64,000 bases of DNA from an uncultured Alphaproteobacteria bacterium (GTDB taxonomy: Bacteria > Pseudomonadota > Alphaproteobacteria > MPNO01 > UBA2964), in the NCBI GenBank assembly GCA_951812775.1, contig OX638326.1, forward strand, positions 3,359,391-3,423,390, written 5' to 3'. Numbering within the stretch: position 1 is the first letter of the stretch; each line of letters starts with the position of its first letter. The notes under the pieces were generated by a model. It did no database searches. It had not been told where the DNA came from and saw only the letters and a program-made list of their open reading frames with translations. Of this stretch, positions 1 through 64,000 are shown one piece after another. Position numbers and translations under genes: made by a program.

Positions 1-217
1 AAACGTGGAACACCAGACGGCCTGCCGGCGTCGTAGTGTCGATATCCTCCGCCAGAGACCTAAAGCCGGCACCACGCGCCCGGATCGTCTCGACAATCTC
101 AAGAAGGTCTTTCAGTGACCGGGCCAGGCGGTCGTATTTGGTGACGGTCACAACGTCACCGCTGCGGAGCTGGTCGAGCATCCGGTGCAGCTCTGGCCGA
201 TCCCAACGCAAGGCAGC
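1..217 (-). pseudogene. Serine recombinase (Tn3-type resolvase) fragment
   Basis: Read on the minus strand, this piece encodes the middle of a resolvase/invertase catalytic domain: RPELHRMLDQLRSGDVV, then YDRLARSLKDL, then GFRSLAEDIDTTTPAGRL. These match the helix and strand order of TnpR-type serine recombinases, which cut and rejoin DNA through an N-terminal serine. The N-terminal part with the YARVS motif is absent. Homology stops near position 217 and the next bases belong to unrelated sequence. The 3' part runs off the left edge, so it is unknown whether the DNA-binding end survives. The gene is truncated and cannot make a working enzyme from its own start. It most likely marks an old transposon or integron-like junction. 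Confidence 0.75.
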
Positions 218-265
218 CGGGTGGGACAACGACTACATGCAGAAAATCTTTGGCTTCTGACGTTC

Positions 266-676
266 ATGCGTTTGCCCTGGCTAACAACCGGGTCGATGCG
301 GGCTCTACCGCCAGAACAGGTGAGCCAGGGGGCCGGTATGATGAGGTTCTCGCGTCAGCTCGGGGGCGCGTTTGGCGTGAGTTTGTTGGCAACATTTGTT
401 GATTTACGAACAGTGCATTACGCTGAATCCTATATTGCGACGCAAACATCCGGAAACTCCGCAACCATGGAATTCCTGCGCACTTTCCAGAGCTGTTTAG
501 GGCAGGTCGGGACTCCGGAGGTCTTGCAGATGCCTGCCGCTTTGCAACAGCTTGGCAACGCGATCTTTGGCCAGGCGACAATGCCGGGTTTCCGGGAGGG
601 TTTCCTTGTCGCGGCGCTGGTGTTTTTTGCGGCGATAATTCCGGGTAGTTTTCTGGGTAAGGGCAAATCGGAATAA
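266..676 (+). pseudogene. C-terminal remnant of a DHA2 (EmrB/QacA) MFS drug exporter
   Basis: The reading frame gives the last quarter of a 14-helix DHA2 exporter: a segment ending in LPPEQVSQGAGMMRFSRQLG, the conserved linker and RQLGGAFG motif before the last helices, followed by a long soluble loop and a final hydrophobic helix with a short charged tail. Intact proteins of this family have about 500 residues; only about 136 remain. The ATG at 266 is internal to the family alignment, so no native start is present. It abuts the resolvase remnant, which suggests that a recombination event removed the front of the gene. It was probably a proton-driven multidrug exporter. The next gene starts 16 bases downstream. 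Confidence 0.7.
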
Positions 677-692
677 GGTGTCAAAATAAGCA

Positions 693-1163
693 ATGGCGAA
701 GATTTCTCTCAAAGTGAATGGCGAGACGCATGAAGTCGATTGCGACCCCGCAACACCTTTAATCTATGTCTTGCGCAATCAACTGGATCTGGTTGGGGCA
801 AAGCTTGGCTGCGGACTGGAACAGTGCGGCGCCTGTGCGGTCCTGGTTGATGGCGAGCATACCCTGTCCTGCGTTCGGGCAGCTTCTGAATTCGATAGGG
901 CTGAAATTACCACCGTTGAAGGATTGGCAAAGAGTGGTCAACCCAGCGCCGTGCAACGGGCCTTTATTGAAGAAGGTGCCGCACAATGTGGTTACTGCAC
1001 TGCCGGTCTTGTAATTGCAGCCACCGCTTTGCTGGAAAAGAACCCCAAACCCGATGATGCGGAAATCCGCGAAGCGCTAGATGAGCATCTCTGTCGCTGT
1101 GGTTCTCATTTACGTGTTTTAAAAGCTATTGATCGCGTGGTGCAGGGAGGCGGAAATGCCTGA
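693..1163 (+). CDS. Molybdenum hydroxylase small subunit, two [2Fe-2S] clusters (IorA type)
   Basis: A 156-residue electron-transfer subunit of the xanthine dehydrogenase family. The N-terminal plant-ferredoxin-like domain carries Cys40, Cys45, Cys48 and Cys60 for one [2Fe-2S] cluster. The C-terminal four-helix domain carries Cys99-x2-Cys102 and Cys134-x-Cys136 for the second. Length and motif spacing are normal for CoxS/IorA/NdhS proteins. Its stop overlaps the start of the large subunit at 1156, so the two are translationally coupled. No FAD-binding medium subunit is present, which is typical of isoquinoline 1-oxidoreductase and nicotinate dehydrogenase types that pass electrons to a cytochrome. 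The exact substrate is unknown; an N-heteroaromatic or an aldehyde is likely. Confidence 0.88.
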   Translation: MAKISLKVNGETHEVDCDPATPLIYVLRNQLDLVGAKLGCGLEQCGACAVLVDGEHTLSCVRAASEFDRAEITTVEGLAKSGQPSAVQRAFIEEGAAQCGYCTAGLVIAATALLEKNPKPDDAEIREALDEHLCRCGSHLRVLKAIDRVVQGGGNA

Positions 1164-3306
1164 TAGTGCCAGTCTTGAAAAAAGCCCCGGCCTTGATAAA
1201 TGGATTTCAATCGGCAAGGACGGCCGCGTTCTTATCCATACCGGTAAGGTCGATATTGGTCAGCGTATCTCTACGGCTTTGGCACTGATTGCCGCGGAAG
1301 AGCTTGATGTGGATATTAGCCGTATCGACATCGCGCGGACGGAAACCGGTATCGATCCGGATGAAGGGATTACGTCGGGCAGCAACTCGATGGAAGAAGC
1401 AGGAAATGCGGTGCGGGCCGCATCAGCGACAGCGCGCCGACACCTGCTGTCGCTGGCTGCTGACTCCCTCGGCGTGGATGTGTCGACGCTTGAGATCTCT
1501 GATGGGTTGATCCAATCGCGCGGGACAAATCTTTCCGTTACTTACGAAGAGCTTGCCGATGATCAGCCCTTTGGCATTGATGTTGATCCCGAGGCGCTTG
1601 TCAAAGATCCGGCAAGCTACGGCATTATTGGCAAGCCGACAGTAACCCTTGGTCTTACAGAGATTGTTACCGGCCAACCGCATTTTGTACAGGATATGAA
1701 AATGCCTGGCATGTTGCATGCCCGGGTTGTTCGTCCACCACATTACAAAGCACGCTTAGCGGCACTGGATGATGCCGTGGCTGAGCGGACCTCCAACAGC
1801 GGATGCCAACTGGTGCGCGATGGCAGTTTTCTGGCCGTTGCCAGTGAAGACGAATTTTCTGCTGTTAAGGCAGCCGAGCGATTACGGGAAAACGCTGATT
1901 GGGATCTTGGTGAAGGATTGGAACCGCAGGATGTCTTCCGACGGCTGGTGTCCAATGAACGGGTTAGCCTGCCCGTGGTCGATGGGCTTCCGCAAAAGGA
2001 GCCTGTTGAACCCCTGAAGCCCGCACCAGATAGCGCCGTCTCCACCCTAAACGCGCGATACGAAAAACCGTATCTCATGCATGGTTCGATCGGCCCGTCA
2101 GCGGCCGTCGCCCTTGCAGAAGATGATAAGTTGACAATCTGGAGCCACAGCCAGGGGGTTTATGTCCTGCGTGCCAGCCTTTCTGAGGCTTTAGGCATGG
2201 AAATGGAGGATCTGACGATTCATCACGTGCCCGGTTCAGGCTGCTACGGCCATAACGGCGCGGATGATGCAGCTGTTGATGCCGCGCTGATTGCACTCGC
2301 CATTCCCGGCAAGCCCATCTTGTTGAAATGGACACGTGAGGACGAGCACGCCTGGGAGCCCTATGCATCCTGTATGGCGATGGATTTGACGGCGAGCATT
2401 GATGATGGTGGTAAGGTGGTTGCCTGGTCACAGGAAACCTATAGCGACACCTTTGGCATGCGGCCCCGCCCGGAACCCGGCGGTGCCGGCCCGGCACGAT
2501 TGCTGCCGATGCAATATCGAGAGAACGGAGTGACCCCGCTGGTGCCCAAACCCAACATGGCGCGTCACTCGGGACTGCATCGTAATCTCGATCCGCTTTA
2601 TACATTTGAAAACAAACGGCTGGTCAAAAACCTGGTACGAGATTTGCCGTTGCGCACTTCAGCGCTTCGAACGCTGGGGGCCTTTGCCAATGTATTTGCA
2701 ATCGAGTCCTTCATGGATGAGCTGGCGGAAGAAGCCGGAATTGACCCGGTGACCTTTCGGATGAACCATTTAGAGGATCAAAGAGCAAAGGACGTCCTGC
2801 GGGCGGCGGCTGACAAACTCGGCTGGGGTGATCCGGTTCCAGATGGACGAGGTCGTGGCATCGCTTTTGCACAATATAAAAATATTCAGGCTTATGCCGC
2901 CGTCGCTGTTGAGCTAGAGGTCAATGACAAGGCAGAGGTCGTTATGCATCGTGTCGCGCTCGCTGGAGATGCCGGACAAATTGTCGATCATGCAGGGTTA
3001 ACCGCCCAGTATGAAGGCGGCTTTCTGCAAGCAGCGAGTTGGACCCTCTATGAAGAGGTGACCTATGATCAGACCGGGATCACCAGCCGAGACTGGGAAA
3101 CTTATCCGATCCTTCGCTTCGATAATATTCCCGAAATTGATACGGTGCTGATTGACCAGCCCAATGAGGGGTTTCTCGGTGCCGGAGAGGGTGTCTCAGG
3201 CCCGACGGCGGGAGCCATTGCCAACGCGGTTTACAATGCTGCCGGTCTTAGATTGCGGCGGATGCCTTTTACACCGGATGCTATCCGCGCCGCGGCGATG
3301 GAATAG
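1156..3306 (+). CDS. Molybdenum hydroxylase large subunit (IorB-like)
   Basis: A 716-residue molybdopterin-cytosine-dinucleotide-binding subunit. The N-terminal half is the aldehyde-oxidase-type domain. The C-terminal half ends with GAGEGVSGPTAGAIANAVYN, whose glutamate corresponds to the base that activates the Mo-bound water in this superfamily. The start at 1156 is chosen over an in-frame codon at 1129 because GGAGG lies just before it and it overlaps the small subunit by eight bases. The ordinary arrangement is a small-large heterodimer that hydroxylates a carbon next to a ring nitrogen, or an aldehyde. No signal peptide is visible. The pair sits at the edge of the catabolic region and probably performs the first ring hydroxylation of its substrate. 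Confidence 0.85.
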   Translation: MPDSASLEKSPGLDKWISIGKDGRVLIHTGKVDIGQRISTALALIAAEELDVDISRIDIARTETGIDPDEGITSGSNSMEEAGNAVRAASATARRHLLSLAADSLGVDVSTLEISDGLIQSRGTNLSVTYEELADDQPFGIDVDPEALVKDPASYGIIGKPTVTLGLTEIVTGQPHFVQDMKMPGMLHARVVRPPHYKARLAALDDAVAERTSNSGCQLVRDGSFLAVASEDEFSAVKAAERLRENADWDLGEGLEPQDVFRRLVSNERVSLPVVDGLPQKEPVEPLKPAPDSAVSTLNARYEKPYLMHGSIGPSAAVALAEDDKLTIWSHSQGVYVLRASLSEALGMEMEDLTIHHVPGSGCYGHNGADDAAVDAALIALAIPGKPILLKWTREDEHAWEPYASCMAMDLTASIDDGGKVVAWSQETYSDTFGMRPRPEPGGAGPARLLPMQYRENGVTPLVPKPNMARHSGLHRNLDPLYTFENKRLVKNLVRDLPLRTSALRTLGAFANVFAIESFMDELAEEAGIDPVTFRMNHLEDQRAKDVLRAAADKLGWGDPVPDGRGRGIAFAQYKNIQAYAAVAVELEVNDKAEVVMHRVALAGDAGQIVDHAGLTAQYEGGFLQAASWTLYEEVTYDQTGITSRDWETYPILRFDNIPEIDTVLIDQPNEGFLGAGEGVSGPTAGAIANAVYNAAGLRLRRMPFTPDAIRAAAME

Positions 3307-3318
3307 AGATGACGGGGG

Positions 3319-5130
3319 CTAACTGCCCTCGATTTCTTCACGGTGCATTTCAAGCTCAAGCCACTGCTCCTCTGCTCCCGCCAGTTCGTTCTGGGCGGTT
3401 TCAATCGCTGCTACAGCCTCTTCAAAGGCTTTAGGATCGGTGCTGTATAGCTCTGGATCAGCCAGTGTTGACTGATGTTTATCTATAATAGTTTGCAGCT
3501 TTTCCATCCGCACCGGTAGCGTCTCCAGCGCATGTTTGTCTTTATAAGACAGTTTGCCCTTGCCAGAAGACGAAGAGGACTGAGGTTTGTTTCTTTGTTT
3601 GGGCACGGTGGTTGATTTTGGTGTGGAGGCGCGTCCGCCAAGATCAGCACCGCGCTGGGAAATCATGTCGCTGAAACCACCGGCATATTCAATCCATTCT
3701 CCTTTACCTTCAGAACAGATGATTGAGGTGACGGTTCGGTCGAGAAAGTCGCGGTCGTGGCTGACCAGCAGGACGGTGCCCGGATAGTCGGCAATCATTT
3801 CCTGAAGTAAATCGAGGGTCTCGAGATCAAGATCGTTGGTGGGTTCGTCCAAAATCAACAGGTTGGACGGGCGGGCCAGAGCTCGAGCCAGCATCAGCCG
3901 ACCGCGTTCCCCACCGGACAAAACACCGACCGGGGTTCGTGCTTGCTCCGGTGCAAAAAGAAAATCCTTCATATAGCCAACGACGTGCTTGTTCTGTCCG
4001 CCAACCGATACAATTTCCCCACCGCCGGTCAGCGCGTCGGCGAGTGTCGCATCGGCATCGAGCATTTCACGTTTCTGATCCAGCGTGACCATTTCGAGAT
4101 TGGTGCCATGGCGCATTGTTCCGGTATCCGGGGGGAGGCTTCCGGTTAACATGTTGAGCAGCGTTGTTTTTCCAGCGCCATTTGGGCCGACGATTCCAAT
4201 ACGATCGCCACGCTGAATTCGGATGGAGAAATCTCCGACAACGGGACCTTTGCCAAAATCCTTGGAAATGGATTTGGCTTCCATCACCAGCTTGCCAGAT
4301 TGGGTGGTCTCGGTTTTTGTGAAAGTAACCTGACCGGGTGCTCTGCGTTGCTCTCGCCGTTCTTTCCGTAGCGCAAAAAGCGCCCGTAGACGTCCCTGAT
4401 TACGCTTGCGCCTTGCTGTTACGCCTTTGCGCAGCCATTCGGTTTCTGCAATCAGCTTGCGATCAAGTTTATGACGCTCGGTTTCTTCCTGCTCAACAAT
4501 GCCATCGCGCCAGCTTTCGAATTTACTGAAGTTCTGATCGAGGCGCCGTGTCATGCCTTGGGCAAGCCAAATTGTTGTTCTGGAAAGTTTTTCGAGAAAC
4601 CGCCGGTCATGGCTGATAATGACAATGGCAGATCGCATGGTAGCCAATTCTTTTTCGAGCCACTCGATTACAGGCAGGTCGAGATGATTGGTGGGCTCAT
4701 CCAGCAGTAAAATATCCGGCGCCGGTGCGAGTGCTCGTGCCAGAGCACAGCGCCGGATTTCACCGCCTGACAGCGTCGCGGGGTCTTCATTGCCGGTCAG
4801 GGTAAGTTGGTCCAGCAGGTACTGTGCGCGATAGGGATCATCGCCCGGAGCCAACCCGTCTTCGACATAGTCTAAAGTTGTTTTAAAACCACCCATATCC
4901 GGTTCCTGCGGCAGGTAGCGCACGGTGGTGCCGGGCTGCAGGAAAATCTTTCCGTCATCGGGTTCGACGATACCGGTGGCGATCTTTAACAATGTAGATT
5001 TGCCAGAACCATTGCGGCCAACCAGGCATAGCCGTTCGCCCTCCGAGACAGAAAATTCTGCTCCTTCGAAAAGAGGAGTCCCGCCAAAGGTCAGATCAAT
5101 GTCGCGCAGGATTAAAAGTGGGGGTGCCAT
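3319..5130 (-). CDS. uup: ABC-F family ATPase Uup
   Basis: A 603-residue protein with two ABC ATPase domains in one chain and no membrane segment. Domain one has Walker A GRNGSGKST at residues 38-46, the signature LSGGEIRR and Walker B LLLDEPTNHLD. Domain two has GPNGAGKTT, LSGGERGR and LILDEPTNDLD. A Lys-rich linker and a C-terminal coiled coil (from about LSYKDKHALETLP to the end) follow, as in Uup rather than EttA or YheS. ABC-F proteins bind the ribosome; Uup also affects replication forks and transposon excision. It reads convergently with the preceding oxidoreductase gene and divergently from the dioxygenase gene. It appears intact and is not obviously part of the catabolic pathway. Confidence 0.92.
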   Translation of the reverse strand: MAPPLLILRDIDLTFGGTPLFEGAEFSVSEGERLCLVGRNGSGKSTLLKIATGIVEPDDGKIFLQPGTTVRYLPQEPDMGGFKTTLDYVEDGLAPGDDPYRAQYLLDQLTLTGNEDPATLSGGEIRRCALARALAPAPDILLLDEPTNHLDLPVIEWLEKELATMRSAIVIISHDRRFLEKLSRTTIWLAQGMTRRLDQNFSKFESWRDGIVEQEETERHKLDRKLIAETEWLRKGVTARRKRNQGRLRALFALRKERREQRRAPGQVTFTKTETTQSGKLVMEAKSISKDFGKGPVVGDFSIRIQRGDRIGIVGPNGAGKTTLLNMLTGSLPPDTGTMRHGTNLEMVTLDQKREMLDADATLADALTGGGEIVSVGGQNKHVVGYMKDFLFAPEQARTPVGVLSGGERGRLMLARALARPSNLLILDEPTNDLDLETLDLLQEMIADYPGTVLLVSHDRDFLDRTVTSIICSEGKGEWIEYAGGFSDMISQRGADLGGRASTPKSTTVPKQRNKPQSSSSSGKGKLSYKDKHALETLPVRMEKLQTIIDKHQSTLADPELYSTDPKAFEEAVAAIETAQNELAGAEEQWLELEMHREEIEGS

Positions 5131-5190
5131 GCGGACCCTGTAACGCGACTGACGCCTTACAGCAAGTCTTCTAGCGTTCGGCGATTACTG

Positions 5191-5196
5191 TATAAT
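5191..5196 (+). promoter_or_regulatory. Likely -10 box for the TauD-like gene
   Basis: A perfect TATAAT hexamer lies 37 bases before the ATG at 5233 in the gap between divergent genes. No good -35 hexamer is visible at 16-18 bases spacing, so promoter strength or dependence on an activator is open. Confidence 0.4.
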
Positions 5197-5232
5197 GCGG
5201 CCTTAGCAGATTGGCAGAAAAGGATCACGCTT

Positions 5233-6108
5233 ATGGAAGTTGTACCCCTATCCGATGCTGTTGGTGCAGAAATACGAGATGTCGATCTGCGCGAACCCTT
5301 ATCCCAAAGAACAATTAAAGAAATTGAAAAAGCCTTCCACGATCATGCCATCCTTTTGTTGCGCGGGCAGGATATTACGCTTGAACAGCAAAAAATCTTT
5401 GCGCTGCATTTTGGCGAGCTTGGCAGCCGCAACCGACCGGGCCCGAAACCGAACGAGCTGGATGAGTATGGCGAGCACGTCATGCTGGTTACCAATGTTC
5501 GCGAAAATGGAAAACCTATCGGTTCACTGCCTGATGGCGAAATGACTTTCCATGCCGATACGGCTTATTTCGAATTCCCCTCAAAAGCGACGATGCTTTA
5601 TGCGATGGAATTGCCGAGTTGGGGCGGTAATATCCTGTTTTCCAACTGTTATGCGGCAGCGGAACAACTACTGGAAGAGATCAAAAGGCTTCTCGACGGC
5701 AAAAAGGCCATGCAGGTTTATGAATATGGCACGACGCTGAAGATGAAAGAAAAATACGACCGCGAGAATTTCCCTCACTATGCCCATCCGGTGTTTCGCA
5801 AGCATCCCGAAACAGGTCGCTCAGCGTTGTTTGTTAGTGAGCTAATGACCGAAGAAATTGTCGGATTGCCAAAGGAGGAAAGCGACGCAATTCTTGCAAC
5901 ACTCTTCGAACACCAGAAGAAGCCGGCATTTGTTTACGAACATGAATGGAAAGTTGGCGATCTGGTCTTATGGGACAATCGCTGTACGATTCATGCACGG
6001 ACAGATTTTCCCCGTGATGAACGCCGAATGCTGCGCCGCCTTACAATTCAGGATACCAAACCCGTTATTGAGGGTAGGGCGCCATTTTCACAAGCTGCTG
6101 CTGAATAA
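5233..6108 (+). CDS. TauD/TfdA-family Fe(II)/2-oxoglutarate dioxygenase
   Basis: A 291-residue cytosolic enzyme of the TauD/TfdA family. The metal triad is visible as His107-x-Asp109 in FHADTAY and His254 in CTIHARTD. Arg265 or Arg269 is positioned to bind the 2-oxoglutarate carboxylate. The N-terminal strand PLSDAVGAEIRDVDL is the usual family start. Members couple oxidative decarboxylation of 2-oxoglutarate to hydroxylation, often releasing sulfite, an aldehyde or glyoxylate from taurine, phenoxyacetates or related compounds. The start has AAGGA ten bases upstream. A GMC oxidoreductase follows 77 bases later on the same strand, and the two may be co-transcribed. The substrate cannot be assigned. 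Confidence 0.85.
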   Translation: MEVVPLSDAVGAEIRDVDLREPLSQRTIKEIEKAFHDHAILLLRGQDITLEQQKIFALHFGELGSRNRPGPKPNELDEYGEHVMLVTNVRENGKPIGSLPDGEMTFHADTAYFEFPSKATMLYAMELPSWGGNILFSNCYAAAEQLLEEIKRLLDGKKAMQVYEYGTTLKMKEKYDRENFPHYAHPVFRKHPETGRSALFVSELMTEEIVGLPKEESDAILATLFEHQKKPAFVYEHEWKVGDLVLWDNRCTIHARTDFPRDERRMLRRLTIQDTKPVIEGRAPFSQAAAE

Positions 6109-6185
6109 TCGTTCTGCGGTCCCGTTGCGTGGTTAGAAAACCGGTGTATCCTTTCCTGAATAAATAAAGTCAGGGAGAAAATGTC

Positions 6186-7898
6186 GTGGCGGAGTTCGGC
6201 GGGAAAAAACTGGATTATATAATTATTGGTGGCGGATCTGCCGGTAGCGTGCTTGCCAGCCGTCTGACCGAACGGTCCTCTAACAATGTTTTGTTGCTTG
6301 AGGCAGGGCAGGATTACCCGCCGGGCAATGAACCCGCGGACCTTAACAACAATTTTGTGGCAACCGCCAAAGGGGCACCGCTTTACACCTGGCCCGGTTT
6401 AAGTGCCCGGTTTTTGCCCCGTCCCAGTAATGCACCGGATGAACGCCCGCAGCGGCGTTATAATCAGGGAAAGGTCATCGGCGGCGGTTCCTCGGTTAAC
6501 GGTATGTGCGCCAATCGCGGACTACCGAGTGACTTTGATGGCTGGGAAGAACGTGGTGCTAAAGGGTGGGGGTGGGACGGTGTTCTGCCCTATTTCAAGA
6601 AGCTCGAAAGTGATCGTGATTTTGATGGCCCCTTGCATGGCGATGAGGGACCAATCGGTCTGAGGCGCCTGTTTGAAGATCAATGGCCCGGCTTTACGGC
6701 CGCGTCGATCAAGGCCGCAGAAAAGGATGGTTGGAAAAACCTGAAGGATCAGAACGGTGTTTTTGAGGATGGGCATTTTCCAATCCCGATGAATAACATC
6801 GATGGCAAACGCGTTTCAGCTTCGACCGCTTATCTGACAAACGAAGTCCGGTCGCGGCCAAATTTTGATTTGCTGGATCGAGCGCATGTTGAGCGTCTGC
6901 TGTTTGAGGGGACTAAGGTTATAGGTGCGCGGGTGACCCGCAGCGGCGAGACCTTTGATGTGAAAGCAAAAGAAGTTGTCGTCTGTACCGGTGCGCTGCA
7001 TACGCCACCACTTCTCATGCGTTCCGGAATCGGACCTGCAGATGAACTGTCAGCACTTGGTATTGATGTCGTTGTTGATCGGCCTGGTGTTGGCAAACAC
7101 CTTATGGAGCACCCTGGTGTTAATTTTGGGGCTTACCTTAAAAAAGAGTCGCGTCTGACGCCTGGACTGCCAACGCATATGATTGCTGCAGTCCGCTGGT
7201 CGTCTGGTTATGAAGGCGTACCTTCGGGTGATATGTATATTGTGCCGACCAATCGTGCAGCGTGGCATCCGATTGGTGATCGCATGGGCATCATGCAGCT
7301 CTGGGTCAATAAGTCCTATTCAACAGGCGAGGTGACGCTCAACGGCGATGATATCTTTGGTGAGCCCAATGTCGACTTTAACATGTGCTCTGATCGCCGT
7401 GATATGGATCGTATGATTGCCGGAGTCCGCGTCATGGCAAAACTCTGCGAAAAGCCGGAAATTCGAGACGCTGTTCACGAAGTTTTCCCTGTCAGCTACG
7501 GAACGCGAGCACGCAAGGTCGGTGTTTATAGTACGTTTAATCGGGTGCAGACTTGGATTGGTGCTCAGATGATGGATGCGTCGTCCTTGGCCCGTCGCTG
7601 GATCATTAACAACATGATCTCCACGGGCCCCTCGATCGCTGATTTACTTCAGAATGAATCGACTATTGAGCAGTGGATTCGCAAGACGGTCCTGGGTCAT
7701 TGGCACGCGTCCTGTACGTGCAGGATGGGGGCTGAAGATGATCCGGGTGCAGTGACTGACCCGGCAGGACGGGTCTATGGCGTTCAGGGTCTGCGCATTT
7801 GTGATGCATCGATTATGCCGATGGTGCCGTGCGCCAATACAAACATTTCCACCATCATGATCGGTGAAAAGATTTCTGCGACCATCTTGGCGGAATGA
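6186..7898 (+). CDS. GMC-family FAD-dependent oxidoreductase
   Basis: A 570-residue flavoprotein of the glucose-methanol-choline family. The N-terminal FAD-binding motif is IIGGGSAGSVLASRL, followed by the GMC signature region around GKVIGGGSSVNGMCANRG. Near the C-terminus GHWHASCTCRMG carries the conserved active-site histidine, followed by the final FAD motif LRICDASIMPMVPCANTN. These enzymes oxidise an alcohol to an aldehyde or ketone. The start is a GTG at 6186 with AGGGAG upstream; the ATG at 6181 is in another frame and gives no product. It follows the TauD-like gene and ends five bases before the convergent coxL-like gene. Homologues include choline dehydrogenases and polyethylene glycol dehydrogenases, so the substrate is uncertain. 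Confidence 0.87.
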   Translation: MAEFGGKKLDYIIIGGGSAGSVLASRLTERSSNNVLLLEAGQDYPPGNEPADLNNNFVATAKGAPLYTWPGLSARFLPRPSNAPDERPQRRYNQGKVIGGGSSVNGMCANRGLPSDFDGWEERGAKGWGWDGVLPYFKKLESDRDFDGPLHGDEGPIGLRRLFEDQWPGFTAASIKAAEKDGWKNLKDQNGVFEDGHFPIPMNNIDGKRVSASTAYLTNEVRSRPNFDLLDRAHVERLLFEGTKVIGARVTRSGETFDVKAKEVVVCTGALHTPPLLMRSGIGPADELSALGIDVVVDRPGVGKHLMEHPGVNFGAYLKKESRLTPGLPTHMIAAVRWSSGYEGVPSGDMYIVPTNRAAWHPIGDRMGIMQLWVNKSYSTGEVTLNGDDIFGEPNVDFNMCSDRRDMDRMIAGVRVMAKLCEKPEIRDAVHEVFPVSYGTRARKVGVYSTFNRVQTWIGAQMMDASSLARRWIINNMISTGPSIADLLQNESTIEQWIRKTVLGHWHASCTCRMGAEDDPGAVTDPAGRVYGVQGLRICDASIMPMVPCANTNISTIMIGEKISATILAE

Positions 7899-7902
7899 CG
7901 CT

Positions 7903-10224
7903 TTAGGCGGTTGCTTCCTGTATTGCCCGCCAGACTTTCTCCGGTGTCGCCGGCATGTCCAGATTCTCTATGCCCAGCGGTGCGAGGGCGTCAACGACCG
8001 CGTTCATGATCGCTGCCAGGGCCCCGACATTTCCGGCTTCGCCTGCACCCTTGGCACCGACTGGATTGAGCTTTGTCGGGACGGGGTTGTTGGCAAGATC
8101 GAAACGGCACATATCGTCTGCCCGTGGCATTCCGTAATCGAGGAATGAACCTGTGAGCAGTTGACCGTCAGAGTCGTACTGAATGCCTTCAGTGAACGCT
8201 TGGCCCACGCCCTGACCGATACCACCATGAATCTGGCCTTCCAGGGTTAACGCATTGATCACCGTGCCGACGTCATCGGTTACAGAATATTTCAGGATCT
8301 CGGTAACACCGGTTTCCGGTTCGATCTCGACTTCGACAACATGACAGCCATTGGGAAATGTCGGTGTGCCCGGTGCAAAAGTATCAGTATCAAACAGCCC
8401 ACGCTCCATGCCTTCCGGCAATAGATCGCTGCGGTAGGAGGCTTTGGCAACATCCTGTATCGTGACCTGTTTGTCGGTTCCAACAACATGGAAGGCGCCG
8501 TCCCGAAACTCGATATCGGCGTCCGCTGCTTCCAGTATATGGGCGGCAATCTGGGTACTTTTTTCCAGGATCTTGTTGATCGCGCGTACGGCAGCTGAAC
8601 TGCCGAGGATCGCTGTTCTTGACGCATAGGTGCCGCCGCCATAGGGCAGATCATCCGTATCGCCATAGGAAACGCGTATATCTTCTTCATCAATACCCAA
8701 GGCATCTGAGACCACGATCTTGTACATCGTGTCGTGGCCCTGACCATGATCGACAGAACCTGGAATAACAGTGACGGTGCCGGACTGGTCGAACTGAATA
8801 CTGACAGTCTCGCCATCAAGCTGTGCCGTTTGTTCGATGAAGTTGGCGATCCCGAGTCCGCGAAGTTTACCCCCTTTGCGGGCCGCTTCGCGTCGGGCTT
8901 CGAAACCCTCATAGTCACCCATTTTCAGGGTGCTCTCCATATTTTCACCAAATTCGCCGCAATCGAGCGTGTAGATCAGACCGGTTTTAAACGGCATGTC
9001 TTCCGGGGGCACGATATTGCGTCGACGGATCTCGGCGCGGTCCATATTCATTTCACGCGCTGCATTATCGATCAGCCTCTCCATAACATAAGAGGCTTCG
9101 GGGCGACCGGAACCGCGGAACGGGCCGTTGGCACTGGTATTGGTGAATACCGCAGAAGCTTCCGCATATATCAGCGGTGTTTTGTAGGTTGCGGCCAAGC
9201 CACCAAGATGACCGGCTGGTGAAATTGTTCCACCGGGATCAAGCCAAGCGCCGATATTGCAGATGTTGCTGACTTTCACAGCCAGGAACTCGCCATTCTC
9301 ATTGAGGGCGAGTTGTGCGTCTGTCAGCTGATCGCGATCATGATAATCCGTGACGTGACCGTCGCTGCGTTCACACACCCAGCGGACCGGGCGTCCGATC
9401 TTTTTTGCGGCCCACATGCAGGCGTGATTTTCCGGTGCATGACCGCCTTTCATCCCGAAGCTGCCTCCTACGTCGGGTGTGACCATTTTGACGACGGTTT
9501 CCGGCACGCCAAACACATCTATGGCCAGCGTTTTCCGCAAAAGATGCGGGCGCTGTATCCCGCCATAAAGGATATAGCGATCAAATCGGTGATCGTATTC
9601 GCCGATACAGGATCAGGGTTCCATTGTGTTGGCGGTGATACGGTTAATCTTGGTATTCAACTGCGTGACGTGGTGGGCGGAAGCGATGGCGGCTTCTACC
9701 GCTTCTTTGTCACCGGCCGTGTAGAAATAGCCCTCATTGTCATTGCAGCCTTCGTGCAAAACCGGTGCGCCTTCAGCGCGTGCTTGGGTGCTCTCTGTTA
9801 TGACGGGCAGGGGCTCGTATTCGACAATAATTTGTTCGGCAGCGTCTTTGCCCTGATTGACGGATTCAGCGACCACCATGGCGACGATGTCACCGGTGAC
9901 TTTGACTTCTTTATGCGCGATGGCATGACGGGTGGGAACATATAAAGGAGACCCATCCCGACGGACGCGGTTGTGGCCCGCCGGATGTTGCCCATGGCCA
10001 TCATTAACCCAATCTGTACCAGTATAGATGGCAATGACGCCAGGCATGCTCTCTGCGGTGCGGCAATCAATGCTGACGATTCGCGCATGCGCATGGGGCG
10101 AGCGCAACATGTAGGCGTGGCACTCATTGAGTAATTTGATGTCGTCGACATAGCGGCCACCGCCGCGCAGCAAACGGGGGTCTTCGGTTCGCGGCACCGA
10201 CTGACCCATGGCAAATTGTCCCAC
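7903..10224 (-). pseudogene. Molybdenum hydroxylase large subunit (CoxL-like), interrupted by an in-frame TGA
   Basis: Two open segments in the same minus-strand frame together make one CoxL/XdhB-type subunit of about 773 codons. The first, 10224 to 9616, starts at a GTG with GGGAGG five bases before it and encodes the substrate-domain front end. It stops at TGA (9613-9615) directly after NTMEP, where relatives have arginine (EPRG/EPRS); CGA to TGA is a single transition. The frame then continues with SCIGEYD to the stop at 7903, including GPFRGSGRPEASYV and the catalytic glutamate in GAKGAGEAGNVGAL. No small or medium subunit gene adjoins it. It lies downstream of the amidase gene on the same strand. 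Either the gene is dead or the base is an error. Confidence 0.85.
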
Positions 10225-10309
10225 GATTCCTCCCTGAACAGCGTTCTTTAATTATGGTGCTATCCTGACCCTGTCGCGGGTCGTGATCAAGAGCAGCTGG
10301 TCAATAAGC

Positions 10310-11710
10310 CTAATCCAGATTGGGGAAGCGTTTGAGCAACCCTGCTTGTTTTTCAAAGCTGTGGGCGACTCTCAGGACTGTCGTTTCCTGCCAGTTGCGC
10401 CCGACGATTTGGGCGCCGATCGGCATGCCATCCTCAAAGAACCCCGCTCGCACGGTTTGAACGGGGTGTAGTGTCAGATTGAACGGTACAGCGATCATCG
10501 GCACATCGAGGAACGGGAAGGGCGCTTTGTCATCCAGAGGAGGTTGCGGCGTAAGCATCGCTGTCGTGATGATGACGTCATATTCACTGAGAGCGCCTTC
10601 AATTTCTGCCAGCAATTCAGTGCGCCGCCGTTGGGCCTGAATATAATCAACTGCTCGTACGAGGCTTCCCAACATCATCCGGTTGCGCGCCAGGGGACCA
10701 AACTCTTCCCAGCGGTCCTGCAAATTCTCTTCATGGATGGCATAGGCTTCGGCGGGGAGAATAACCCTGCCAACGGCATGCCAGTCGATCAGCGGAGAGA
10801 GGTTCACTTCGCCAACTGTTGCGCCTAACTCTCGGAGTGTTTCTCCAACGCCATCTATCGCGCTGACAATCTCCTCGGGGGCATCATAGTCTGAGCTGTA
10901 AAAATGGCGGAGCATGCCTACCTTAAGACCGCGTACGCCTTCATTTAAAGACGAGACATAATCTGGCACCGGTGTTTCAACGCTACCCGGGTCCCGTTCA
11001 TCATATCCGGCGAGGATCTGCAGCATCAGTGCGCTGTCCTCGCTCGTCCAGGTCATGGGCCCAACGCAATCAAATGAGAAAGACAGCGGTAAATCACCAA
11101 ATGCGCTGACGCGGCCAAAGGTCGCTTTCATTCCGGCGATGCCACAGAAGGCTGAAGGGGTACGGATTGAGCCGCCAGCATCACTGCCGAGTGCACCCAG
11201 GCACATGCCCGCCGCAACAGCAGATCCTGACCCACTGCTTGAGCCACCCGTTGAACGGGAAATGTCCCATGGATTGCGGGCTGGCGGATAAAGCGCATCA
11301 AAGGTGGGCCTGCCGCCAAAGGTGAATTCATAGGTATTGAGCTGTCCCATGAAAATGGCGCCAGCGTCGCGCAACTTTGTGATGACCGCTGCATCTTCAT
11401 CCGCTTCAAAATCCTGCATGACGCGGGAATTCGATGTTGTCTTGTAGCCTTTGAGATAGAAGACGTCCTTAAGCCCGATCGGGATGCCATGTAGCGGGCC
11501 GCGATAATTGCCAGATTCGATCTCTTTCTCGGCTTCTTTTGCGGCCAGCTTGGCTTCCTCGGTAAAGACCGTGTGAAAGGCATTTAAGGTCGGGTCGTAT
11601 TTTTCGATCCGTGCGAGACAGGCTTCCACCAGAGCGACAGGCGACAATATACCTGCCTTAATCTGACGCGCTGCTTCGGCGATCGTAGGGACCCCGCGAT
11701 CTTCATTCAT
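10310..11710 (-). CDS. Amidase signature family amidohydrolase
   Basis: A 466-residue amidase signature enzyme. The Ser-cisSer-Lys triad is visible: Lys81 in GIPIGLKDVF, a serine in the GGSSSGSGSAV stretch at about residues 156-165, and the nucleophile Ser181 in GSDAGGSIRTP. These enzymes hydrolyse C-N bonds in carboxamides, ureido acids or carbamoyl compounds. The start at 11710 is preferred over the upstream in-frame codon at 11767 because it begins a normal family N-terminus and lies two bases after the stop of the small gene at 11713. This tight spacing suggests a two-subunit enzyme. The broken CoxL-like gene lies downstream on the same strand, which is consistent with degradation of a nitrogen-containing compound. 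Confidence 0.88.
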   Translation of the reverse strand: MNEDRGVPTIAEAARQIKAGILSPVALVEACLARIEKYDPTLNAFHTVFTEEAKLAAKEAEKEIESGNYRGPLHGIPIGLKDVFYLKGYKTTSNSRVMQDFEADEDAAVITKLRDAGAIFMGQLNTYEFTFGGRPTFDALYPPARNPWDISRSTGGSSSGSGSAVAAGMCLGALGSDAGGSIRTPSAFCGIAGMKATFGRVSAFGDLPLSFSFDCVGPMTWTSEDSALMLQILAGYDERDPGSVETPVPDYVSSLNEGVRGLKVGMLRHFYSSDYDAPEEIVSAIDGVGETLRELGATVGEVNLSPLIDWHAVGRVILPAEAYAIHEENLQDRWEEFGPLARNRMMLGSLVRAVDYIQAQRRRTELLAEIEGALSEYDVIITTAMLTPQPPLDDKAPFPFLDVPMIAVPFNLTLHPVQTVRAGFFEDGMPIGAQIVGRNWQETTVLRVAHSFEKQAGLLKRFPNLD

Positions 11711-11712
11711 GG

Positions 11713-11928
11713 TCAGGATTCCCGCGGCGGTTTGGGAGAAAAGACCGGCAGCATTCGAACGTCCCAACTTCGCCCCGATTTGCGAGTGCGCGCCGCGAGC
11801 CCCATCAGGGAGGAATAAGCTTTACGGATATCCTGTTTCTCCTGATCTGAAATCGGGACTCCGGATGCGCGAACAAGCCCTTCGAACATCACATCGTCGT
11901 CGGCAACTGGTTTTTCATCTGACGCCAT
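11713..11928 (-). CDS. Small protein coupled to the amidase (AtzG-like by position)
   Basis: A 71-residue acidic-to-basic protein with no signal peptide or membrane segment. It has a helical-looking front half (VPISDQEKQDIRKAYSSLM) and a Pro/Arg-rich tail. Its stop lies two bases before the amidase start, so the two are probably made together. Some amidase-signature enzymes, such as the AtzE amidotransferase-like hydrolase, need a small partner (AtzG) encoded just upstream. Size and position fit such a partner, but I do not recognise a clear AtzG motif, so the match is by context only. An alternative is an unrelated small regulatory protein. Confidence 0.6.
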   Translation of the reverse strand: MASDEKPVADDDVMFEGLVRASGVPISDQEKQDIRKAYSSLMGLAARTRKSGRSWDVRMLPVFSPKPPRES

Positions 11929-12055
11929 GGCGAACCTACTTTCCTAAATTTCACATGAGCATATGAGTCGTGCAAGGGGTTGTATCATTGACATATTGCT
12001 CTCAGGCCGGAAGCGTGGTGCCATTGGGCGACGATTTTTATGACGGGAGAAGAAA

Positions 12056-12469
12056 ATGACGGGATTTAAAGGCGGCTGTTTGTGCGGCGCAGTACAATAT
12101 GAAGTGACGGGTGACCCCGTTCGAGTGGCGCAATGTCATTGTGATGATTGCCGCCGGGCGACGGGCTCTGCCTTCGCCACCAACGTTTTCGTCAAGGAAG
12201 AAGACATTAACGTTTTGCAGGGAGAGACCAACAGCTTCCAGCATACCGCCGATAGCGGCAGTACCATGACCAAGGAATTTTGTGGCAATTGTGGATCGCA
12301 GCTCTTTGGGTCGGGATCAGCCGCGCCGGGGATCAAGAACATCAAGATTGGCTCAATTGACGATGTTGGGGATATCAAACCGCAGATTGAGGTCTTTACC
12401 TCTAAATCACTGCCCTACACCCCACCGCTCGATTTTACGGAGAAGTTTGAAAAAGGCCGCCCTCGGTAA
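12056..12469 (+). CDS. GFA-family zinc protein (glutathione-dependent formaldehyde-activating-like fold)
   Basis: A 137-residue single-domain protein of the GFA/CENP-V family. The zinc-binding cysteines are Cys8 and Cys10 (GGCLCGAVQY), Cys27, Cys29 and Cys32 (QCHCDDCRR), and Cys76 and Cys79 (EFCGNCGSQLF). Length and spacing are normal. The family is named for Gfa, which was reported to speed S-hydroxymethylglutathione formation, but most members have no proven role. AGAAGAAA precedes the ATG. It stands alone, divergent from the small amidase partner, and 269 bases separate it from the regulator gene. Formaldehyde or another small electrophile from nearby catabolism is a possible link, but this is inference. 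Confidence 0.85.
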   Translation: MTGFKGGCLCGAVQYEVTGDPVRVAQCHCDDCRRATGSAFATNVFVKEEDINVLQGETNSFQHTADSGSTMTKEFCGNCGSQLFGSGSAAPGIKNIKIGSIDDVGDIKPQIEVFTSKSLPYTPPLDFTEKFEKGRPR

Positions 12470-12636
12470 CTCCACCGAAGTCACATAAGAACTATCCCGC
12501 GATTCAAGACTGCAAACAGGCGGTTAAGCTCCTGGTATTCCGCGCCGACCCAACTTAACGATGATAATGTTGCCGGGCTGAATAAGACGGTAGTTCTTGC
12601 CGTATTAAGAAACCCTCACTTTGACGTGTATGTCCG

Positions 12637-12673
12637 TTGACATGTGATACAAATTATAGTCTAAATTATTTAG
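12637..12673 (+). promoter_or_regulatory. TTGACA box and palindrome upstream of the XRE regulator
   Basis: TTGACA occurs at 12637-12642. Downstream, CTAAATTATTTAG at 12661-12673 is a perfect six-base inverted repeat around a central T, in an A+T-rich stretch about 65 bases before the regulator's GTG. The palindrome could be an autoregulatory operator. No clean -10 box sits at standard spacing. The rest of the 269-base gap from 12470 shows nothing else I can support. Confidence 0.3.
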
Positions 12674-12738
12674 CTTTTTCAGGGTTTTCGTCTTAAGTAA
12701 GGAAAAAGCGTAAATTTGGTAAAGTCTGGAAGCATCGT

Positions 12739-13194
12739 GTGGTTATCGAAAATATGCCATCATCAGTAGAGTCAAAGGGCATACATGAGGTTGATTTACA
12801 TGTCGGTAGCCGGGTTCGCCTCCGACGGCGGATCCTGGGAATCAGCCAAACCAAGCTCGGTGATGCGCTCGGGCTAACGTTTCAGCAAATTCAAAAATAT
12901 GAGAATGGCAGCAACCGCATTTCGGCGAGCCGGCTATTTGAAATAAGTCAAATTCTGAGTGTTGAGCCTTCATTTTTCTTCGAAGGGTTGCCGACGCATG
13001 ATCCGAAGTCTGAAGCATCTGACGCGTCAGTTGATCCTGACGAGCAGGGTATTACACAAAGTGATCCCGAAATCTATCGAAGTAGGGAGACTCTTGCGTT
13101 CGTTCGTGCTTATTATCTCATTCGAGATAAGCTGGTTCGGGAGCGCGTCTTCAACCTCGTGAAGTCACTGGGCAACGAAGACAAAGACGACTAA
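12739..13194 (+). CDS. XRE-family transcriptional regulator
   Basis: A 151-residue regulator. Residues about 20-80 form a lambda-repressor-like helix-turn-helix: VGSRVRLRRRILGISQTKLG, then DALGLTFQQIQKYENGSNRIS, where TFQQIQKYE is the recognition helix region. A linker and a charged C-terminal helix rich in Arg and Glu follow. Compact proteins of this pattern are frequent in Rhodospirillales and rhizobia. The start is a GTG at 12739 with GGAAG upstream; an ATG at 12754 is in frame but lacks a ribosome site. A crp-like remnant follows 44 bases downstream, so the two were once an operon. Target genes are unknown. Confidence 0.85.
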   Translation: MVIENMPSSVESKGIHEVDLHVGSRVRLRRRILGISQTKLGDALGLTFQQIQKYENGSNRISASRLFEISQILSVEPSFFFEGLPTHDPKSEASDASVDPDEQGITQSDPEIYRSRETLAFVRAYYLIRDKLVRERVFNLVKSLGNEDKDD

Positions 13195-13238
13195 CCGGTT
13201 TTTCTGACAGCAGACTGGCAAGGTGAAGGGGAGTCCCA

Positions 13239-13571
13239 ATGCCGGACGGCTCGAAGGAGAAAAGACCTCCGTCGGTGTAGGAAAAGAAGTCTCTGCTTCT
13301 TGAGCATACGTTTATCGAATCCCTCGATGACGAAGATGTCGAGCGGCTGATGACCTTTGGAACCGGCGAAACGATTTTTCGAAAAGGCGATCCGGGTCTC
13401 AGCATGATGATCGTGACAATGGGCTGTGTCCGGATCAGCACGATTACCTCCGAAGCCAAAGAGATCATCCTTAACCTGATCCAGGCGGGTGAGGTGGTCG
13501 TCGAGATCGCACTGCTCGATGGAAAAGAACGCAGCGCCGATGCGACGGCAAGATTCTGCGGGATTACGTAA
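13239..13571 (+). pseudogene. Crp/Fnr-type regulator remnant (cyclic-nucleotide-binding fold only)
   Basis: The ATG at 13239 has GAAGGGGAG upstream and opens a frame MPDGSKEKRPPSV that meets TAG at 13278-13280. The same frame then continues without break: SLLLEHTFIESLDDEDVERL, GTGETIFRKGDPG, then the phosphate-binding-cassette-like GEVVVEIALLDGKERSADAT. This is the jelly-roll sensor domain of Crp/Fnr regulators. Homology ends near 13550, where sequence from a different gene begins, and the winged-helix DNA-binding domain is missing. The gene therefore has both an amber codon at position 14 and a lost 3' half. It cannot act as a transcription factor. Confidence 0.75.
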
Positions 13572-14157
13572 CCGTTCTTTGTCATCGGCAGGCAGCTGGC
13601 TACATGATCTGCGGCGGGCTGTCATTCGCGACGATGTTTGCGCAGCTTTCCGGCACGCCCTTCATCTACATTGATCTGTTCGGCGTCGCCCCAGAGGGTT
13701 TCGGTATTCTGTTTGCGCTGAATATTTTTGCGAAAATGATTGGCTCTTATCTCAACAGCCGTCTGGTTACTCGTTTCGGTGTGCGTATGCTCGCGGTTGG
13801 CACAACGATTGCTCTCCTTGGCGGTGTCGGGCTCGCGATTAGTGCGACGTACGGTTCCTTTGGCCTGTTTGGCATTGTCATCCCGGTGGTAATTTTCATG
13901 ATGCCGCACAACATGGTGAATGCGAATGCCACGGCGGGGCCATGGAGTATTTTCCGCATTTAGCCGGCACTGCCTCCGCGATGTTAGGATTTGTTCGTTT
14001 TGGCTCCGGTGCACTGGTCGGCGCCCTCGTTGGATATTTTCACGATGGTACGGCGTTACCGATGTCGTACATCATCGCCGCTTGTGTGATCGGCAGCGCG
14101 GTCACTTTCTGGTTCCTGACCAGTGATCCTAAAGAAGAGGACGCTAAACCGGTTTGA
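13553..14157 (+). pseudogene. Bcr/CflA-type MFS transporter, 5'-truncated and frameshifted
   Basis: From about 13553 the frame encodes the C-terminal half of a Bcr/CflA drug-resistance transporter: YMICGGLSFATMFAQLSGTP, FIYIDLFGVAPEGFGILFAL and later MMPHNMVNANATAG. It stops at 13961-13963, but the family sequence resumes in another frame as MEYFPHLAGTASAMLGFVRF from 13942 to the stop at 14157. Restoring one G in the run near 13933 rejoins the two. The first six helices are missing and crp-like sequence stands in their place. The last 14 bases overlap the convergent DUF35 gene. It resembles the other truncated MFS remnant at the left edge but belongs to a different subfamily. Confidence 0.8.
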
Positions 14158-14557
14158 ATTTGGGCAGGGTTAAGGTGTCGGTGGCGTCTTCAAAGAAGAC
14201 TTCGACCGGCATATCGCACTTAACATCCTCGACGGGGATACCAATGACGTTACTCAGCATACGGGCGCCTTCCTCAAGCTCAATGATGCCAACGACATAG
14301 GGAACTTCACCGTCCCATCCTTTGTGGTACAGCCGATGAAAGACCACGAAACTAAAGACCTTTCCCTTACCCGATGACCGAACCCAGTTGATATCGCGAC
14401 TACCACACCCGGTACAGACGGTAGAGGGCGGAAACCAGTGATGCCCGCATTTGCCGCATTTCTGGATCACCAGCTGATGTTTTTTTGCGCCTTCCCAATA
14501 CGGTACGGATTCTGGCCCAGTGACAGGGATGGCCTTTGCGTAATCGTCAGACATCAT
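14144..14557 (-). CDS. Zn-ribbon/OB-fold protein (DUF35 type), partner of the thiolase-fold enzyme
   Basis: A 137-residue acyl-CoA-binding DUF35 protein. The N-terminal rubredoxin-like zinc ribbon has CGKCG and CTGCGS pairs, joined by HHWFPPSTV. The OB-fold follows with GKGKVFSFVVFHRLYHKGW. Proteins of this type form complexes with thiolase-fold enzymes, as the ChsH2 DUF35 domain does with the aldolase Ltp2. The start overlaps the stop of the upstream thiolase-fold gene as ATGA, and a second ATG follows directly. The arrangement indicates a stoichiometric partner that presents the CoA thioester. Catalysis is expected from the partner, not from this protein. Confidence 0.85.
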   Translation of the reverse strand: MMSDDYAKAIPVTGPESVPYWEGAKKHQLVIQKCGKCGHHWFPPSTVCTGCGSRDINWVRSSGKGKVFSFVVFHRLYHKGWDGEVPYVVGIIELEEGARMLSNVIGIPVEDVKCDMPVEVFFEDATDTLTLPKFKPV

Positions 14558-15735
14558 GCTGCTCCCAGGATCAGCGTCGACTCACATACCGTATTGCCAC
14601 CATGACCGGACACCAGCCCAATCTCTGCATTTGGTACCTGCCGCTCGGGCCCATAGATTCCCTGCAACTGCCGAACACCTTCGACGACTTGCAACATACC
14701 TTCGACATGGGCCTCTGACAGCTGTCCACCTGATGTGTTGGTTGGTAAGGCCCCGTCCAGATCGAGTGCGCCCGAAGCAACAAATTCGCCACCTTCGCCC
14801 TTTTTGCAAAAGCCGTAATCCTCAAGCTGGACCAGAACCATATAGGTGAAGCAATCGTAGATTTGCGCGTAATCAATATCTTCAGGGCCGACGCCTGCCA
14901 TGGCATAGGCGGTTTGTCCTGACTGGATTGCCCCTGTATGCGTCATGTTATCGCCATTGAACCAGCCGCTGATATTGTTTCCGGTGCCAAACCCTTTGAT
15001 CAGGACGGGTTTCTGGCGTAGATCCTTCGCCCGTTCTGCCGACGTTACAATGACCGCCCCTGCCGCATCAGTCTGTAGAGAGCAGTCAAACAGACTAAAC
15101 GGTTCCACGATCATGCGGCCGTTCAGATAGTCTTCCATCGTCAGCGGTTTTTGCATCACTGCATCAGGGTTATTCAGCGCATGTTTGCGAAAAGCGAGCG
15201 ATATGGCACCGAACTGTTCCCGCGTTGTGCCGTAATCATGCATGTGGCGTTGTGCGCCAAAACCGTGGGCGGCAATGGCGCCGTAATAGCCAAACTCCGG
15301 TCCGAATTCCATGCCATACATTTGCTGCGGACGCCCTGAACCCCGCATGTGGTTTTCCTTATTGGCATGCACGCGCGACCAGTTATCCCGCCCATATCCG
15401 ACCAGAGCGCAGCTTGCCATTCCCGCATCTATGGCCATGGCTGCGAGGGCGACGCCCATGACCTGACTGGCACCACCATTGGTGAGCGTGGTTGAGAAAC
15501 CGGCGTCGATCCCAAGACGTTCACCCATTATCTGATGAAAGGTGTAAATTTCGTCCGGCCCGCGGCAGATCAGCCCATCAACATCCCGGGTCGTTAATCC
15601 TGCATCGTCAAGGGCGTTGAGCATCGCTTCTTCAAGTAACCCTTGCGCCGAGACGCCTGGGACTTTGCCTAGACGGCTGTGTCCGGCACCAGCGATGGCA
15701 TATTTATCCCGCAAATGGGTGGAGGGCTCGATCAT
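14554..15735 (-). CDS. Thiolase-fold enzyme of the SCP-x/Ltp2 group, apparently lacking the nucleophilic cysteine
   Basis: A 393-residue thiolase-superfamily protein. The N-terminus KYAIAGAGHSRLGKVPG and the C-terminal GLVSGHGGNTVCESTLIL fit the SCP-x-type thiolase branch. At the position where thiolases carry the acyl-accepting cysteine, this protein reads TLTNGGASQVMGVALAAMA (residues 83-101) with glycine instead. Loss of that residue is known in Ltp2-type retro-aldolases of steroid side-chain breakdown, which need a DUF35 partner. It overlaps the CaiB gene upstream and the DUF35 gene downstream by ATGA. A retro-aldol or related C-C cleavage on a CoA ester is therefore more likely than classical thiolysis. 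The substrate is unknown. Confidence 0.83.
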   Translation of the reverse strand: MIEPSTHLRDKYAIAGAGHSRLGKVPGVSAQGLLEEAMLNALDDAGLTTRDVDGLICRGPDEIYTFHQIMGERLGIDAGFSTTLTNGGASQVMGVALAAMAIDAGMASCALVGYGRDNWSRVHANKENHMRGSGRPQQMYGMEFGPEFGYYGAIAAHGFGAQRHMHDYGTTREQFGAISLAFRKHALNNPDAVMQKPLTMEDYLNGRMIVEPFSLFDCSLQTDAAGAVIVTSAERAKDLRQKPVLIKGFGTGNNISGWFNGDNMTHTGAIQSGQTAYAMAGVGPEDIDYAQIYDCFTYMVLVQLEDYGFCKKGEGGEFVASGALDLDGALPTNTSGGQLSEAHVEGMLQVVEGVRQLQGIYGPERQVPNAEIGLVSGHGGNTVCESTLILGAA

Positions 15736-16883
15736 TTCGTGGCCTCGGCCCGGTCATCTATGCGTTTTAAAATTTCCTCCGTGTGCTCTCCATACAACGG
15801 CGCTGCAGAGATAATTTCCGGCGGTGTGTCGGACATCCGGATACCGCTTTCAATCAGCTTGACCGAACCGACCTTTGGGTGCGGAACATCGCGAACCATA
15901 TCGAGATGCTGGACCTGTGGATCGGCCAGTGTTTCATCGAGCGTGTAAATCGGTGCCGAAGGGACGTCTTCTTCCAGCAATCGATCTAACCAGTACTCCC
16001 GCGGTTTGGTTAGAAAGATTTCAGCGAGCAGCGTTTCCAGCTCATCGTAATTGTTGCGGCGATCTGCCTTCCCAGCAAACCGCTCGTCGTCAAACCATTC
16101 TTCATGTCCAACAACTTTGCAAAGGCCCTTCCAGAATTTTGGTGGCGATGACAGGTGAATGACAAACGGTTTGCCGTCTCCCGCGACGAAGGAATGGACC
16201 TGTGCTGTCTGGGTACGGGTCTTACGTCCGGGCACTTTTCCTTCCTCAAAATAGCGCGCGGCGTTTTCGCCCAGAAAGGACAGGGTAGCGCTCAGCAATG
16301 ATGTTTCCACGCGCTGACCTTTGCCGGTTCTTTCCCTTGCCGCCAATGCGCCGAGACACCCATAGGCGGCCATCATGCCGGTGAGATGATCAGACAGGGA
16401 AATACCCATTCCTTTCGGTGCATCCAGATCGGTCAGAACTGAAAGCAATCCGCCCATCGCCTGACCCACCGTGTCATAGCCCGGTCGTTTTGCGTAGGGC
16501 CCTGTTTCGCCAAAGCCTGTGACTGAGCAATAGATGAGTCTTGGGTTGAGCCCGGACAGTTTATCAAACCCAAGTCCCAGGCGATCCATGGTCCCGGGTC
16601 GAAAGTTCTCGATCAGCACGTCTGCGTCAGTTGCCAGTGCGATCGCGGCGGCGACCCCGTCTTCTGATTTTAAATCGAGAATAATGCTCTTCTTGTTGCG
16701 ATTGACCGAGCCAAACGTCGCGGAATAATCCGCCGCTCCCCATCCCCGAAATGGGTCGCCAGCTTTATTGTCTTCGACCTTAATGACCTCCGCACCGAGA
16801 TCTCCCAGCATCATACCGGCATAGGGGCCCGACACGTAGGAGGCGAATTCCAGAACGGTGATACCTTCCAGCGCTGGTGTCAT
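15732..16883 (-). CDS. CaiB/BaiF-family (class III) CoA-transferase
   Basis: A 383-residue class III CoA-transferase. The N-terminal motif ITVLEFASYVSGPYAGMMLG, then DLGAEVIKVED, and the later IENFRPGTMDRLGLG are typical. The expected catalytic aspartate is Asp165 in ISLSDHLTGMM, by comparison with formyl-CoA transferase. The enzyme moves CoA from a donor thioester to a carboxylic acid through a covalent aspartyl intermediate. It is the first gene of a three-gene unit joined by ATGA overlaps and should supply the CoA ester used by the thiolase-fold and DUF35 pair. About 190 bases separate it from the divergent amidohydrolase gene, enough for promoters in both directions. Confidence 0.9.
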   Translation of the reverse strand: MTPALEGITVLEFASYVSGPYAGMMLGDLGAEVIKVEDNKAGDPFRGWGAADYSATFGSVNRNKKSIILDLKSEDGVAAAIALATDADVLIENFRPGTMDRLGLGFDKLSGLNPRLIYCSVTGFGETGPYAKRPGYDTVGQAMGGLLSVLTDLDAPKGMGISLSDHLTGMMAAYGCLGALAARERTGKGQRVETSLLSATLSFLGENAARYFEEGKVPGRKTRTQTAQVHSFVAGDGKPFVIHLSSPPKFWKGLCKVVGHEEWFDDERFAGKADRRNNYDELETLLAEIFLTKPREYWLDRLLEEDVPSAPIYTLDETLADPQVQHLDMVRDVPHPKVGSVKLIESGIRMSDTPPEIISAAPLYGEHTEEILKRIDDRAEATK

Positions 16884-17073
16884 GCGGTGCCTCCCGGGTT
16901 GTCAGTAAATATCTTATACTCAGACCAGTTTCCTGAATCCTATTCCTGAGGATTGAGATGCACAAGCCGCACTATCCTGGCGATCACGCAGCCATACGAA
17001 TTTGGCCGCCCACCGTTCCACCTCGTCTCAATAGGGTCTAACATATCCTCAAATAAATTTCCTGGAGGCGAAA

Positions 17074-18120
17074 ATGGGATCGATTGATTCTGACGCGCAT
17101 GTCATCGAGTGTGAGGCGACCTTTAATTATATGGACCCGGAATTTGAGCATCTGAGGCCGATGGTTGTTGTCCAGAAATCGGGCAATGCAGAGGTTGATC
17201 TCGAAGGCCGAGCGCAAACCGAATACTGGATTATTGATGGCAAGTTGCAGCCGAAGGAAGGCAATATCGGTTCCAATACATCTAAAGAATCGCGCGAGAT
17301 GCTTGATGTGCAGGCGCGGCTCGATCATATGGACGAGCTTGAAATAGATGTGCAGGTTCTTTATCCGACGGTGTTTTTAAGAGCCTGGACTCAAAACCCG
17401 GAAATCGAACTAGCGCTGTGCCGCTCCTATAACCGCTGGCTGGCTGATATCTGGTCAAAGGCACCAGATCGCCTGCGCTGGGTGGTCATGCCGCCATTGC
17501 AACAGATGGATCGTGTCTGTGAAGAGCTGGAATTTGCCAAAGAGAATGGCGCTTGCGGCATCTTTATGCGGGGGCTCGAATGTGAACGACGTGTGCCCAC
17601 GCCTTACTTCCATCCATTGTTTGATATGGCAGCGGAACTGGACATGCCGATCTGTTTTCATTCCGGCAATAACAGCTTCAATGTGCGTGATATCTACGCC
17701 AAGGAATGCGGCTTCGGGCGTTCAAAACTGCCGGTGGTCTCTGCTTTCCACAATCTGTTGATGGATGATATTCCGGCCAAATGGCCCACCATCCGCTGGG
17801 GTTTTGTTGAGGTAAGTGCGCAATGGATTCCCTATGCGCTGAACGATATGGAAATTCGCTTTGGACGTCGTGGCCGCGAATTCACCGATACGATCATGGC
17901 CGACAATAATATGTATGTGGCCTGCCAGGTCACCGATGATCTGGAATATGTCCTTAAATATTCCGGTGAGGATACATTACTTGTTGGCACCGACTACGGA
18001 CATGCGGACACTTCTGCAGAAATCGAAGCCCTCAGAAAGCTTCGCGATGATGGCAAGGTTTCAGCTGCCGCTGCTGACAAAATCCTTAATGACAACGCGC
18101 GGGCGTTTTATGGGCTTTAG
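17074..18120 (+). CDS. Amidohydrolase-2 family metal-dependent hydrolase or decarboxylase
   Basis: A 348-residue TIM-barrel protein of the amidohydrolase-related (ACMSD-like) family. It opens with SIDSDAHVIECEATFNYMD, with the usual early HxH replaced by Asp-x-His. It has MPICFHSGNNSFNV in the middle, supplying the metal-binding histidine, and GTDYGHADTSAEIEALRKL late, supplying the metal-ligand aspartate. Relatives hydrolyse or non-oxidatively decarboxylate ring-derived acids. GGAGG lies nine bases before the ATG. It is divergent from the CaiB unit and ends 14 bases before a convergent hydrolase gene. The substrate is not determined; a ring-cleavage product of the local pathway is plausible. 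Confidence 0.83.
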   Translation: MGSIDSDAHVIECEATFNYMDPEFEHLRPMVVVQKSGNAEVDLEGRAQTEYWIIDGKLQPKEGNIGSNTSKESREMLDVQARLDHMDELEIDVQVLYPTVFLRAWTQNPEIELALCRSYNRWLADIWSKAPDRLRWVVMPPLQQMDRVCEELEFAKENGACGIFMRGLECERRVPTPYFHPLFDMAAELDMPICFHSGNNSFNVRDIYAKECGFGRSKLPVVSAFHNLLMDDIPAKWPTIRWGFVEVSAQWIPYALNDMEIRFGRRGREFTDTIMADNNMYVACQVTDDLEYVLKYSGEDTLLVGTDYGHADTSAEIEALRKLRDDGKVSAAAADKILNDNARAFYGL

Positions 18121-18134
18121 TCACTGTTTTCTGG

Positions 18135-18980
18135 CTATTCCCCAGCAATCACCTTCTGCATGCAACTGTCGAAGGTTTCGGCGATTTCATTGTAATGGGG
18201 TTCCCATTCCTCGAACCCGACGACATCGACATCTTCAAAGCTCAGCGGCAGTTCATGCCATTCGCTGCCCGGTATAAGCTTGTGTGCATTCCCGGCTGAT
18301 TCTGAGGCATGGGTGTTGTCATTGCCGGGGATAATGATGGTTGGTGCATTAATCCCGTTTAGCTCTTCGTCGGTCATCCCCATTACAGACATGTTGGCAC
18401 CGGCGACAAAAAGCTCCCGAAGGCGTTTTAGAATTGCAATGAATTCAGACGGGTCCATTGCCATCAGCGTGTCGCGATGCTCTGCCTTGGCAGCAATACG
18501 GTCAGCATAGGCTTCGGTTTCGCAGACCGCTGCCATGCCACCTTCTTCGGCAGCACGAATAAACTGGTCGTAATAGTTTTCCGGCAACCGTCCAGCCGCG
18601 AAGGCACCGCCAGTTACTCGCATCAGAAGTAGCCCTCGTGTTGCTTCTGGATGTCGAACACCGAATAGCATGGAGGTTCTGGCACCGGACGATGATCCAC
18701 CGACAAAGGCAGGCAGGGCATCGTGTTGTTTCAGCAATTCGTGCAGATCATCAGACCATACCGCTTCTTCTGTATCTTCAGCGCTCAACGAAATATCGGA
18801 GGCTCCGACATTGCGCCGGTCATGCAGCATCACGCGATATCCTTTGGCTGCAACGCGTGTCGCAAGGTCCTCGACTTCTTTATATTCCCGTCGGCCTCCA
18901 GGTGTTAAGGCAACCCACGGGCCCTCGGTCCCAAGAATTTTATAGTTGATCTGAACGCTGCGAACGGTGGCATAGGGCAT
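18135..18980 (-). CDS. Alpha/beta hydrolase
   Basis: A 281-residue alpha/beta hydrolase fold enzyme. The oxyanion region is GPWVALTPGGRREYKEVE, the nucleophile elbow is VGGSSSGARTSM with the central serine, and IIIPGNDNTHASES supplies the likely acid region. The start at 18980 has AAGGAAA upstream and a normal N-terminus (MPYATVRSVQINYKILG); the longer frame starting at 19016 is rejected. It follows the enolase-superfamily gene on the same strand, 13 bases away, so the two form an operon. Members of this branch cleave esters, lactones or C-C bonds of ring-cleavage products; a lactonase partner for the adjacent cycloisomerase-like enzyme is an appealing but unproven role. Confidence 0.82.
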   Translation of the reverse strand: MPYATVRSVQINYKILGTEGPWVALTPGGRREYKEVEDLATRVAAKGYRVMLHDRRNVGASDISLSAEDTEEAVWSDDLHELLKQHDALPAFVGGSSSGARTSMLFGVRHPEATRGLLLMRVTGGAFAAGRLPENYYDQFIRAAEEGGMAAVCETEAYADRIAAKAEHRDTLMAMDPSEFIAILKRLRELFVAGANMSVMGMTDEELNGINAPTIIIPGNDNTHASESAGNAHKLIPGSEWHELPLSFEDVDVVGFEEWEPHYNEIAETFDSCMQKVIAGE

Positions 18981-18993
18981 AATGTTTCCTTCT

Positions 18994-20064
18994 TTAAGTC
19001 GATATGGGTGATACACTGGCGCCGATAGTGTCTGGGAGTTCTATCACACCATTTTTAACATCTATCCCCTCAAAGGGATCGTCGAGCAATCTTTCAAACT
19101 CGCCAAACTCGCTAGCATACCAAATATCGGGCAAGGTGGATGCCAAATGCATCGCCGGTGCATTAAGCAGACGCGAACCGACATGGGCGCCAAATCGATA
19201 TTTTACATTACCGGATTTACAGATTTTTGCAGCGGCAAGCGTATTCCAGAGCCCACCCAGCTTAGGAACCTTTAGACTGATGGCATCGACGATTTGATTT
19301 TCCACCAACGTGCTGACCTGCTCAATCGAACCCGCACTTTCATCTGCTTCAACGGTCACCGGCACGGCGTTCGTTACCAGCTTCATTCCTTCATAGTCAT
19401 CGATCGCAACTGGCTGCTCGACCAGGTCCAACCGATATTCTGCCATGCCATTTATTGCTGTAATTGCATCCTTGGGTGAATAAGCTTGGTTGGCATCGAC
19501 TGTGAGGTTGGCATTTTCGCCTAAATGTTTTCGGATCGCGGCAACTCGAGCGATATCGAGATCGACCTCGCCGTGCACCTTAATTTTGAAATAACGATAA
19601 CCTTCATCGAACAGTTTCTGCGCTTGTTCAGCCATTTCTTCCGGTTGTTTGATGGCAAGAATACGCAACACGGGAAACTCGGTCCGCAGTGCGCCGCCAA
19701 ACAGTTCATGGAGCGGTACTTTCTTTGTCTTTGCAGCCAGGTCGAACAGGGCGTTATCAATTGCTGCTTTCGCCTGATTGTTGCCGGACACGGCGTTCCC
19801 AATGGCCGTTCGAATTGCCGACATGGCAGCGGGGTCGTGCTCCTTGATGATCGGGGTCAGCTTTTCGATTGTGTTGGTGATCCCATCTCGAGTGGCCCCC
19901 ATATGAGCGGTAGCGGAGCCATAGCCGTAGCCCGTCAATCCCTCGTCAGAGTGGATAGAGACGATGACCCCTTCAGTGGTGGGGTTCGCCCCCAGCGCAA
20001 AACGCCAATTGGGATCCTCTTTTCGCAGGATACATTGGTCGAGGCGAATATCGGTGATTTTCAT
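18994..20064 (-). CDS. Enolase-superfamily enzyme, muconate cycloisomerase-like
   Basis: A 356-residue member of the MLE subgroup of the enolase superfamily. The N-terminal capping domain contains GLTGYGYGSATAHMG. In the barrel, Lys160-x-Lys162 (YFKIKVHG), metal ligands Asp190 (TVDANQAY), Glu216 (VEQP) and Asp241 (EADES), and Lys265 on the opposite face (ISLKVPKLGG) form the expected catalytic set. Such enzymes abstract a proton alpha to a carboxylate, giving cycloisomerisation, racemisation or dehydration. It precedes the alpha/beta hydrolase gene by 13 bases. A strong terminator separates it from the TctC gene upstream. Specificity (muconate, o-succinylbenzoate, dipeptide or other) is not decidable here. 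Confidence 0.87.
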   Translation of the reverse strand: MKITDIRLDQCILRKEDPNWRFALGANPTTEGVIVSIHSDEGLTGYGYGSATAHMGATRDGITNTIEKLTPIIKEHDPAAMSAIRTAIGNAVSGNNQAKAAIDNALFDLAAKTKKVPLHELFGGALRTEFPVLRILAIKQPEEMAEQAQKLFDEGYRYFKIKVHGEVDLDIARVAAIRKHLGENANLTVDANQAYSPKDAITAINGMAEYRLDLVEQPVAIDDYEGMKLVTNAVPVTVEADESAGSIEQVSTLVENQIVDAISLKVPKLGGLWNTLAAAKICKSGNVKYRFGAHVGSRLLNAPAMHLASTLPDIWYASEFGEFERLLDDPFEGIDVKNGVIELPDTIGASVSPIST

Positions 20065-20092
20065 GGAGTTAATATTGCTAGGAAATCCACTA

Positions 20093-20125
20093 GAAAACCC
20101 CGCCCACCGGAAAAGTGAGCGGGGT
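20093..20125 (-). terminator. Intrinsic terminator after the first TctC gene
   Basis: On the minus strand ACCCCGCTCAC, a seven-base loop and GTGGGCGGGGT form eleven consecutive pairs (one G-T) followed by TTTTC. It lies 20 bases past the TctC stop and 29 bases before the enolase-superfamily ATG, so the two genes are likely separately transcribed or attenuated. Confidence 0.85.
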
Positions 20126-20145
20126 CGTATCAGCTAGTCTAAGCT

Positions 20146-21180
20146 TTATTTAAAGCCGAGTGCTTCTTTAGCCCGTTTGACGGTCGCCGCAGAAGCCGAT
20201 GCCGTTTTCGTAACGCGCTTGGCGATTTCTGCACCGCTCATCGGATGAATTTCCACCCGTCGGCTTTTGGCTTCCGCCAAGAAAGCAGGATCTTTGACCA
20301 TCTTGTCATAGGCGCTTCGCAGCGCGTCGAGATGCGCTTTTGGAATGCCCGGAGGGCCAAAGATTGCTCGGCCGGTAATCGTGGGGCCCATCATGAATTC
20401 CGTAAAAGCACGATCCGCAGGAGTCTTTGCAAGATCAACAATGAGCGGTACGTGTTTGGGCAGGTCAGGAGCCTTATTGAGCCCTAGTTCAACCACCGGA
20501 ATGATAAATTTGTTTTCGATCCATTGCGGCGCTTGGGATTTCCAGGAAATCCATCCCGACGTTAGCGCTTTGGCTTCGCCACGTTCTAGGGCTAGTCGAG
20601 TGCCAGCCGATCCCTTGTATCCTTTAATGATCTTGAACTTGGTGCCAAGAAGGCTATTGAGAAATGCTGGAAACATATAGGTCGGGCTGGCAAGACCGCT
20701 GGCGGCGGCAACAATTTCGGTTTTTTTCAAATCATCAAGTGTTTTGATGCCCGTATCGCTGCGCACCATCATGACATGTTTCTGCGTGGCGAGCCGTCCG
20801 AGCCAGCTGAGTTTCCTGACGTCGAGCTTAAATCCCTTGCTTCGGATGAGTTGGAAAATGGGCAGCATGGGAGATGCCAGCCCGATAAACATACCGTTCT
20901 TAGGCGCTATATTGTAGGTGTAGTTCGCCATTTTGAGGCTGCCACCGCCAGGCATGAACTGTGGGACAAAGGTCGGTTTGCCGGGAATATGTTTTCCCAA
21001 ATGATTTACGACAAGACGGGAATAACGGTCATATCCGCCGCCCGGACCGAACCCCACCGCCATAATGCCAACCTGGCCTTTAAAAAATTCTGCGACGGAA
21101 TCGGCTTGCGCGGTAGCCGGGTGAACGCCAATTGCCAAAGCAAGTACGGCAGTTGACCTCAATATTGATTTTATAGCCAT
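20146..21180 (-). CDS. Periplasmic receptor of the Bug/TctC family (first copy)
   Basis: A 344-residue periplasmic binding protein. A signal peptide (MAIKSILRSTAVLALAIGVH, cleavage after about ATAQA) starts at 21180, where GGGGAGA lies upstream; the longer frame from 21267 is rejected. The mature protein shows the Bug fold: GQVGIMAVGFGPGGGYDRYS, the ligand-loop GKPTFVPQFMPGGGSLKMAN, and GAKGSAG-like region KIIKGYKGSAGTRLALERGE. Bug receptors bind carboxylates or amides and feed tripartite tricarboxylate transporters. No TctA or TctB membrane partner is present in the window, so it must work with a transporter encoded elsewhere. A paralogue lies at 28504-29553. Confidence 0.88.
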   Translation of the reverse strand: MAIKSILRSTAVLALAIGVHPATAQADSVAEFFKGQVGIMAVGFGPGGGYDRYSRLVVNHLGKHIPGKPTFVPQFMPGGGSLKMANYTYNIAPKNGMFIGLASPMLPIFQLIRSKGFKLDVRKLSWLGRLATQKHVMMVRSDTGIKTLDDLKKTEIVAAASGLASPTYMFPAFLNSLLGTKFKIIKGYKGSAGTRLALERGEAKALTSGWISWKSQAPQWIENKFIIPVVELGLNKAPDLPKHVPLIVDLAKTPADRAFTEFMMGPTITGRAIFGPPGIPKAHLDALRSAYDKMVKDPAFLAEAKSRRVEIHPMSGAEIAKRVTKTASASAATVKRAKEALGFK

Positions 21181-21286
21181 TCTAGAAATCTCCCCATAAT
21201 TTTTGCATTTTAGGATTTGTTTTTTTAAACGGTAACATTCGAGTCCGTCAGTCGACAAGCCGAACAATTAGAACTTAAATGGCGTC

Positions 21287-22156
21287 ATGACCGATCCCTG
21301 TCAGCCACCTGATCCGAATTGGCGCCCGCCGCCGACGCGCCCGCCTGTGGGCACTTGTGATTGTCACGTTCACATCATGGGGCCGTTCGATAAATTCGCA
21401 CTTTCCGAACGGCGCGGTTATACGCCTGAAGAATGTTCCATAGAAACTTTTCAAGAGATGATGAGTGTTTTGGGGGTTGATCGGGCTGTCATTGTTCAAG
21501 GGAGCGCGCATGGCAATGACAATCGGGTAACTGTTGATGCCGTTCAGAAGCTTGGGAAGAACGGTCGCGGTATTGTGCTGGTGCCACCGGATGTTTCTGA
21601 CTCTGACCTGGAAAGTTTCAGGAATTCGGGAATTTGTGGATTGCGCCTCTCGACGATTTCCAAAGCAGGGTATGGCACTGAACACCTGACGAAAATGGCT
21701 GATCGGGCTTACGAACTCGATTGGATGGTGTTGCTGCACTTTGGCAATGTTGATGCGGTCGTCGGACTTTCACCGTTATTGGAAACGCTCCGCGGGAATT
21801 TTGTGATCGATCATCAGGGACGACCATTGGGCCATCAGGGCGTTGTGTGTGAAGGATTTCAGGCCTTGCTTGATCTGGTCAGGAATACCGAAAATTGCTG
21901 GGTGAAACTCAGCAGCTGGTATCGCCAATCAGTCGCCGATGCTCCCTATGACGATATACGTCCCTTTATTGAAGCCTTAATCGAAGAACGTCCGGACCGT
22001 TTGATCTGGGGCAGCAACTGGCCACATCCAAACTACAAAGGCGTTATGCCTAACGATGCTGATCTGCTGCAACAGATGATGGACTGGGCGGGGTCAGAAG
22101 AAATGGCAAAACGAATCTTGGTGGAGAATCCAGCAAGGCTGTTTGGGTTTTCGTAA
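21287..22156 (+). CDS. Amidohydrolase related to 2-pyrone-4,6-dicarboxylate hydrolase
   Basis: A 289-residue TIM-barrel hydrolase. The N-terminal GTCDCHVHIMGPFDKFALSE supplies the HxH motif. The middle has IVQGSAHGNDNRVTVDA and FVIDHQGRP, and the end has DRLIWGSNWPHPNYKG. This pattern is that of LigI-like lactonases of protocatechuate 4,5-cleavage and related enzymes. LigI-type proteins usually have WGTDWPHP, where Asp is the catalytic acid/base; here it is Asn, so the activity may differ. The gene is divergent from the TctC gene, about 106 bases between starts, and ends nine bases before the convergent flavoprotein remnant. Hydrolysis of a lactone or cyclic amide from aromatic catabolism is likely but unproven. 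Confidence 0.82.
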   Translation: MTDPCQPPDPNWRPPPTRPPVGTCDCHVHIMGPFDKFALSERRGYTPEECSIETFQEMMSVLGVDRAVIVQGSAHGNDNRVTVDAVQKLGKNGRGIVLVPPDVSDSDLESFRNSGICGLRLSTISKAGYGTEHLTKMADRAYELDWMVLLHFGNVDAVVGLSPLLETLRGNFVIDHQGRPLGHQGVVCEGFQALLDLVRNTENCWVKLSSWYRQSVADAPYDDIRPFIEALIEERPDRLIWGSNWPHPNYKGVMPNDADLLQQMMDWAGSEEMAKRILVENPARLFGFS

Positions 22157-22165
22157 CAATAATCG

Positions 22166-23282
22166 CTAGTTCACCCCCGACAGGGCTTTAACATACTCAC
22201 CGATGGCCATTGAGGAGGTCAGCCTTGGCGATTCAATGCCAAACAGATTGATTAGCCCATCGATGCCGTGGTCTTTCTTGCCATGAATGACAAAATCGTT
22301 GGCCGTTGCTTGCTCTAGCGTGAGTTTTGGTCGCACGCCGGTGTGTCCTGGCTGAAGTTCACCATCCTTGAGATCCGGCAAAAAGCGCCGGACAGCTTTG
22401 TAGAAAAACTCCACGCGATCCGGATTGAGGGTGTAATCCACGCTGTCTACGATTTCGACATCCGGGCCAAAGCGATTTAATCCGGATAAATCCGGACAAA
22501 CATGGACCGAAAATTTATGGTCTTTGGGGAGCGGGTAGATCATCCGATTGAATGGCCGTCTGCCGTGTAAAACGAAATAACAACCGCGCGTAAGAAATTT
22601 GTTCGGGAATGGTCTCCATCGGTACGCCTGAGATGGCCTCAGCGACACGTTGCGCGCCATGGCCCGCTGAATTGACACAAAGAGAACATTGGATGGTCGT
22701 CTCATGGTCGCCGCCAACGACGAGCTCTATGCCATTCTCTAATATCCTTCCGGATTTAACTGGCGAATTTACCGCCAATACAGCGCCGTGATCTTCGGCG
22801 TCACCGAGATAAGCTGTCATCAATTCATGTGGCTCTATTAGCCCCGATAAAGGACAATAAAGCGCTCCGGCGAAGGCTAAATTAGGCTCCATCTCGCGAA
22901 TTTCTGCATCATCCGCCACGTAAATTTCCTGCAAACTGTTCTTGTTGGCTTTTTCTTTTAAAGCGTGGAGTTCAGGAATATCGGTTTCATCGACAGCGAC
23001 AACGAATTTACCGGTCATTTCGTGGCTGACGCCGTGTTCGGGGCAGTATTGATAGAGAAGATCACGGCCCCGCAACGCCAGTCGGCTCTTTAGAGTGCCC
23101 GGTGTATAATTGATGCCGGCATGAATACACCCGGAGTTGCGGGTTGAGGTGTGCGTGCCATAGGTGCTTTCGGCCTCGAGTATAATCACCTCGCGTCCCG
23201 CCATCGCCAGAGACCGGGCGATGGCCAGGCCAACGACACCGGCGCCAATAACGATGCAATCAACTCTCTCCGTCACGATCAA
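22166..23282 (-). pseudogene. FAD-dependent oxidoreductase (LhgO/DAO-like), frameshifted
   Basis: The front part (23282 to about 22600) encodes a DAO-fold flavoprotein: CIVIGAGVVGLAIARSLAMA, STYGTHTSTRNSGCIHAGIN and CPLSGLIEPHELM, as in L-2-hydroxyglutarate oxidase-like enzymes. The frame is lost near 22597-22604. The family sequence continues in another frame from KFLTRGCYFVLHGRRPFNRM to the stop at 22166, including SPRLTSSMAIGEYV. Removing one base (or adding two) in the GAACAAATTTC stretch restores a product of about 372 residues. Start is TTG at 23282 or GTG at 23276, with GAGG upstream. Either the gene is newly inactivated or the base is a sequence error. Its role would be oxidation of a 2-hydroxy acid or amino acid. 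Confidence 0.82.
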
Positions 23283-23393
23283 TTTACCTCATCTCAAAGC
23301 CGCTAAATAAGTTTCTTTCATATGCCTTGTTTGGACAAGCTCTGTCATCGGTGAGACACTGGCTGGAAGCACATTGCGAAGGCCGGTGTCTGG

Positions 23394-24581
23394 ATGACCA
23401 GAGAAAAAAGAAATGTTCTCGTATTGGCGACCTGTCAGGTCTTGTTTGGCACCGGGCGCTCGCTATTGATTGCAACGGCACCGCTGATTGCTTATGGCAT
23501 AGCCACCCATAAAGGATTGGCAACGCTCCCGACGTCGCTTGTGATTGTCGGTAAAGCCGTTATGACCATTCCGGCCTCGCTCTTTATGCGGCGCGTAGGA
23601 CGCCGTGCTGGCTTTATGGTCGGCTCGCTGATCGGCGTGGTCAGTGGCCTTCTGAGCGCCTATGCAGTTTTGCACTCAAACTTCTGGCTCTTTGCCTTTG
23701 GCGCATTTCTATTCGGTCTGTTTGCCGGATTTGCGCAGCTCTACCGGTTCGCAGCCGCTGATGTTGCCAGCGAGGATTTTAAAAGCAAGGCAATCTCACT
23801 CGTTCTGGCGGGCGGTGTGGTTTCTGGTTTTCTGGGACCGGAATCGGCCAAGATCGGTCAGCATCTCGTCACTGCTGTCCCATTCGTTGGCGCCTGTCTT
23901 ATTCTGACGGGCGTAACCGTGCTGGCGATTCTGGTTCTGTTGTTTCTTGATATTCCCAAGCTGACGCCGCAAGAGCGTGCCGGCCCCCGGCGTCTGATGA
24001 TGGAAATTATGAAACAGCCGGTATTTCTGGTTGCGGCGACCGCGGCGATGATTTCACAGGGCGTGATGAATTTTTTAATGACCGCGACACCCATCGCGAT
24101 GGCACATGCGCACCATCAGTTCGCCGACACGGCTCTGGTTATCGAATGGCATATATTCGGCATGTTTGCGCCGGGTTTCGTGACAGGTCATCTAATTAAC
24201 AGGTTTGGCGAGACCAACATGGTAATCGCCGGGCTCGCCCTGCAGTTCGTTTGTATTGCTGTCGCGCTTGCCGGTGTGGAGGTCGCGCATTTCTGGCTCT
24301 TGATGCTGCTCCTTGGTGTCGGCTGGAACTTCGCTTTTACCGCTAGTACCTCTTTGATGACGACGGCGGATACAATTTCCGAGCGCGCAAAGACCCAGGG
24401 CGCGATGAATTTCCTGATCTGCGGGTTTGTTCCAGTGCTGTCTTTGTCTTCAGGAGCGCTGGTGCACTTCTTTGGCTGGGATATTGTTAACCTCGGCGCG
24501 ATTCCTTTCCTCATTGTGGCAGTGGGTGCCACGCTTTGGTATGTCGTTTATCAAAAACGTCCGCCCGTGATCTCGACGTAG
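23394..24581 (+). CDS. MFS transporter (12 helices)
   Basis: A 395-residue major facilitator protein. Hydrophobic segments spread over the whole chain fit 12 helices. The loop between helices 2 and 3 reads SLFMRRVGRRAGFMVGSLIG, a variant of the conserved MFS motif A. A second half opens with FLVAATAAMISQGVMNFLM. It belongs to a branch of uncharacterised bacterial MFS carriers; I cannot assign direction or substrate. It is divergent from the frameshifted flavoprotein gene and followed 54 bases later by an alpha/beta hydrolase gene, so it may move the hydrolase substrate or product. No signal of truncation is seen, unlike the two other MFS genes in the window. Confidence 0.87.
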   Translation: MTREKRNVLVLATCQVLFGTGRSLLIATAPLIAYGIATHKGLATLPTSLVIVGKAVMTIPASLFMRRVGRRAGFMVGSLIGVVSGLLSAYAVLHSNFWLFAFGAFLFGLFAGFAQLYRFAAADVASEDFKSKAISLVLAGGVVSGFLGPESAKIGQHLVTAVPFVGACLILTGVTVLAILVLLFLDIPKLTPQERAGPRRLMMEIMKQPVFLVAATAAMISQGVMNFLMTATPIAMAHAHHQFADTALVIEWHIFGMFAPGFVTGHLINRFGETNMVIAGLALQFVCIAVALAGVEVAHFWLLMLLLGVGWNFAFTASTSLMTTADTISERAKTQGAMNFLICGFVPVLSLSSGALVHFFGWDIVNLGAIPFLIVAVGATLWYVVYQKRPPVIST

Positions 24582-24635
24582 AACCGCATCCACGATAGAA
24601 ATAGGCCAACGAACTATTTTTAATCTGGAGGCGTT

Positions 24636-25745
24636 ATGATCGATTTTTTGTTCCCAACCGAAGGCATGGGCTCACAGACTTTGCGTACTGTCGCGGAGGC
24701 CGCTTATGGCGGCGGCGATGTGTTCGAAATTTCCCGTGTTCTCAAAGATATTGAACCGGGTGACAAGGACGCTTTCGAAAAAGCCTGGATCGATAAAGCC
24801 GAGGATACCGAAGCGCGCGCTAAAAAAGCGGAAGCCGCAGGCCATACACGTACAGCAATGAAGTATTACTATGCGGCCAACCAGTATTGGCGCATGTCAG
24901 ACGTGTTGTTGACGATCAAGCGCAATGACGACAAGCGTGAGCGTTTCATCAAGTCTCAGGAATGCTTTCAGGCCGGGGCGAAATATAACGACCCTAAGAT
25001 CGAAGTGATCAAGGTCCAGTGTGGCGATGAAGTATATGAAGGTTACTTCTGTCATCCTCGCAATCCCAAGACAGAAAAATGGCCGGCCGTTTTCTTTATC
25101 GGTGGTGCCGATGCCTTTGCGGAGGAAATTTATTTTGGTGGAAGTGAGCTTTGCGAAAGGGGTTACGCGATGCTGCTCGTCGACACCCCCGGCCGTGGCT
25201 CATCAATGTATGTGAAAAACATTCCGACCCGGCCTGACTATGAAGTTCCCGGAAAGGCCTGCTTTGATTATCTCTTCTCCAGACCTGAGATCGACCCCGA
25301 TCGGGTTGCTCTGATGGGAATTTCAATGGCGGGATATTACGCACCACGTGTGGCTGCGTTTGAGGATCGTATCAAAGCCCTTATTTCGTGGTGTGGCTGC
25401 TATTCGATCCTGGATGATCTGTATCTGCATTACGAACATCTACGCCCGACCGTCCAACGTTTGCTGGGTGGCGTGACGGATGCAGAGGCTCAGGAGCAGC
25501 TCAAGGCATTTACGATGGAAGGGGTTGCCCAGAACATCAAGGTGCCGACCATTATGACACATGGTTCCATGGACAAGTTGATGGATGTTGAAGGGGCCAA
25601 GAAGCTGTTTAGCGAGATCGGTGCCGAAGATAAGACCTTACATATCTATGATGATCCCAAGGAAGGCGGCACGGTACATTGTTCGCATGATTGCTGGGTG
25701 CATCAGATGCCAATGCTTATGGATTGGCTCGAAGACCACGTATAG
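24636..25745 (+). CDS. Alpha/beta hydrolase with N-terminal helical domain (DHPON hydrolase-like)
   Basis: A 369-residue hydrolase. Residues 1 to about 120 are a helical, charged cap (EDTEARAKKAEAAGHTRTAM). The catalytic domain starts near CGDEVYEGYFCHPRNPKTEK and contains FFIGGADAFAEE, the nucleophile elbow ALMGISMAGYYAPR, THGSMDKLMDVEGA for the acid and VHCSHDCWVHQ for the histidine. This two-part layout resembles 2,6-dihydroxypseudooxynicotine hydrolase and FrsA/DUF1100-type enzymes, some of which break C-C bonds in N-heterocycle catabolism. GGAGG lies six bases before the ATG. Together with the Mo-hydroxylases and the amidase it supports, but does not prove, a nitrogen-heterocycle pathway. 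Confidence 0.82.
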   Translation: MIDFLFPTEGMGSQTLRTVAEAAYGGGDVFEISRVLKDIEPGDKDAFEKAWIDKAEDTEARAKKAEAAGHTRTAMKYYYAANQYWRMSDVLLTIKRNDDKRERFIKSQECFQAGAKYNDPKIEVIKVQCGDEVYEGYFCHPRNPKTEKWPAVFFIGGADAFAEEIYFGGSELCERGYAMLLVDTPGRGSSMYVKNIPTRPDYEVPGKACFDYLFSRPEIDPDRVALMGISMAGYYAPRVAAFEDRIKALISWCGCYSILDDLYLHYEHLRPTVQRLLGGVTDAEAQEQLKAFTMEGVAQNIKVPTIMTHGSMDKLMDVEGAKKLFSEIGAEDKTLHIYDDPKEGGTVHCSHDCWVHQMPMLMDWLEDHV

Positions 25746-25754
25746 AGGTCAGGT

Positions 25755-26912
25755 TTAATCGTTGGCGGCCGCAATGGCTTTTTTAAGCTGAACGGCCACC
25801 AGCGCGTAGCCCCCAGAACCACCGTCAACAAAATGAATGTGGTCGTCGGTAAAGGGCGAGGGGACAATACAGGTCATCACCGCACTGTCTTGGCGATACA
25901 TTCCATAACATGCCGTTCCCGTATTTTGGGCAGCCGATAATAATTCCTCGATCGTTGCAATGGTCTCCGTCTTGCAATCGACGGTGAGCTTAAGACCATC
26001 ATCGAATTTCCGAAAATCAGTGTTTTGGGTGGTTTCCAGCTTGTATCGCTTGGGGTCAAATCTTTTCAGACGGCTGCCAAATAGTTCCAAAATACAGGGA
26101 ATTGCCTGTTCGCCTATGATAGCGAGGGCGCGGCTAAACTTCGACTTAGTGCCATGGGAGGCACTGACTTCAATGCCCAGCCCCTGTGGTGGCCACGAAT
26201 AGCTCGGGCCGTCCGGGGCAACCGGGTGACCGTCGCGTTCGCTTTCACGATTTAGAATAGTCAGAACATCCTCGACCAGAGCCGCAAATTGAGCGTCGGT
26301 GCCATTGTTCCGCGGTAAAACCAGCAGCGACAGAATTTCACCATTCCGGGCTTCCATCGGCCGCCAACGGCACGAGAGACCATTTAGATCGGGTCGGGCT
26401 CCGGGCGGTGCAGGTTCGACGGAATAGTCGCCTGATTTCATTGCCGCGTCGGCCCAGGCGATACCACCACCAGAAAACATGGCGTATGCGACACCGGGGG
26501 AAACCTGAAATTTTGCGACGGTAACCTGTTTGCCAGCGCCAATAACATCCCGAACGGGAATGAGCGCGGCACACAGTTGCAAGTCGATTTCCTCCTCCGC
26601 CCAGCGTTGGCATCCGGCGAGTGCTGTCGCAACCGCTTCGCTGCGGTTTTCGGGTGCGGCGAAAGCGGCACCGTCACCCCCGAAGACAAAGGGGAAAGAT
26701 GCGTTCCGGTCGAGATTCATGATCGCGGATATAACGCTGGCACCAACGGTGTTTACCGCCTTATATCGACCGGCCTGCAACGCACCGGTGGAGTTAACAA
26801 CATCGGCGACGCCTATCAGCCAATCTTCCGGCAATGGTCGATAGCGGTCGTTTTGGACGACGTTCTGAAAATCCGTAAAGGCCAGTATATTGTCGTAGAA
26901 CTGGTCACCCAT
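25755..26912 (-). CDS. DUF3095 family protein
   Basis: A 385-residue soluble protein. It opens with YDNILAFTDFQNVVQNDRYR and PEDWLIGVADVVNSTGA, the family start, and has FPFVFGGDGAAFAAP, a stretch that resembles the metal/nucleotide loop of class III nucleotide cyclases. The middle has LNGLSCRWRPMEARNGEI. I recognise the family but know no proven function; a cyclase-like fold is the usual description. No signal peptide or membrane segment is seen. It lies 35 bases downstream of the UbiD gene on the same strand, and convergent with the alpha/beta hydrolase gene. Whether it senses or regulates the pathway is open. Confidence 0.78.
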   Translation of the reverse strand: MGDQFYDNILAFTDFQNVVQNDRYRPLPEDWLIGVADVVNSTGALQAGRYKAVNTVGASVISAIMNLDRNASFPFVFGGDGAAFAAPENRSEAVATALAGCQRWAEEEIDLQLCAALIPVRDVIGAGKQVTVAKFQVSPGVAYAMFSGGGIAWADAAMKSGDYSVEPAPPGARPDLNGLSCRWRPMEARNGEILSLLVLPRNNGTDAQFAALVEDVLTILNRESERDGHPVAPDGPSYSWPPQGLGIEVSASHGTKSKFSRALAIIGEQAIPCILELFGSRLKRFDPKRYKLETTQNTDFRKFDDGLKLTVDCKTETIATIEELLSAAQNTGTACYGMYRQDSAVMTCIVPSPFTDDHIHFVDGGSGGYALVAVQLKKAIAAAND

Positions 26913-26947
26913 CTGGCTCGGTGCCGCCCCTGATTGGTTTTATTGTT

Positions 26948-28498
26948 TCAGCTCTTAACACTTAGGCAGTATTCGCCTTCTTTCAACCGGCTTAGGTTCC
27001 CGTCGGCGCGAACCTTTTCAAGCTCAAGAACGACTTCACGCCCGTCGCGCGTACCAATCGCTGCCATAAGCTGTTCGTAGCTTTTAGGTCCATCTTCTAA
27101 AGCCGCTCGCACGCTATCGAAAGTTTTTCCCTCAAGCGTCGGTGGTGCAGGCACAGTAAATTCGATGGAGCTTCTCTTGTCATTGGCGATCGTTAAATCG
27201 AAGCCTGCTTTTGAACCCACGCGTTCGCCGTAAAGCGAAGGGTCGAGCGGTAGCGTCCGCATGCCGCTTTGGATGACCAAGTCCCGATCAGGTTGAAAGC
27301 GCGTGGCCAGTGCCCATTCCACCTGGTCGTCATCAAAAATATCGATGTCGTCATTGACGACGAATACGTTCTTTACATTAGCCAGGCAACCGAATGCGGC
27401 GGCGATGGCGTTTTGCGCTTCGCCCGGCACGCGGGGTCGCATGGAAATGCGGAGATTGAACATACCGGCACCGGCGCCGGTGGCATTGACGGCAACGGGT
27501 TCCCGAATTGCTGTTTGCAGCGCGCGCCAGACAACGGCTTCTGACTTCAGGGTGTTTAGAACTGCAGTATCCGTTCGACCGATATACGGCCCGCTGATGG
27601 TCGCTGTTTGGAAAAGTGGATCGGAACGCATAGTAATTGCGGTTAGATGAAAGACCGGGTTCTTTTTCATTACCCCGTAATAGCCGGCGAATTCGCCGAA
27701 GGGGCCTTCGTCCTCGACATAACCGTGCTCGTCGAGATAGCCTTCGACGACGATCTCGGCATCCGCCGGCACTAAAATGTCATTGGTTATACTTTTCACC
27801 AATTTTAATGGCGCACCGCGCAAGGAAGCTAAAAGCTCGGTCTCATCCGTCGGGATACGCATGGTAGCTGCGACGTAATCGATTGGAGGCGCGCCCAGAA
27901 TAAAACTGATCGGTAATTTTTCGCCCCGCGCTGAAGCCGCCTCATAAATAGCTCGGAGGTCACTGGGAGCGTTGAGATCGACGCCCGCTTCTTGCCTGCC
28001 GCGCAGCATCATGCGGCGGCAACCAAGGTTGGTTAACCCTGTTTCGGGATTGATCGTGAAATCCAGGGTGGCCGATAGATATGGACCACCGTCACGCCCA
28101 TGCTGAAACGGCACCGGCAATTTGGTGAAGTCCGCATCATCACCGGTCCAGACGATTTTCTGAACGGGGGCATCGTCTTTGGCAAGGGTCTCAACCGGCT
28201 GTTTGACCGCGATCCGCTTAAGGAGTTCTGGCAGGAGATCAGGTTCTGCGACGCCAAAAGCAAGAGCCAGGCGGGACCGGCTGGCAGCGACATTGCCAAT
28301 GATCTCGGTTTCTTCGGGCCCGGCTTTTTGGAACAGGACGGCCTTCGCGTTACCGTCCATAAATTTGGTGAGGTCGGCGAGTTCTGTTCTCGCCTCCACG
28401 ATTTCAAGCTCATCGGCAGCGATAAGCGCTTCCACAAAATTACGGAGGCGGAATTGATCCGCCCTCGTATTTGACAGTTTAGTCGTGCCTTCAGGCAT
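26948..28498 (-). CDS. UbiD-family prenylated-FMN decarboxylase
   Basis: A 516-residue UbiD-type (de)carboxylase. The prFMN-site residues are visible: Arg161/Arg162 in LGCRRMMLRG, and Glu264 and Glu269 in EDEGPFGEFAGYYG, with the same five-residue spacing as Glu277 and Glu282 of A. niger Fdc1. The N-terminal domain and the dimerisation region (IDIFDDDQVEWALATRFQPD) are complete. These enzymes remove carboxyl groups from aromatic, heteroaromatic or acrylic acids. The cofactor maker UbiX is not in this window. The gene starts five bases after the stop of a TctC receptor gene, which strongly suggests that the imported ligand is the acid being decarboxylated. Confidence 0.9.
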   Translation of the reverse strand: MPEGTTKLSNTRADQFRLRNFVEALIAADELEIVEARTELADLTKFMDGNAKAVLFQKAGPEETEIIGNVAASRSRLALAFGVAEPDLLPELLKRIAVKQPVETLAKDDAPVQKIVWTGDDADFTKLPVPFQHGRDGGPYLSATLDFTINPETGLTNLGCRRMMLRGRQEAGVDLNAPSDLRAIYEAASARGEKLPISFILGAPPIDYVAATMRIPTDETELLASLRGAPLKLVKSITNDILVPADAEIVVEGYLDEHGYVEDEGPFGEFAGYYGVMKKNPVFHLTAITMRSDPLFQTATISGPYIGRTDTAVLNTLKSEAVVWRALQTAIREPVAVNATGAGAGMFNLRISMRPRVPGEAQNAIAAAFGCLANVKNVFVVNDDIDIFDDDQVEWALATRFQPDRDLVIQSGMRTLPLDPSLYGERVGSKAGFDLTIANDKRSSIEFTVPAPPTLEGKTFDSVRAALEDGPKSYEQLMAAIGTRDGREVVLELEKVRADGNLSRLKEGEYCLSVKS

Positions 28499-28503
28499 GT
28501 TTC

Positions 28504-29553
28504 CTAATTCTTCTTTTTCCGCTTCCGGGGTTTAAGCTTATCAATTTTGACCAGTTTCTTAAACCGGTTGACGGTTGCCGGGGAAGTTTTCATTGCCTTG
28601 GCGACAATGGCATCAAGGGCTTCCCCCTTCACTGGTGCGACGACCATGTTGCGTTTTTTGGCTTCGGCCAGAAATGCCTTACTGGCGACAGTCTTATTAA
28701 AAGCCGCCCGCAAGGCCATTACCCGTGCTTTAGGAACAGCACCCGACACAAAGAAACCATTACCGACTTTTGAGCCGGTCTGCAGGAAGTTGCCGATCTC
28801 TATCTGCTCCTTGGTCTTCATCATATCCATCATATACGGCACACCTTTTAGATCGGCGGTGCGGGGGCCCATATAAACCAATGGAATAATTGTCTTTTCT
28901 TTTAGCCAGTGCGGTTTGGTGGTTTTGAAGCTGTTATAGAAACTGCTGCGCCCATTCACTTCACCGGTCTCCATCGCAGCGTTTTGCCGGTCAGCGCCAC
29001 GATACCCCGGAATAACCTTGAACTTGGTTCCGACGGTGGCATTCATCCAGGCCGGAAAAAGATATCCACTTGATAGCTTGCTTGACGTTCCGGTGGTTAC
29101 CTCAGTTTTTTTGATTTTCTCCAGCGTCTTCCCGGGCGAGGTTTTCCACGCGACAAGAACAGATGCTTGAGCTGTAACGGAACCGATCCATTGTAATGTC
29201 TCTGACCGGTATCCGACTTTTTTGCGTAGTAACGGCGACAGGATAGAAGGCGGCAAAACAGCGCCGATGGTCGTGCCATCCTGAGCTGCTGCATTGACGA
29301 TGTATTTGATTGATCTCGCGCCACCCGCTCCCGGCATGGCTTTAACGACCCAGGTTGGTTTGCCCGGGATATTCCCCGCCATGTGACGGCCCAGAACGCG
29401 TGCAACAAAGGAGAATCCGCCGCCGGCACCTCCACCTGAAATCGCGGTAACTGTTTTATCTTTATAAAAGTCGGCAATTGCGTCTGCACCAACCGGTGCT
29501 GCCATGGCTATCGTTAGAAATGGCAATGCTATTGTAAACACGGTCTTTTTCAT
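28504..29553 (-). CDS. Periplasmic receptor of the Bug/TctC family (second copy)
   Basis: A 349-residue periplasmic binding protein. The signal peptide MKKTVFTIALPFLTIAMAA starts at 29553 with AGGGAGAG upstream and is cleaved after about VGADA; the long in-frame extension to 29901 lacks a ribosome site and is rejected. The mature part includes TAISGGGAGGGFSFVARVLG, GKPTWVVKAMPGAGGARSIK and KVIPGYRGADRQNAAMETGE, as in the first copy. It precedes the UbiD gene by five bases. A divergent region of about 155 bases separates it from the VOC operon, so shared regulation is plausible. The tail is rich in Lys and Arg, unusual but not a concern. Confidence 0.88.
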   Translation of the reverse strand: MKKTVFTIALPFLTIAMAAPVGADAIADFYKDKTVTAISGGGAGGGFSFVARVLGRHMAGNIPGKPTWVVKAMPGAGGARSIKYIVNAAAQDGTTIGAVLPPSILSPLLRKKVGYRSETLQWIGSVTAQASVLVAWKTSPGKTLEKIKKTEVTTGTSSKLSSGYLFPAWMNATVGTKFKVIPGYRGADRQNAAMETGEVNGRSSFYNSFKTTKPHWLKEKTIIPLVYMGPRTADLKGVPYMMDMMKTKEQIEIGNFLQTGSKVGNGFFVSGAVPKARVMALRAAFNKTVASKAFLAEAKKRNMVVAPVKGEALDAIVAKAMKTSPATVNRFKKLVKIDKLKPRKRKKKN

Positions 29554-29709
29554 CGATCTCTCCCTGAAAAATGATAAATAATTTATGGTTATTATGATTG
29601 ACGGTAACACATGGATCAGATGGTTTATATAGGCCCCGCTCCATTGGGTACGATCGAGTGCTGTGGTAGTGTCTTTTAAACAAAATGAAAACTCTCGGGG
29701 GAGGTGCCT

Positions 29710-30507
29710 ATGTTTGCGAGATTGAATCACATCGCGATCTGTACGGATCATTACGCGATCAACGCAAAATTTTATGAGGCGCTCTTTGGCCTGAAGACCG
29801 CAAAGAATCCGCGTCCGGCCCGGGCAGTTGTTGTGAGCGATGGCTATGTCGGGATGAATATTATTCCGCGCCGAGAAGGACGCACCGGTGGGCTTGATCA
29901 CTTCGGTCTCGAGGTCGAGGATTTGGCAGAGGCGCGGTCCCGGATCGACAAGTTTGATCCCTCAATCAAGCTCCTGAAACGACCACCGGTTCGACCTTTT
30001 GCGGCCTATAGTGCTCATGATCCCGATACAAATATTTTCGATCTTTCTGAAAAGAAGATGCAAAAAGATATCTATTCAGAAGAGCGGGAGGAGACGGTTC
30101 GTAAATTTAGCCATTTTGCATTGCGGACACGCCATGCAGAACGCTGCGCTGAGTTTTATACAGAAGTGTTCGAGCTGACCCTGCTTAACAAAAAGAACGA
30201 CGATCCAAACCTCTATCTGTCTGATGGCCGAATGACTTTGGCTGTCCTGCAATGGAACATGGATGATTATTACGGGATGGACCCGCAGCGCCTGGGTCCG
30301 GATCATATTGGCTTTAAGGTAGAGAGCATCGACGCCCTCAAAGACGACCTTGAAGATCTGACGGGACAAAACCCGCTAATGCGGTCGCGACCTCTTGGCT
30401 ATGGCGATGAAGGGAAAGCACGTCTCGGTCTTTTCCAGAGTGTTCCGCTCAACAGTTATCACCTTACCGATATTGAAGGCGTTTATATCGGCGCCTCTGA
30501 AGAATAA
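29710..30507 (+). CDS. Two-domain VOC protein, first of a tandem pair (extradiol-dioxygenase-like)
   Basis: A 265-residue protein of two vicinal-oxygen-chelate domains. Domain one has His7 (MFARLNHIAI) and His64 (GLDHFGLEVE) and ends with HDPDTNIFDLSEK. Domain two has His135 (KFSHFALRT) and His199 (LGPDHIGFKV), and the last acidic ligand may lie in TDIEGVYIG. Layout and length resemble type I extradiol ring-cleaving dioxygenases, but other VOC activities (isomerase, lyase) cannot be excluded. The ATG at 29710 has GGGGGAGG upstream and is favoured over the GTG at 29704. It heads an operon with its paralogue, an aldolase and a flavin monooxygenase, divergent from the TctC-UbiD unit. Confidence 0.82.
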   Translation: MFARLNHIAICTDHYAINAKFYEALFGLKTAKNPRPARAVVVSDGYVGMNIIPRREGRTGGLDHFGLEVEDLAEARSRIDKFDPSIKLLKRPPVRPFAAYSAHDPDTNIFDLSEKKMQKDIYSEEREETVRKFSHFALRTRHAERCAEFYTEVFELTLLNKKNDDPNLYLSDGRMTLAVLQWNMDDYYGMDPQRLGPDHIGFKVESIDALKDDLEDLTGQNPLMRSRPLGYGDEGKARLGLFQSVPLNSYHLTDIEGVYIGASEE

Positions 30508-30529
30508 ATTTCATACAGGGAGACTGGGT

Positions 30530-31330
30530 ATGTTTGCACACATCAATCATATGGCGATCATTAGTAATCAGTACCCGTTTTTGCAGAAATATTATCAATC
30601 TGTTTTTGGTCTGGAGACTTCCGGCCGCAACGATTTTGAGAGCGCTTCCGTGGTCAGTGATGGCAATCTCGGGCTCAATATCATTCCGCGACGCGATGGT
30701 TACGTCGGCGGGCTGGATCACTTTGGCATGGTCGTCGATAGTATCGAGGTTGTTGAAGAGCGCATGAAGGGTGCTTACGAGGGGGCAGGCTGTGTAAAAC
30801 GCCCCGCTATTCGGCCCTTTGCCGCCTATTCAGGGCATGACCCCGATGGCAATGTTTTCGACCTTGCCGAAAAGAACAGCAAGAATCTTCGAGATGTATA
30901 TGCGGAGGGGGTGGAAAGCACGGCCAACTGTACATTCAACCGCTACGCCATCCGTACACCAAATGCGGAAAGATGCGCGGCGTTTTATTCAGAAGTGTTT
31001 GAACTGCAATTGACCAACCGCAAAGAAGGTGATCCTAATTTTCATCTCACTGATGGCACGATGACTCTTTCGGTTATGCCCTGGAGCGTTGATATATTTA
31101 CCGGCATGTCAATCAAACGCCCGGGACCTGATCACATTGGTTTCAAGGTCAAGGATATGGAAGCCTTTAAAGCCGGGGAAAAGCGTATTGGTGAGAAAAA
31201 TACGTTTTTGGCATCACGACGCTTGGGAGGCAGCGAGGAGTCGGAGACACGACGTCAACTGTTTGCCGACAATGCTCTGGGCAGCTATCAAACCGCGGAT
31301 CCCGACGGTACGTGGATCGATGTTGTTTAA
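30530..31330 (+). CDS. Two-domain VOC protein, second of a tandem pair
   Basis: A 266-residue paralogue of the preceding gene, 22 bases downstream, with AGGGAGA before ATG 30530; the in-frame extension from 30395 overlaps the first gene and is rejected. Domain one keeps its histidines (MFAHINHMAI and GLDHFGMVVD). In domain two the first metal-ligand position is changed: FNRYAIRTPNAERC stands against FSHFALRTRHAERC of the first copy, so His becomes Arg, while PGPDHIGFKV is kept. The second domain is therefore probably not an ordinary metal site. Duplication with one damaged site suggests a heteromeric enzyme or a split in function. Ring cleavage or isomerisation of an aromatic intermediate is inferred from context. 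Confidence 0.82.
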   Translation: MFAHINHMAIISNQYPFLQKYYQSVFGLETSGRNDFESASVVSDGNLGLNIIPRRDGYVGGLDHFGMVVDSIEVVEERMKGAYEGAGCVKRPAIRPFAAYSGHDPDGNVFDLAEKNSKNLRDVYAEGVESTANCTFNRYAIRTPNAERCAAFYSEVFELQLTNRKEGDPNFHLTDGTMTLSVMPWSVDIFTGMSIKRPGPDHIGFKVKDMEAFKAGEKRIGEKNTFLASRRLGGSEESETRRQLFADNALGSYQTADPDGTWIDVV

Positions 31331-31359
31331 GAGTAGATACCCGCAGAAAGTAGTGGTTG

Positions 31360-32082
31360 ATGTCTGAACTAGATGAATTGCGCCGCGATCTCGTGATTGG
31401 CAATCGTATTCTGGCCCATCAGGGCGTTGTAGATGGCTACGGTCATGTTAGCGTGCGGCATCCTGAAAACCCGGATCGATTTTTATTGTCGCGATCTCGC
31501 AGCCCCGAACTCGTCACACTTGATGACATTCGAGAATTCGACCTGACAGGTGAGATGATTGATCCCGATGGATCCTCGGGCTATCTCGAAAGATTTATTC
31601 ACGCTGCGGTTTATGAGTTGCATCCGGAGGTGAATGGCTGTGTGCACAGTCATGCTGAGGCCCTGCTGCCTTTCGGCATTACCCAGGTACCCTTGAGACC
31701 GGTATTTCACAATGCATCCCGCATAGGTAAGGACGTACCGGTTTGGGATATCGCTGATAAGTTTGGCGACGCGACGGATATGCTGGTCGTCAATATGGAT
31801 CACGGCCGTGATCTTGCGGAAGCGCTTGGCGATAATCGCTTGGTGTTGATGCGCGGGCACGGGCTGACCGTCGCAACCGAATCCCTGCATACGGTGGTAA
31901 CGACCGCGATCTACGCGGTCGTTACTGCACGGGTCCAAACAACGGCAATGCAGATGGGTGACGTGAAGTTCCTGTCCGAAGGCGAAATCGATGCGGCCCT
32001 TCGGAAAGCAAAAGGGGCGACCCTTGGGCATAAGCGAATATGGGAATATCTAAGCCGCCGTGCCGGATGCGAGGATTTGTAG
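31360..32082 (+). CDS. Class II aldolase/adducin-family protein
   Basis: A 240-residue enzyme of the class II aldolase family. The GYGHVSVRHPENPDRFLLSR stretch forms the phosphate-loop region, HPEVNGCVHSHAEALLPFG carries two zinc histidines, and LMRGHGLTVATESL the third. The family contains fuculose- and ribulose-phosphate aldolases and epimerases, and also decarboxylase or aldolase steps in aromatic side-chain catabolism. The ATG at 31360 is chosen over a TTG one codon earlier. It is third in the VOC operon, 29 bases after the second VOC gene. It most likely splits or decarboxylates a hydroxylated chain produced after ring opening. Confidence 0.85.
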   Translation: MSELDELRRDLVIGNRILAHQGVVDGYGHVSVRHPENPDRFLLSRSRSPELVTLDDIREFDLTGEMIDPDGSSGYLERFIHAAVYELHPEVNGCVHSHAEALLPFGITQVPLRPVFHNASRIGKDVPVWDIADKFGDATDMLVVNMDHGRDLAEALGDNRLVLMRGHGLTVATESLHTVVTTAIYAVVTARVQTTAMQMGDVKFLSEGEIDAALRKAKGATLGHKRIWEYLSRRAGCEDL

Positions 32083-32104
32083 GATTTCATGATCGCCTCA
32101 TATC

Positions 32105-33283
32105 TTGATCGCTGGTGCCGGAATCGGTGGCCTTACCGCTGCATTGGCTATGCTCAGGGCGGGCATCAATGTTGACGTCTTCGGGCAGGTCCCGCAGTTG
32201 GGGGAGGTTGGCGCCGGATTTCAAATGAGTGCAAATGGGACACGGGTGCTCTCTCATCTCGGTCTCGGTAACGCGATGCAGAAGATCGCCTGGGAGCCCA
32301 GCGGCAAAGAAATCCGAATGTGGAATTCTGGGCAGACCTGGAAGCTGTTTGATCTCGGAGCCGAGTCGGTAGATCGTTATGGCTTTCCCTATCTGATGTT
32401 TCATCGGGCCGATCTGCATCAATTACTGGTCGATGCTGTTCGCGCTGAAAAATCAGATGCTATTCACTTAAATGCCTTTTGCAGCGGATGCGATCAGGAT
32501 GATCGTGGTGTGACACTCACGCTCAAGGATCAGGATGATGTCTCGGGCGATGTCTTGGTCGGTGCGGATGGTGCTCATTCCAGCATCAGACAGGCGTTGT
32601 TTGGTGACCAAGACAAATCCTTTTCGGGTTTAATCGCCTGGCGGGGCATTATCGATGCCAACGATTTGCCGGATGGGCTGGTACGCCCTGTTGGAACAAA
32701 CTGGGTCGGGCCAGGTGGTCATATCGTTCATTATTTCGTGCGTGATGGCGCCTTGCTTAACTTTGTCGGCATTCAGGAAACTGACAGTTGGGTTGCAGAA
32801 TCCTGGACCGCTAAAGGAACCAAAGAAGAATGCCTTGCTGATTTTGAGGGCTGGCATTCTGACGTTCACACCATGATCCGGAATATCGATATCCCCTATA
32901 AATGGGCGCTTATGAAACGAGAGCCTGTGGAACGCTGGACGGAGGGGCAGATCACGCTCCTCGGCGATGCCTGTCATGCGATGGTGCCTATGCTGGCACA
33001 GGGTGCCGTAATGGCGATCGAAGACGGCATGGTGTTAGCGCGCTGCGTCGAGAAATTTGGAGCGGATGTAGAGGCGGGATTGCAGCGCTATGAAGCGCTC
33101 CGCAAGGACCGAACCGCGCGGACTATCCGTGGATCAAATGAGAATGCCGACCGGTTTCATAATTCTCAACTTGGTGATCCGGTCGTTGCCCAAAAATACG
33201 TTGATACCGAATGGCAGGCTGAGAAGGTACGGGAACGATATGACTGGTTGTTTAGCTATGATGCAACCACTGTCGAGATATAG
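32105..33283 (+). CDS. FAD-dependent aromatic monooxygenase (salicylate-hydroxylase-like), start disrupted
   Basis: A PHBH-fold flavin monooxygenase of about 392 residues: LIAGAGIGGLTAALAMLRAG for FAD, DVLVGADGAHSSIRQ and GDACHAMVPMLAQGAVMAIE. Such enzymes hydroxylate aromatic rings with NAD(P)H and O2. In this frame the codons before TTG 32105 read S-P-H-I and then TGA at 32090-32092, so no ATG is in frame. The well-placed ATG at 32089, with TAGGA upstream, would give MSPHILIAGAGIGG if one A after the ATG were removed. Either a one-base insertion has damaged the start, or translation begins at TTG 32105, which would trim four residues and part of the first strand. It ends the VOC operon. Confidence 0.82.
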   Translation: MIAGAGIGGLTAALAMLRAGINVDVFGQVPQLGEVGAGFQMSANGTRVLSHLGLGNAMQKIAWEPSGKEIRMWNSGQTWKLFDLGAESVDRYGFPYLMFHRADLHQLLVDAVRAEKSDAIHLNAFCSGCDQDDRGVTLTLKDQDDVSGDVLVGADGAHSSIRQALFGDQDKSFSGLIAWRGIIDANDLPDGLVRPVGTNWVGPGGHIVHYFVRDGALLNFVGIQETDSWVAESWTAKGTKEECLADFEGWHSDVHTMIRNIDIPYKWALMKREPVERWTEGQITLLGDACHAMVPMLAQGAVMAIEDGMVLARCVEKFGADVEAGLQRYEALRKDRTARTIRGSNENADRFHNSQLGDPVVAQKYVDTEWQAEKVRERYDWLFSYDATTVEI

Positions 33284-33487
33284 CGCCTCCGCCATTAACC
33301 ATAGATTTCAGAATTTTCAGATAAGGTTTTGAAATAAAAAACACAATATAGTTAATATTCACAAGTTAATCTAAATATCCATAAAAATTTAGATATCTTT
33401 TCTTGAAATTAACTACAAAGGTAACCCATCTTCCTCTCAATAAGACAAAAATAACCTTGTAATATGGTTAACAATTGGGTTGGTGTT
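33284..33487 (+). other. A+T-rich intergenic stretch without recognised features
   Basis: About 200 bases after the monooxygenase stop are visibly much richer in A and T than the surroundings, with runs such as GAAATAAAAAACACAATATA. I see no open frame, RNA gene or clear hairpin here. Composition suggests recently acquired DNA or a promoter-dense region ahead of the next, truncated gene. Confidence 0.5.
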
Positions 33488-33619
33488 ATGGGTCGGATTT
33501 TATCCTTCTCTTTTGTTGTATGGGCGATATCAGCAGTTTCTTTTTCTGCTCATGCGACAAAAGTTGAAACATATAAGAAATCGCCAGAGCTACTTTGCCT
33601 GGTACGGCATATTTATTTT
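33488..33619 (+). pseudogene. Secreted protein gene cut off by the insertion element (possibly a SleB-like cell wall hydrolase)
   Basis: From the ATG at 33488 the frame gives a clear signal peptide, MGRILSFSFVVWAISAVSFS, cleaved after about AHA. About 20 mature residues ending SPELLCLVRHIYF follow before the left inverted repeat of the insertion element begins. The closing pattern Cys-Leu-x-x-x-Ile-Tyr-Phe resembles the start of the SleB/Hydrolase_2 domain, where CLAxNIYFEAR-like motifs occur, so the gene may have encoded a peptidoglycan hydrolase. The match is short and uncertain. The rest of the gene is not found on the far side of the element. Confidence 0.45.
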
Positions 33620-33643
33620 GGAAAATTATATACGAAAGTCACA
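33620..33643 (+). repeat. Left terminal inverted repeat of the IS1595-type element
   Basis: It reads inward as GGAAAATTATATAC, then GAAAGTCACA. It matches the reverse complement of 37957-37980 at 20 of 24 positions, with an unbroken AATTATATAC core. Confidence 0.75.
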
Positions 33644-33703
33644 TTTTAGGCTTGCCTCGACTATGAACAACATTTACATTAAAGTCACAATGGAGGGCAG
33701 GAT

Positions 33704-34681
33704 ATGGCACAAAACGCACCCGGCAAGGCAGATCGTGAAGGCATAAGTCTGATCCAACTTCTTCGTATGTTCCCGGATGATGCATCTGCCGAAAAGTGGT
33801 TTGCAAAGAAGATATGGCCTGATGGTCCCTATTGCCCTCATTGCGGTAGTTTCAACGTCCAGTCCGGCATCAAGCACAAGACGATGACCCATCGCTGCCG
33901 GGATTGCCTCAATCGCCCGATGTTCAGTCTGAAAACGGGCAATGTAATGCAAGGAACGAAACTTGGATACCAAGTTTGGGCAATCGCCATCTATCTTGTG
34001 ACAACCAATCTCAAGGGCGTGTCCAGCATGAAGCTACATCGTGACCTGGAGATTACCCAGAAAAGTGCCTGGCACCTGGCCCATCGCCTTAGAGAAGCGC
34101 ACAAGGTGGGAAAGCCTTTGTTCAACGGCCCTGTTGAGGCCGATGAAACCTACATGGGCGGTAAGGAAAAGAACAAACATTCCCACAAGAAGCTCAAGGC
34201 AGGTCGTGGTGCAGTTGGTAAAACTGCCGTAGCAGGAACAAAAGACCGCGAAACCAACCAGGTCGTAGCGAGGGTTGTTGACAAGACGGACGCAAAAACA
34301 CTCCAAGGGTTTGTCATTGGTCATACCGCCGATTGCGCGACCGTCTATATGGACGAAGCCAGTGCCTATAAGGGTATAAATAGATCACATGAAGCGGTTA
34401 AGCATTCGGTGGGTGAGTATGTCCGGGATCAGGCCTACACCAACGGCCTGGAAAGCTTCTGGTCCGGCCTGAAACGTGGTCATGATGGCGTGTATCACAA
34501 GATGAGTCCCAAGCACCTTGACCGCTATGTGAATGAGTTCTCGGGGAGGCATAACGTTCGGTCCGAAAACATTGTTGACCAGATGACCCAAATGGTTGTG
34601 GGTATGGTTGGCAAGCGCCTTCGGTACGTTGCTTTGATCGCAGATACGGGAATGGAAAGTGGAGCAAGGGCAGTGACATGA
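33704..34681 (+). CDS. IS1595-family transposase (ISXO2-like)
   Basis: A 325-residue transposase. The N-terminal zinc ribbon has Cys44-x2-Cys47 (CPHCGSFNV) and Cys65-x2-Cys68 (HRCRDC), followed by a short helix-turn-helix region (LHRDLEITQKSAWHLAHRLR). The RNase-H-like catalytic core shows Asp147 in VEADETYMGGKEKNKH, a second Asp in ATVYMDEASAY and the N/E region YTNGLESFWSGLKRG, typical of IS1595. GGAGGGCAGGAT precedes the ATG. Its stop overlaps the methyltransferase start by ATGA, so transposase and first passenger are translationally coupled. It appears intact and could still be active. Confidence 0.93.
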   Translation: MAQNAPGKADREGISLIQLLRMFPDDASAEKWFAKKIWPDGPYCPHCGSFNVQSGIKHKTMTHRCRDCLNRPMFSLKTGNVMQGTKLGYQVWAIAIYLVTTNLKGVSSMKLHRDLEITQKSAWHLAHRLREAHKVGKPLFNGPVEADETYMGGKEKNKHSHKKLKAGRGAVGKTAVAGTKDRETNQVVARVVDKTDAKTLQGFVIGHTADCATVYMDEASAYKGINRSHEAVKHSVGEYVRDQAYTNGLESFWSGLKRGHDGVYHKMSPKHLDRYVNEFSGRHNVRSENIVDQMTQMVVGMVGKRLRYVALIADTGMESGARAVT

Positions 34682-36114
34682 CCGCGAACTTCGCCAGCGG
34701 CACAATCTGGACCGGCGACAATCTGGCCGTTTTGCGCGGCATGAACGATGCCTGCGTAGACCTGATCTACCTTGATCCGCCGTTCAACTCCAACCGTACC
34801 TACGAGGCCCCGATAGGCTCAAAAGCGGCGGGTGCCGCGTTCAAGGATACCTGGACACTGGATGATGTTGATGTGTACGAACACGGTGAGATGGCTGACC
34901 GCAACCCGGCAGCCTACGCCATCATTGAGGCGGCACGTCAGGCGTATGGCAAATCGATGCAATCCTACCTTATATTTATGGCCGTGCGGCTTCTGGAAAT
35001 GCGGCGGATACTGAAGCCGACCGGCTCGATCTATCTGCATTGTGACGATACTGCCGGACACTATCTTAAACTTCTCATGGATGGAATTTTCGGCGGCCAT
35101 CAATTTCGCAATGCTATCACTTGGCGTCGTGCGGTATCTCACAATGATCCGAACCGCTACGGAAGGATTTCCGATTATCTTTTGTTCTACACCAGGAGTG
35201 AAAAATGGAGATGGAATGTCGTTCGTGATAATCTTGATGATGAGCAAGTTGAAAAAGCTTACCCACGAACGGACGAGCGCGGGCGTTACCGATCTGACAA
35301 CCTGACTGGCCCCATGCATGGAAAAGGTGCCGGTGAATCTGCACAAGCATGGAATGGCTATGATGTAGCATCACGCAATCGCGTTTGGTCAGCGCCAAAG
35401 AAGGGTGGCTATGCCGACTATATTGAGGAGCACTGGATCCCAGGCTACAAGGCTATCCATGGCGTTCACGCTCGATTGGATGCATTAAATACCGCTAAAC
35501 TGATTGTCCACCCAACGAAGGGGTTTTGGCCTAGTCTGAAACGCTACGCGGATGCAGACCAAGGAAAGCCGATGCAAGATATTATTTTCACACCAACCGG
35601 ATTAACCAATTACTCTGGAGCGGAACGCACCGGCTATCCGACGCAAAAACCACTCGCACTGCTTGAACGCATCATCAAGGCCAGTTCCAATCGCGGCGAT
35701 CTGGTGCTTGATCCGTTCTGTGGTTGCGCAACTACGCTTGTCGCTGCCGACCGGCTGCAACGCAACTGGGCCGGGATCGACCTTTCGCCGCTCGCTATCA
35801 AATTGGTGGATGAGCGAATTGCTGAGGAACGCGGTCTGTGGGGCGGTGCAACGGCATTGACGGAGCCGCCAAAACGCACCGATCTTGGCGAGCTTCCCAA
35901 CTACCGAACCCACCGGCACAGGCTCTACGGCAAACAGGAAGGCGTGTGTGTCGGATGCGAAACACACTTCCCGTTTCGCGTCATGGAAGTTGATCACATT
36001 CTTCCGCGCGTAAAAGGCGGCACGGACCATCCCGAGAACCTTCAATTGCTCTGCTCAGGCTGCAACCGAAGCAAGGGCGGACGCACCATGGCCGAATGGA
36101 GGGCTGCGCAATGA
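34678..36114 (+). CDS. DNA methyltransferase fused to an HNH domain
   Basis: A 478-residue fusion. The first about 390 residues are a beta-class amino-methyltransferase (N6-adenine or N4-cytosine): motif IV LIYLDPPFNSNRTYE with Asp33-Pro-Pro-Phe36 comes before motif I VLDPFCGCATTLVAADRL, with TGYPTQKPLALLERII between. The last about 70 residues form an HNH domain, CVGCETHFPFRVMEVDHILP and NLQLLCSGCNRSKGG, with zinc-type cysteine pairs. Fusion of methyltransferase and nuclease in one chain suggests either a self-contained restriction-modification activity or protection and targeting linked to transposition. It starts inside the transposase stop (ATGA) and overlaps the 54-residue gene in the same way. 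The recognition sequence is unknown. Confidence 0.88.
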   Translation: MTANFASGTIWTGDNLAVLRGMNDACVDLIYLDPPFNSNRTYEAPIGSKAAGAAFKDTWTLDDVDVYEHGEMADRNPAAYAIIEAARQAYGKSMQSYLIFMAVRLLEMRRILKPTGSIYLHCDDTAGHYLKLLMDGIFGGHQFRNAITWRRAVSHNDPNRYGRISDYLLFYTRSEKWRWNVVRDNLDDEQVEKAYPRTDERGRYRSDNLTGPMHGKGAGESAQAWNGYDVASRNRVWSAPKKGGYADYIEEHWIPGYKAIHGVHARLDALNTAKLIVHPTKGFWPSLKRYADADQGKPMQDIIFTPTGLTNYSGAERTGYPTQKPLALLERIIKASSNRGDLVLDPFCGCATTLVAADRLQRNWAGIDLSPLAIKLVDERIAEERGLWGGATALTEPPKRTDLGELPNYRTHRHRLYGKQEGVCVGCETHFPFRVMEVDHILPRVKGGTDHPENLQLLCSGCNRSKGGRTMAEWRAAQ

Positions 36115-36275
36115 ACCGATCCAAACCGGAATTGCGATTGAAGCCGACCACCTATCAACCGGGCAAGGCGGAAATGCAAGATGTTGTCTTGATTGATGCA
36201 ACGCCTGACGAACTCGCAGAAGCTGTGCTCAATCCTGTCAAGCTGATTCGGGATGATGCAAGAAAACCGAATTGA
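36111..36275 (+). CDS. 54-residue passenger protein of the IS1595-type element
   Basis: The frame opens with ATG at 36111, overlapping the methyltransferase stop as ATGA, and runs 54 codons to TGA at 36273-36275. The product begins MNRSKPELRLKPTTYQPGKA, continues with an acidic EMQDVVLIDATPDELAEAV stretch and ends in a basic tail. No signal peptide or membrane segment is visible. The coupling argues that it is a real gene. Small proteins with a similar KxTYQPSKAE-like opening occur next to methyltransferases in related elements, as far as I recall. It may be a cofactor or antitoxin-like partner of the enzyme; this is inference. Confidence 0.65.
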   Translation: MNRSKPELRLKPTTYQPGKAEMQDVVLIDATPDELAEAVLNPVKLIRDDARKPN

Positions 36276-36351
36276 CGTGCATTGAAGGATATCCAATGCC
36301 ATTATACTTGTTGGAAGCAATGATCTGTCCCGCTTGGGCATCTGCGTTTCC

Positions 36352-36384
36352 AAAGGGAGCGGACGGAGGGAATCGAACCCTTTG
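36352..36384 (-). other. tRNA 3'-end-like fragment inside the element
   Basis: On the minus strand AAAGGGTTCGATTCCCTC has the stem-loop of a tRNA T arm, with GGTTCGATTCC being the near-universal loop. CGTCCGCTCC follows in the place of the acceptor 3' strand. No CCA follows, and upstream bases do not fold into a convincing anticodon arm, so this is not an intact tRNA. tRNA 3' ends are common attachment sites for integrases, and such a scrap could mark an earlier integration or a captured boundary between two passenger cassettes. Confidence 0.35.
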
Positions 36385-36432
36385 CCGGGATTAATCGGGC
36401 GCGTAGAATCTGCACCGGAGGCGTGTAACGCG

Positions 36433-37275
36433 ATGAAGCAAAAGAAAATCACCATCGAAGCTTCCCTGGACCATCCCGAAGTTCTCGACATAAAAGACGC
36501 CATGCAACAGGTTATGGACTACTTTGTTCTGCTCACGGATCAAGGGCAGTCTGACATTGTTTGGAATCTTGTGTCCGCGAGTACCAACTCTCCATTTACA
36601 GCAGAAGCAACGCCAGTTGACCTCAGGACCAACGCACCCGCCTTTGGTCAAGTACGTGATTATGTGGCGGTAATCGAGCGCGGCCTTTCTCGCCTCCAAG
36701 ACGGTGAGCCACTGGACGCGGATTTTCCTGCCGAAAAGCGCAAAGTTGTAAAACGCATTTTGCAGCGGAACCTCAATGGAATTGGTTGTACGACAATCGA
36801 ATTGGGGGAAGATGCTGTCTACAGGATTGAGCCGCAACAGGCAGAGCGCTCTTTGGGCGCAATCAACGGCGAAGACGACGAAGAATATGAGTATCTATTC
36901 AGCTCTTTTGCGCGAAAGGAGTATGGCTCCATAGAAGGCCGGATACTTGATCTAAGCACCTCTTATGACAAACCCGCAGTTAAACTGCGCGAGCATCGAA
37001 GCGGACGTGAAATTCAATGTCGAATTTCCGCTGATGCCCGGGATGAAATTGCACGAAGCCTCACTGCCGGCGATGTTTGGGCGCACCGCCGCGCTCGCGT
37101 TCGAGGCGTCATAAATTACGATGCAAACGGGAAGATTCTTCGCGTATCCGATGGCAGAATTGCCTTCATTGAAACCAAAGACTCCAAAGTCAACGACCTT
37201 TATGATCCGGATTTCACCGGCGGACTTCCTGCCTACGAATATTTAGCCAAGTTGCGAGAAAACGAACCTGGCTGA
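36433..37275 (+). CDS. Unrecognised 280-residue passenger protein, partner of the PIN gene
   Basis: I do not recognise this protein. It is 280 residues, soluble, acidic, without signal peptide or membrane helices. The front half is mixed helical, including ASLDHPEVLDIKDAMQQVMD and FPAEKRKVVKRILQRNLNG. The back half looks beta-rich: SIEGRILDLSTSYDKPAVKL, REHRSGREIQCRISAD and WAHRRARVRGVINYDANG, perhaps an OB or SH3-like fold. The ATG at 36433 is chosen because the longer frame from 36334 would translate the tRNA-like fragment; GGAGG lies 13 bases upstream. The PIN-domain gene begins one base after its stop, so the two are made together. A role as antitoxin or specificity factor of the PIN nuclease is a guess from position. 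Confidence 0.72.
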   Translation: MKQKKITIEASLDHPEVLDIKDAMQQVMDYFVLLTDQGQSDIVWNLVSASTNSPFTAEATPVDLRTNAPAFGQVRDYVAVIERGLSRLQDGEPLDADFPAEKRKVVKRILQRNLNGIGCTTIELGEDAVYRIEPQQAERSLGAINGEDDEEYEYLFSSFARKEYGSIEGRILDLSTSYDKPAVKLREHRSGREIQCRISADARDEIARSLTAGDVWAHRRARVRGVINYDANGKILRVSDGRIAFIETKDSKVNDLYDPDFTGGLPAYEYLAKLRENEPG

Positions 37276-37276
37276 T

Positions 37277-37774
37277 GTGCCGAAATACTATTGGGACGCA
37301 TGTCTGTGGATAGAGTTGATCACGCAAGCAGATGCTGACCGTGTGGAGCGCTGTCGGCACGTTATAGACCTCGCTAAACATGGTAAGGTGGAGCTTTGGA
37401 CGTCTGCATTTACCTTGGCAGAGGTCTGGAAAAAGAAGTGTGACGGAGAGTCGGCCGGAATTCAGGAAGAAAAGGACAGGGAGTTTGAGGATTTCATTGA
37501 AGCGGAGTTCATCAAGAAGATCGAAGTCAACGTGGACGTTGGCAATCTAGCCAGACGGCTACTTCGACGGCACTCTGGCCTTGGTAAACCGCAAGATGCA
37601 ATTCACGTCGCAAGCTGTCTGTTGGAAAATCTAGATGAACTCCACACCTTCGATGGAAGTGATCTTTTGAAGTTCGATGGTGTTCTGCCAAGACGCGATC
37701 GGATCAAACTGAATATATGCGCCCCTCCTTTACCGCCCGAGCCAAAGCTGTTTCCGGATCACGACAATGACTAA
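37277..37774 (+). CDS. PIN-domain ribonuclease (VapC-like)
   Basis: A 165-residue PIN-fold protein. The acidic metal cluster is visible: Asp7 in YYWDACLWIELI, Glu49 in FTLAEVWKKK, Asp107 in KPQDAIHVASCL and an Asp in HTFDGSDLLKF (126 or 129). These residues bind Mg or Mn in VapC-type toxins that cut tRNA or rRNA. It is somewhat longer than classical VapC, with a Pro-rich tail. It starts with GTG one base after the partner stop; the ATG at 37275 is out of frame. The partner is far larger than a VapB antitoxin, so it may be an unusual toxin-antitoxin pair, a defence nuclease, or an element-maintenance module. Confidence 0.82.
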   Translation: MPKYYWDACLWIELITQADADRVERCRHVIDLAKHGKVELWTSAFTLAEVWKKKCDGESAGIQEEKDREFEDFIEAEFIKKIEVNVDVGNLARRLLRRHSGLGKPQDAIHVASCLLENLDELHTFDGSDLLKFDGVLPRRDRIKLNICAPPLPPEPKLFPDHDND

Positions 37775-37956
37775 CATCTCAAGGAAGCCGCCTGCCAGCT
37801 AGAGGCTGACGACAATGAAGCGAAGTTCAGCGCCGATCTGAAAAAGGTCGCGACACCTAAAGAGACCAATGACCAAACGACTTCAAACGAGGGCGCTAAA
37901 TCATTCCAATTCGATGGTTTTTCAAATATAACATCACCTTACCAAGGAAACGATTT
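37767..37956 (+). pseudogene. Frameshifted small passenger gene at the right end of the element
   Basis: An ATG at 37767 inside the PIN stop region opens a frame that reaches TAG after eleven codons. Adding one A in the TCAAGGAAG stretch near 37782 gives instead a continuing product, MTNISKEAACQLEADDNEAK, then FSADLKKVATPKETNDQ. Short acidic proteins of the DEAxFxxxLKKIA pattern are familiar near the ends of such elements, to my recollection. The repaired frame stays open into the right inverted repeat by chance. It is a broken small gene with no assigned function. Confidence 0.5.
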
Positions 37957-37980
37957 TGTGACTTTGGTATATAATTCCCG
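37957..37980 (-). repeat. Right terminal inverted repeat of the IS1595-type element
   Basis: Its reverse complement reads CGGGAATTATATACC, then AAAGTCACA, pairing with 33620-33643. The element probably ends at 37979 or 37980; no convincing eight-base direct repeat is seen outside. Confidence 0.75.
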
Positions 37981-38071
37981 ATATTTGGTATGGGTTGGTG
38001 GCGCTGTAATATTCCTATCATCTGTCTATATCGTACGGCGTGAAGCCCAACTTAAGCCGCAACAAAATTAA
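37981..38071 (+). pseudogene. C-terminal tail of an EamA/DMT-type transporter, cut by the insertion element
   Basis: Directly after the right repeat the open frame reads YLVWVGGAVIFLSSVYIVRR, then EAQLKPQQN and TAA at 38069-38071. A single hydrophobic helix followed by Arg-Arg-Glu is the normal end of a drug/metabolite (EamA) transporter. The rest of that gene does not occur on the left side of the element, which instead holds a truncated secreted protein. The piece is short, so the family call is tentative. Confidence 0.5.
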
Positions 38072-38075
38072 AGAA

Positions 38076-38957
38076 ATGCACGCATTGATCCGGCCTCCTT
38101 TACTGATAGCAATACTGGCGTTCTGTCTTTCCGGTTGCGCAACGGCACCCGGCGAAAGAGGCACGTTTACGCTCAATGATGGACGGGGGGCGGTAGCGGC
38201 CTCGATGGACGTCCATTTTTTTCAGCCATCGAACTTTAAACCGAACGGGCCGGTGTTAGTCGTTGTGCACGGGATGAACCGGAACGCTGATGGGTACAGA
38301 GACTATTTTACAGCGGCGGCGCATAAATACGGCGCTCTGATCCTGGCGCCGGAATTCAATCGCGAGAATTACCGAGGTTCCCGTCGATTCAATTTGGGAA
38401 ATATGAAAAGACGTTCTGGTGAGACCACACCTTATTCGCAATGGTCCTTTCTGGTGATTGATCGCGTTTTTGAGCAGGCCCGTGCGCAATTCGGCTTCAA
38501 ACAGCGACGGTACTATCTATTGGGGCACTCGGCAGGTTCCCAGTTTGTACATCGCATGATCCTTTTCTCGCCATCTGAAAGAATGATTGCTGCTATAGCT
38601 GCCAATGCTGGCTGGTATACGCTGCCCGATTTGACAGTCGAATTTCCCTATGGCTTGAAAGCTACCTCTGCCGATAAGAAAATTCTTCGGCGGGCGTTTA
38701 GACAAAACCTGACAATTTTGCTCGGCAAGAATGACAATAACGAAAGTCATCGTAGTTTGCGTCGGACTGAAGAAGCGAATGCGCAAGGATTGCATCGTTT
38801 AGCGCGTGGACGCTATTTTTACCAGCGGTCAAAGGAAGCCGCAGACCAGCTAGGCGTACCGTTTCGGTGGCGCCTTAAAGAACTTCCTGATGTTGGTCAC
38901 AGCGGCCGTGATGTGGCCAAGCCAGCTTCAGACCTATTATTTAGGGGCCTGAAGTAG
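38076..38957 (+). CDS. Lipoprotein with alpha/beta hydrolase fold
   Basis: A protein of 293 residues from the ATG at 38076. The signal peptide MHALIRPPLLIAILAFCLSG ends in a lipobox (LSG-Cys), so it is anchored to a membrane by a lipid. The hydrolase domain has VLVVVHGMNRNADGYRDYF, the nucleophile elbow YYLLGHSAGSQFVHRM and, near the end, ELPDVGHSGRD with the likely catalytic histidine. An in-frame GTG at 38040 would extend it by 12 residues but lies inside the transporter remnant. It resembles polyhydroxyalkanoate-depolymerase-like and other periplasmic esterases. The substrate is unknown. The gene starts only 96 bases after the element, so its promoter may have been changed. Confidence 0.82.
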   Translation: MHALIRPPLLIAILAFCLSGCATAPGERGTFTLNDGRGAVAASMDVHFFQPSNFKPNGPVLVVVHGMNRNADGYRDYFTAAAHKYGALILAPEFNRENYRGSRRFNLGNMKRRSGETTPYSQWSFLVIDRVFEQARAQFGFKQRRYYLLGHSAGSQFVHRMILFSPSERMIAAIAANAGWYTLPDLTVEFPYGLKATSADKKILRRAFRQNLTILLGKNDNNESHRSLRRTEEANAQGLHRLARGRYFYQRSKEAADQLGVPFRWRLKELPDVGHSGRDVAKPASDLLFRGLK

Positions 38958-39048
38958 AGTTCTCTCTGGTTGTTCGGCTTAGGATGTACCGATACAGTGC
39001 CACAAACTAGATTTACCCCGAATTTCCTAACCGGAGAGACCAACACCA

Positions 39049-40122
39049 ATGCCTACCCTCGTCATTCAAAACGATCATATTATTCGTGCTTTGAGCGTCA
39101 TTCTTGATCCGGACTGTGACCCAGAGCGGGTCGCCGGTTTTGCGGATTACTATTCCGTCGATATGCCTGAATTTCCACAATGGTGTGAAGAAATTAGAAA
39201 AAAGTATCCGGCAGTCGCGCCGTCCAATGTCGTGTTGACGAATAGCCAGGAAGAGTTTCGAGCCGCATTACCGGAGGCAGATGCGGTGGTGGTCGAGGAC
39301 TTTTTGGTCGGCGAAGAAGAGCTGGCGGTGGCGCCGAATTTAAAATTTGTCCAAAACTTTCGAACCGATATGCGCAATATCGACGAGTCTGCCTGCGCTG
39401 CACGTAATATTCCGGCTGTGCCGTTTCATCGCACGGTGAATGTTGCTGTTGGAGAACATGCGTTTTCTCTTATGATGGCCTTGGCAAAGAAGACCGTGGA
39501 GACGAATAAGCTTTTGACGATTGAGGCATTACAGGCAGAGGGGTGGCCGGCGCGGGAATATGACCGTCGCCACACGGCAAACTCAAACTGGGCTCGTATC
39601 TCAGGCGTAAAGAATATGTTTGGGTCCACATTGGGCATTGTCGGTCTGGGGTCGGTTGGCCGTTATGTCGCTAACTGGGCGAACGCCTTCGATATGGAGG
39701 TTATCTATACCCAGCGGAACCAGCTCAACGCTGAACTCGAAAGTGAATTCAACGCCCGTTATGTCTCCCTGAATGAATTATTTGAACAGTCAGACTTTGT
39801 GAGTATTCACGTGCCGCTCAATGACTCGACCAAAGGCCTAATTGGTGCCGAACAGCTGGAGAATGCAAAGCCTGGCATCGTGATCGTCAATATTGCGCGG
39901 GCGGATATCGTTCAGAAAGATGCCCTTCTTGCCGCCCTCGACTCTGGCCGGATTGGCGGCGTGGGAATGGATGTACACTACAAGGAGCCGGGAGATGATG
40001 ACGACCCGTTCCTGCCGTACAAGAATGTCGTTATGAGCCCCCATATTGCCATTGGCTCGCGCGTAAACGGTTCCGTTGATATGGAGGCGATGATTGCCAA
40101 CATTTCAAACGGTATAAAATAA
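39049..40122 (+). CDS. D-isomer-specific 2-hydroxyacid dehydrogenase
   Basis: A 357-residue NAD-dependent dehydrogenase. The Rossmann motif is GIVGLGSVGRYVA at about residues 197-208. The catalytic triad is seen as Arg284 (VNIARADIVQ), Glu313 (MDVHYKEPGD) and His332 (MSPHIAIGSR). Length is typical of the phosphoglycerate-dehydrogenase/glyoxylate-reductase family. It reduces or oxidises a D-2-hydroxy acid in the cytosol. The start has a GGAGAG ribosome site ten bases before the ATG. It stands alone, with a weak hairpin after its stop. The actual hydroxy acid cannot be deduced. Confidence 0.88.
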   Translation: MPTLVIQNDHIIRALSVILDPDCDPERVAGFADYYSVDMPEFPQWCEEIRKKYPAVAPSNVVLTNSQEEFRAALPEADAVVVEDFLVGEEELAVAPNLKFVQNFRTDMRNIDESACAARNIPAVPFHRTVNVAVGEHAFSLMMALAKKTVETNKLLTIEALQAEGWPAREYDRRHTANSNWARISGVKNMFGSTLGIVGLGSVGRYVANWANAFDMEVIYTQRNQLNAELESEFNARYVSLNELFEQSDFVSIHVPLNDSTKGLIGAEQLENAKPGIVIVNIARADIVQKDALLAALDSGRIGGVGMDVHYKEPGDDDDPFLPYKNVVMSPHIAIGSRVNGSVDMEAMIANISNGIK

Positions 40123-40163
40123 AACAGTATCAGACCGCTGATTTTGGGATAAAACCGTCAAAG

Positions 40164-40194
40164 TAAAACCTCTTGAGAAGCTGGGTTTTATTTC
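40164..40194 (+). terminator. Possible terminator after the 2-hydroxyacid dehydrogenase
   Basis: TAAAACC at 40164-40170 pairs with GGTTTTA at 40184-40190, with a 13-base loop containing CTTGAGAAG. The A/T-rich stem means it could work in both directions for the convergent lipoprotein gene as well. The stem is short and the T tract weak. Confidence 0.4.
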
Positions 40195-40731
40195 AAGCGT
40201 TCTAGCAAGGCATCAAAAGTTGTTTGCTGTTTAGACAGCACAAGGGGAATGCCCTGAGACAAGCCAAATATGTCGTCTTTCCGAATCTCTGTAACAGTGT
40301 TCGCAAAGGGCCCTAAGTATCTACAATCCCATCGCCCACCGTATTTGTGGGTAAGCGGGTTATAGGAACGACTGGGGTATTTAAAACAGATCTTATATTG
40401 GGAATAGCTTCTCGAGAGTCGCCAACGTGCTGAAACGGTTACACTATTTCCCGGGTACCAAAGATATGCTCTTCCATTGGGACTGAAGTACTCTATTTGG
40501 GTTCCGTGGCCCTTTTGGAAATTACAGCTCGTCGTAACGTATTTTCCTGGGAAGATGGGAGTGCAAATAGTTGTGTCAGGATTGTAGGTCATCAACGTTT
40601 AGTTTACCACTTAGGCGTGCGCCTGCTCTAGTGGTAGCTTGAGATTTTCCAAGATTAGTATTTCCGTCATGCAGGGCGCATCCAGGCGCGAACAGCACGA
40701 AAATAATCAATGACAAGAACCGTATTGTCAC
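40188..40731 (-). pseudogene. Secreted lipoprotein gene with a frameshift (DUF995-like)
   Basis: A GTG at 40731 with GGGAGGA upstream opens a lipoprotein: hydrophobic IRFLSLIIFVLF, then lipobox APGC. The frame stops at 40576-40578 after KLNVDDLQS. A second frame from 40595 to 40188 carries the body of the protein, including EYFSPNGRAYLWYPGN, RWRLSRSYSQYKICFKY and WDCRYLGPF. Removing one T near 40578 joins DLQS to DTTICTPIFPG, a natural transition in DUF995-like secreted proteins. The result would be about 180 residues. Two coupled small genes are a less likely reading. Function of the family is unknown. Confidence 0.6.
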
Positions 40732-40826
40732 AATCAGTGTCCTCCCAATTCGAGAAATTATACAATCGGTCTTTCTGCATGTTAAGGTCGTTTGAAGTGA
40801 GCCCAAGTCCCGGAAAAGGATACATC

Positions 40827-42248
40827 GTGAGTTACCGTTTCGTCGCCACGGCTGATCGCCGTACGATCCCCATCGTTCCCATCGAAACCGCCGTTTTTAA
40901 GGCATGGCTGAAGACGCAGGATGCGGTCATGAAACGCTGGGTGCAATCTGCTGGTTTCAGTGCCGCTGTTGGTACGATGAGTCTGGTTGCGGGAAAAGAT
41001 GGATCGTTGGCGCAGGTTCTGGTTGGTGTTGATGACCATCAGGGCCTTTGGTCTTATGCTGATCTGCCCTCAAAACTACCTGAGGGTCGTTACGTAATTG
41101 ACGCGCGTATGGATAAAGCAGGCGCAACCGCGGCGGCTCTGGGTTGGGCGTTGGGGTGTTATCGGTTCACGCAATACAAGAGCAAGTCGGTCGCGCGGAG
41201 TCTGCCCTCCCTTGTATGGCCGAAAAATTGTGATCGAGGTGCCGTTAAACGCACGGCAGATGCGACAGCGTTGGTCCGCGATCTCATCAATGTGCCGCCG
41301 GAAGATATGGGGCCACCCGAACTGGCTTCAGCAGCGCGTAAGCTCGCAAAAAAACATAACGCCCGCATAAGCGTGATAACCGGCAACGCGCTTCTCAAAA
41401 AGAACTATCCAACTATTCACGCGGTCGGCCGTGCCGCCAGCAAGGCACCTCGTCTTATCGATATGACCTGGGGTAGGAAAGATGCGCCAAGGGTAACGTT
41501 GGTGGGCAAAGGGGTGTGTTTCGATACCGGCGGGCTCGATCTTAAGAGTGCAGCCGGTATGCTCCGAATGAAAAAAGATATGGGTGGTTCCGCCAACGTT
41601 CTTGGCCTCGCGCATATGATTATGGCCGCGAAGCTTGACGTACGATTACGGGTTCTGATTGGGGCGGTTGAAAACTCGGTCTCCGGCAATGCCTATCGCC
41701 CATCGGACGTTATTCGGACACGCAAGGGCATTACCGTTGAAGTGGGTAATACGGACGCGGAGGGGCGTCTTGTCATGTGTGACGCATTGGCGGAAGCCGA
41801 TCGTGAGAACCCCGCATTGATCGCTGATTTCTCAACGCTGACCGGCGCGGCGCGCGTTGCTGTAGGTACCCAAATAGCAGCGATGTTTAGTAACGACGAC
41901 ACGCTTGCCAACGATCTCTACGCGGCCGGTGAAAAGGACAACGACCCGACCTGGCGTTTGCCACTGTTTCCTGCTTATCGACGGCTTCTCAAATCTGAAG
42001 TGGCAGATATAAATAACGTATCAGAAGGCGGATTTGCCGGGGCTATTACGGCGGCGTTGTTTCTCCAGGAATTTGTTTCCAGGAAAACACCCTGGGTCCA
42101 TTTTGACATCATGGCATGGAACGCCGTGGCGCGCCCTGGACGCCCAATTGGCGGTGAGGCAATGGGCATGCGGGCGCTCTATGATGTAATCGAGAAACGC
42201 TTCGCCAGGAAAAAGCGGCGTTGGAAATCCCGAAGGAGTCGCCGGTGA
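40827..42248 (+). CDS. M17-family leucyl aminopeptidase
   Basis: A 473-residue peptidase. The metal-binding and catalytic C-terminal domain shows VTLVGKGVCFDTGGLDLKSA, then MLRMKKDMGG and the M17 signature EVGNTDAEGRLVMCDAL. The two zinc-site aspartates, glutamate and lysine are all present. The start is a GTG at 40827 with AAAAGGA upstream; the longer frame beginning at 40710 overlaps the divergent lipoprotein gene and has no ribosome site. Aminopeptidases of this family trim N-terminal residues from peptides in the cytosol. The neighbouring Yej peptide importer makes a salvage role attractive. The C-terminus is very basic. Its stop overlaps the MarR gene by GTGA. Confidence 0.9.
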   Translation: MSYRFVATADRRTIPIVPIETAVFKAWLKTQDAVMKRWVQSAGFSAAVGTMSLVAGKDGSLAQVLVGVDDHQGLWSYADLPSKLPEGRYVIDARMDKAGATAAALGWALGCYRFTQYKSKSVARSLPSLVWPKNCDRGAVKRTADATALVRDLINVPPEDMGPPELASAARKLAKKHNARISVITGNALLKKNYPTIHAVGRAASKAPRLIDMTWGRKDAPRVTLVGKGVCFDTGGLDLKSAAGMLRMKKDMGGSANVLGLAHMIMAAKLDVRLRVLIGAVENSVSGNAYRPSDVIRTRKGITVEVGNTDAEGRLVMCDALAEADRENPALIADFSTLTGAARVAVGTQIAAMFSNDDTLANDLYAAGEKDNDPTWRLPLFPAYRRLLKSEVADINNVSEGGFAGAITAALFLQEFVSRKTPWVHFDIMAWNAVARPGRPIGGEAMGMRALYDVIEKRFARKKRRWKSRRSRR

Positions 42249-42595
42249 GAAACTTCGAACAAATCCAATCGCTCAGGCTTTGGTTCGAGGCATTGGCCAA
42301 CAGTGTTAGAACAGAAGAACCCGATTTGTCGGCCAGGCAGATGGCAATCATGTTGACCGTTTATCTCACCGATGGCCCGCATACGGTGCGCGGATTAACG
42401 TCGGATCTGGCAATCTCGAAACCGGCTGTTACCAGAGCTCTGGATCACTTGGCTGATCTTGGATTTATTGTTCGGGTAAAAGACCCCGGAGATTGCCGCA
42501 GCGTATTGGTCAATCGGACTGAGCCCGGAGAGAAATTTTTGAATAGCTTTGCGGATATCATTGCTTCTGCGCGGCAAAAAATCCGACTAGGTTGA
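42245..42595 (+). CDS. MarR-family transcriptional regulator
   Basis: A 116-residue winged-helix regulator. It starts with a GTG at 42245 that overlaps the aminopeptidase stop, with AAGGAG six bases upstream. The DNA-binding part is VRGLTSDLAISKPAVTRALD, followed by HLADLGFIVRVKDPGDCRSV, the wing. It is shorter than most MarR proteins and lacks a long C-terminal dimer helix. It overlaps the convergent yejF gene by nine bases. It probably controls its own operon and perhaps the peptide importer; the ligand is unknown. Confidence 0.85.
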   Translation: MRNFEQIQSLRLWFEALANSVRTEEPDLSARQMAIMLTVYLTDGPHTVRGLTSDLAISKPAVTRALDHLADLGFIVRVKDPGDCRSVLVNRTEPGEKFLNSFADIIASARQKIRLG

Positions 42596-44233
42596 GACGG
42601 CATCGCCGTCGACAGTTTCTATCTCAAATGCCGCTTTGATCAGCGCTTTGGTGTAGTCTTCCGCTGGTTCGTCGAATATTTCTGCCGCTGAACCCTGTTC
42701 GACTACTTTGCCATTTCGCATGACAAGTACTTCATCTGCAAGCGCGCGAACGACTTTCAGGTCGTGACTGATAAACAGGTAGGCGAGCTTGTGTTTTTGC
42801 TGGAGGTCACGAAGCAGGTCGACGATTTGCGCTTGAACGGACATATCCAGAGCCGACGTCGGCTCGTCCAGAACGACTAGTCTGGGTCTGAGGACCATCG
42901 CGCGGGCGATGGAAATACGCTGCCGCTGGCCGCCAGAAAATTCATGTGGATAGCGGTCCTGCATCTCAGGGTCGAGCCCGACTTTGACCAAAGTCTCCGA
43001 AATTATTTGCCGCCGCTCATCGGCAGACTTTTCCGGCATGTGGATCAACATACCCTCTTCGATGATTTGCCCCACTGACATGCGCGGGCTCAACGAGCCA
43101 TAAGGGTCCTGAAAGACGATTTGCATTTCACTGCGGAGGGGACGCAATTCTTTCCAGCTTTGTCCCTGAATGTTTTGTCCAAGAAAGCTGATCGGGCCAT
43201 CGCTGCGTTCCAGTCTCAAAAGTCCCATGGCAAGCGTCGTCTTGCCCGAGCCGCTTTCCCCGACAACGCCGACCGTGTGGCCTTCACGAACCTCTACCGA
43301 AACGCCATCAACCGCCTTTATATGTCCAACGACTTTGCGCAGAATCCCGCGTTTGACGGGGAACCAAACTTTTAGGTCCTGTGCTGCGACCACCACTGGA
43401 GCACCGGCTTCTGCAGTGGCGGGTTTACCTTTTGGCTCGGCGGCCAGTAAGTGCTGCGTATAGCTGTGTTGTGGAGCGTCGAAAATTTTTGCCGTAGCAC
43501 CCTGCTCAACAATCTCACCATCGGTCATGACGCAAACCCGGTCAGCGACTTTGCGTACAATTCCCAGATCGTGGGTAATGAGCAGCATAGACATGCCGCG
43601 TTTTTGCTGCAGCTCTTTGAGCAAGGCCAGGATCTGCGCCTGAATGGTCACATCCAAAGCGGTGGTCGGTTCGTCGGCAATTAACAAATCAGGATCATTG
43701 GCAAGGGCCATGGCTATCATGACACGTTGGCGTTGCCCTCCGGAGAGTTGGTGCGGATAGGCCTGAAGCCTGTTCTCTGCGTCCCTGAGCCCAACCTGCT
43801 TCAGGAGGTCCGGAATTCGTTCGCGGGCGGCAGTGCGGTCAAGTTTCTTGTGAAGAAAGAGGACTTCCCCAATTTGTTTTTCGAGGGTGTGAAGGGGATT
43901 AAGCGACGTCATCGGTTCCTGAAAGATCATCCCGATACGGTTGCCGCGAATTCGGCGCAATGTCTCTTCATCAGCGCTAACGAGTTCTTCGCCATTAAAC
44001 CGGATGCTGCCTGAAGGGTGATGTGCCATGGGGTATGGCAAAAGTTGAATAGCCGATAAAGCTGTCACCGACTTACCGGAGCCACTTTCCCCGACGAGTG
44101 CGACCGTTTCACCTTTACCTATGTTGAAACTGGCCCTTCGGACGGCTTTGACTTCCCTTTCTCCCGTACCGAAGGATACCGAAAGGTCGTCTATCGCGAG
44201 GAGTGGGGCCGCTGTGTCAGCTGTTTCAACCAT
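42587..44233 (-). CDS. yejF: Peptide ABC transporter, double ATPase YejF
   Basis: A 548-residue protein with two Opp/Dpp-type ABC ATPase domains. Domain one has [15 protein letters not shown] and [17 protein letters not shown] with [13 protein letters not shown]. Domain two has [17 protein letters not shown] and [17 protein letters not shown] with [13 protein letters not shown]. This tandem layout is that of YejF, the energy subunit of the microcin C/oligopeptide importer. The ATG at 44233 shares its A with the yejE TGA; a GTG one codon earlier is possible. It is the last gene of the apparent hisN-yejA-yejA-yejB-yejE-yejF unit. Confidence 0.93.
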
Positions 44234-45330
44234 CACTGCATCGTCTTTCTCGGATCGAAAGCATCACGAATAGCTTCACCAATAAAGACCAGCAGACTTA
44301 ACATGCCGGCGAGAACCAGGAATGCGGTTATGCCAAGCCACGGCGCCTGCAGATTGGCTTTGCCCTGTGCCAGTAACTCTCCCAGGGAGGGTGAACCCGG
44401 CGGTAGCCCAAAGCCTAAGAAATCAAGCGATGTAAGTGCTGTAATCGAGCCAATAAGGACGAACGGCAGAAAGGTCAGTGCTGCTGTCATGGCGTTGGGC
44501 AGGACATGGCGGCGAATGATCGTGGCATTTCCAACGCCAAGCGATCGTGCTGCCCGAACATAGTCAAAATTTCGGGCTCTTAAGAACTCTGCGCGCACAA
44601 CGCCTTCCAACGCCATCCACTCGAATAACAGCAGAAGCCCCAACAACATCCAAAAACTCGGTTGAAAAACGCTGGCGAGGATGATGAGAAGGAAGAGACG
44701 CGGCAGTCCCGACCAGATTTCTATGAAGCGTTGGAAAAGAAGATCAGTCCAGCCACCGAAATAACCCTGTATCGCACCGGCAGCGATTCCCACAATAGAA
44801 GAAATAATCGTGAGAATTAATCCGAACAGAACCGATATTCGAAAACCGTATATAACGCGCGCAAAGACATCCCTTGCCTGATCATCTGTCCCCAGTAAGT
44901 TTTCCAAGTTGGGCGGTGAGGGTGCAGGTTTGTTCAGGTTGAGATTGACCGTGCCATAGCTATAGCGGACCGGTGTCCAATAAATTTTGCCGCCTTTTTG
45001 TGTGATGAGGTCCTGAACGTCTTTCTCCCGATACGCCGCCTCGGTCTCAAAATCGCCGCCAAACACTGTCTCAGGATAGATTTTCAGGACCGGGAAATAA
45101 TAGCTTCCCTGATACTCAACGAGTAATGGCCTCTCGTTTGCGATGAGCTCTGCGAACAAGCTGAATACGAACAGCACCAGGAAAATCCAGAACGACCAGT
45201 AACCACGACGATTGGCCTTAAAACTGGCAAGCCGTCGCGCGGTAAGAGGCGTTATCCTTATTCCGAGAAATGTTAATCGCCCATCAGGAGCAGTATCTAC
45301 CGCCTCTGTTGCTATGCGGGTCTTAGACAT
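44233..45330 (-). CDS. yejE: Peptide ABC transporter permease YejE
   Basis: A 365-residue inner-membrane permease. A first helix near WSFWIFLVLFVFSLFAELIA is followed by a long periplasmic loop typical of YejE, then five helices. The ATPase-contact EAA loop reads YVRAARSLGVGNATIIRRHV. The start at 45330 overlaps the yejB 3' end by eight bases and has GAGGCG upstream; the 45348 extension is rejected. It forms the channel with YejB for import of small peptides. The gene order YejB-YejE-YejF is conserved with that of E. coli. Confidence 0.93.
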   Translation of the reverse strand: MSKTRIATEAVDTAPDGRLTFLGIRITPLTARRLASFKANRRGYWSFWIFLVLFVFSLFAELIANERPLLVEYQGSYYFPVLKIYPETVFGGDFETEAAYREKDVQDLITQKGGKIYWTPVRYSYGTVNLNLNKPAPSPPNLENLLGTDDQARDVFARVIYGFRISVLFGLILTIISSIVGIAAGAIQGYFGGWTDLLFQRFIEIWSGLPRLFLLIILASVFQPSFWMLLGLLLLFEWMALEGVVRAEFLRARNFDYVRAARSLGVGNATIIRRHVLPNAMTAALTFLPFVLIGSITALTSLDFLGFGLPPGSPSLGELLAQGKANLQAPWLGITAFLVLAGMLSLLVFIGEAIRDAFDPRKTMQ

Positions 45331-46447
45331 CGTGCGCCTCAAAATCAATGCGCGGATCGATCAGCGTATAAGTCAGATCGCCAATCAATTTCATTATCAG
45401 CCCAAGCAAGGTAAAGAAGAACAGCGACGCAAACATAATCGGATAGTCACGTTTGATGACCGCTTCAAACCCAAGCAGACCGAGGCCGTCGAGCGAGAAT
45501 ATGATTTCAATGAGCAAGGCACCGGTAAATAGAATGCCAACAAACGCGCTTGGGAATCCGGCAATTACGATCAGCATCGCATTGCGGAAGACGTGACCGT
45601 ACAATACGCGATGTTCGGTCAGTCCCTTGGCTTTTGCCGTTAGCACATATTGTTGGTTGATCTGATCCAGAAAAGAATTCTTGGTGAGAAAGGTGAGGGC
45701 GGCAAAACCACCGATAACCAGCGCTGTAATGGGCAGTACCATATGCCAGAGATAATCGAGAATTCGCATCGGCCAGCTGAGCTGATCCCAGTTCTCGGAC
45801 ACAAGTCCCCTTAGTGGAAACCAGTCGAAATAACTACCGCCGGCAAATAGCACGACCAGCATAACCGCAAAAAGGAACCCGGGGATGGCGTTGCCAATGA
45901 TGATGACAGCGCTGGTCCAGATATCGAAAGGGCTACCGTCATTGACGGCCTTGCGGATGCCGAGGGGGATAGAAATGAAATAGACAAGCAACGTCGTCCA
46001 GATACCAAGTGAAAGGGAGACCGGCAATTTTGAAAGGACGAGATCGACTACTTTCTCATCTCGAAAATAGCTGGTTCCAAAATCAAACTGGATATAGTGG
46101 CCCATCATCAACAGGAAACGTTCATGTAGGGGTTTGTCGAAGCCGAATTGTTTTTCAAGTTGCATGATGAATTCGGGGTCGAGTCCTTGGGCGCCGCGAT
46201 AGGCATTGTTTGCGGTGCCGGCAGATCCGGACGACGCTTGTTGTGACGCGGTGGCGGTTGATCCCGCCTCGGTTCCGCCTGTGCCGCCAATACGAGCCGT
46301 TGCACCGACATCCGTCCCGGTGAGCTGGGCAACGATCTGCTCTATGGGACCACCCGGCGCAAACTGAATGATTGCGAAATTGATCACCATAATTCCAACC
46401 AGAGTTGGAATTATCAGCAGCAGGCGACGGATAATATAAGCGAGCAT
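45323..46447 (-). CDS. yejB: Peptide ABC transporter permease YejB
   Basis: A 374-residue permease. The N-terminal helix MLAYIIRRLLLIIPTLVGIM and the APGGPIEQ loop are standard for DppB/YejB proteins. A Gly/Ser/Ala/Thr-rich insertion of about 35 residues (TGTDVGATARIGG to GTANNAYRG) lies in the periplasmic loop, as often seen in alphaproteobacterial YejB. The EAA loop is YVLTAKAKGLTEHRVLYGHV. It starts 14 bases after the second yejA stop. It pairs with YejE to form the translocation path. Confidence 0.93.
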   Translation of the reverse strand: MLAYIIRRLLLIIPTLVGIMVINFAIIQFAPGGPIEQIVAQLTGTDVGATARIGGTGGTEAGSTATASQQASSGSAGTANNAYRGAQGLDPEFIMQLEKQFGFDKPLHERFLLMMGHYIQFDFGTSYFRDEKVVDLVLSKLPVSLSLGIWTTLLVYFISIPLGIRKAVNDGSPFDIWTSAVIIIGNAIPGFLFAVMLVVLFAGGSYFDWFPLRGLVSENWDQLSWPMRILDYLWHMVLPITALVIGGFAALTFLTKNSFLDQINQQYVLTAKAKGLTEHRVLYGHVFRNAMLIVIAGFPSAFVGILFTGALLIEIIFSLDGLGLLGFEAVIKRDYPIMFASLFFFTLLGLIMKLIGDLTYTLIDPRIDFEAHDV

Positions 46448-46461
46448 CTATTCTTGTTCTG

Positions 46462-48300
46462 TCACTTTGACTCGGTCGGCGCTTTTCCAGCGTCGATCAT
46501 GGCCGCCTTTTGAGCGTTGTACCACCAGGTATCAAGCATCCCGAGATCAAATTTTGGCTTGGTCTTTGGCCGGTCAAACTTGTTCCAGTAGGCGATGTTG
46601 TGAACCCCTTTATACCATTGCGGCACCATATATCGGTTCCACATCAGGACACGGTCCAACGCGTGTACGGCGGTGACCAGATTCTTGCGGGATTTGGCCT
46701 TGATGACCTTGTCGATCAGGTAGTCGACAGCAGGGTTTTTTATCCCCGCGGGATTTCTTGAGCCAGGAACATTCGCCATCTGTGAGCTGAAATAAGTTTT
46801 TTGCTCAATACCTGGCGTGTTGGTCTGGACATAACGTTGAACGACAACGTCGAAGTCGTATTGCTGCATACGATGTTGAAAATTGGCGACGTCGACAATT
46901 CGAATTCTCGCGTTGATCCCGATGCGCTTCAGGTTCCGGACATAGGGGCTGATAATGCGCTGAAAGGAACTTTCAAACAGCAGAAACTCTATCGTTAGCG
47001 GTTTTCCAGACTTATCGACAAGTTCGTTATTGGCGATCTTCCAGCCTGCTTTGCGAAGCAACCGCGCTGCCTTACGTAAGTTTGAACGATTTCGGCCAGA
47101 ACCATCGGTTTTTGGCGATTGATAGACTTTCGAAAATACTTCCTCCGGAACTTTCCCTTTGAGCGGTTCAAGCAATTTGATTTCATCTGCTGTTGGTGGT
47201 TTTTCAGCAGCGAGGGCGCTATTGGCAAACATGCTATTGGTTCGATCATAAAGACCGTAAAATAAAGTTTTGTTGGTCCACTCAAAATCGAAAGCAAGGT
47301 CCAGGGCAGCACGGACGCGGCGATCCTTAAATTTTTCGCGACGCATATTGAAGAAAAAGGCCTGCACTCCTGAAGGTGTCGCATCCGGGAGCGTTGCGCG
47401 GACAATGCGCCCATCCTTGATTGGCAGCTTATTGTCGTATTGGGTGGCCCAACTCCGCGACGTAAATTCTTCTCGGAAGTCATATGATTTGGAGAAGAAA
47501 GCCTGGAAGGCGATATCCCGGTCTCTAAAATAATCGAACCGGACTTTGTTGAAATTGTACCGACCCCGCAGGACCGGCAGTTGATCGGCCCAGTAATTTT
47601 TGACGCGTTCATAGACGATAGAGCGACCGGGCTCGACCTTTGCCACGCGGTATGGACCCGCGCCGGGTGGCGGGGTCATCGTCGTTTTATCAAAGTCTAC
47701 TTTTTCATAATATCGTTTGGACAATACCGGTAGACCCGCGATCTGGAGCGGTAAATCGCGATTATTCGCCGTTTTGAAAGTAAAGATGACACGGTTTTTA
47801 TCGAGTGCTTTTACATCTGAAACACCGGCAAAGATAAAGCGATATTGCGGGTGTCCCTTCTTTATCAGTGTCTGAAATGTGAAGACGACGTCGTCAGAGG
47901 TAATTGGCGTACCGTCACTGAATTTCGCAGATCTGCGTAAATCAAAGGTGATCGAGCTTTTGTCTGGAGCGACCGATACGTTTTCCGCAATCAGACCATA
48001 GAGCGCATCGGGTTCATCATTGGCACGTGCCATTAACGTCGCATGGATGAGTCCGATCCCGGCTGCGGGTACACCTTTCAGAATATAGGGGTTGAGACTA
48101 TCGAATGAATCAATTCCAGCGAGGCGTATTGTTCCACCCTTGGGCGCGTCTGGATTGACGTAATCAAAATGTTTGAAGTCGCGGCTGTATTTGAGGTCTC
48201 CGAAGGCGGACAGGCCGTGGCTTTTCGAGGCGTCATTTGCTTGAGCGCCGGACGTCAGGATTGTGGCTAGGATGAAGCCTGTAACGAGACGACGGATCAT
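46462..48300 (-). CDS. yejA: Peptide-binding protein YejA, second copy
   Basis: A 612-residue family-5 solute-binding protein with a signal peptide (MIRRLVTGFILATILTSGAQ). Typical early motifs are GLSAFGDLKYSRDFKHFDYV and NPDAPKGGTIRLAG. Later there are SPKTDGSGRNRSNLRKAARL and the final WYKGVHNIAYWNKF. It delivers peptides to YejBEF in the periplasm. The start overlaps the stop of the first copy as ATGA. The two copies share the same layout but differ in many positions, which suggests an old duplication with different ligand preferences. Confidence 0.9.
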   Translation of the reverse strand: MIRRLVTGFILATILTSGAQANDASKSHGLSAFGDLKYSRDFKHFDYVNPDAPKGGTIRLAGIDSFDSLNPYILKGVPAAGIGLIHATLMARANDEPDALYGLIAENVSVAPDKSSITFDLRRSAKFSDGTPITSDDVVFTFQTLIKKGHPQYRFIFAGVSDVKALDKNRVIFTFKTANNRDLPLQIAGLPVLSKRYYEKVDFDKTTMTPPPGAGPYRVAKVEPGRSIVYERVKNYWADQLPVLRGRYNFNKVRFDYFRDRDIAFQAFFSKSYDFREEFTSRSWATQYDNKLPIKDGRIVRATLPDATPSGVQAFFFNMRREKFKDRRVRAALDLAFDFEWTNKTLFYGLYDRTNSMFANSALAAEKPPTADEIKLLEPLKGKVPEEVFSKVYQSPKTDGSGRNRSNLRKAARLLRKAGWKIANNELVDKSGKPLTIEFLLFESSFQRIISPYVRNLKRIGINARIRIVDVANFQHRMQQYDFDVVVQRYVQTNTPGIEQKTYFSSQMANVPGSRNPAGIKNPAVDYLIDKVIKAKSRKNLVTAVHALDRVLMWNRYMVPQWYKGVHNIAYWNKFDRPKTKPKFDLGMLDTWWYNAQKAAMIDAGKAPTESK

Positions 48301-50144
48301 TTAGAGCCAGACTTTGTGCGCTTGGGCTGGACGGCTGCGGCTTTTTTGGGATCTACCCACCAGGAGAAAAACCCAATCCCAAAACTTGGGCGCTTGGCCG
48401 GTCGACCAAATTTGTCCCACCAGGCGATACGGTCAGCGCGAATGTGCCATTGAGGCACAACAAAGTGGTTCCACTGAAGGACCCGATCTAGTGCCCTGCT
48501 TGCAATGACAAGGGTCTTGCGATCCTTCGCTGCAACAATTTTTTCCACCAATGCGTCGATCGCGGGGTCCTGAATACCAATCAGGTTGTGACTGCCAGCG
48601 CGCGTCGCTGCTTTGCTATGCCAATAATTCCTTTGTTCATTGCCCGGCGACAGAGATTGCGCGAAGGTTGAAACGATGACGTCATAATCGAAATCCCTAA
48701 CCCTGTTCTGATATTGCGCAGGATCGACTGTGCGAATCCTTCCCTTTATGCCAAGCCGCTTTAGATTACGGATATACGGCGATACGACACGCTCAAATGC
48801 AGGGCTGACGAGTAAAAACTCGATCTCCATTGGCTTGCCGGTCGTTGGATCGACAAGCTGATTGTTGACGATTTTCCAACCCGCTTTTTTGAGAAGGCGG
48901 ACTGCCTTGCGCAAATTACGGCGGTTATTGCCGGAGCCATCAGATTTTGCGGGTTGGTATACCTTGTTGAACACTTCATCTGGCACTTTGCCGCGCAAGG
49001 GCTCCAGAATCTTTAACTCTTCTTCCGTTGGCGGTTTTGTGGCGGCAAGGTCGGAGTTTTCAAAATAGCTCGCCGTACGGGCATACTGACCATAAAAAAG
49101 CTGACGGTTTGACCATTCAAAATCGAAGGCATAAGCGAGTGCCTGCCGGACAAGTTTACTTTTGAATTGCGGTCGACGCGTGTTGAAGGCAAAGGCCTGC
49201 ATCCCGACAGGACGAGAATGTTTCAGAAGCGCTGTTTTTACGTCACCGCGTTTGCGGGCAGGGAAGTTGTATCCCGTTGCCCAATCCTTGGATGAACCCT
49301 CATATCTGAAATCGTATAAACCTGCCTTGAACGCTTCGAGAGCGACCGCCTGGTCACGGTAATAGTCATACCGCACGGTATCGAAATTATGTTGTCCGAC
49401 GCGTAGCGGTATGTTCTGACCCCAGTAATTTTTCACCCGCTCATAGACAATAAACCGACCCGGCTCGAACGATTTGATCCTGTAGGGACCGCTCCCAAGA
49501 GGTGGTTTGAGCGTCGTTTTGGAAAAGTCGTTTTTGCTCCACCAGGCTTTGGATAGAACTGGCAATTGTCCAACAATTTGCGGTAACTCACGGTTGGGTG
49601 GTCCGGAAAAACTGAATTTGACACGATGGGTGTTGAGCTTCTCCGCCTTGGCTACGTTGGCGTAGTAGTAACGGTAAAAGGGCTGCCCCTTCGTTTTTAA
49701 GGAGGTGAAGCTGAAAACGACATCGTCAGCAGTTATTGGTGACCCGTCATGGAATTTCGCTTCTTTGCGTAGGTTATAGATGACGTAGGAAAGATCAGCC
49801 GGTACCTCAACGGACTCAGCAATGAACCCATATTCGCTCAAACTGTCATCGGCGGGTGAGCTCATCAGTGTTTCGAATACCAGGTTAGCACCCGTCGCGG
49901 GATCACCTTTAATGATATACGGATTAAAACTGTCGAACCCGCCTATCGAATAGAGACGTACCTCGCCACCCTTTGGAGCGTTAGGATTCACATAATCCAG
50001 ATGTTTAAAACTGGGTCCGTATTTCGGTTTGTCGCCTAACGTCATTGCATGACGCGGCGTCAGGTTTTCGGCGCTGACGCTTACCGTAGGCAAAACGTGT
50101 AGAAGAAGGCCGGCCGTACAAATCGCGAAGAGTATCCTGTTCAT
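48297..50144 (-). CDS. yejA: Peptide-binding protein YejA, first copy
   Basis: A 615-residue family-5 solute-binding protein. The signal peptide MNRILFAICTAGLLLHVLPT starts at 50144, with GCGAGGGAA upstream; the 78-codon extension to 50378 runs back into the phosphatase gene and is rejected. Mature motifs include HAMTLGDKPKYGPSFKHLDY, SPITADDVVFSFTSLKTKG and PAKSDGSGNNRRNLRKAVRL. It lies 11 bases after the hisN stop, so peptide uptake and the phosphatase are co-transcribed. Two binding proteins sharing one permease pair is common when substrate range is widened. Confidence 0.9.
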   Translation of the reverse strand: MNRILFAICTAGLLLHVLPTVSVSAENLTPRHAMTLGDKPKYGPSFKHLDYVNPNAPKGGEVRLYSIGGFDSFNPYIIKGDPATGANLVFETLMSSPADDSLSEYGFIAESVEVPADLSYVIYNLRKEAKFHDGSPITADDVVFSFTSLKTKGQPFYRYYYANVAKAEKLNTHRVKFSFSGPPNRELPQIVGQLPVLSKAWWSKNDFSKTTLKPPLGSGPYRIKSFEPGRFIVYERVKNYWGQNIPLRVGQHNFDTVRYDYYRDQAVALEAFKAGLYDFRYEGSSKDWATGYNFPARKRGDVKTALLKHSRPVGMQAFAFNTRRPQFKSKLVRQALAYAFDFEWSNRQLFYGQYARTASYFENSDLAATKPPTEEELKILEPLRGKVPDEVFNKVYQPAKSDGSGNNRRNLRKAVRLLKKAGWKIVNNQLVDPTTGKPMEIEFLLVSPAFERVVSPYIRNLKRLGIKGRIRTVDPAQYQNRVRDFDYDVIVSTFAQSLSPGNEQRNYWHSKAATRAGSHNLIGIQDPAIDALVEKIVAAKDRKTLVIASRALDRVLQWNHFVVPQWHIRADRIAWWDKFGRPAKRPSFGIGFFSWWVDPKKAAAVQPKRTKSGSK

Positions 50145-50155
50145 AATTCCCTCGC

Positions 50156-50935
50156 TTACGCGTTCAAAATACTGGTGACTTGCGGCAAAATCGTGGCATC
50201 TCCCGTCGCAATGATACGGCCGTCTGATTGCATATCCAGTATGTTTCCCGTCCAGTCCGTCATGCTTCCGCCGGCACCAGAAACTACGGGGATAAGTGCA
50301 AAGAAATCGTAAGGTTTTAAGTCCGCCTCTATAATTAAATCGATATGGCCACTCGCTAGCAATCCATAGGCATAGCAATCACCACCAAACATCGTCATGG
50401 AGGTCTTCGATGCTAGCGTCTCAAATCGCGTGTTATCCGAGCCTGCAAACATATCGGGCGATGTGGCGTTTAAACTCGCATTTTCAAGGTTAGTGCATCG
50501 GCGTGTCACGGCGTCGGTGCCATTAAACGTTGTCCGTCGGCCTGTAGCCCCAAGCCATCGTTCGCCCAGTATGGGTTGGTCGATAATGCCTAAAATAGGG
50601 ACCCCATTTTGAAGCAACGCAATCAGCGTTCCGAAGAGAGGTTTTCCCGCAAGATACGCCTTGGTGCCGTCGATGGGATCCAGAACCCATAGATATTCTG
50701 CATCAATGCGGTCAATTCCGTGTTCCTCGCCGAGGATGCCATGATCAGGATATCGGTTTGCCATGAGCTGGCGCATCGCCTGTTCGGCATCTCGGTCGGC
50801 GATGCTCACCGGCGTTTTGTCAGATTTCGTGTCGACGGGTACAGCCTTTCGAAAGTGCTGCTGCAAAATCGGCCCGGCGGCGTCAGCAAGAGAACCGGCG
50901 AATTCGATAAATTCCTGGGGGCACGTGTTAACCAT
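50156..50935 (-). CDS. hisN: Inositol-monophosphatase-family phosphatase, HisN-like
   Basis: A 259-residue Mg-dependent phosphatase. The metal site is formed by Glu in GILGEEHG and by VLDPIDGTKAYLAG, with the second Asp in IEADLKPYDFFALIPVV. The last stretch, with KPYD in place of the WDxAA of true inositol phosphatases, is typical of the HisN type of histidinol-phosphate phosphatase found in actinobacteria and alphaproteobacteria. It dephosphorylates L-histidinol phosphate in histidine synthesis. Its gene heads the yej unit, which is unusual for a biosynthetic gene. The ribosome site before the ATG is weak. A 19-base tandem repeat lies 39 bases upstream. Confidence 0.85.
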   Translation of the reverse strand: MVNTCPQEFIEFAGSLADAAGPILQQHFRKAVPVDTKSDKTPVSIADRDAEQAMRQLMANRYPDHGILGEEHGIDRIDAEYLWVLDPIDGTKAYLAGKPLFGTLIALLQNGVPILGIIDQPILGERWLGATGRRTTFNGTDAVTRRCTNLENASLNATSPDMFAGSDNTRFETLASKTSMTMFGGDCYAYGLLASGHIDLIIEADLKPYDFFALIPVVSGAGGSMTDWTGNILDMQSDGRIIATGDATILPQVTSILNA

Positions 50936-50973
50936 AATGTGAGTCTGACCATAAACGGCGTTGAAGGAAAGAT

Positions 50974-51011
50974 GTCTTCGACGTCACTTTTAGTCTTCGA
51001 CGTCACTTTTA
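50974..51011 (-). repeat. Perfect 19-base tandem repeat upstream of hisN
   Basis: The unit GTCTTCGACGTCACTTTTA occurs twice back to back (50974-50992 and 50993-51011), each holding the palindrome GACGTC. It lies in the 5' region of the hisN-yej unit and could be a duplicated operator or a slippage duplication. Confidence 0.8.
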
Positions 51012-51108
51012 AAGGAGCGTTCCTGATTTTTTTATCGCGGTGATACAATATCAATCGGTATTTATGGTGTCAGCCGCTCAAATCAGTCAGATAAATCAAT
51101 TTTGCGGG

Positions 51109-51588
51109 TTAATGCACTGTTTTGTAGCTAAAGGCTCCAATCAGGTGCGAGACAGTACCGCCATCATCGGTAACTGGAAGGAAAACACTGCGATACAGGA
51201 TTTCATCGCCGCTGGCATTGGTGAATGCCCCAACATCAGCGATCAGTTTCTTCATTTCAGCGGCGACACGCCAGAAAACAAGGCCGCGCTCGATTGTTGA
51301 CGGCATTATCTTCCTCAAAGGCTGGCCAATTGGATCGCAGGCCAAGGCGTTTTGAAAGTCGGTTCCGCAGTGAATGACATGGTCTTCGGTTTCATTATTT
51401 CCGACGGCGATAACAATAATGCTGGCCGACATCCCGTCGTTAAGGGAATTCAGGCAAAGTTCCCTGTCCGGGAATGGTGCTGTGTCACGGAGTGCATCCC
51501 AACGGCGTAGAGCCCGTCCGATTATCCGCCGCTCATCGATATCATGATCGGCGATGGAGATTTGTGAGGGGGCAGCTGTGTCGAGCAT
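51109..51588 (-). CDS. PAS-like domain protein (PAS_5 type)
   Basis: A 159-residue soluble protein. It follows the alphaproteobacterial PAS_5 plan: a short helix (IIGRALRRWDALRDTAPFPD), a strand pair giving IIVIAVGNNETEDHVIHCGT, then a PAS-like body with IGQPLRKIMPSTIERGLVFW and a C-terminal strand RSVFLPVTDDGGTVSHLIGA. There is no effector domain, so it may sense a ligand and act through a partner. No cofactor-binding residue is certain. It stands alone between hisN and the cytochrome gene. The family call is by overall pattern only. Confidence 0.6.
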   Translation of the reverse strand: MLDTAAPSQISIADHDIDERRIIGRALRRWDALRDTAPFPDRELCLNSLNDGMSASIIVIAVGNNETEDHVIHCGTDFQNALACDPIGQPLRKIMPSTIERGLVFWRVAAEMKKLIADVGAFTNASGDEILYRSVFLPVTDDGGTVSHLIGAFSYKTVH

Positions 51589-51683
51589 ATAGAGTTATCC
51601 CCAGCTAAGATGTGGATAACTCTATAGATTATATAGTTAACAGAACCTTACCGGCCTGCTCCCCTTGTAGAGGGTATTTGCTT

Positions 51684-52205
51684 TTAGGGCAGTGCTTTAG
51701 GCGATGCGCTTAGGGAGCGGAGATAGGCAATCAAATTGGCGCGATCCTTGGGTTTTTTAATTCCAACGAAGGCCATTTTCGTACCTTTGATGTATTTTCG
51801 TGGTTTGGCCATGAACTTATTGAGTTCCTCATATCCCCATTTTTTCTTCATCGCTTTCATGCCAGAAGAATATTTGTAGTCGCTTCTCCCGGCCATTTCG
51901 CGGTCTACGATTTCCCAAAGTGCAGGGCCGATCTTGTGTTTGCCGCCTTTATTAAAGGTATGGCAAGCCTTGCAAAGGTTCGCGACCTTTTTGCCCTTTT
52001 CGACACTGGCGCTCGCCAGGAGCGGGCCGATGGGTTCCAGTTTCTTTTCCTCTTTCTTTACAGGCGCAGGCGCGTCAGCGACGACGACCGTGTTCTTGTG
52101 GTCCTTGGGTTTTACCAAAGCATCACCGATGATACCGATGACCATTGCGACAAGGGCGACAGTAAGGATTGCGCCAGCGATTTTGTTAATCTCAAATGAG
52201 GACAT
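51684..52205 (-). CDS. cycM: Membrane-anchored class I cytochrome c (CycM-like)
   Basis: A 173-residue cytochrome. Residues about 8-28 (KIAGAILTVALVAMVIGIIG) form an uncleaved N-terminal anchor. A Lys/Pro/Ala linker follows, then the haem motif Cys78-Lys-Ala-Cys81-His82 (LCKACHTFNKGG), and Met144 in IKGTKMAFVGIKK as the sixth ligand. This is the layout of CycM/cytochrome c552, which passes electrons from complex III to the terminal oxidase in alphaproteobacteria. The gene is divergent from kdsB with a gap of about 190 bases that shows no other features. Complete and normal length. Confidence 0.9.
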   Translation of the reverse strand: MSSFEINKIAGAILTVALVAMVIGIIGDALVKPKDHKNTVVVADAPAPVKKEEKKLEPIGPLLASASVEKGKKVANLCKACHTFNKGGKHKIGPALWEIVDREMAGRSDYKYSSGMKAMKKKWGYEELNKFMAKPRKYIKGTKMAFVGIKKPKDRANLIAYLRSLSASPKALP

Positions 52206-52397
52206 GTTGGAACCTCGATGGGTCAGGAATCAATCTGCGCCTTAATAGGCCTCGATAGCATGATCAGTACAGTAAAACATGCCTGATTTTCCATTTATAT
52301 GGCACCATTTGGGGACGTGGCATGTTGCCGCATATAGTTGTGGCACGGTAAAGAGACATAGCTCTATCAACCAATAGCATTTGCAGAAAGCGATTTT

Positions 52398-53129
52398 GTG
52401 AAGCCAATCATTGTAATTCCTGCTCGTCTGGCCTCGACACGTCTGCCTGACAAACCCCTGGCTGATATTGCTGGACTACCAATGATCGTTCATGTGTTGC
52501 GGTGTGCCGAGACAGCGAAAGTCGGTCCTGTGCTGGTCGCGTGTGGTGATCAGGCAATTGCGGATGCCGTTATTGCAGAGGGAGGTCAGGCCGTAATGAC
52601 CAATCCCGATCTGCCCAGCGGCTCTGATCGGGTGTTTGCTGCGTTAGACCTATATGACCCAACCGGAGAATACGACGCGGTCGTTAATCTTCAAGGCGAT
52701 CTCCCGACAATCGATCCGGAGGTTATCGGGGCCGTGCTGACACCGTTGGGAGATGCCGCGGTTGATATTGCCACTCTTGTTACAAGGATTTCCGATGAAA
52801 CAGAGCGACAGGACCCGAACGCCGTAAAGGCCGTTGTCGGACTGGCCGAAGGAGAAGCGATTGGGCGAGCGCTGTATTTCAGTCGTGCGACTGTTCCTTT
52901 CGGTGAGGGGGCACATTATCACCATATTGGCATCTATGCTTATCGTCGGGAGGCGTTGCGACGGTTTGTCGAGTTGCCGGAGAGCGTTTTGGAAAAGCGT
53001 GAGAAGCTCGAACAGCTCCGCGCGCTGGAAGCCGGGATGCGCATTGATGTTGCACTCGTTGACACCGTCCCGGACGGTGTCGATACTCCGGCCGACCTTG
53101 AACGTGCGCGCGCAATATTGGGAACCTAG
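52398..53129 (+). CDS. kdsB: 3-deoxy-manno-octulosonate cytidylyltransferase
   Basis: A 243-residue nucleotidyltransferase that activates KDO as CMP-KDO for lipopolysaccharide core synthesis. The N-terminal [19 protein letters not shown] is the KdsB signature; [19 protein letters not shown] carries the metal aspartate, and [20 protein letters not shown] the sugar-binding His-Ile-Gly. Start is a GTG at 52398 with AGAAAG ten bases upstream. pheA follows 22 bases later, so the two are co-transcribed. Presence of the gene indicates a Gram-negative cell with KDO-containing LPS. Confidence 0.95.
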
Positions 53130-53151
53130 CTCCAACCCGGCAGTTTGAAAC

Positions 53152-54012
53152 ATGGCTATTTCAAAAAAACCATCGAACACCATTGTGTTCCAGGGATTGC
53201 CTGGAGCTTATTCTCATCTCGCTTGCCAACAGGTTTATCCCGATATGCATGCGCTGCCGGCGCAGACTTTTGAGGATATGTTCGCTGCGGTCCAAGGCGG
53301 CCGTGCGAAGTTCGCGATGACACCAATTGAAAACTCTGCCGCTGGCCGCGTTGCCGACATCCATCGGTTGATGCCAGACTCCGGATTATTTGTCGTGCGC
53401 GAACATTTCATGCGGGTAAATCACCATTTGCTGGTGCCCAAGGGCGCGACTCTAAAGTCGATTCGCGTTGTGCGCAGTCACGTCCACGCTTTGGCGCAAT
53501 GCCGGGCGATAATCCAAAAGATGAAGCTCGATGCCATAGTGCATGCTGATACCGCAGGTGCTGCAAAGGAACTGTCTGGGCATGGCGATACCAGTGAGGC
53601 GGCCATTGCTTCAAAGCTGGCGGGTGAAATTTATGGACTGAAATCACTCCGCGCCAATATTGAGGATGCGGATCACAACACAACACGCTTTGTCATTTTG
53701 TCTCGCCGGGCGCAAAAGCAGGCCCCTGGATCAGGACCTCTGATAACCAGCTTCGTATTCCGGGTGCGGAATGTTCCGGCGGCGCTCTTTAAGTCGCTTG
53801 GTGGCTTCGCAACTAATGGTGTCAATATCACCAAGCTTGAAAGTTACATGGTGAAGGGAAGCTTTAAAGCCACCCAGTTCTACGCTGACGTAGAGGGGCA
53901 CCCTGATGATGAGAATCTCACGCTCGCATTGGAAGAACTCAAGTTCTTCTCGCATGAGGTACGGATTCTCGGAACGTATCCCGCGGCTTCATATCGAAAA
54001 CGGAACAAGTAG
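53152..54012 (+). CDS. pheA: Prephenate dehydratase
   Basis: A 286-residue monofunctional prephenate dehydratase, making phenylpyruvate for phenylalanine synthesis. The catalytic part has VFQGLPGAYSHLACQQVYPD, KFAMTPIENSAAGRVADIH and DADHNTTRFVILSR, with the essential Thr-Arg-Phe. A C-terminal ACT domain, from about LITSFVFRVRNVPAALFKSL, would bind phenylalanine for feedback control; it reads ITKLESYMVKGSFK where many homologues have ESRP. No chorismate mutase domain is fused. It follows kdsB and is convergent with nudC, 16 bases apart. Confidence 0.95.
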   Translation: MAISKKPSNTIVFQGLPGAYSHLACQQVYPDMHALPAQTFEDMFAAVQGGRAKFAMTPIENSAAGRVADIHRLMPDSGLFVVREHFMRVNHHLLVPKGATLKSIRVVRSHVHALAQCRAIIQKMKLDAIVHADTAGAAKELSGHGDTSEAAIASKLAGEIYGLKSLRANIEDADHNTTRFVILSRRAQKQAPGSGPLITSFVFRVRNVPAALFKSLGGFATNGVNITKLESYMVKGSFKATQFYADVEGHPDDENLTLALEELKFFSHEVRILGTYPAASYRKRNK

Positions 54013-54028
54013 AAATCCCATTGATGGG

Positions 54029-54949
54029 TTAGGGCCCAATTCCAAGAGCCCATTCTGCGATGAGACGCCGCGTGATCGATACTGAGTGCGGTTTTTTGGC
54101 GTACGCCTTTGCCTCGTCAAGCATTTCTTCCCGGGTGAACCATCGTGCGTCGGCAAGCTCATCATCGGCTATCGAGATCGTTTCGCTTTCCGCTTCAGCG
54201 AAAAAACCAAGCATGAGGTTCGACGGGAAGGGCCAGGGCTGAGAAGAATGATAGCGGATGTTGGTAATCGGAATGCCAATCTCTTCCATCACTTCACGGG
54301 CCACCGCCCCTTCCAGTGTTTCTCCAGGTTCGACGAAGCCTGCCAAAATTGAGAAACGGTCCTCGGGCCATTCTTTCTTGCGTCCGAGAATTATTTTGTC
54401 GCCAGAACTGACGAGCATGATGACCGCCATATCGGTGCGTGGAAAGTGCTGGGTTCTGCAGGCCAGGTTGGTACATAACCTCATATGACCGCCATCCTTC
54501 GGAATAGTGGGATGACCACAGCGACCACAGAATTTGTGCGTTTTGTGCCATTGGGCAATCGCGCGTGAATAAGCGAGTAAACCACCATCTTCGCGCGGCA
54601 AGGCCAGACTGATATCACGGATATCCGTAAATTCACCGACCTCTTTCAGTGCGGGCAGATCGTGAGGCTCGTCGATATGAGATAAATCGATGGCAAAATG
54701 CGGTACCTCGTCGCGATATCCGAGAAATATCAAGTGCGTATCTTTGCCACTGATGTCTTCTAGGTGGGCTATTGAGAGGTGGACGGCGCTCGGATTTTCT
54801 GAATTCTGGGCGATAAGGTTTCGGGTTCGCCAAATCGGCACAATGACTGCGGTCTCATCATTACTGAGGGTTTCGAGCCAGGCCGAATCGGTACGGCGTT
54901 CGGCCATGCGATTGAGGCCCGTTTCGCCAAAAAAATTAGGAGATTTCAT
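54029..54949 (-). CDS. nudC: NAD+ diphosphatase NudC
   Basis: A 306-residue Nudix hydrolase. Order of parts: N-terminal domain, a zinc ribbon with FCGRCGHPT and CTNLACRTQHFPR, the Nudix box GFVEPGETLEGAVAREVMEE, and the NudC-specific SQPWPFPSNLMLGF. It cleaves NADH or NAD+ to NMN and AMP and removes NAD caps from RNA. Length is normal. It is divergent from the SRP RNA gene. The ATG at 54949 is taken; MAERR at residue 15 is a possible shorter start but would remove family sequence. Confidence 0.94.
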   Translation of the reverse strand: MKSPNFFGETGLNRMAERRTDSAWLETLSNDETAVIVPIWRTRNLIAQNSENPSAVHLSIAHLEDISGKDTHLIFLGYRDEVPHFAIDLSHIDEPHDLPALKEVGEFTDIRDISLALPREDGGLLAYSRAIAQWHKTHKFCGRCGHPTIPKDGGHMRLCTNLACRTQHFPRTDMAVIMLVSSGDKIILGRKKEWPEDRFSILAGFVEPGETLEGAVAREVMEEIGIPITNIRYHSSQPWPFPSNLMLGFFAEAESETISIADDELADARWFTREEMLDEAKAYAKKPHSVSITRRLIAEWALGIGP

Positions 54950-55009
54950 ATTTGTAACCTCGCATGGCGGACACTATGACGCAATGTTGCCGCAAACGCG
55001 TTTAGCGTC

Positions 55010-55039
55010 TTGGGGCCGCGTGAAGTTTCCTGATATAAT
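55010..55039 (+). promoter_or_regulatory. Promoter of the SRP RNA gene
   Basis: A perfect -10 TATAAT at 55034-55039 is preceded, after 18 bases, by a partial -35 TTGGGG at 55010-55015. Transcription would start near 55046, at the first G of the RNA stem. Confidence 0.6.
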
Positions 55040-55042
55040 AAT

Positions 55043-55144
55043 GTTGGGAGGTTGGCGATGGACGAGTTCCTCGCTAACCCGGTCAGGTCCGGAAGGAAGC
55101 AGCCGTAACGAGTCTTTCTCGGGTCATTTGTCCAGCCTCCCACC
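55043..55144 (+). ncRNA. ffs: Signal recognition particle RNA (4.5S RNA)
   Basis: The conserved core TAACCCGGTCAGG, then TCCGGAAGGAAGCAGCCGTA, is the SRP RNA apical domain with the GGAA tetraloop and the symmetric and asymmetric internal loops bound by Ffh. The ends pair: GGGAGGTTGG at 55046-55055 with CCAGCCTCCC at 55132-55141. About 100 nt, the small bacterial type without an Alu domain. It guides ribosomes making membrane proteins to the Sec translocon. Position just before dnaX is common in alphaproteobacteria. Confidence 0.95.
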
Positions 55145-55202
55145 GGATTTCCTCATCGGAGGGGATCAGGAGCAACACACAGGCCAGACAGGGGCACACA
55201 AC

Positions 55203-57032
55203 GTGGCATCCGACGATACACCGTCACCTCAGCCGTATCGCGTTCTCGCCCGGAAATACCGGCCCCGGACCTTTGCCGAGCTTATTGGTCAGGACGCGAT
55301 GGTGCGAACCTTGACCAATGCCATTCATGCCGACCGATTACCCCACGCTTTTATCCTTACGGGGGTACGTGGCGTCGGAAAAACCAGTACGGCCCGCATT
55401 ATTGCACGGGCACTCAACTGTGTTGGTGAAGACGGTAATGGAGGGCCGACACCGCAATCCTGCGGTGTGTGCGCGCATTGTCTGGCGATTACAGAAGACC
55501 GGCATGTCGATGTTATCGAAATGGATGCGGCAAGCCGTACCGGTGTAAACGATATTCGTGAGCTGATTGACGGTGTCCGCTACCGGCCCGTGGATGCACG
55601 TTTTAAAATTTATATCATCGATGAGGTTCATATGTTGTCGTCCAGCGCGTTTAACGCGCTGCTGAAGACGCTGGAAGAACCGCCTGAGCATGTAAAGTTT
55701 ATCTTTGCGACAACAGAAACCCGCAAAGTTCCCGTGACGGTGTTGTCTCGATGCCAGCGTTTTGATCTCCGCCGTGTCGATGCGGAGACGTTGATTGCCC
55801 ATTTCAATATGGTTGCGGAACAGGAATCCGCGAAGGTTGCAGAATGTGCAATGGCGTTGATTGCCCGTGCGGCTGATGGCTCGGTACGGGATGGCTTGTC
55901 GTTGCTCGATCAGGCGATAGCGCACACCGGTACCACTGATGGTGGAGAAGTTTCAGAGGACGCCGTCCGTGAAATGCTGGGCCTGGCGGATGGCGGGCTT
56001 ATCTATGATCTATTTGCAGCCGCGATGCAGGGTACTGTCGATGAAGCCCTAAAAATTTTTAACCAGCTTTATGATGCTGGCGCTGACCCGGTGATCGTTT
56101 TGCAGGATTTACTGCAGCTAACGCACTGGCTCACCCGGATTAAGTTGTCGCCGTCAGCAGCCGAAGGGCAGGGAATCTCGCAAATGGATCGCGAGCGCGG
56201 TCTATCGCTTGCCGAATCATTGTCAGTACCAACGTTGGGCCGGACCTGGCAGTTACTGTTAAAAGGTTTAGGTGAAGTTCAGAGCCTGCCTTCAACGGCG
56301 CAAGCAGCAGAAATGGTGCTGATAAGGCTAGCCTATATGGCTGACTTGCCGAGCCCCGCGGATTTAGTCCGTACTTTAAAAGATACGCCAACGAATACTG
56401 CAACCACAGCGCCCGCGACTACCCCATCACCATCGTCGACGGCGGCAACACCTCCCCAGCAGGCATCTGTATCAGATGATGGGGGGGCACGAATGGCCGG
56501 TGGCATGGGGTCCCGTGATGTGCTTCCTCAGCAGGAGCCGATGCCTGATCCTGAGTCCGTGCCTGTACAGGAGACCCAGCAAGCCTCCGTGCCGGAGGGG
56601 CAAGGCAGTGGTATCCAAAACTTCGAACAGCTCGTTGTTATGTTTGAAGAACGCCGAGAAGCTATTTTGCATGCGACATTGGTCAATCATGTTCATCTTG
56701 TGCGGTTTGAACCGGGACATGTTGTCCTGCGGGCGGAACCTGAGGCGCCATCAGATCTCGCGACCATGGTCAGCAAGCATTTGAGCGAATGGACTGGTGA
56801 TCAGTGGTTGGTCAGTCTTTCGGAAGAAGTCGGTGCCCCGACAATTCGCCAACAGCTGGACGCAAAAGAGGCGGAGCGGCGGGGTAGGGCAACGAGCCAT
56901 CCATTGGTTCAGGCGGCTTTGGAAGCTTTTCCTGGGGCGACGGTAGAGGCCGTTACAGAACGGGCTCCAGAAGAATTCATAGACTCCGTTGAAGATGATG
57001 ATGACACCGAAACCGAAAAGGCAGACTCATGA
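55203..57032 (+). CDS. dnaX: DNA polymerase III subunit gamma/tau
   Basis: A 609-residue clamp-loader subunit. The AAA+ module has Walker A GVRGVGKT at residues 54-61, a zinc site Cys73, Cys87, Cys90, Cys93 (GVCAHC), Walker [13 protein letters not shown] and sensor 1 [13 protein letters not shown] low-complexity Thr/Pro/Ser/Gln linker (about residues 400-470) leads to the tau C-terminal domain that contacts the polymerase. The GTG at 55203 is taken as start since the frame further upstream runs through the SRP RNA. I see no strong slippery heptamer for a short gamma form. Its stop overlaps ybaB by ATGA. Confidence 0.93.
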
Positions 57033-57352
57033 AGAATCTAGGCCAGATGATGAAACAGGCCCAGGAAATGCAGACCAAGATGCAGGAGATGCAGGAAAAG
57101 CTTGTTGAGATTGAGATCTCGGGCGCATCAGGGGGGGGCATGGTTACGGTTCGGTTGAATGGGAAGGGCGAGATGCTTGGTTTGCACATTGACCCTTCTC
57201 TTTTCAATTCAAATGATGCGGAAGTTGTTGAAGATCTAATTGTCGCGGCTTTTTCGGATGCAAAAGGGAAGCTGGAAGTTCGGGTTGCTGAAGAAATGTC
57301 TAAAGTTACAGGTGGTCTTGATCTGCCGCCGGGTCTCAACCTACCGATCTAA
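57029..57352 (+). CDS. ybaB: YbaB/EbfC nucleoid-associated protein
   Basis: A 107-residue DNA-binding protein. The helical start [20 protein letters not shown] forms the tweezer arms, followed by [20 protein letters not shown] and the final LPPGLNLPI. The ATG overlaps the dnaX stop (ATGA), and recR follows 39 bases later, as in most proteobacteria. It is a dimer that binds DNA with little sequence preference. Normal length. Confidence 0.94.
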
Positions 57353-57391
57353 CATTTCGATGATCGGACTAGATGTCAGGGAAATTCGGTA

Positions 57392-57985
57392 ATGGCTGTC
57401 AGCGCCATTGATCATCTTATTCAGTTTTTTGCGCGGTTGCCCGGGCTCGGTCCGCGATCAGCACGACGTGCGGTTTTGTTCCTCATCAAACGGCGTGAAA
57501 GCTTAATGCTGCCTTTGGCGCAGGCTCTGAACGATGCAGCCGAAGCAATGAAAAGCTGCGCCCGCTGCGGCAATATCGATGTCACGGACCCATGTTCAGT
57601 CTGCGTTGATACTCGACGAGATATTTCTGTTATCTGCGTTGTGGAAGATGTCGCGGATCTTTGGGCGCTTGAACGTACAGCATCGTTTAGCGGTCTTTAT
57701 CATGTTCTGGGCGGGACATTATCGGCCCTGGATGGGGTAGGCCCTGAAGACCTGGCGATTGCGGAGCTGGTCGCGCGCGCTGAAGCCGATAAGGTTTCTG
57801 AAATTATTCTGGCGACCTCCGCTACCGTTGATGGTCAGACAACAGCACATTATGTCGCCGAACGGTTGACGGAGTCTGGCGTAAAAATATCCCGGCTCGC
57901 ACACGGCGTACCCGTTGGCGGTGAATTGGACTATCTTGATGATGGGACACTTTCGGCCGCGCTTAAAGCACGCTGCGCGATTTAG
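57392..57985 (+). CDS. recR: Recombination protein RecR
   Basis: A 197-residue RecFOR-pathway protein. It has a helix-hairpin-helix region [19 protein letters not shown], a four-cysteine zinc finger [16 protein letters not shown], and a Toprim domain with [19 protein letters not shown]. The C-terminal [20 protein letters not shown] is the family end. With RecO it loads RecA on gapped DNA. It follows ybaB in the usual dnaX-ybaB-recR unit. Confidence 0.95.
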
Positions 57986-58010
57986 CGCATATACAGACGG
58001 GACAACGACC

Positions 58011-58661
58011 ATGATTACCTGCATCCCCGAGTTGCTCACTTCAGAAGAAACAGCGCGTTTGCGGGCTCTTTCCAAGAACGTGGAATATGAAAGCGGAACG
58101 GCAACAGCGGGCAAACGTGTTCACAATATTAAAAATAATCTGCAGATGAAGGATGGGTCCAGCGGGCAGCAGGAGGTTCATCAGATTCTCGGGATTGCTT
58201 TACAACGCAATCCGCTCTTTCAGAGTGTCGCATTGCCTAAGGTCATCTTTCCGCCAACCTTAAGTCGATACAGTGACGGGATGACCTATGGCAGTCATGT
58301 AGACGCCGCGATAATGGGCAATATGAGGGTCGATGTTTCAATCACTGTGTTTTTGAATGATCCGGATAGCTATGACGGTGGCGCGCTAACGCTGGAAAGT
58401 GGTGCGGGTGATCAGCTTATTAAACTGCCACCAGGTCACGCCGTGGTTTACCCGACGGGGGTATTCCATAGGGTGTCGCCGGTCACCCGGGGGGAACGTT
58501 TGGCGGCTGTCACCTGGATTCAAAGTGCAGTGCGGAATGTTGAGCATCGTGCCGTCTTGCATGATCTGAGAACAGCGATTGATCAACTCGAAGACGAAAA
58601 TACCATACCACTTCTGGTCAAGACCCACGCCAATCTTTTACGTATGTGGACTGATATCTGA
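58011..58661 (+). CDS. PiuC/YbiX-type Fe(II)/2-oxoglutarate hydroxylase
   Basis: A 216-residue prolyl-4-hydroxylase-fold enzyme. Iron ligands are His96 and Asp98 (YGSHVDAAIMG) and His153 (VFHRVSPVTRG); Arg163 (GERLAAVTWIQS) should bind 2-oxoglutarate. Length and motif set match PiuC/YbiX, genes often found with siderophore receptors and induced by low iron. Here no TonB receptor lies nearby. The ATG at 58011 gives the family N-terminus MITCIPELLT; an upstream in-frame start at 57915 lies within recR. It ends one base before the convergent nupC stop. Confidence 0.88.
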   Translation: MITCIPELLTSEETARLRALSKNVEYESGTATAGKRVHNIKNNLQMKDGSSGQQEVHQILGIALQRNPLFQSVALPKVIFPPTLSRYSDGMTYGSHVDAAIMGNMRVDVSITVFLNDPDSYDGGALTLESGAGDQLIKLPPGHAVVYPTGVFHRVSPVTRGERLAAVTWIQSAVRNVEHRAVLHDLRTAIDQLEDENTIPLLVKTHANLLRMWTDI

Positions 58662-58662
58662 G

Positions 58663-59898
58663 TTAGAGAATTAGTCCGACCATAGCGGCGGTCAGACAAG
58701 TCGCCATGACACCAGCCAAAATGGAGTGCATGCCAAGCCCCACAATTTCGCCCCGTCGCTCGGGGGCCATTGCCCCTAAACCACCTATCATAATACCGAG
58801 GCTCTGAAAGTTCGCAAAACCACAAAGAGCATAGGTCATGATTAACTTGCTATGATTGGTGAGGCCGCCTTCCGGAATCTGGGCCATTTTGAGATAGGCA
58901 AGTAATTCATTGAGCACGACCTTGGTTCCCAAAAGGCTTCCGGCAGCCCCGGCTTCGGCCCATGGAATACCGATAAGCCACGCGACAGGTGCCATGAGAT
59001 ATCCCAGAACACCCTGCAGCGTTATCGGACTACCACCCCAGTCGGGAAAACATCCAAGCCCGGCATTTACCAGTGCGACCAATGCCACGACGACGATAAG
59101 CATCGCACAAATATTGAGAAGCAAAGTCAGCCCATCCAGTGTTCCTTTGGTGACCGCATCCATGGAATTCTGGTATTGGCTTTCAAGTGACGTGGTGCCC
59201 TCATTGTCGTCGTTGGTTGGCGGTATCATCAAACGGGCAATAATAATTGCCGCGGGGGCGTTCAGGATTGACGCAGTTAACAAATGACCGATGGGGTCGT
59301 CGATTACACCGATTAGAAATGTTGCGTACAGGACCATAACCGTACCGGCGATCGTTGCCATGCCCGCGACCATGATGACGAACAGATCGCTACGGCTGGC
59401 CTTCGCCAAATAAGGTCGGACCAAAAGCGGTGCTTCAACCATGCCAACAAAAACGTTGGCGGCGGTGCTGACACCTGCGGTACCCCCAACACCAAGTGTC
59501 TTGTTCAGGCACCAGGCAAATCCGCGCACGATCGCTGGCAGGATGCGCCAGTGATACAGCAATGCGGAAATAGCGCTGATAACCAGGACAAGGGGTAGGG
59601 CCTGAAAGGCAAGAATAAACGCGCTGCTTCCAGGTTTGGCGTCGAAGGGAAGGGCTCCACCACCCAGGTAGCCGAGCAGAAATGAAGTGCCTTGTTGCGT
59701 TGCGTACTGTAGCGCTGTGACGACGCTGTTGAGCGCTAGAAATCCATCCCGGGCGATTGGCAACTTTAGAAGAACAATTGCCAGACATATTTGCAGGGCT
59801 AACCCGGCGACGAGTGTCCGAACCGGAAGTGCTCGCCTGTTTTCGCTGAAGACCCACGCCAGAAACAAAATAACGAAGATACCAAGGATTGCTTGAAT
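58663..59898 (-). CDS. nupC: NupC-family nucleoside transporter, apparently with an ATT start
   Basis: An approximately 411-residue concentrative nucleoside transporter with many helices. Typical parts are FLGYLGGGALPF-like LLGYLGGGALPFDAKPGSS, AANVFVGMVEAPLLVRPYLA and the late TYALCGFANFQSLGIMIGGL. It takes up nucleosides with protons or sodium. The first ATG/GTG/TTG in frame is TTG 59868, which lies inside helix one. Ten codons upstream, ATT at 59896-59898 follows AGGAG by eight bases and begins IQAILGIFVILFLAWVFSEN, exactly the usual NupC opening. Translation from ATT is therefore likely. The gene follows rmuC by 14 bases. Confidence 0.88.
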   Translation of the reverse strand: MQAILGIFVILFLAWVFSENRRALPVRTLVAGLALQICLAIVLLKLPIARDGFLALNSVVTALQYATQQGTSFLLGYLGGGALPFDAKPGSSAFILAFQALPLVLVISAISALLYHWRILPAIVRGFAWCLNKTLGVGGTAGVSTAANVFVGMVEAPLLVRPYLAKASRSDLFVIMVAGMATIAGTVMVLYATFLIGVIDDPIGHLLTASILNAPAAIIIARLMIPPTNDDNEGTTSLESQYQNSMDAVTKGTLDGLTLLLNICAMLIVVVALVALVNAGLGCFPDWGGSPITLQGVLGYLMAPVAWLIGIPWAEAGAAGSLLGTKVVLNELLAYLKMAQIPEGGLTNHSKLIMTYALCGFANFQSLGIMIGGLGAMAPERRGEIVGLGMHSILAGVMATCLTAAMVGLIL

Positions 59899-59912
59899 GT
59901 TTGACGCTCCTG

Positions 59913-61037
59913 CTATTTTCCAATGCGATGGATGCTCGTAATGCCATCGCCTGGGATATGATCGATTAAATCGGTTTCTTCTGCGGCTTCGCCCAATTCA
60001 ATTTCCGTGATGCGCTCGCCGCGCTTGGAGACTTTCTCTGACGAAATTCGAATTTCCCGCAAATCTTTTTCAGCTTGTCCAAAATGCTTCTCAAGATTCT
60101 CAACGCGTTGATCGAGGCGCGATACATCCCCTAGCATGATCAGGACTTCCTTTTGGATCACGCTCGCTTGCTCTTGCATCTGCGCATCTTTGAGGATCGC
60201 GCGGACGGTGTTAAGGGTGGCCATCAAGGTCGTTGGTGATACAATCCACACACGTTTGGCGTAGGAATTCTCTATCACTTTGGCGAAATTTGCATGCAGC
60301 TCTGCATACACTGCTTCGGACGGCAGGAACATCAAGGCGGACTCCGCTGTTTCGCCCGGTACGATGTAGCGTTCCGCGATATCGTTGATGTGTTTATTGA
60401 CGTCTGTAATCAGCTGACGTCCAGCGGCAGTGCGTTCGCTATCATCCTTGGATTCGACGAGAGCGCGATAGCTTTCCAGTGGGAATTTAGCATCGAGGAC
60501 AATTGACCCGGGTGGATTTGGCAGGTGAATGACGCAGTCTGCGCGCTTACCGTTTCCAAGCGTGGTCTGAAAACCAAATGCTGACGGTGGCAGGGCACTT
60601 TTGACGAGATCCTGCAGTTGGATTTCACCGAATGCACCACGTGCTTGTTTGTTGGACAACACATCCTGAAGGTCAACAACCTGGCTCGATAGTTCGGTGA
60701 TGTTCTTTTGTGCGGCGTCGATGACCGCGAGCCGCTCCTGCAACTTGGTCATGGTTTCGCCGGTTTTAACCGTACTTTGTTGCAGATTGTCTCCGATCCT
60801 CTTGGACAGATCGGCAAGCCGCTCCTCCAGTGTTTTGCTTAAGGCACGTTCCTGTGCTTGTAGTCGCTCGGCCAGTTGGGCCTGCTGAGCGGCGTTGGAC
60901 TCAGCCATTTGTGCAAGGCGGCCAATCAACTCACCCTGCGGATCGGGCTTATTCTGGGTATTTCGGAATATAACCGCGATCAGGGCTATCGCGAGGATCA
61001 CGGCTACCGAGATTGCAATGATCGAAATGATGTCCAT
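59913..61037 (-). CDS. rmuC: RmuC-family DNA recombination protein
   Basis: A 374-residue protein: an N-terminal membrane anchor (IISIIAISVAVILAIALIAV), a long coiled coil from about residue 35 to 120 rich in Gln, Glu and Leu, and the nuclease-like RmuC domain with ARGAFGEIQLQDLVKSALP, KRADCVIHLP and SIVLDAKFPLESYRAL. It resembles restriction-endonuclease folds and limits inversions at repeats in E. coli. It precedes nupC in a two-gene unit and is divergent from def with a gap of about 170 bases. Complete. Confidence 0.92.
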   Translation of the reverse strand: MDIISIIAISVAVILAIALIAVIFRNTQNKPDPQGELIGRLAQMAESNAAQQAQLAERLQAQERALSKTLEERLADLSKRIGDNLQQSTVKTGETMTKLQERLAVIDAAQKNITELSSQVVDLQDVLSNKQARGAFGEIQLQDLVKSALPPSAFGFQTTLGNGKRADCVIHLPNPPGSIVLDAKFPLESYRALVESKDDSERTAAGRQLITDVNKHINDIAERYIVPGETAESALMFLPSEAVYAELHANFAKVIENSYAKRVWIVSPTTLMATLNTVRAILKDAQMQEQASVIQKEVLIMLGDVSRLDQRVENLEKHFGQAEKDLREIRISSEKVSKRGERITEIELGEAAEETDLIDHIPGDGITSIHRIGK

Positions 61038-61206
61038 AACAATTTTTTCCGCGACTTACTGGCAGCCAAATTATCTTCAAGGATAAATCATATCACGGGA
61101 ATGCGCGAATCAACGGTCACATGATTTATGGCTCTGTCCTTGACCTATGAGGCGCTAAGGCATACCTAAATCGCTCTTTGTGGTAAAACAGGTTACGCGA
61201 AGCGGA

Positions 61207-61725
61207 ATGGCACTTCTTCCAATCATAAAGGCGCCCGATCCAATCCTGAAAAAGCGCTGTGCACCGGTAGAGGTTGTCGACAGCGACATCAGGACTTTGA
61301 TGGATGATATGCTGGAAACCATGTACGCCGCGCCGGGGGTGGGTCTTGCAGCTCCCCAGGTAGCAGTGCACAAGCGGGTAATTGTCGTTGATACGGCAAA
61401 AGGGGACTCCGAGCGGTCGCCAATCCGTTTGGCCAATCCCGAAATTGTCCACTCCTCCGATGATGTGGCGGTGTATGATGAAGGCTGTTTGTCCTTTCCT
61501 GATCAGTATGCGGAGGTCGAGCGTCCGACCAAGGTGCGTGTTCGCTATATTAGCTATGATAACGAGGTTCAGGAGATAGAAGCTGAAGGTCTGTTGTCGA
61601 CCTGTATCCAGCATGAAATGGATCATTTAGACGGCAAGCTTTTCGTTGATCATATTTCGATGCTGAAACGGAACATGATCCTTCGTAAAATGACCAAGCT
61701 CAAAAAATCCGGGGCATTAAAGTAA
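61207..61725 (+). CDS. def: Peptide deformylase
   Basis: A 172-residue metalloenzyme that removes formyl groups from new proteins. The three motifs are present: GVGLAAPQVAV, EGCLSFPDQYAEV with the metal cysteine, and QHEMDHLDGKLF with HExxH-like metal ligands. The ATG at 61207 gives the normal MALLPIIKAPDPILKKR start with GAAGCGGA just before it; the GTG at 61180 in frame lacks support. Its last seven codons lie in a tandem duplication. fmt and truA follow in the same direction. Confidence 0.93.
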   Translation: MALLPIIKAPDPILKKRCAPVEVVDSDIRTLMDDMLETMYAAPGVGLAAPQVAVHKRVIVVDTAKGDSERSPIRLANPEIVHSSDDVAVYDEGCLSFPDQYAEVERPTKVRVRYISYDNEVQEIEAEGLLSTCIQHEMDHLDGKLFVDHISMLKRNMILRKMTKLKKSGALK

Positions 61726-61745
61726 AAAATCCGGGGCATTAAAGT
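61702..61745 (+). repeat. Perfect 22-base tandem duplication at the def stop
   Basis: The sequence AAAAAATCCGGGGCATTAAA plus GT occurs at 61702-61723 and again at 61724-61745. The first copy encodes the final codons of def and, with the next bases, its TAA; the second is untranslated spacer before fmt. It looks like a slippage duplication. Confidence 0.9.
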
Positions 61746-61752
61746 AGAGAGT

Positions 61753-62697
61753 ATGACAGCCTTGCGCCTTGTCTTTATGGGTACGCCTGAGATCGCGGTA
61801 CCCGCCCTTTCTGATCTTTTGAAGGCGGGGCAAGACGTCATCTGTGTCTACAGCCAGCCGCCCCGACCGTCCGGGCGCGGCCATCGTGTAACCCCGTCGC
61901 CGGTTCACAATTTTGCCAAAGAAAAGGGCATATCGGTGCGAACCCCGGAAAATTTTAAATCGCCGGAAGCTATTGCGGATTTCGCCAGCCTCAATGCAGA
62001 TATCGCCGTGGTCATGGCCTATGGTTTGATCCTTCCAAAAGCGATTTTGGAGGCCCCACGTCTCGGCTGTATCAATATTCATGTTTCCCTACTGCCGCGA
62101 TGGCGCGGTGCGGCACCCATACAGCGCGCTATTATGGCGGGTGATGACGAAACAGGGGTGACAATTATGCAGATGGATGAAGGTCTCGATACTGGGGCGA
62201 TTCTACGGCAGGACCGGGTGCAGATCGATCCGGAAACGACGGCGGAAAGTCTGCATGACGAGCTGGCGCAGATGGGTGCAGCATCCATATGTACAACACT
62301 GATTGATTTGACCAGTGGCAAGATTGAACCTTCGCCGCAGGAGCAGGATGGAACAACCTATGCTGCAAAAATAACGCGCGATGAGGGACGGCTGGATTGG
62401 CGATTGCCCGCCATCGATATTGAACGGTCAATCCGGGCCCTTAACCCTTGGCCGGGAACATGGTTTGAACGTGACGGCGAACGCATTCGGATTTTGTCCG
62501 CACAAGTCGTCGATGGAAAAGGGCAGGTTGGAGAAATTATCGATTCAAACGGATCAATTGTGTGCGGTGATCGCGCAATCAAACTGCTTGTCATGCAACG
62601 ACCGGGCAAATCGGCGACGGATGCTGAATCATTCTTGCGCGGGTATGAACTACCAGTGGGCACCATTCTGGAATCGCGACAAGGTTCCCCACAATGA
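61753..62697 (+). CDS. fmt: Methionyl-tRNA formyltransferase
   Basis: A 314-residue enzyme that formylates initiator Met-tRNA. The N-terminal [20 protein letters not shown] and the catalytic region [20 protein letters not shown], with Asn, His and the later Asp in [18 protein letters not shown], are complete. The C-terminal OB-like tRNA-binding domain follows. The order def-fmt-truA is usual in alphaproteobacteria. Its stop overlaps the truA ATG by ATGA. Confidence 0.95.
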
Positions 62698-63446
62698 CGC
62701 GCTACCATCTGGTCATCGAATATGATGGGACGAATTATGTCGGCTGGCAGCGTCAGGACAACGGCCCATCAATTCAGGAAGAGCTTGAGAGGGCTGTTCA
62801 CGCATTTTGCGGAGAAACGGTCTTGGTTCAGGGAGCAGGCCGGACGGATGCTGGTGTTCATGCATTGGGACAGGCGGCGCATGTTGATATTGAACGCGAC
62901 ACAGATGCGCAAACCGTACGAGACGCCCTCAACGCGCATTTGCGGCCCAACCCGATTTCTGTTCTTGAGGCCACCGCCGTTTCTGATGAATTCCATGCCC
63001 GATTTTCAGCGCAGGCACGATCCTATCTTTATCGGATTATAAATCGCCGCGCCCCGCTCGCTACACAGCGTGATTTCGCCTGGCATGTCGCGGTTTCGCT
63101 AAATGCTGAACTCATGAACGAAGCGGTGCAACGCTTGATCGGCAAACATGATTTTTCGACATTTCGGGCAAGTATGTGTCAAGCGAGGTCACCGGTTAAG
63201 ACGTTGACGTCTCTCGATGTGACGCGGGATGGCGATGCCATAAATATTCGGGCAAGTGCGCCGTCATTCCTGCATCATCAGGTGCGTAATTTCGTCGGCA
63301 CTTTAAAGTTGGTCGGGGAAGGCAAATGGACCGCAGAGGATGTCAGTAATGCTCTTGCTGCCTGTGATCGAACGAAGGGCGGTCCGACGGCGCCACCAGA
63401 AGGTCTGTTTCTGACAGGCGTGACCTATCCGCCAAACAACCTGTGA
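62694..63446 (+). CDS. truA: tRNA pseudouridine(38-40) synthase
   Basis: A 250-residue enzyme that isomerises uridines in the anticodon arm of many tRNAs. The catalytic aspartate lies in [20 protein letters not shown]; other family stretches are [20 protein letters not shown] and [20 protein letters not shown]. Length is normal. It starts within the fmt stop and overlaps the convergent membrane-protein gene by 22 bases. Confidence 0.95.
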
Positions 63447-64000
63447 CCGATAAGAAGTTTGGTTGTCCAACTTTCAACAACCAGTCCAAGCATAAGGTCC
63501 AGAAGAACCATACCAAAGGCGCCCATCCCTGGGATCATAAGCGCCGTTCGGGCAATAAATCCCTGATAGATTAAAATCGCGATGATGGTGATGATGCTCA
63601 GGATGCTGGCGAACGGTGTTGGCAGCACGCCACTTTTGCCCAATATCGTTATTGCAAGCATCAGCGTTATCTGCAGCAAAGCCGCCCAATTATAGGCTGC
63701 GAAATATCGGCAAAACTGTTCCTCACGATCGATTATGCGGCAGACATAAAGCATGACAAATGGCATCGCAAACCAGCCGGCGACATAGCCCGAAGATTGG
63801 ATAAACAATGCCGATAATGACCCAACTTTGATCATCGCTTCCGGCGTTCGCATCATCACAAGTGCGATGTAGGCAGGGATGGCCAGAACGGCAGCAACGT
63901 AGGATCGCCAGAAAGCCCTTACCGTATTGTCGAATAACAAGAGGCCGTTTGCATCAAAACGGGCCAACATCCAGGCGCCAAAAATTGAACGGCTGATCTC
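63425..64000 (-). CDS. Membrane protein of unknown function, N-terminus beyond the window
   Basis: At least 191 codons remain open from the window edge to the stop at 63425. An ATG at 63970 exists, but the frame stays open upstream with plausible protein sequence ([20 protein letters not shown]), so the true start may lie outside. About five hydrophobic segments are visible, for example [30 protein letters not shown] and [16 protein letters not shown], and an [18 protein letters not shown] loop. I do not recognise a family with confidence. It overlaps truA tail to tail. Confidence 0.7.

Follow-up and report, generated by a model that had tools for sequence, protein, structure and literature searches.

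A transposon of the IS1595 type occupies positions 33621-37979 of the window, the 64 000-nucleotide stretch of alphaproteobacterial DNA analysed here, and its cargo consists of a DNA methyltransferase with a fused HNH domain (MTase-HNH), a 54-aa ORF, a 280-aa protein (P280) and a PIN-domain protein (Table 1). On balance we lean towards a passenger-carrying transposon made of two parts, in which P280 and PIN form a toxin-antidote-like passenger and MTase-HNH is restriction-modification-like. The assignment to IS1595 and the methyltransferase-HNH and PIN cargo had been proposed in a sequence-only reading, and both are supported by Pfam and NCBIfam domain matches. That reading counted five genes beyond the transposase, where we find four, and described them as tightly coupled by ATGA overlaps. 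Only two such overlaps exist within the element (at 34678, where the start of MTase-HNH overlaps the transposase gene, and at 36111); the 54-aa ORF is separated from P280 by 157 bp, and the P280 and PIN genes simply abut (TGA at 37273-37275, GTG at 37277).

Table 1. Features of the element and its right flank, in window coordinates.
Feature	Coordinates	Strand	Basis or remark
Left terminal inverted repeat, GAAAATTATATACGAAAGTCACA	33621..33643	+	MAG-copy consensus GGGAATTATATACCAAAGTCACA; boundary uncertain by about 1 nt
IS1595-family transposase, 325 aa, zinc ribbon and DDE domain	33704..34681	+	PF12762 E 6.6e-35, PF12760 E 3.6e-8, NF033547 E 1.1e-47
Putative DNA methyltransferase (N6/N4) with fused C-terminal HNH, 478 aa	34678..36114	+	PF01555 E 9.8e-42, PF01844 E 1.1e-11
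54-aa ORF	36111..36275	+	Retained in MAG copies, distantly in L022; no Pfam match
Decayed remnant of another IS1595 transposase gene (3' end, L030-type)	36366..36406	+	Nucleotide match to L030
P280 (280 aa), N-terminal domain predicted as alpha/beta, residues about 159-248 as an OB fold	36433..37275	+	AlphaFold2 models, fold searches
PIN-domain protein, 165 aa, acids D7 E49 D107 D126 present	37277..37774	+	PF01850 E 1.6e-10
Right terminal inverted repeat, GGGAATTATATACCAAAGTCACA as read on the - strand	37957..37979	-	Identical to MAG copies
Outside element: final 29 codons and stop of EamA-type transporter	37982..38071	+	tblastx 89% over 27 aa to L051 (same-genus genome)

According to PMC8101967, IS1595 elements usually duplicate 8 bp of their target, have only one transposase gene and show a zinc finger at the N-terminus. 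The transposase in the window carries the DDE_Tnp_IS1595 domain (PF12762, NF033547) together with an N-terminal zinc ribbon (PF12760), and the inverted repeats start with G residues, reading GGGAATT at both ends of related copies in a Rhodobacteraceae MAG. The element differs from the family in bearing four extra genes, including MTase-HNH and P280-PIN. Its terminal repeats, previously put at about 24 bases, are 23 nt long and identical at 20 of 23 positions; taken alone, the inverted repeat of the window scores 17.8 against 16.6 for the best of 60 shuffles, which is modestly above chance. The ends can nevertheless be regarded as settled, because the five MAG copies, at five sites, terminate at the corresponding bases and each is flanked by its own perfect 8-bp target duplication, all five being different. 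The uncertainty at the left boundary arises because the outermost bases there deviate from the consensus.

The window copy itself begins GAAA in place of GGGA, its flanking octamers (TTATTTTG and GATATTTG) are equal at 4 of 8 positions and thus form no matching duplication, and its own genome holds no second full-length match. Given these three features, this copy may be immobile; the duplication is a trace of insertion, on which membership in the family does not depend. Beyond the right end lies the remnant of an EamA-type transporter gene; the rest of that gene does not appear on the left of the element. The gene is complete in G011; in the same-genus genome of L051 the full gene matches PF00892 (E 2.1e-31). 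Separate comparison of the flanks with six same-genus loci showed no clean empty site.

IS1595 members are known to carry methyltransferases, and two other IS1595 loci of the window genome adjoin methyltransferase genes; the portions of the literature examined here contained no description of such carriage, nor of a PIN passenger on IS1595. In MTase-HNH the methyltransferase and nuclease domains lie on one chain, as in the single-chain (type IIC-like) restriction-modification enzymes to which we presume it to be comparable. It differs from them in its short HNH nuclease domain, which Pfam places at about residues 424-467, and both activities are putative. Relatives at L011 and L017 have Mrr-type domains in place of HNH. 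The sequence-only reading proposed as a check whether several unrelated sites carry the complete gene set within identical repeats, and the outcome is mixed. The five MAG copies bear this out for the transposase, the 54-aa ORF (tblastn, 78% over 50 aa), P280 and PIN, but MTase-HNH has shrunk in them to a 38-codon in-frame scar, and the intact methyltransferase is found with the full gene set only in the window. Because an internal deletion, in frame, has removed the methyltransferase from these copies and yet P280-PIN is retained, sequence comparison indicates that MTase-HNH is dispensable to the element, and the near identity of the five shows that this format was recently mobile without it. 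A distant counterpart of the 54-aa ORF also adjoins another IS1595 transposase in the window genome, that of L022 (tblastn, 42% over 48 aa).

As judged from sequence divergence, the element is a mosaic in which the transposase and P280-PIN have discordant histories. Between the window and the MAG copies, the transposase has diverged to a dS of 1.20 and the 54-aa ORF to 0.76, against 0.15 for P280 and 0.09 for PIN. The window and L030 share 36% identity in the transposase, 75% in P280 and 83% in PIN; between L030 and L042 the order is reversed, with 70% in the transposase, 15% in P280 and 32% in PIN. Directly upstream of P280, beginning at 36366, a stretch of 67 nt agrees with L030 in 45 positions (best of 20 000 shuffles, 32) and represents a decayed transposase tail that a protein profile does not detect. 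One part of the element would thus comprise the transposase, MTase-HNH and the 54-aa ORF, and the other the P280-PIN pair, which may have been imported from a different IS1595 element along with the tail of its transposase gene. Window and MAG share 92% identity in the HNH remnant, more than in the transposase (79%), and a simple two-block history is therefore too simple.

Searches of Pfam and NCBIfam at E 1 and of PHROGs at E 0.01 find nothing for P280, profile searches revealed no likeness to any known antitoxin, and no solved structure is related by sequence to either P280 or PIN. Part of P280 is predicted by the models to be an OB fold, the C-terminal tail of P280 is conserved, and one of ten P280 members gives a tRNA_anti-like match (E 0.099). 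For the N-terminal domain we make no fold claim, because no PDB match was found by Foldseek at E 0.001 and the best second-look Z was 4.5. In PIN the catalytic acids are invariant in all ten aligned open relatives, and a Methylobacterium homologue is annotated as a VapC-family toxin. With VapBC pairs P280-PIN shares a PIN protein that has the four acids, adjacent genes and the partner gene in first position. VapB-like antitoxins, in contrast, are small DNA-binding proteins, whereas P280 is 280 aa long, contains a predicted OB fold and is matched by neither Pfam nor NCBIfam. For this reason the pair is not filed as VapBC, and we propose only that it works like one.

Six different IS1595 elements enclose P280-PIN within their ends; their transposases are as little as 35% identical, and their target duplications are perfect in five cases and 7/8 in one. 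Ends and duplications enclose the pair in L010, L017, L030, L042 and L060, in each of which it stands directly behind the transposase gene, and the L017 element also holds a methyltransferase-Mrr fusion. No convincing repeat pair is present at L029, L031, L045 or L116, ends were sought at L069 and L096 and none found, and L118 and L133 have repeat pairs with unequal 8-bp flanks. Among 21 P280 loci (excluding L059, with the same P280 as L058, L062, a 46-aa fragment at a contig end, and the later finds L106, L116, L118 and L133), nine have no IS1595 sequence upstream. Since the MAG copies lack the methyltransferase and P280-PIN occurs with other IS1595 transposases or with none, the DNA-modification and PIN functions, judged by these comparisons, are better called separate exchangeable modules than the single unit of the sequence-only reading.

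In the preferred reading, the transposase would move everything between the ends, MTase-HNH would act as a single-chain restriction-modification-like enzyme, and P280 would be a nucleic-acid-binding antidote or regulator of a PIN ribonuclease. The pair would then work in a toxin-antidote-like manner, through addiction or phage-triggered defence, so that losing the element becomes costly. An addiction or defence role is plausible from the sequences. Addiction would fit the gene order, the intact PIN acids and, indirectly, the more frequent loss of PIN than of P280: in loci mostly found via P280, PIN is broken or absent with P280 open in seven of the 21, and the reverse is seen in one. Counting against this reading, PIN is still open at L029 although P280 there lacks its last 13 residues. 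Should an addiction or defence pair be confirmed, insertion-sequence-type transposons of very small size would harbour, beside restriction-like cargo, an exchangeable module for their own preservation, and a new type of partner for a PIN nuclease would become testable. More tentatively, P280-PIN could be a toxin-antidote system, or an RNase defence system, of a kind not yet described, in which the partner is a large OB-fold protein; IS1595 transposons would have captured and shuffled it as addiction cargo, some stand-alone pairs being transposon relics, and elements under 3 kb would then carry a stabilising system. One such pair, chromosomal in G060, has a transposase tail upstream and end-like sequence downstream.

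Rather unlikely, in our estimate, is that the pair serves phage defence and not addiction, P280 sensing foreign nucleic acid and unleashing or guiding PIN on a transposon with two defence systems. The methyltransferase-nuclease cargo adjoining it in the window and L017 and the predicted OB fold are in keeping with this, as is the second-best viral fold match of the P280 N-terminal domain (E 1.4e-3), labelled DUF6575, which PMC9519451 names as a domain of anti-phage genes. However, Pfam does not return DUF6575 for P280, no model of PADLOC-DB 2.0.0 matches PIN, P280 reaches only PDLC01961 at E 0.022, and among the loci listed the pair often appears to lie beyond any obvious defence island. That P280-PIN serves the transposon itself, for example by regulating the transposase or element RNA, rather than the host, is suggested by its place straight after the transposase gene in the five elements named above, but is improbable given its persistence in the nine loci without upstream IS1595 sequence and its absence from most group-2 IS1595 loci (28 of 30 in one count, 76 of 80 in another). 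Chance neighbourhood of a transposase, unrelated genes and a random inverted repeat would suit a single window copy without duplication and its modest repeat score, but is contradicted by the five MAG copies, which have the same ends around transposase, 54-aa ORF, P280 and PIN as well as perfect duplications, and can practically be dismissed.

Within its own order P280 was found in one of 27 genomes, namely its own. Phages gave no match to the P280 of L058, and plasmids none to the L042-type partner; a single plasmid record contains a P280 relative, and the same record was returned for PIN. When counted from the PIN side, P280 adjoins nine of 11 class matches; of the others, one lies at a contig edge and one is a deletion fusion. 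A single-sequence scan of IMG/VR gave no P280, but the profile scan recovered five loci.

The IS1595-family transposon of the window carries five genes, the last two of which encode a 280-residue protein (P280) and an adjoining 165-residue PIN-domain protein (PIN), hereafter the pair. Terminal repeats around the transposase and its cargo, as proposed by the sequence-only reading, are borne out (23-nt ends, 20/23 identical), although their inverted repeat score (17.8, against a best of 16.6 among 60 shuffles) is modest taken alone. That reading also had the genes coupled by ATGA overlaps, which holds for two junctions but not for the rest, as P280 is preceded by a 157-bp gap with no convincing gene, and the P280 and PIN genes abut.

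Features of the window element and other IS1595 elements carrying the pair
Feature	Source	Position or length	Strand	Ends or flanks
IS1595 transposase	window element	33704-34681	+	
Methyltransferase-HNH fusion	window element	34678-36114	+	
54-aa ORF	window element	36111-36275	+	
P280, 280 aa	window element	36433-37275	+	
PIN protein	window element	37277-37774	+	
Inverted ends	window element	33621-33643 and 37957-37979		20/23 positions agree
Element L030	Rhodobacteraceae NBU2976	2583 bp		duplication AAATAAAA, perfect
Element L042	G042	2709 bp		duplication AAATATTT, perfect
Element L060	IMG/VR contig	2663 bp		duplication GCGAACTT, perfect
Element L010	Methylobacterium oryzae plasmid	3413 bp		duplication AATCGGAA, perfect
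Element L017	G307	4306 bp		flanks AAATCTCA/AAATCTTA, 7/8 agree

A search of its own genome revealed no second full-length copy of the window element. Five copies (L024-L028) reside in a metagenome-assembled genome (MAG) titled uncultured Rhodobacteraceae (contigs CATOSB01); four are 2931 bp each, and the fifth, broken up by other insertions, spans 7348 bp between its ends. Within-element pieces are 99.8-100% identical among these MAG copies, and all five carry GGGAATTATATACCAAAGTCACA at start and end. Because they share these ends, and each of the five is flanked by its own, different, perfect 8-bp target duplication, we judge the window unit to be real and a close relative of it to have been mobile. 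The window copy has no 8-bp duplication at its flanks. The final 29 codons of an EamA transporter gene form its right flank; a same-genus genome has this gene in full, and the remainder of the gene is not found at the left end of the window copy, so neighbouring DNA was probably lost after insertion. Between a monooxygenase gene and the left end (33300-33620) lies a 61-residue ORF that begins with a signal-like segment; this stretch has no clear counterpart in six same-genus loci compared.

The MAG copies lack the methyltransferase; what is left is a 38-codon ORF in which its first seven codons continue in frame into the final 29 residues of the HNH domain. Because of this remnant, we infer that the MAG lineage descended from a full-set element, lost the methyltransferase and then spread. 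DNA identity between window and MAG copies is 79% for both the transposase and the 54-aa ORF, 74% for the gap, 92% for the 98-nt HNH remnant, 95% for P280 plus PIN and 96% for the right end; dS is 1.20 for the transposase, 0.76 for the 54-aa ORF, 0.15 for P280 and 0.09 for PIN. The higher identity and lower dS of the pair, together with the right end, point to a younger common history than that of the transposase, and a strict two-block history would not accommodate the HNH remnant.

The 67 nt directly before P280 in the window align with the transposase gene end of L030 at 45/67 positions (best of 20,000 shuffles, 32), and at 46/67 with each of the P280 loci L031 and L029; this transposase-tail remnant is undetected by protein profile in the window, L025 and L029. 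Window and L030 are 36% identical in transposase, 75% in P280 and 83% in PIN, and L030 and L042 70%, 15% and 32%, respectively, values by which transposase and pair have discordant histories among IS1595 elements. The proposal of one small transposon mobilizing both DNA modification and RNA cutting thus survives as regards a real unit with a mobile relative, but the element is a mosaic whose modules are exchangeable, not a single fixed unit with two functions. We place it among passenger-carrying IS1595 transposons.

Six distinct IS1595 elements carry the pair (the five tabulated and the MAG element). L017 includes an opposite-strand methyltransferase that shares 40.5% identity with that of the window across 390 residues; an Mrr-type domain follows it (E 1.7e-4; 22.1 bits, cut-off 21). 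Among 385 class genomes, a P280 profile matched nine besides the own genome, five of which were found by single-sequence search, and a wider profile added three from a 398-genome phylum sample. IS1595 transposase sequence, intact or broken, lies directly upstream in 5/12 (G307, G042, G091, G060, G483) and is lacking in 7/12 (G059, G200, G240, G350, G371, G648 and G738, the last at a contig edge). Across 21 P280 loci, nine have upstream transposase sequence by profile, three more by DNA only and nine none. In the profile scan, the weakest accepted locus (L018, G060) reached 10.9 bits, against a maximum of 4.5 among 1050 shuffles. L018 also has end-like sequence downstream of PIN (19/23 to the L017 end). 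Counted from the transposase side, the pair is a minority passenger, present at 2/30 class IS1595 transposase loci (1.5-kb flanks) and at four of the best 80 of 161 IMG/VR transposase loci, of which one is the L060 contig again and two match P280 weakly, at 20 and 36 bits.

Both frames are open in 13 of the 21 loci; P280 is open with PIN interrupted, truncated or not found in seven (L031, L044, L055, L020, L058, L061, L045), and in one (L029) PIN is open and P280 13 residues short. Because nearly all of these loci were found via P280, we searched the same 385 genomes with a PIN profile, which gave 11 matches besides the own genome. P280 adjoins nine, that of G369 being weakly similar (48 bits). 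The match in G312 borders a contig edge; that in G406 (L108, 1138-1704) is an in-frame fusion of transposase residues 1-122 with the end of a PIN protein, the arrangement expected from an internal deletion. Three genomes of this sample (G059, G350, G091) have an open P280 whose PIN neighbour is broken or missing, and no broken P280 was seen beside an open PIN. More frequent loss of PIN would fit a toxin with its antidote, the numbers being small. Two phage-like IMG/VR contigs carry P280 without a detectable PIN partner (L058, 3280-4128; L059, 5995-6843), which could be a captured antidote.

The four PIN acids are invariant in 10/10 aligned open relatives. No match to P280 was found in Pfam or NCBIfam at E 1 or in PHROGs at E 0.01, and the best PADLOC match reaches only E 0.022. 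The model of full-length P280 is of moderate quality (pLDDT 74.9, pTM 0.51). By structure comparison, residues 159-248 are predicted to form an OB fold (best match at Z 8.2, with 78 residues superposed at rmsd 3.3), a Z near 8 being common according to the comparison tool; fold matches listed include SSB, PriB and tRNA-synthetase domains. The N-terminal domain, modelled alone (149 residues), folds well (pLDDT 90.1, pTM 0.85), and its two best viral fold matches, at E 2.4e-4 and 1.4e-3, are predicted phage proteins. The second is labelled DUF6575, a name listed among anti-phage genes (PMC9519451), and may hint at an anti-phage link. Gene order, domains and loss pattern would be most economically explained by a toxin-antidote-like or defence role for the pair.

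Further IS1595 loci were noted. In the own genome, L022 (G000:C1:1950000-1960000, about 2124-5521) has window-type ends (GGGAATTATATAC...), flanks TAAATATT/TAAATTTA agreeing at 6/8 positions, a transposase gene with a frameshift, a C5 cytosine methyltransferase, a 264-aa protein and a relative of the 54-aa ORF. At a third transposase locus there (L023, G000:C1:3488000-3497000, 1105-4050), a D12 adenine methyltransferase follows, with a further protein weakly matching SacI endonuclease (E 3.4e-4). Toxin-antitoxin-like genes lie downstream of transposases in L069 (392-1476, DUF433 and PIN_10) and L096 (854-1312, SocA/Panacea antitoxin domain), around which a search found no enclosing repeats. 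Proteins of one family, sharing a WSLWDM motif, adjoin group-2 IS1595 transposases in L070 (2564-3352), L077 (185-1072, its + strand) and L095 (2637-3578), in each case enclosed by a repeat pair.
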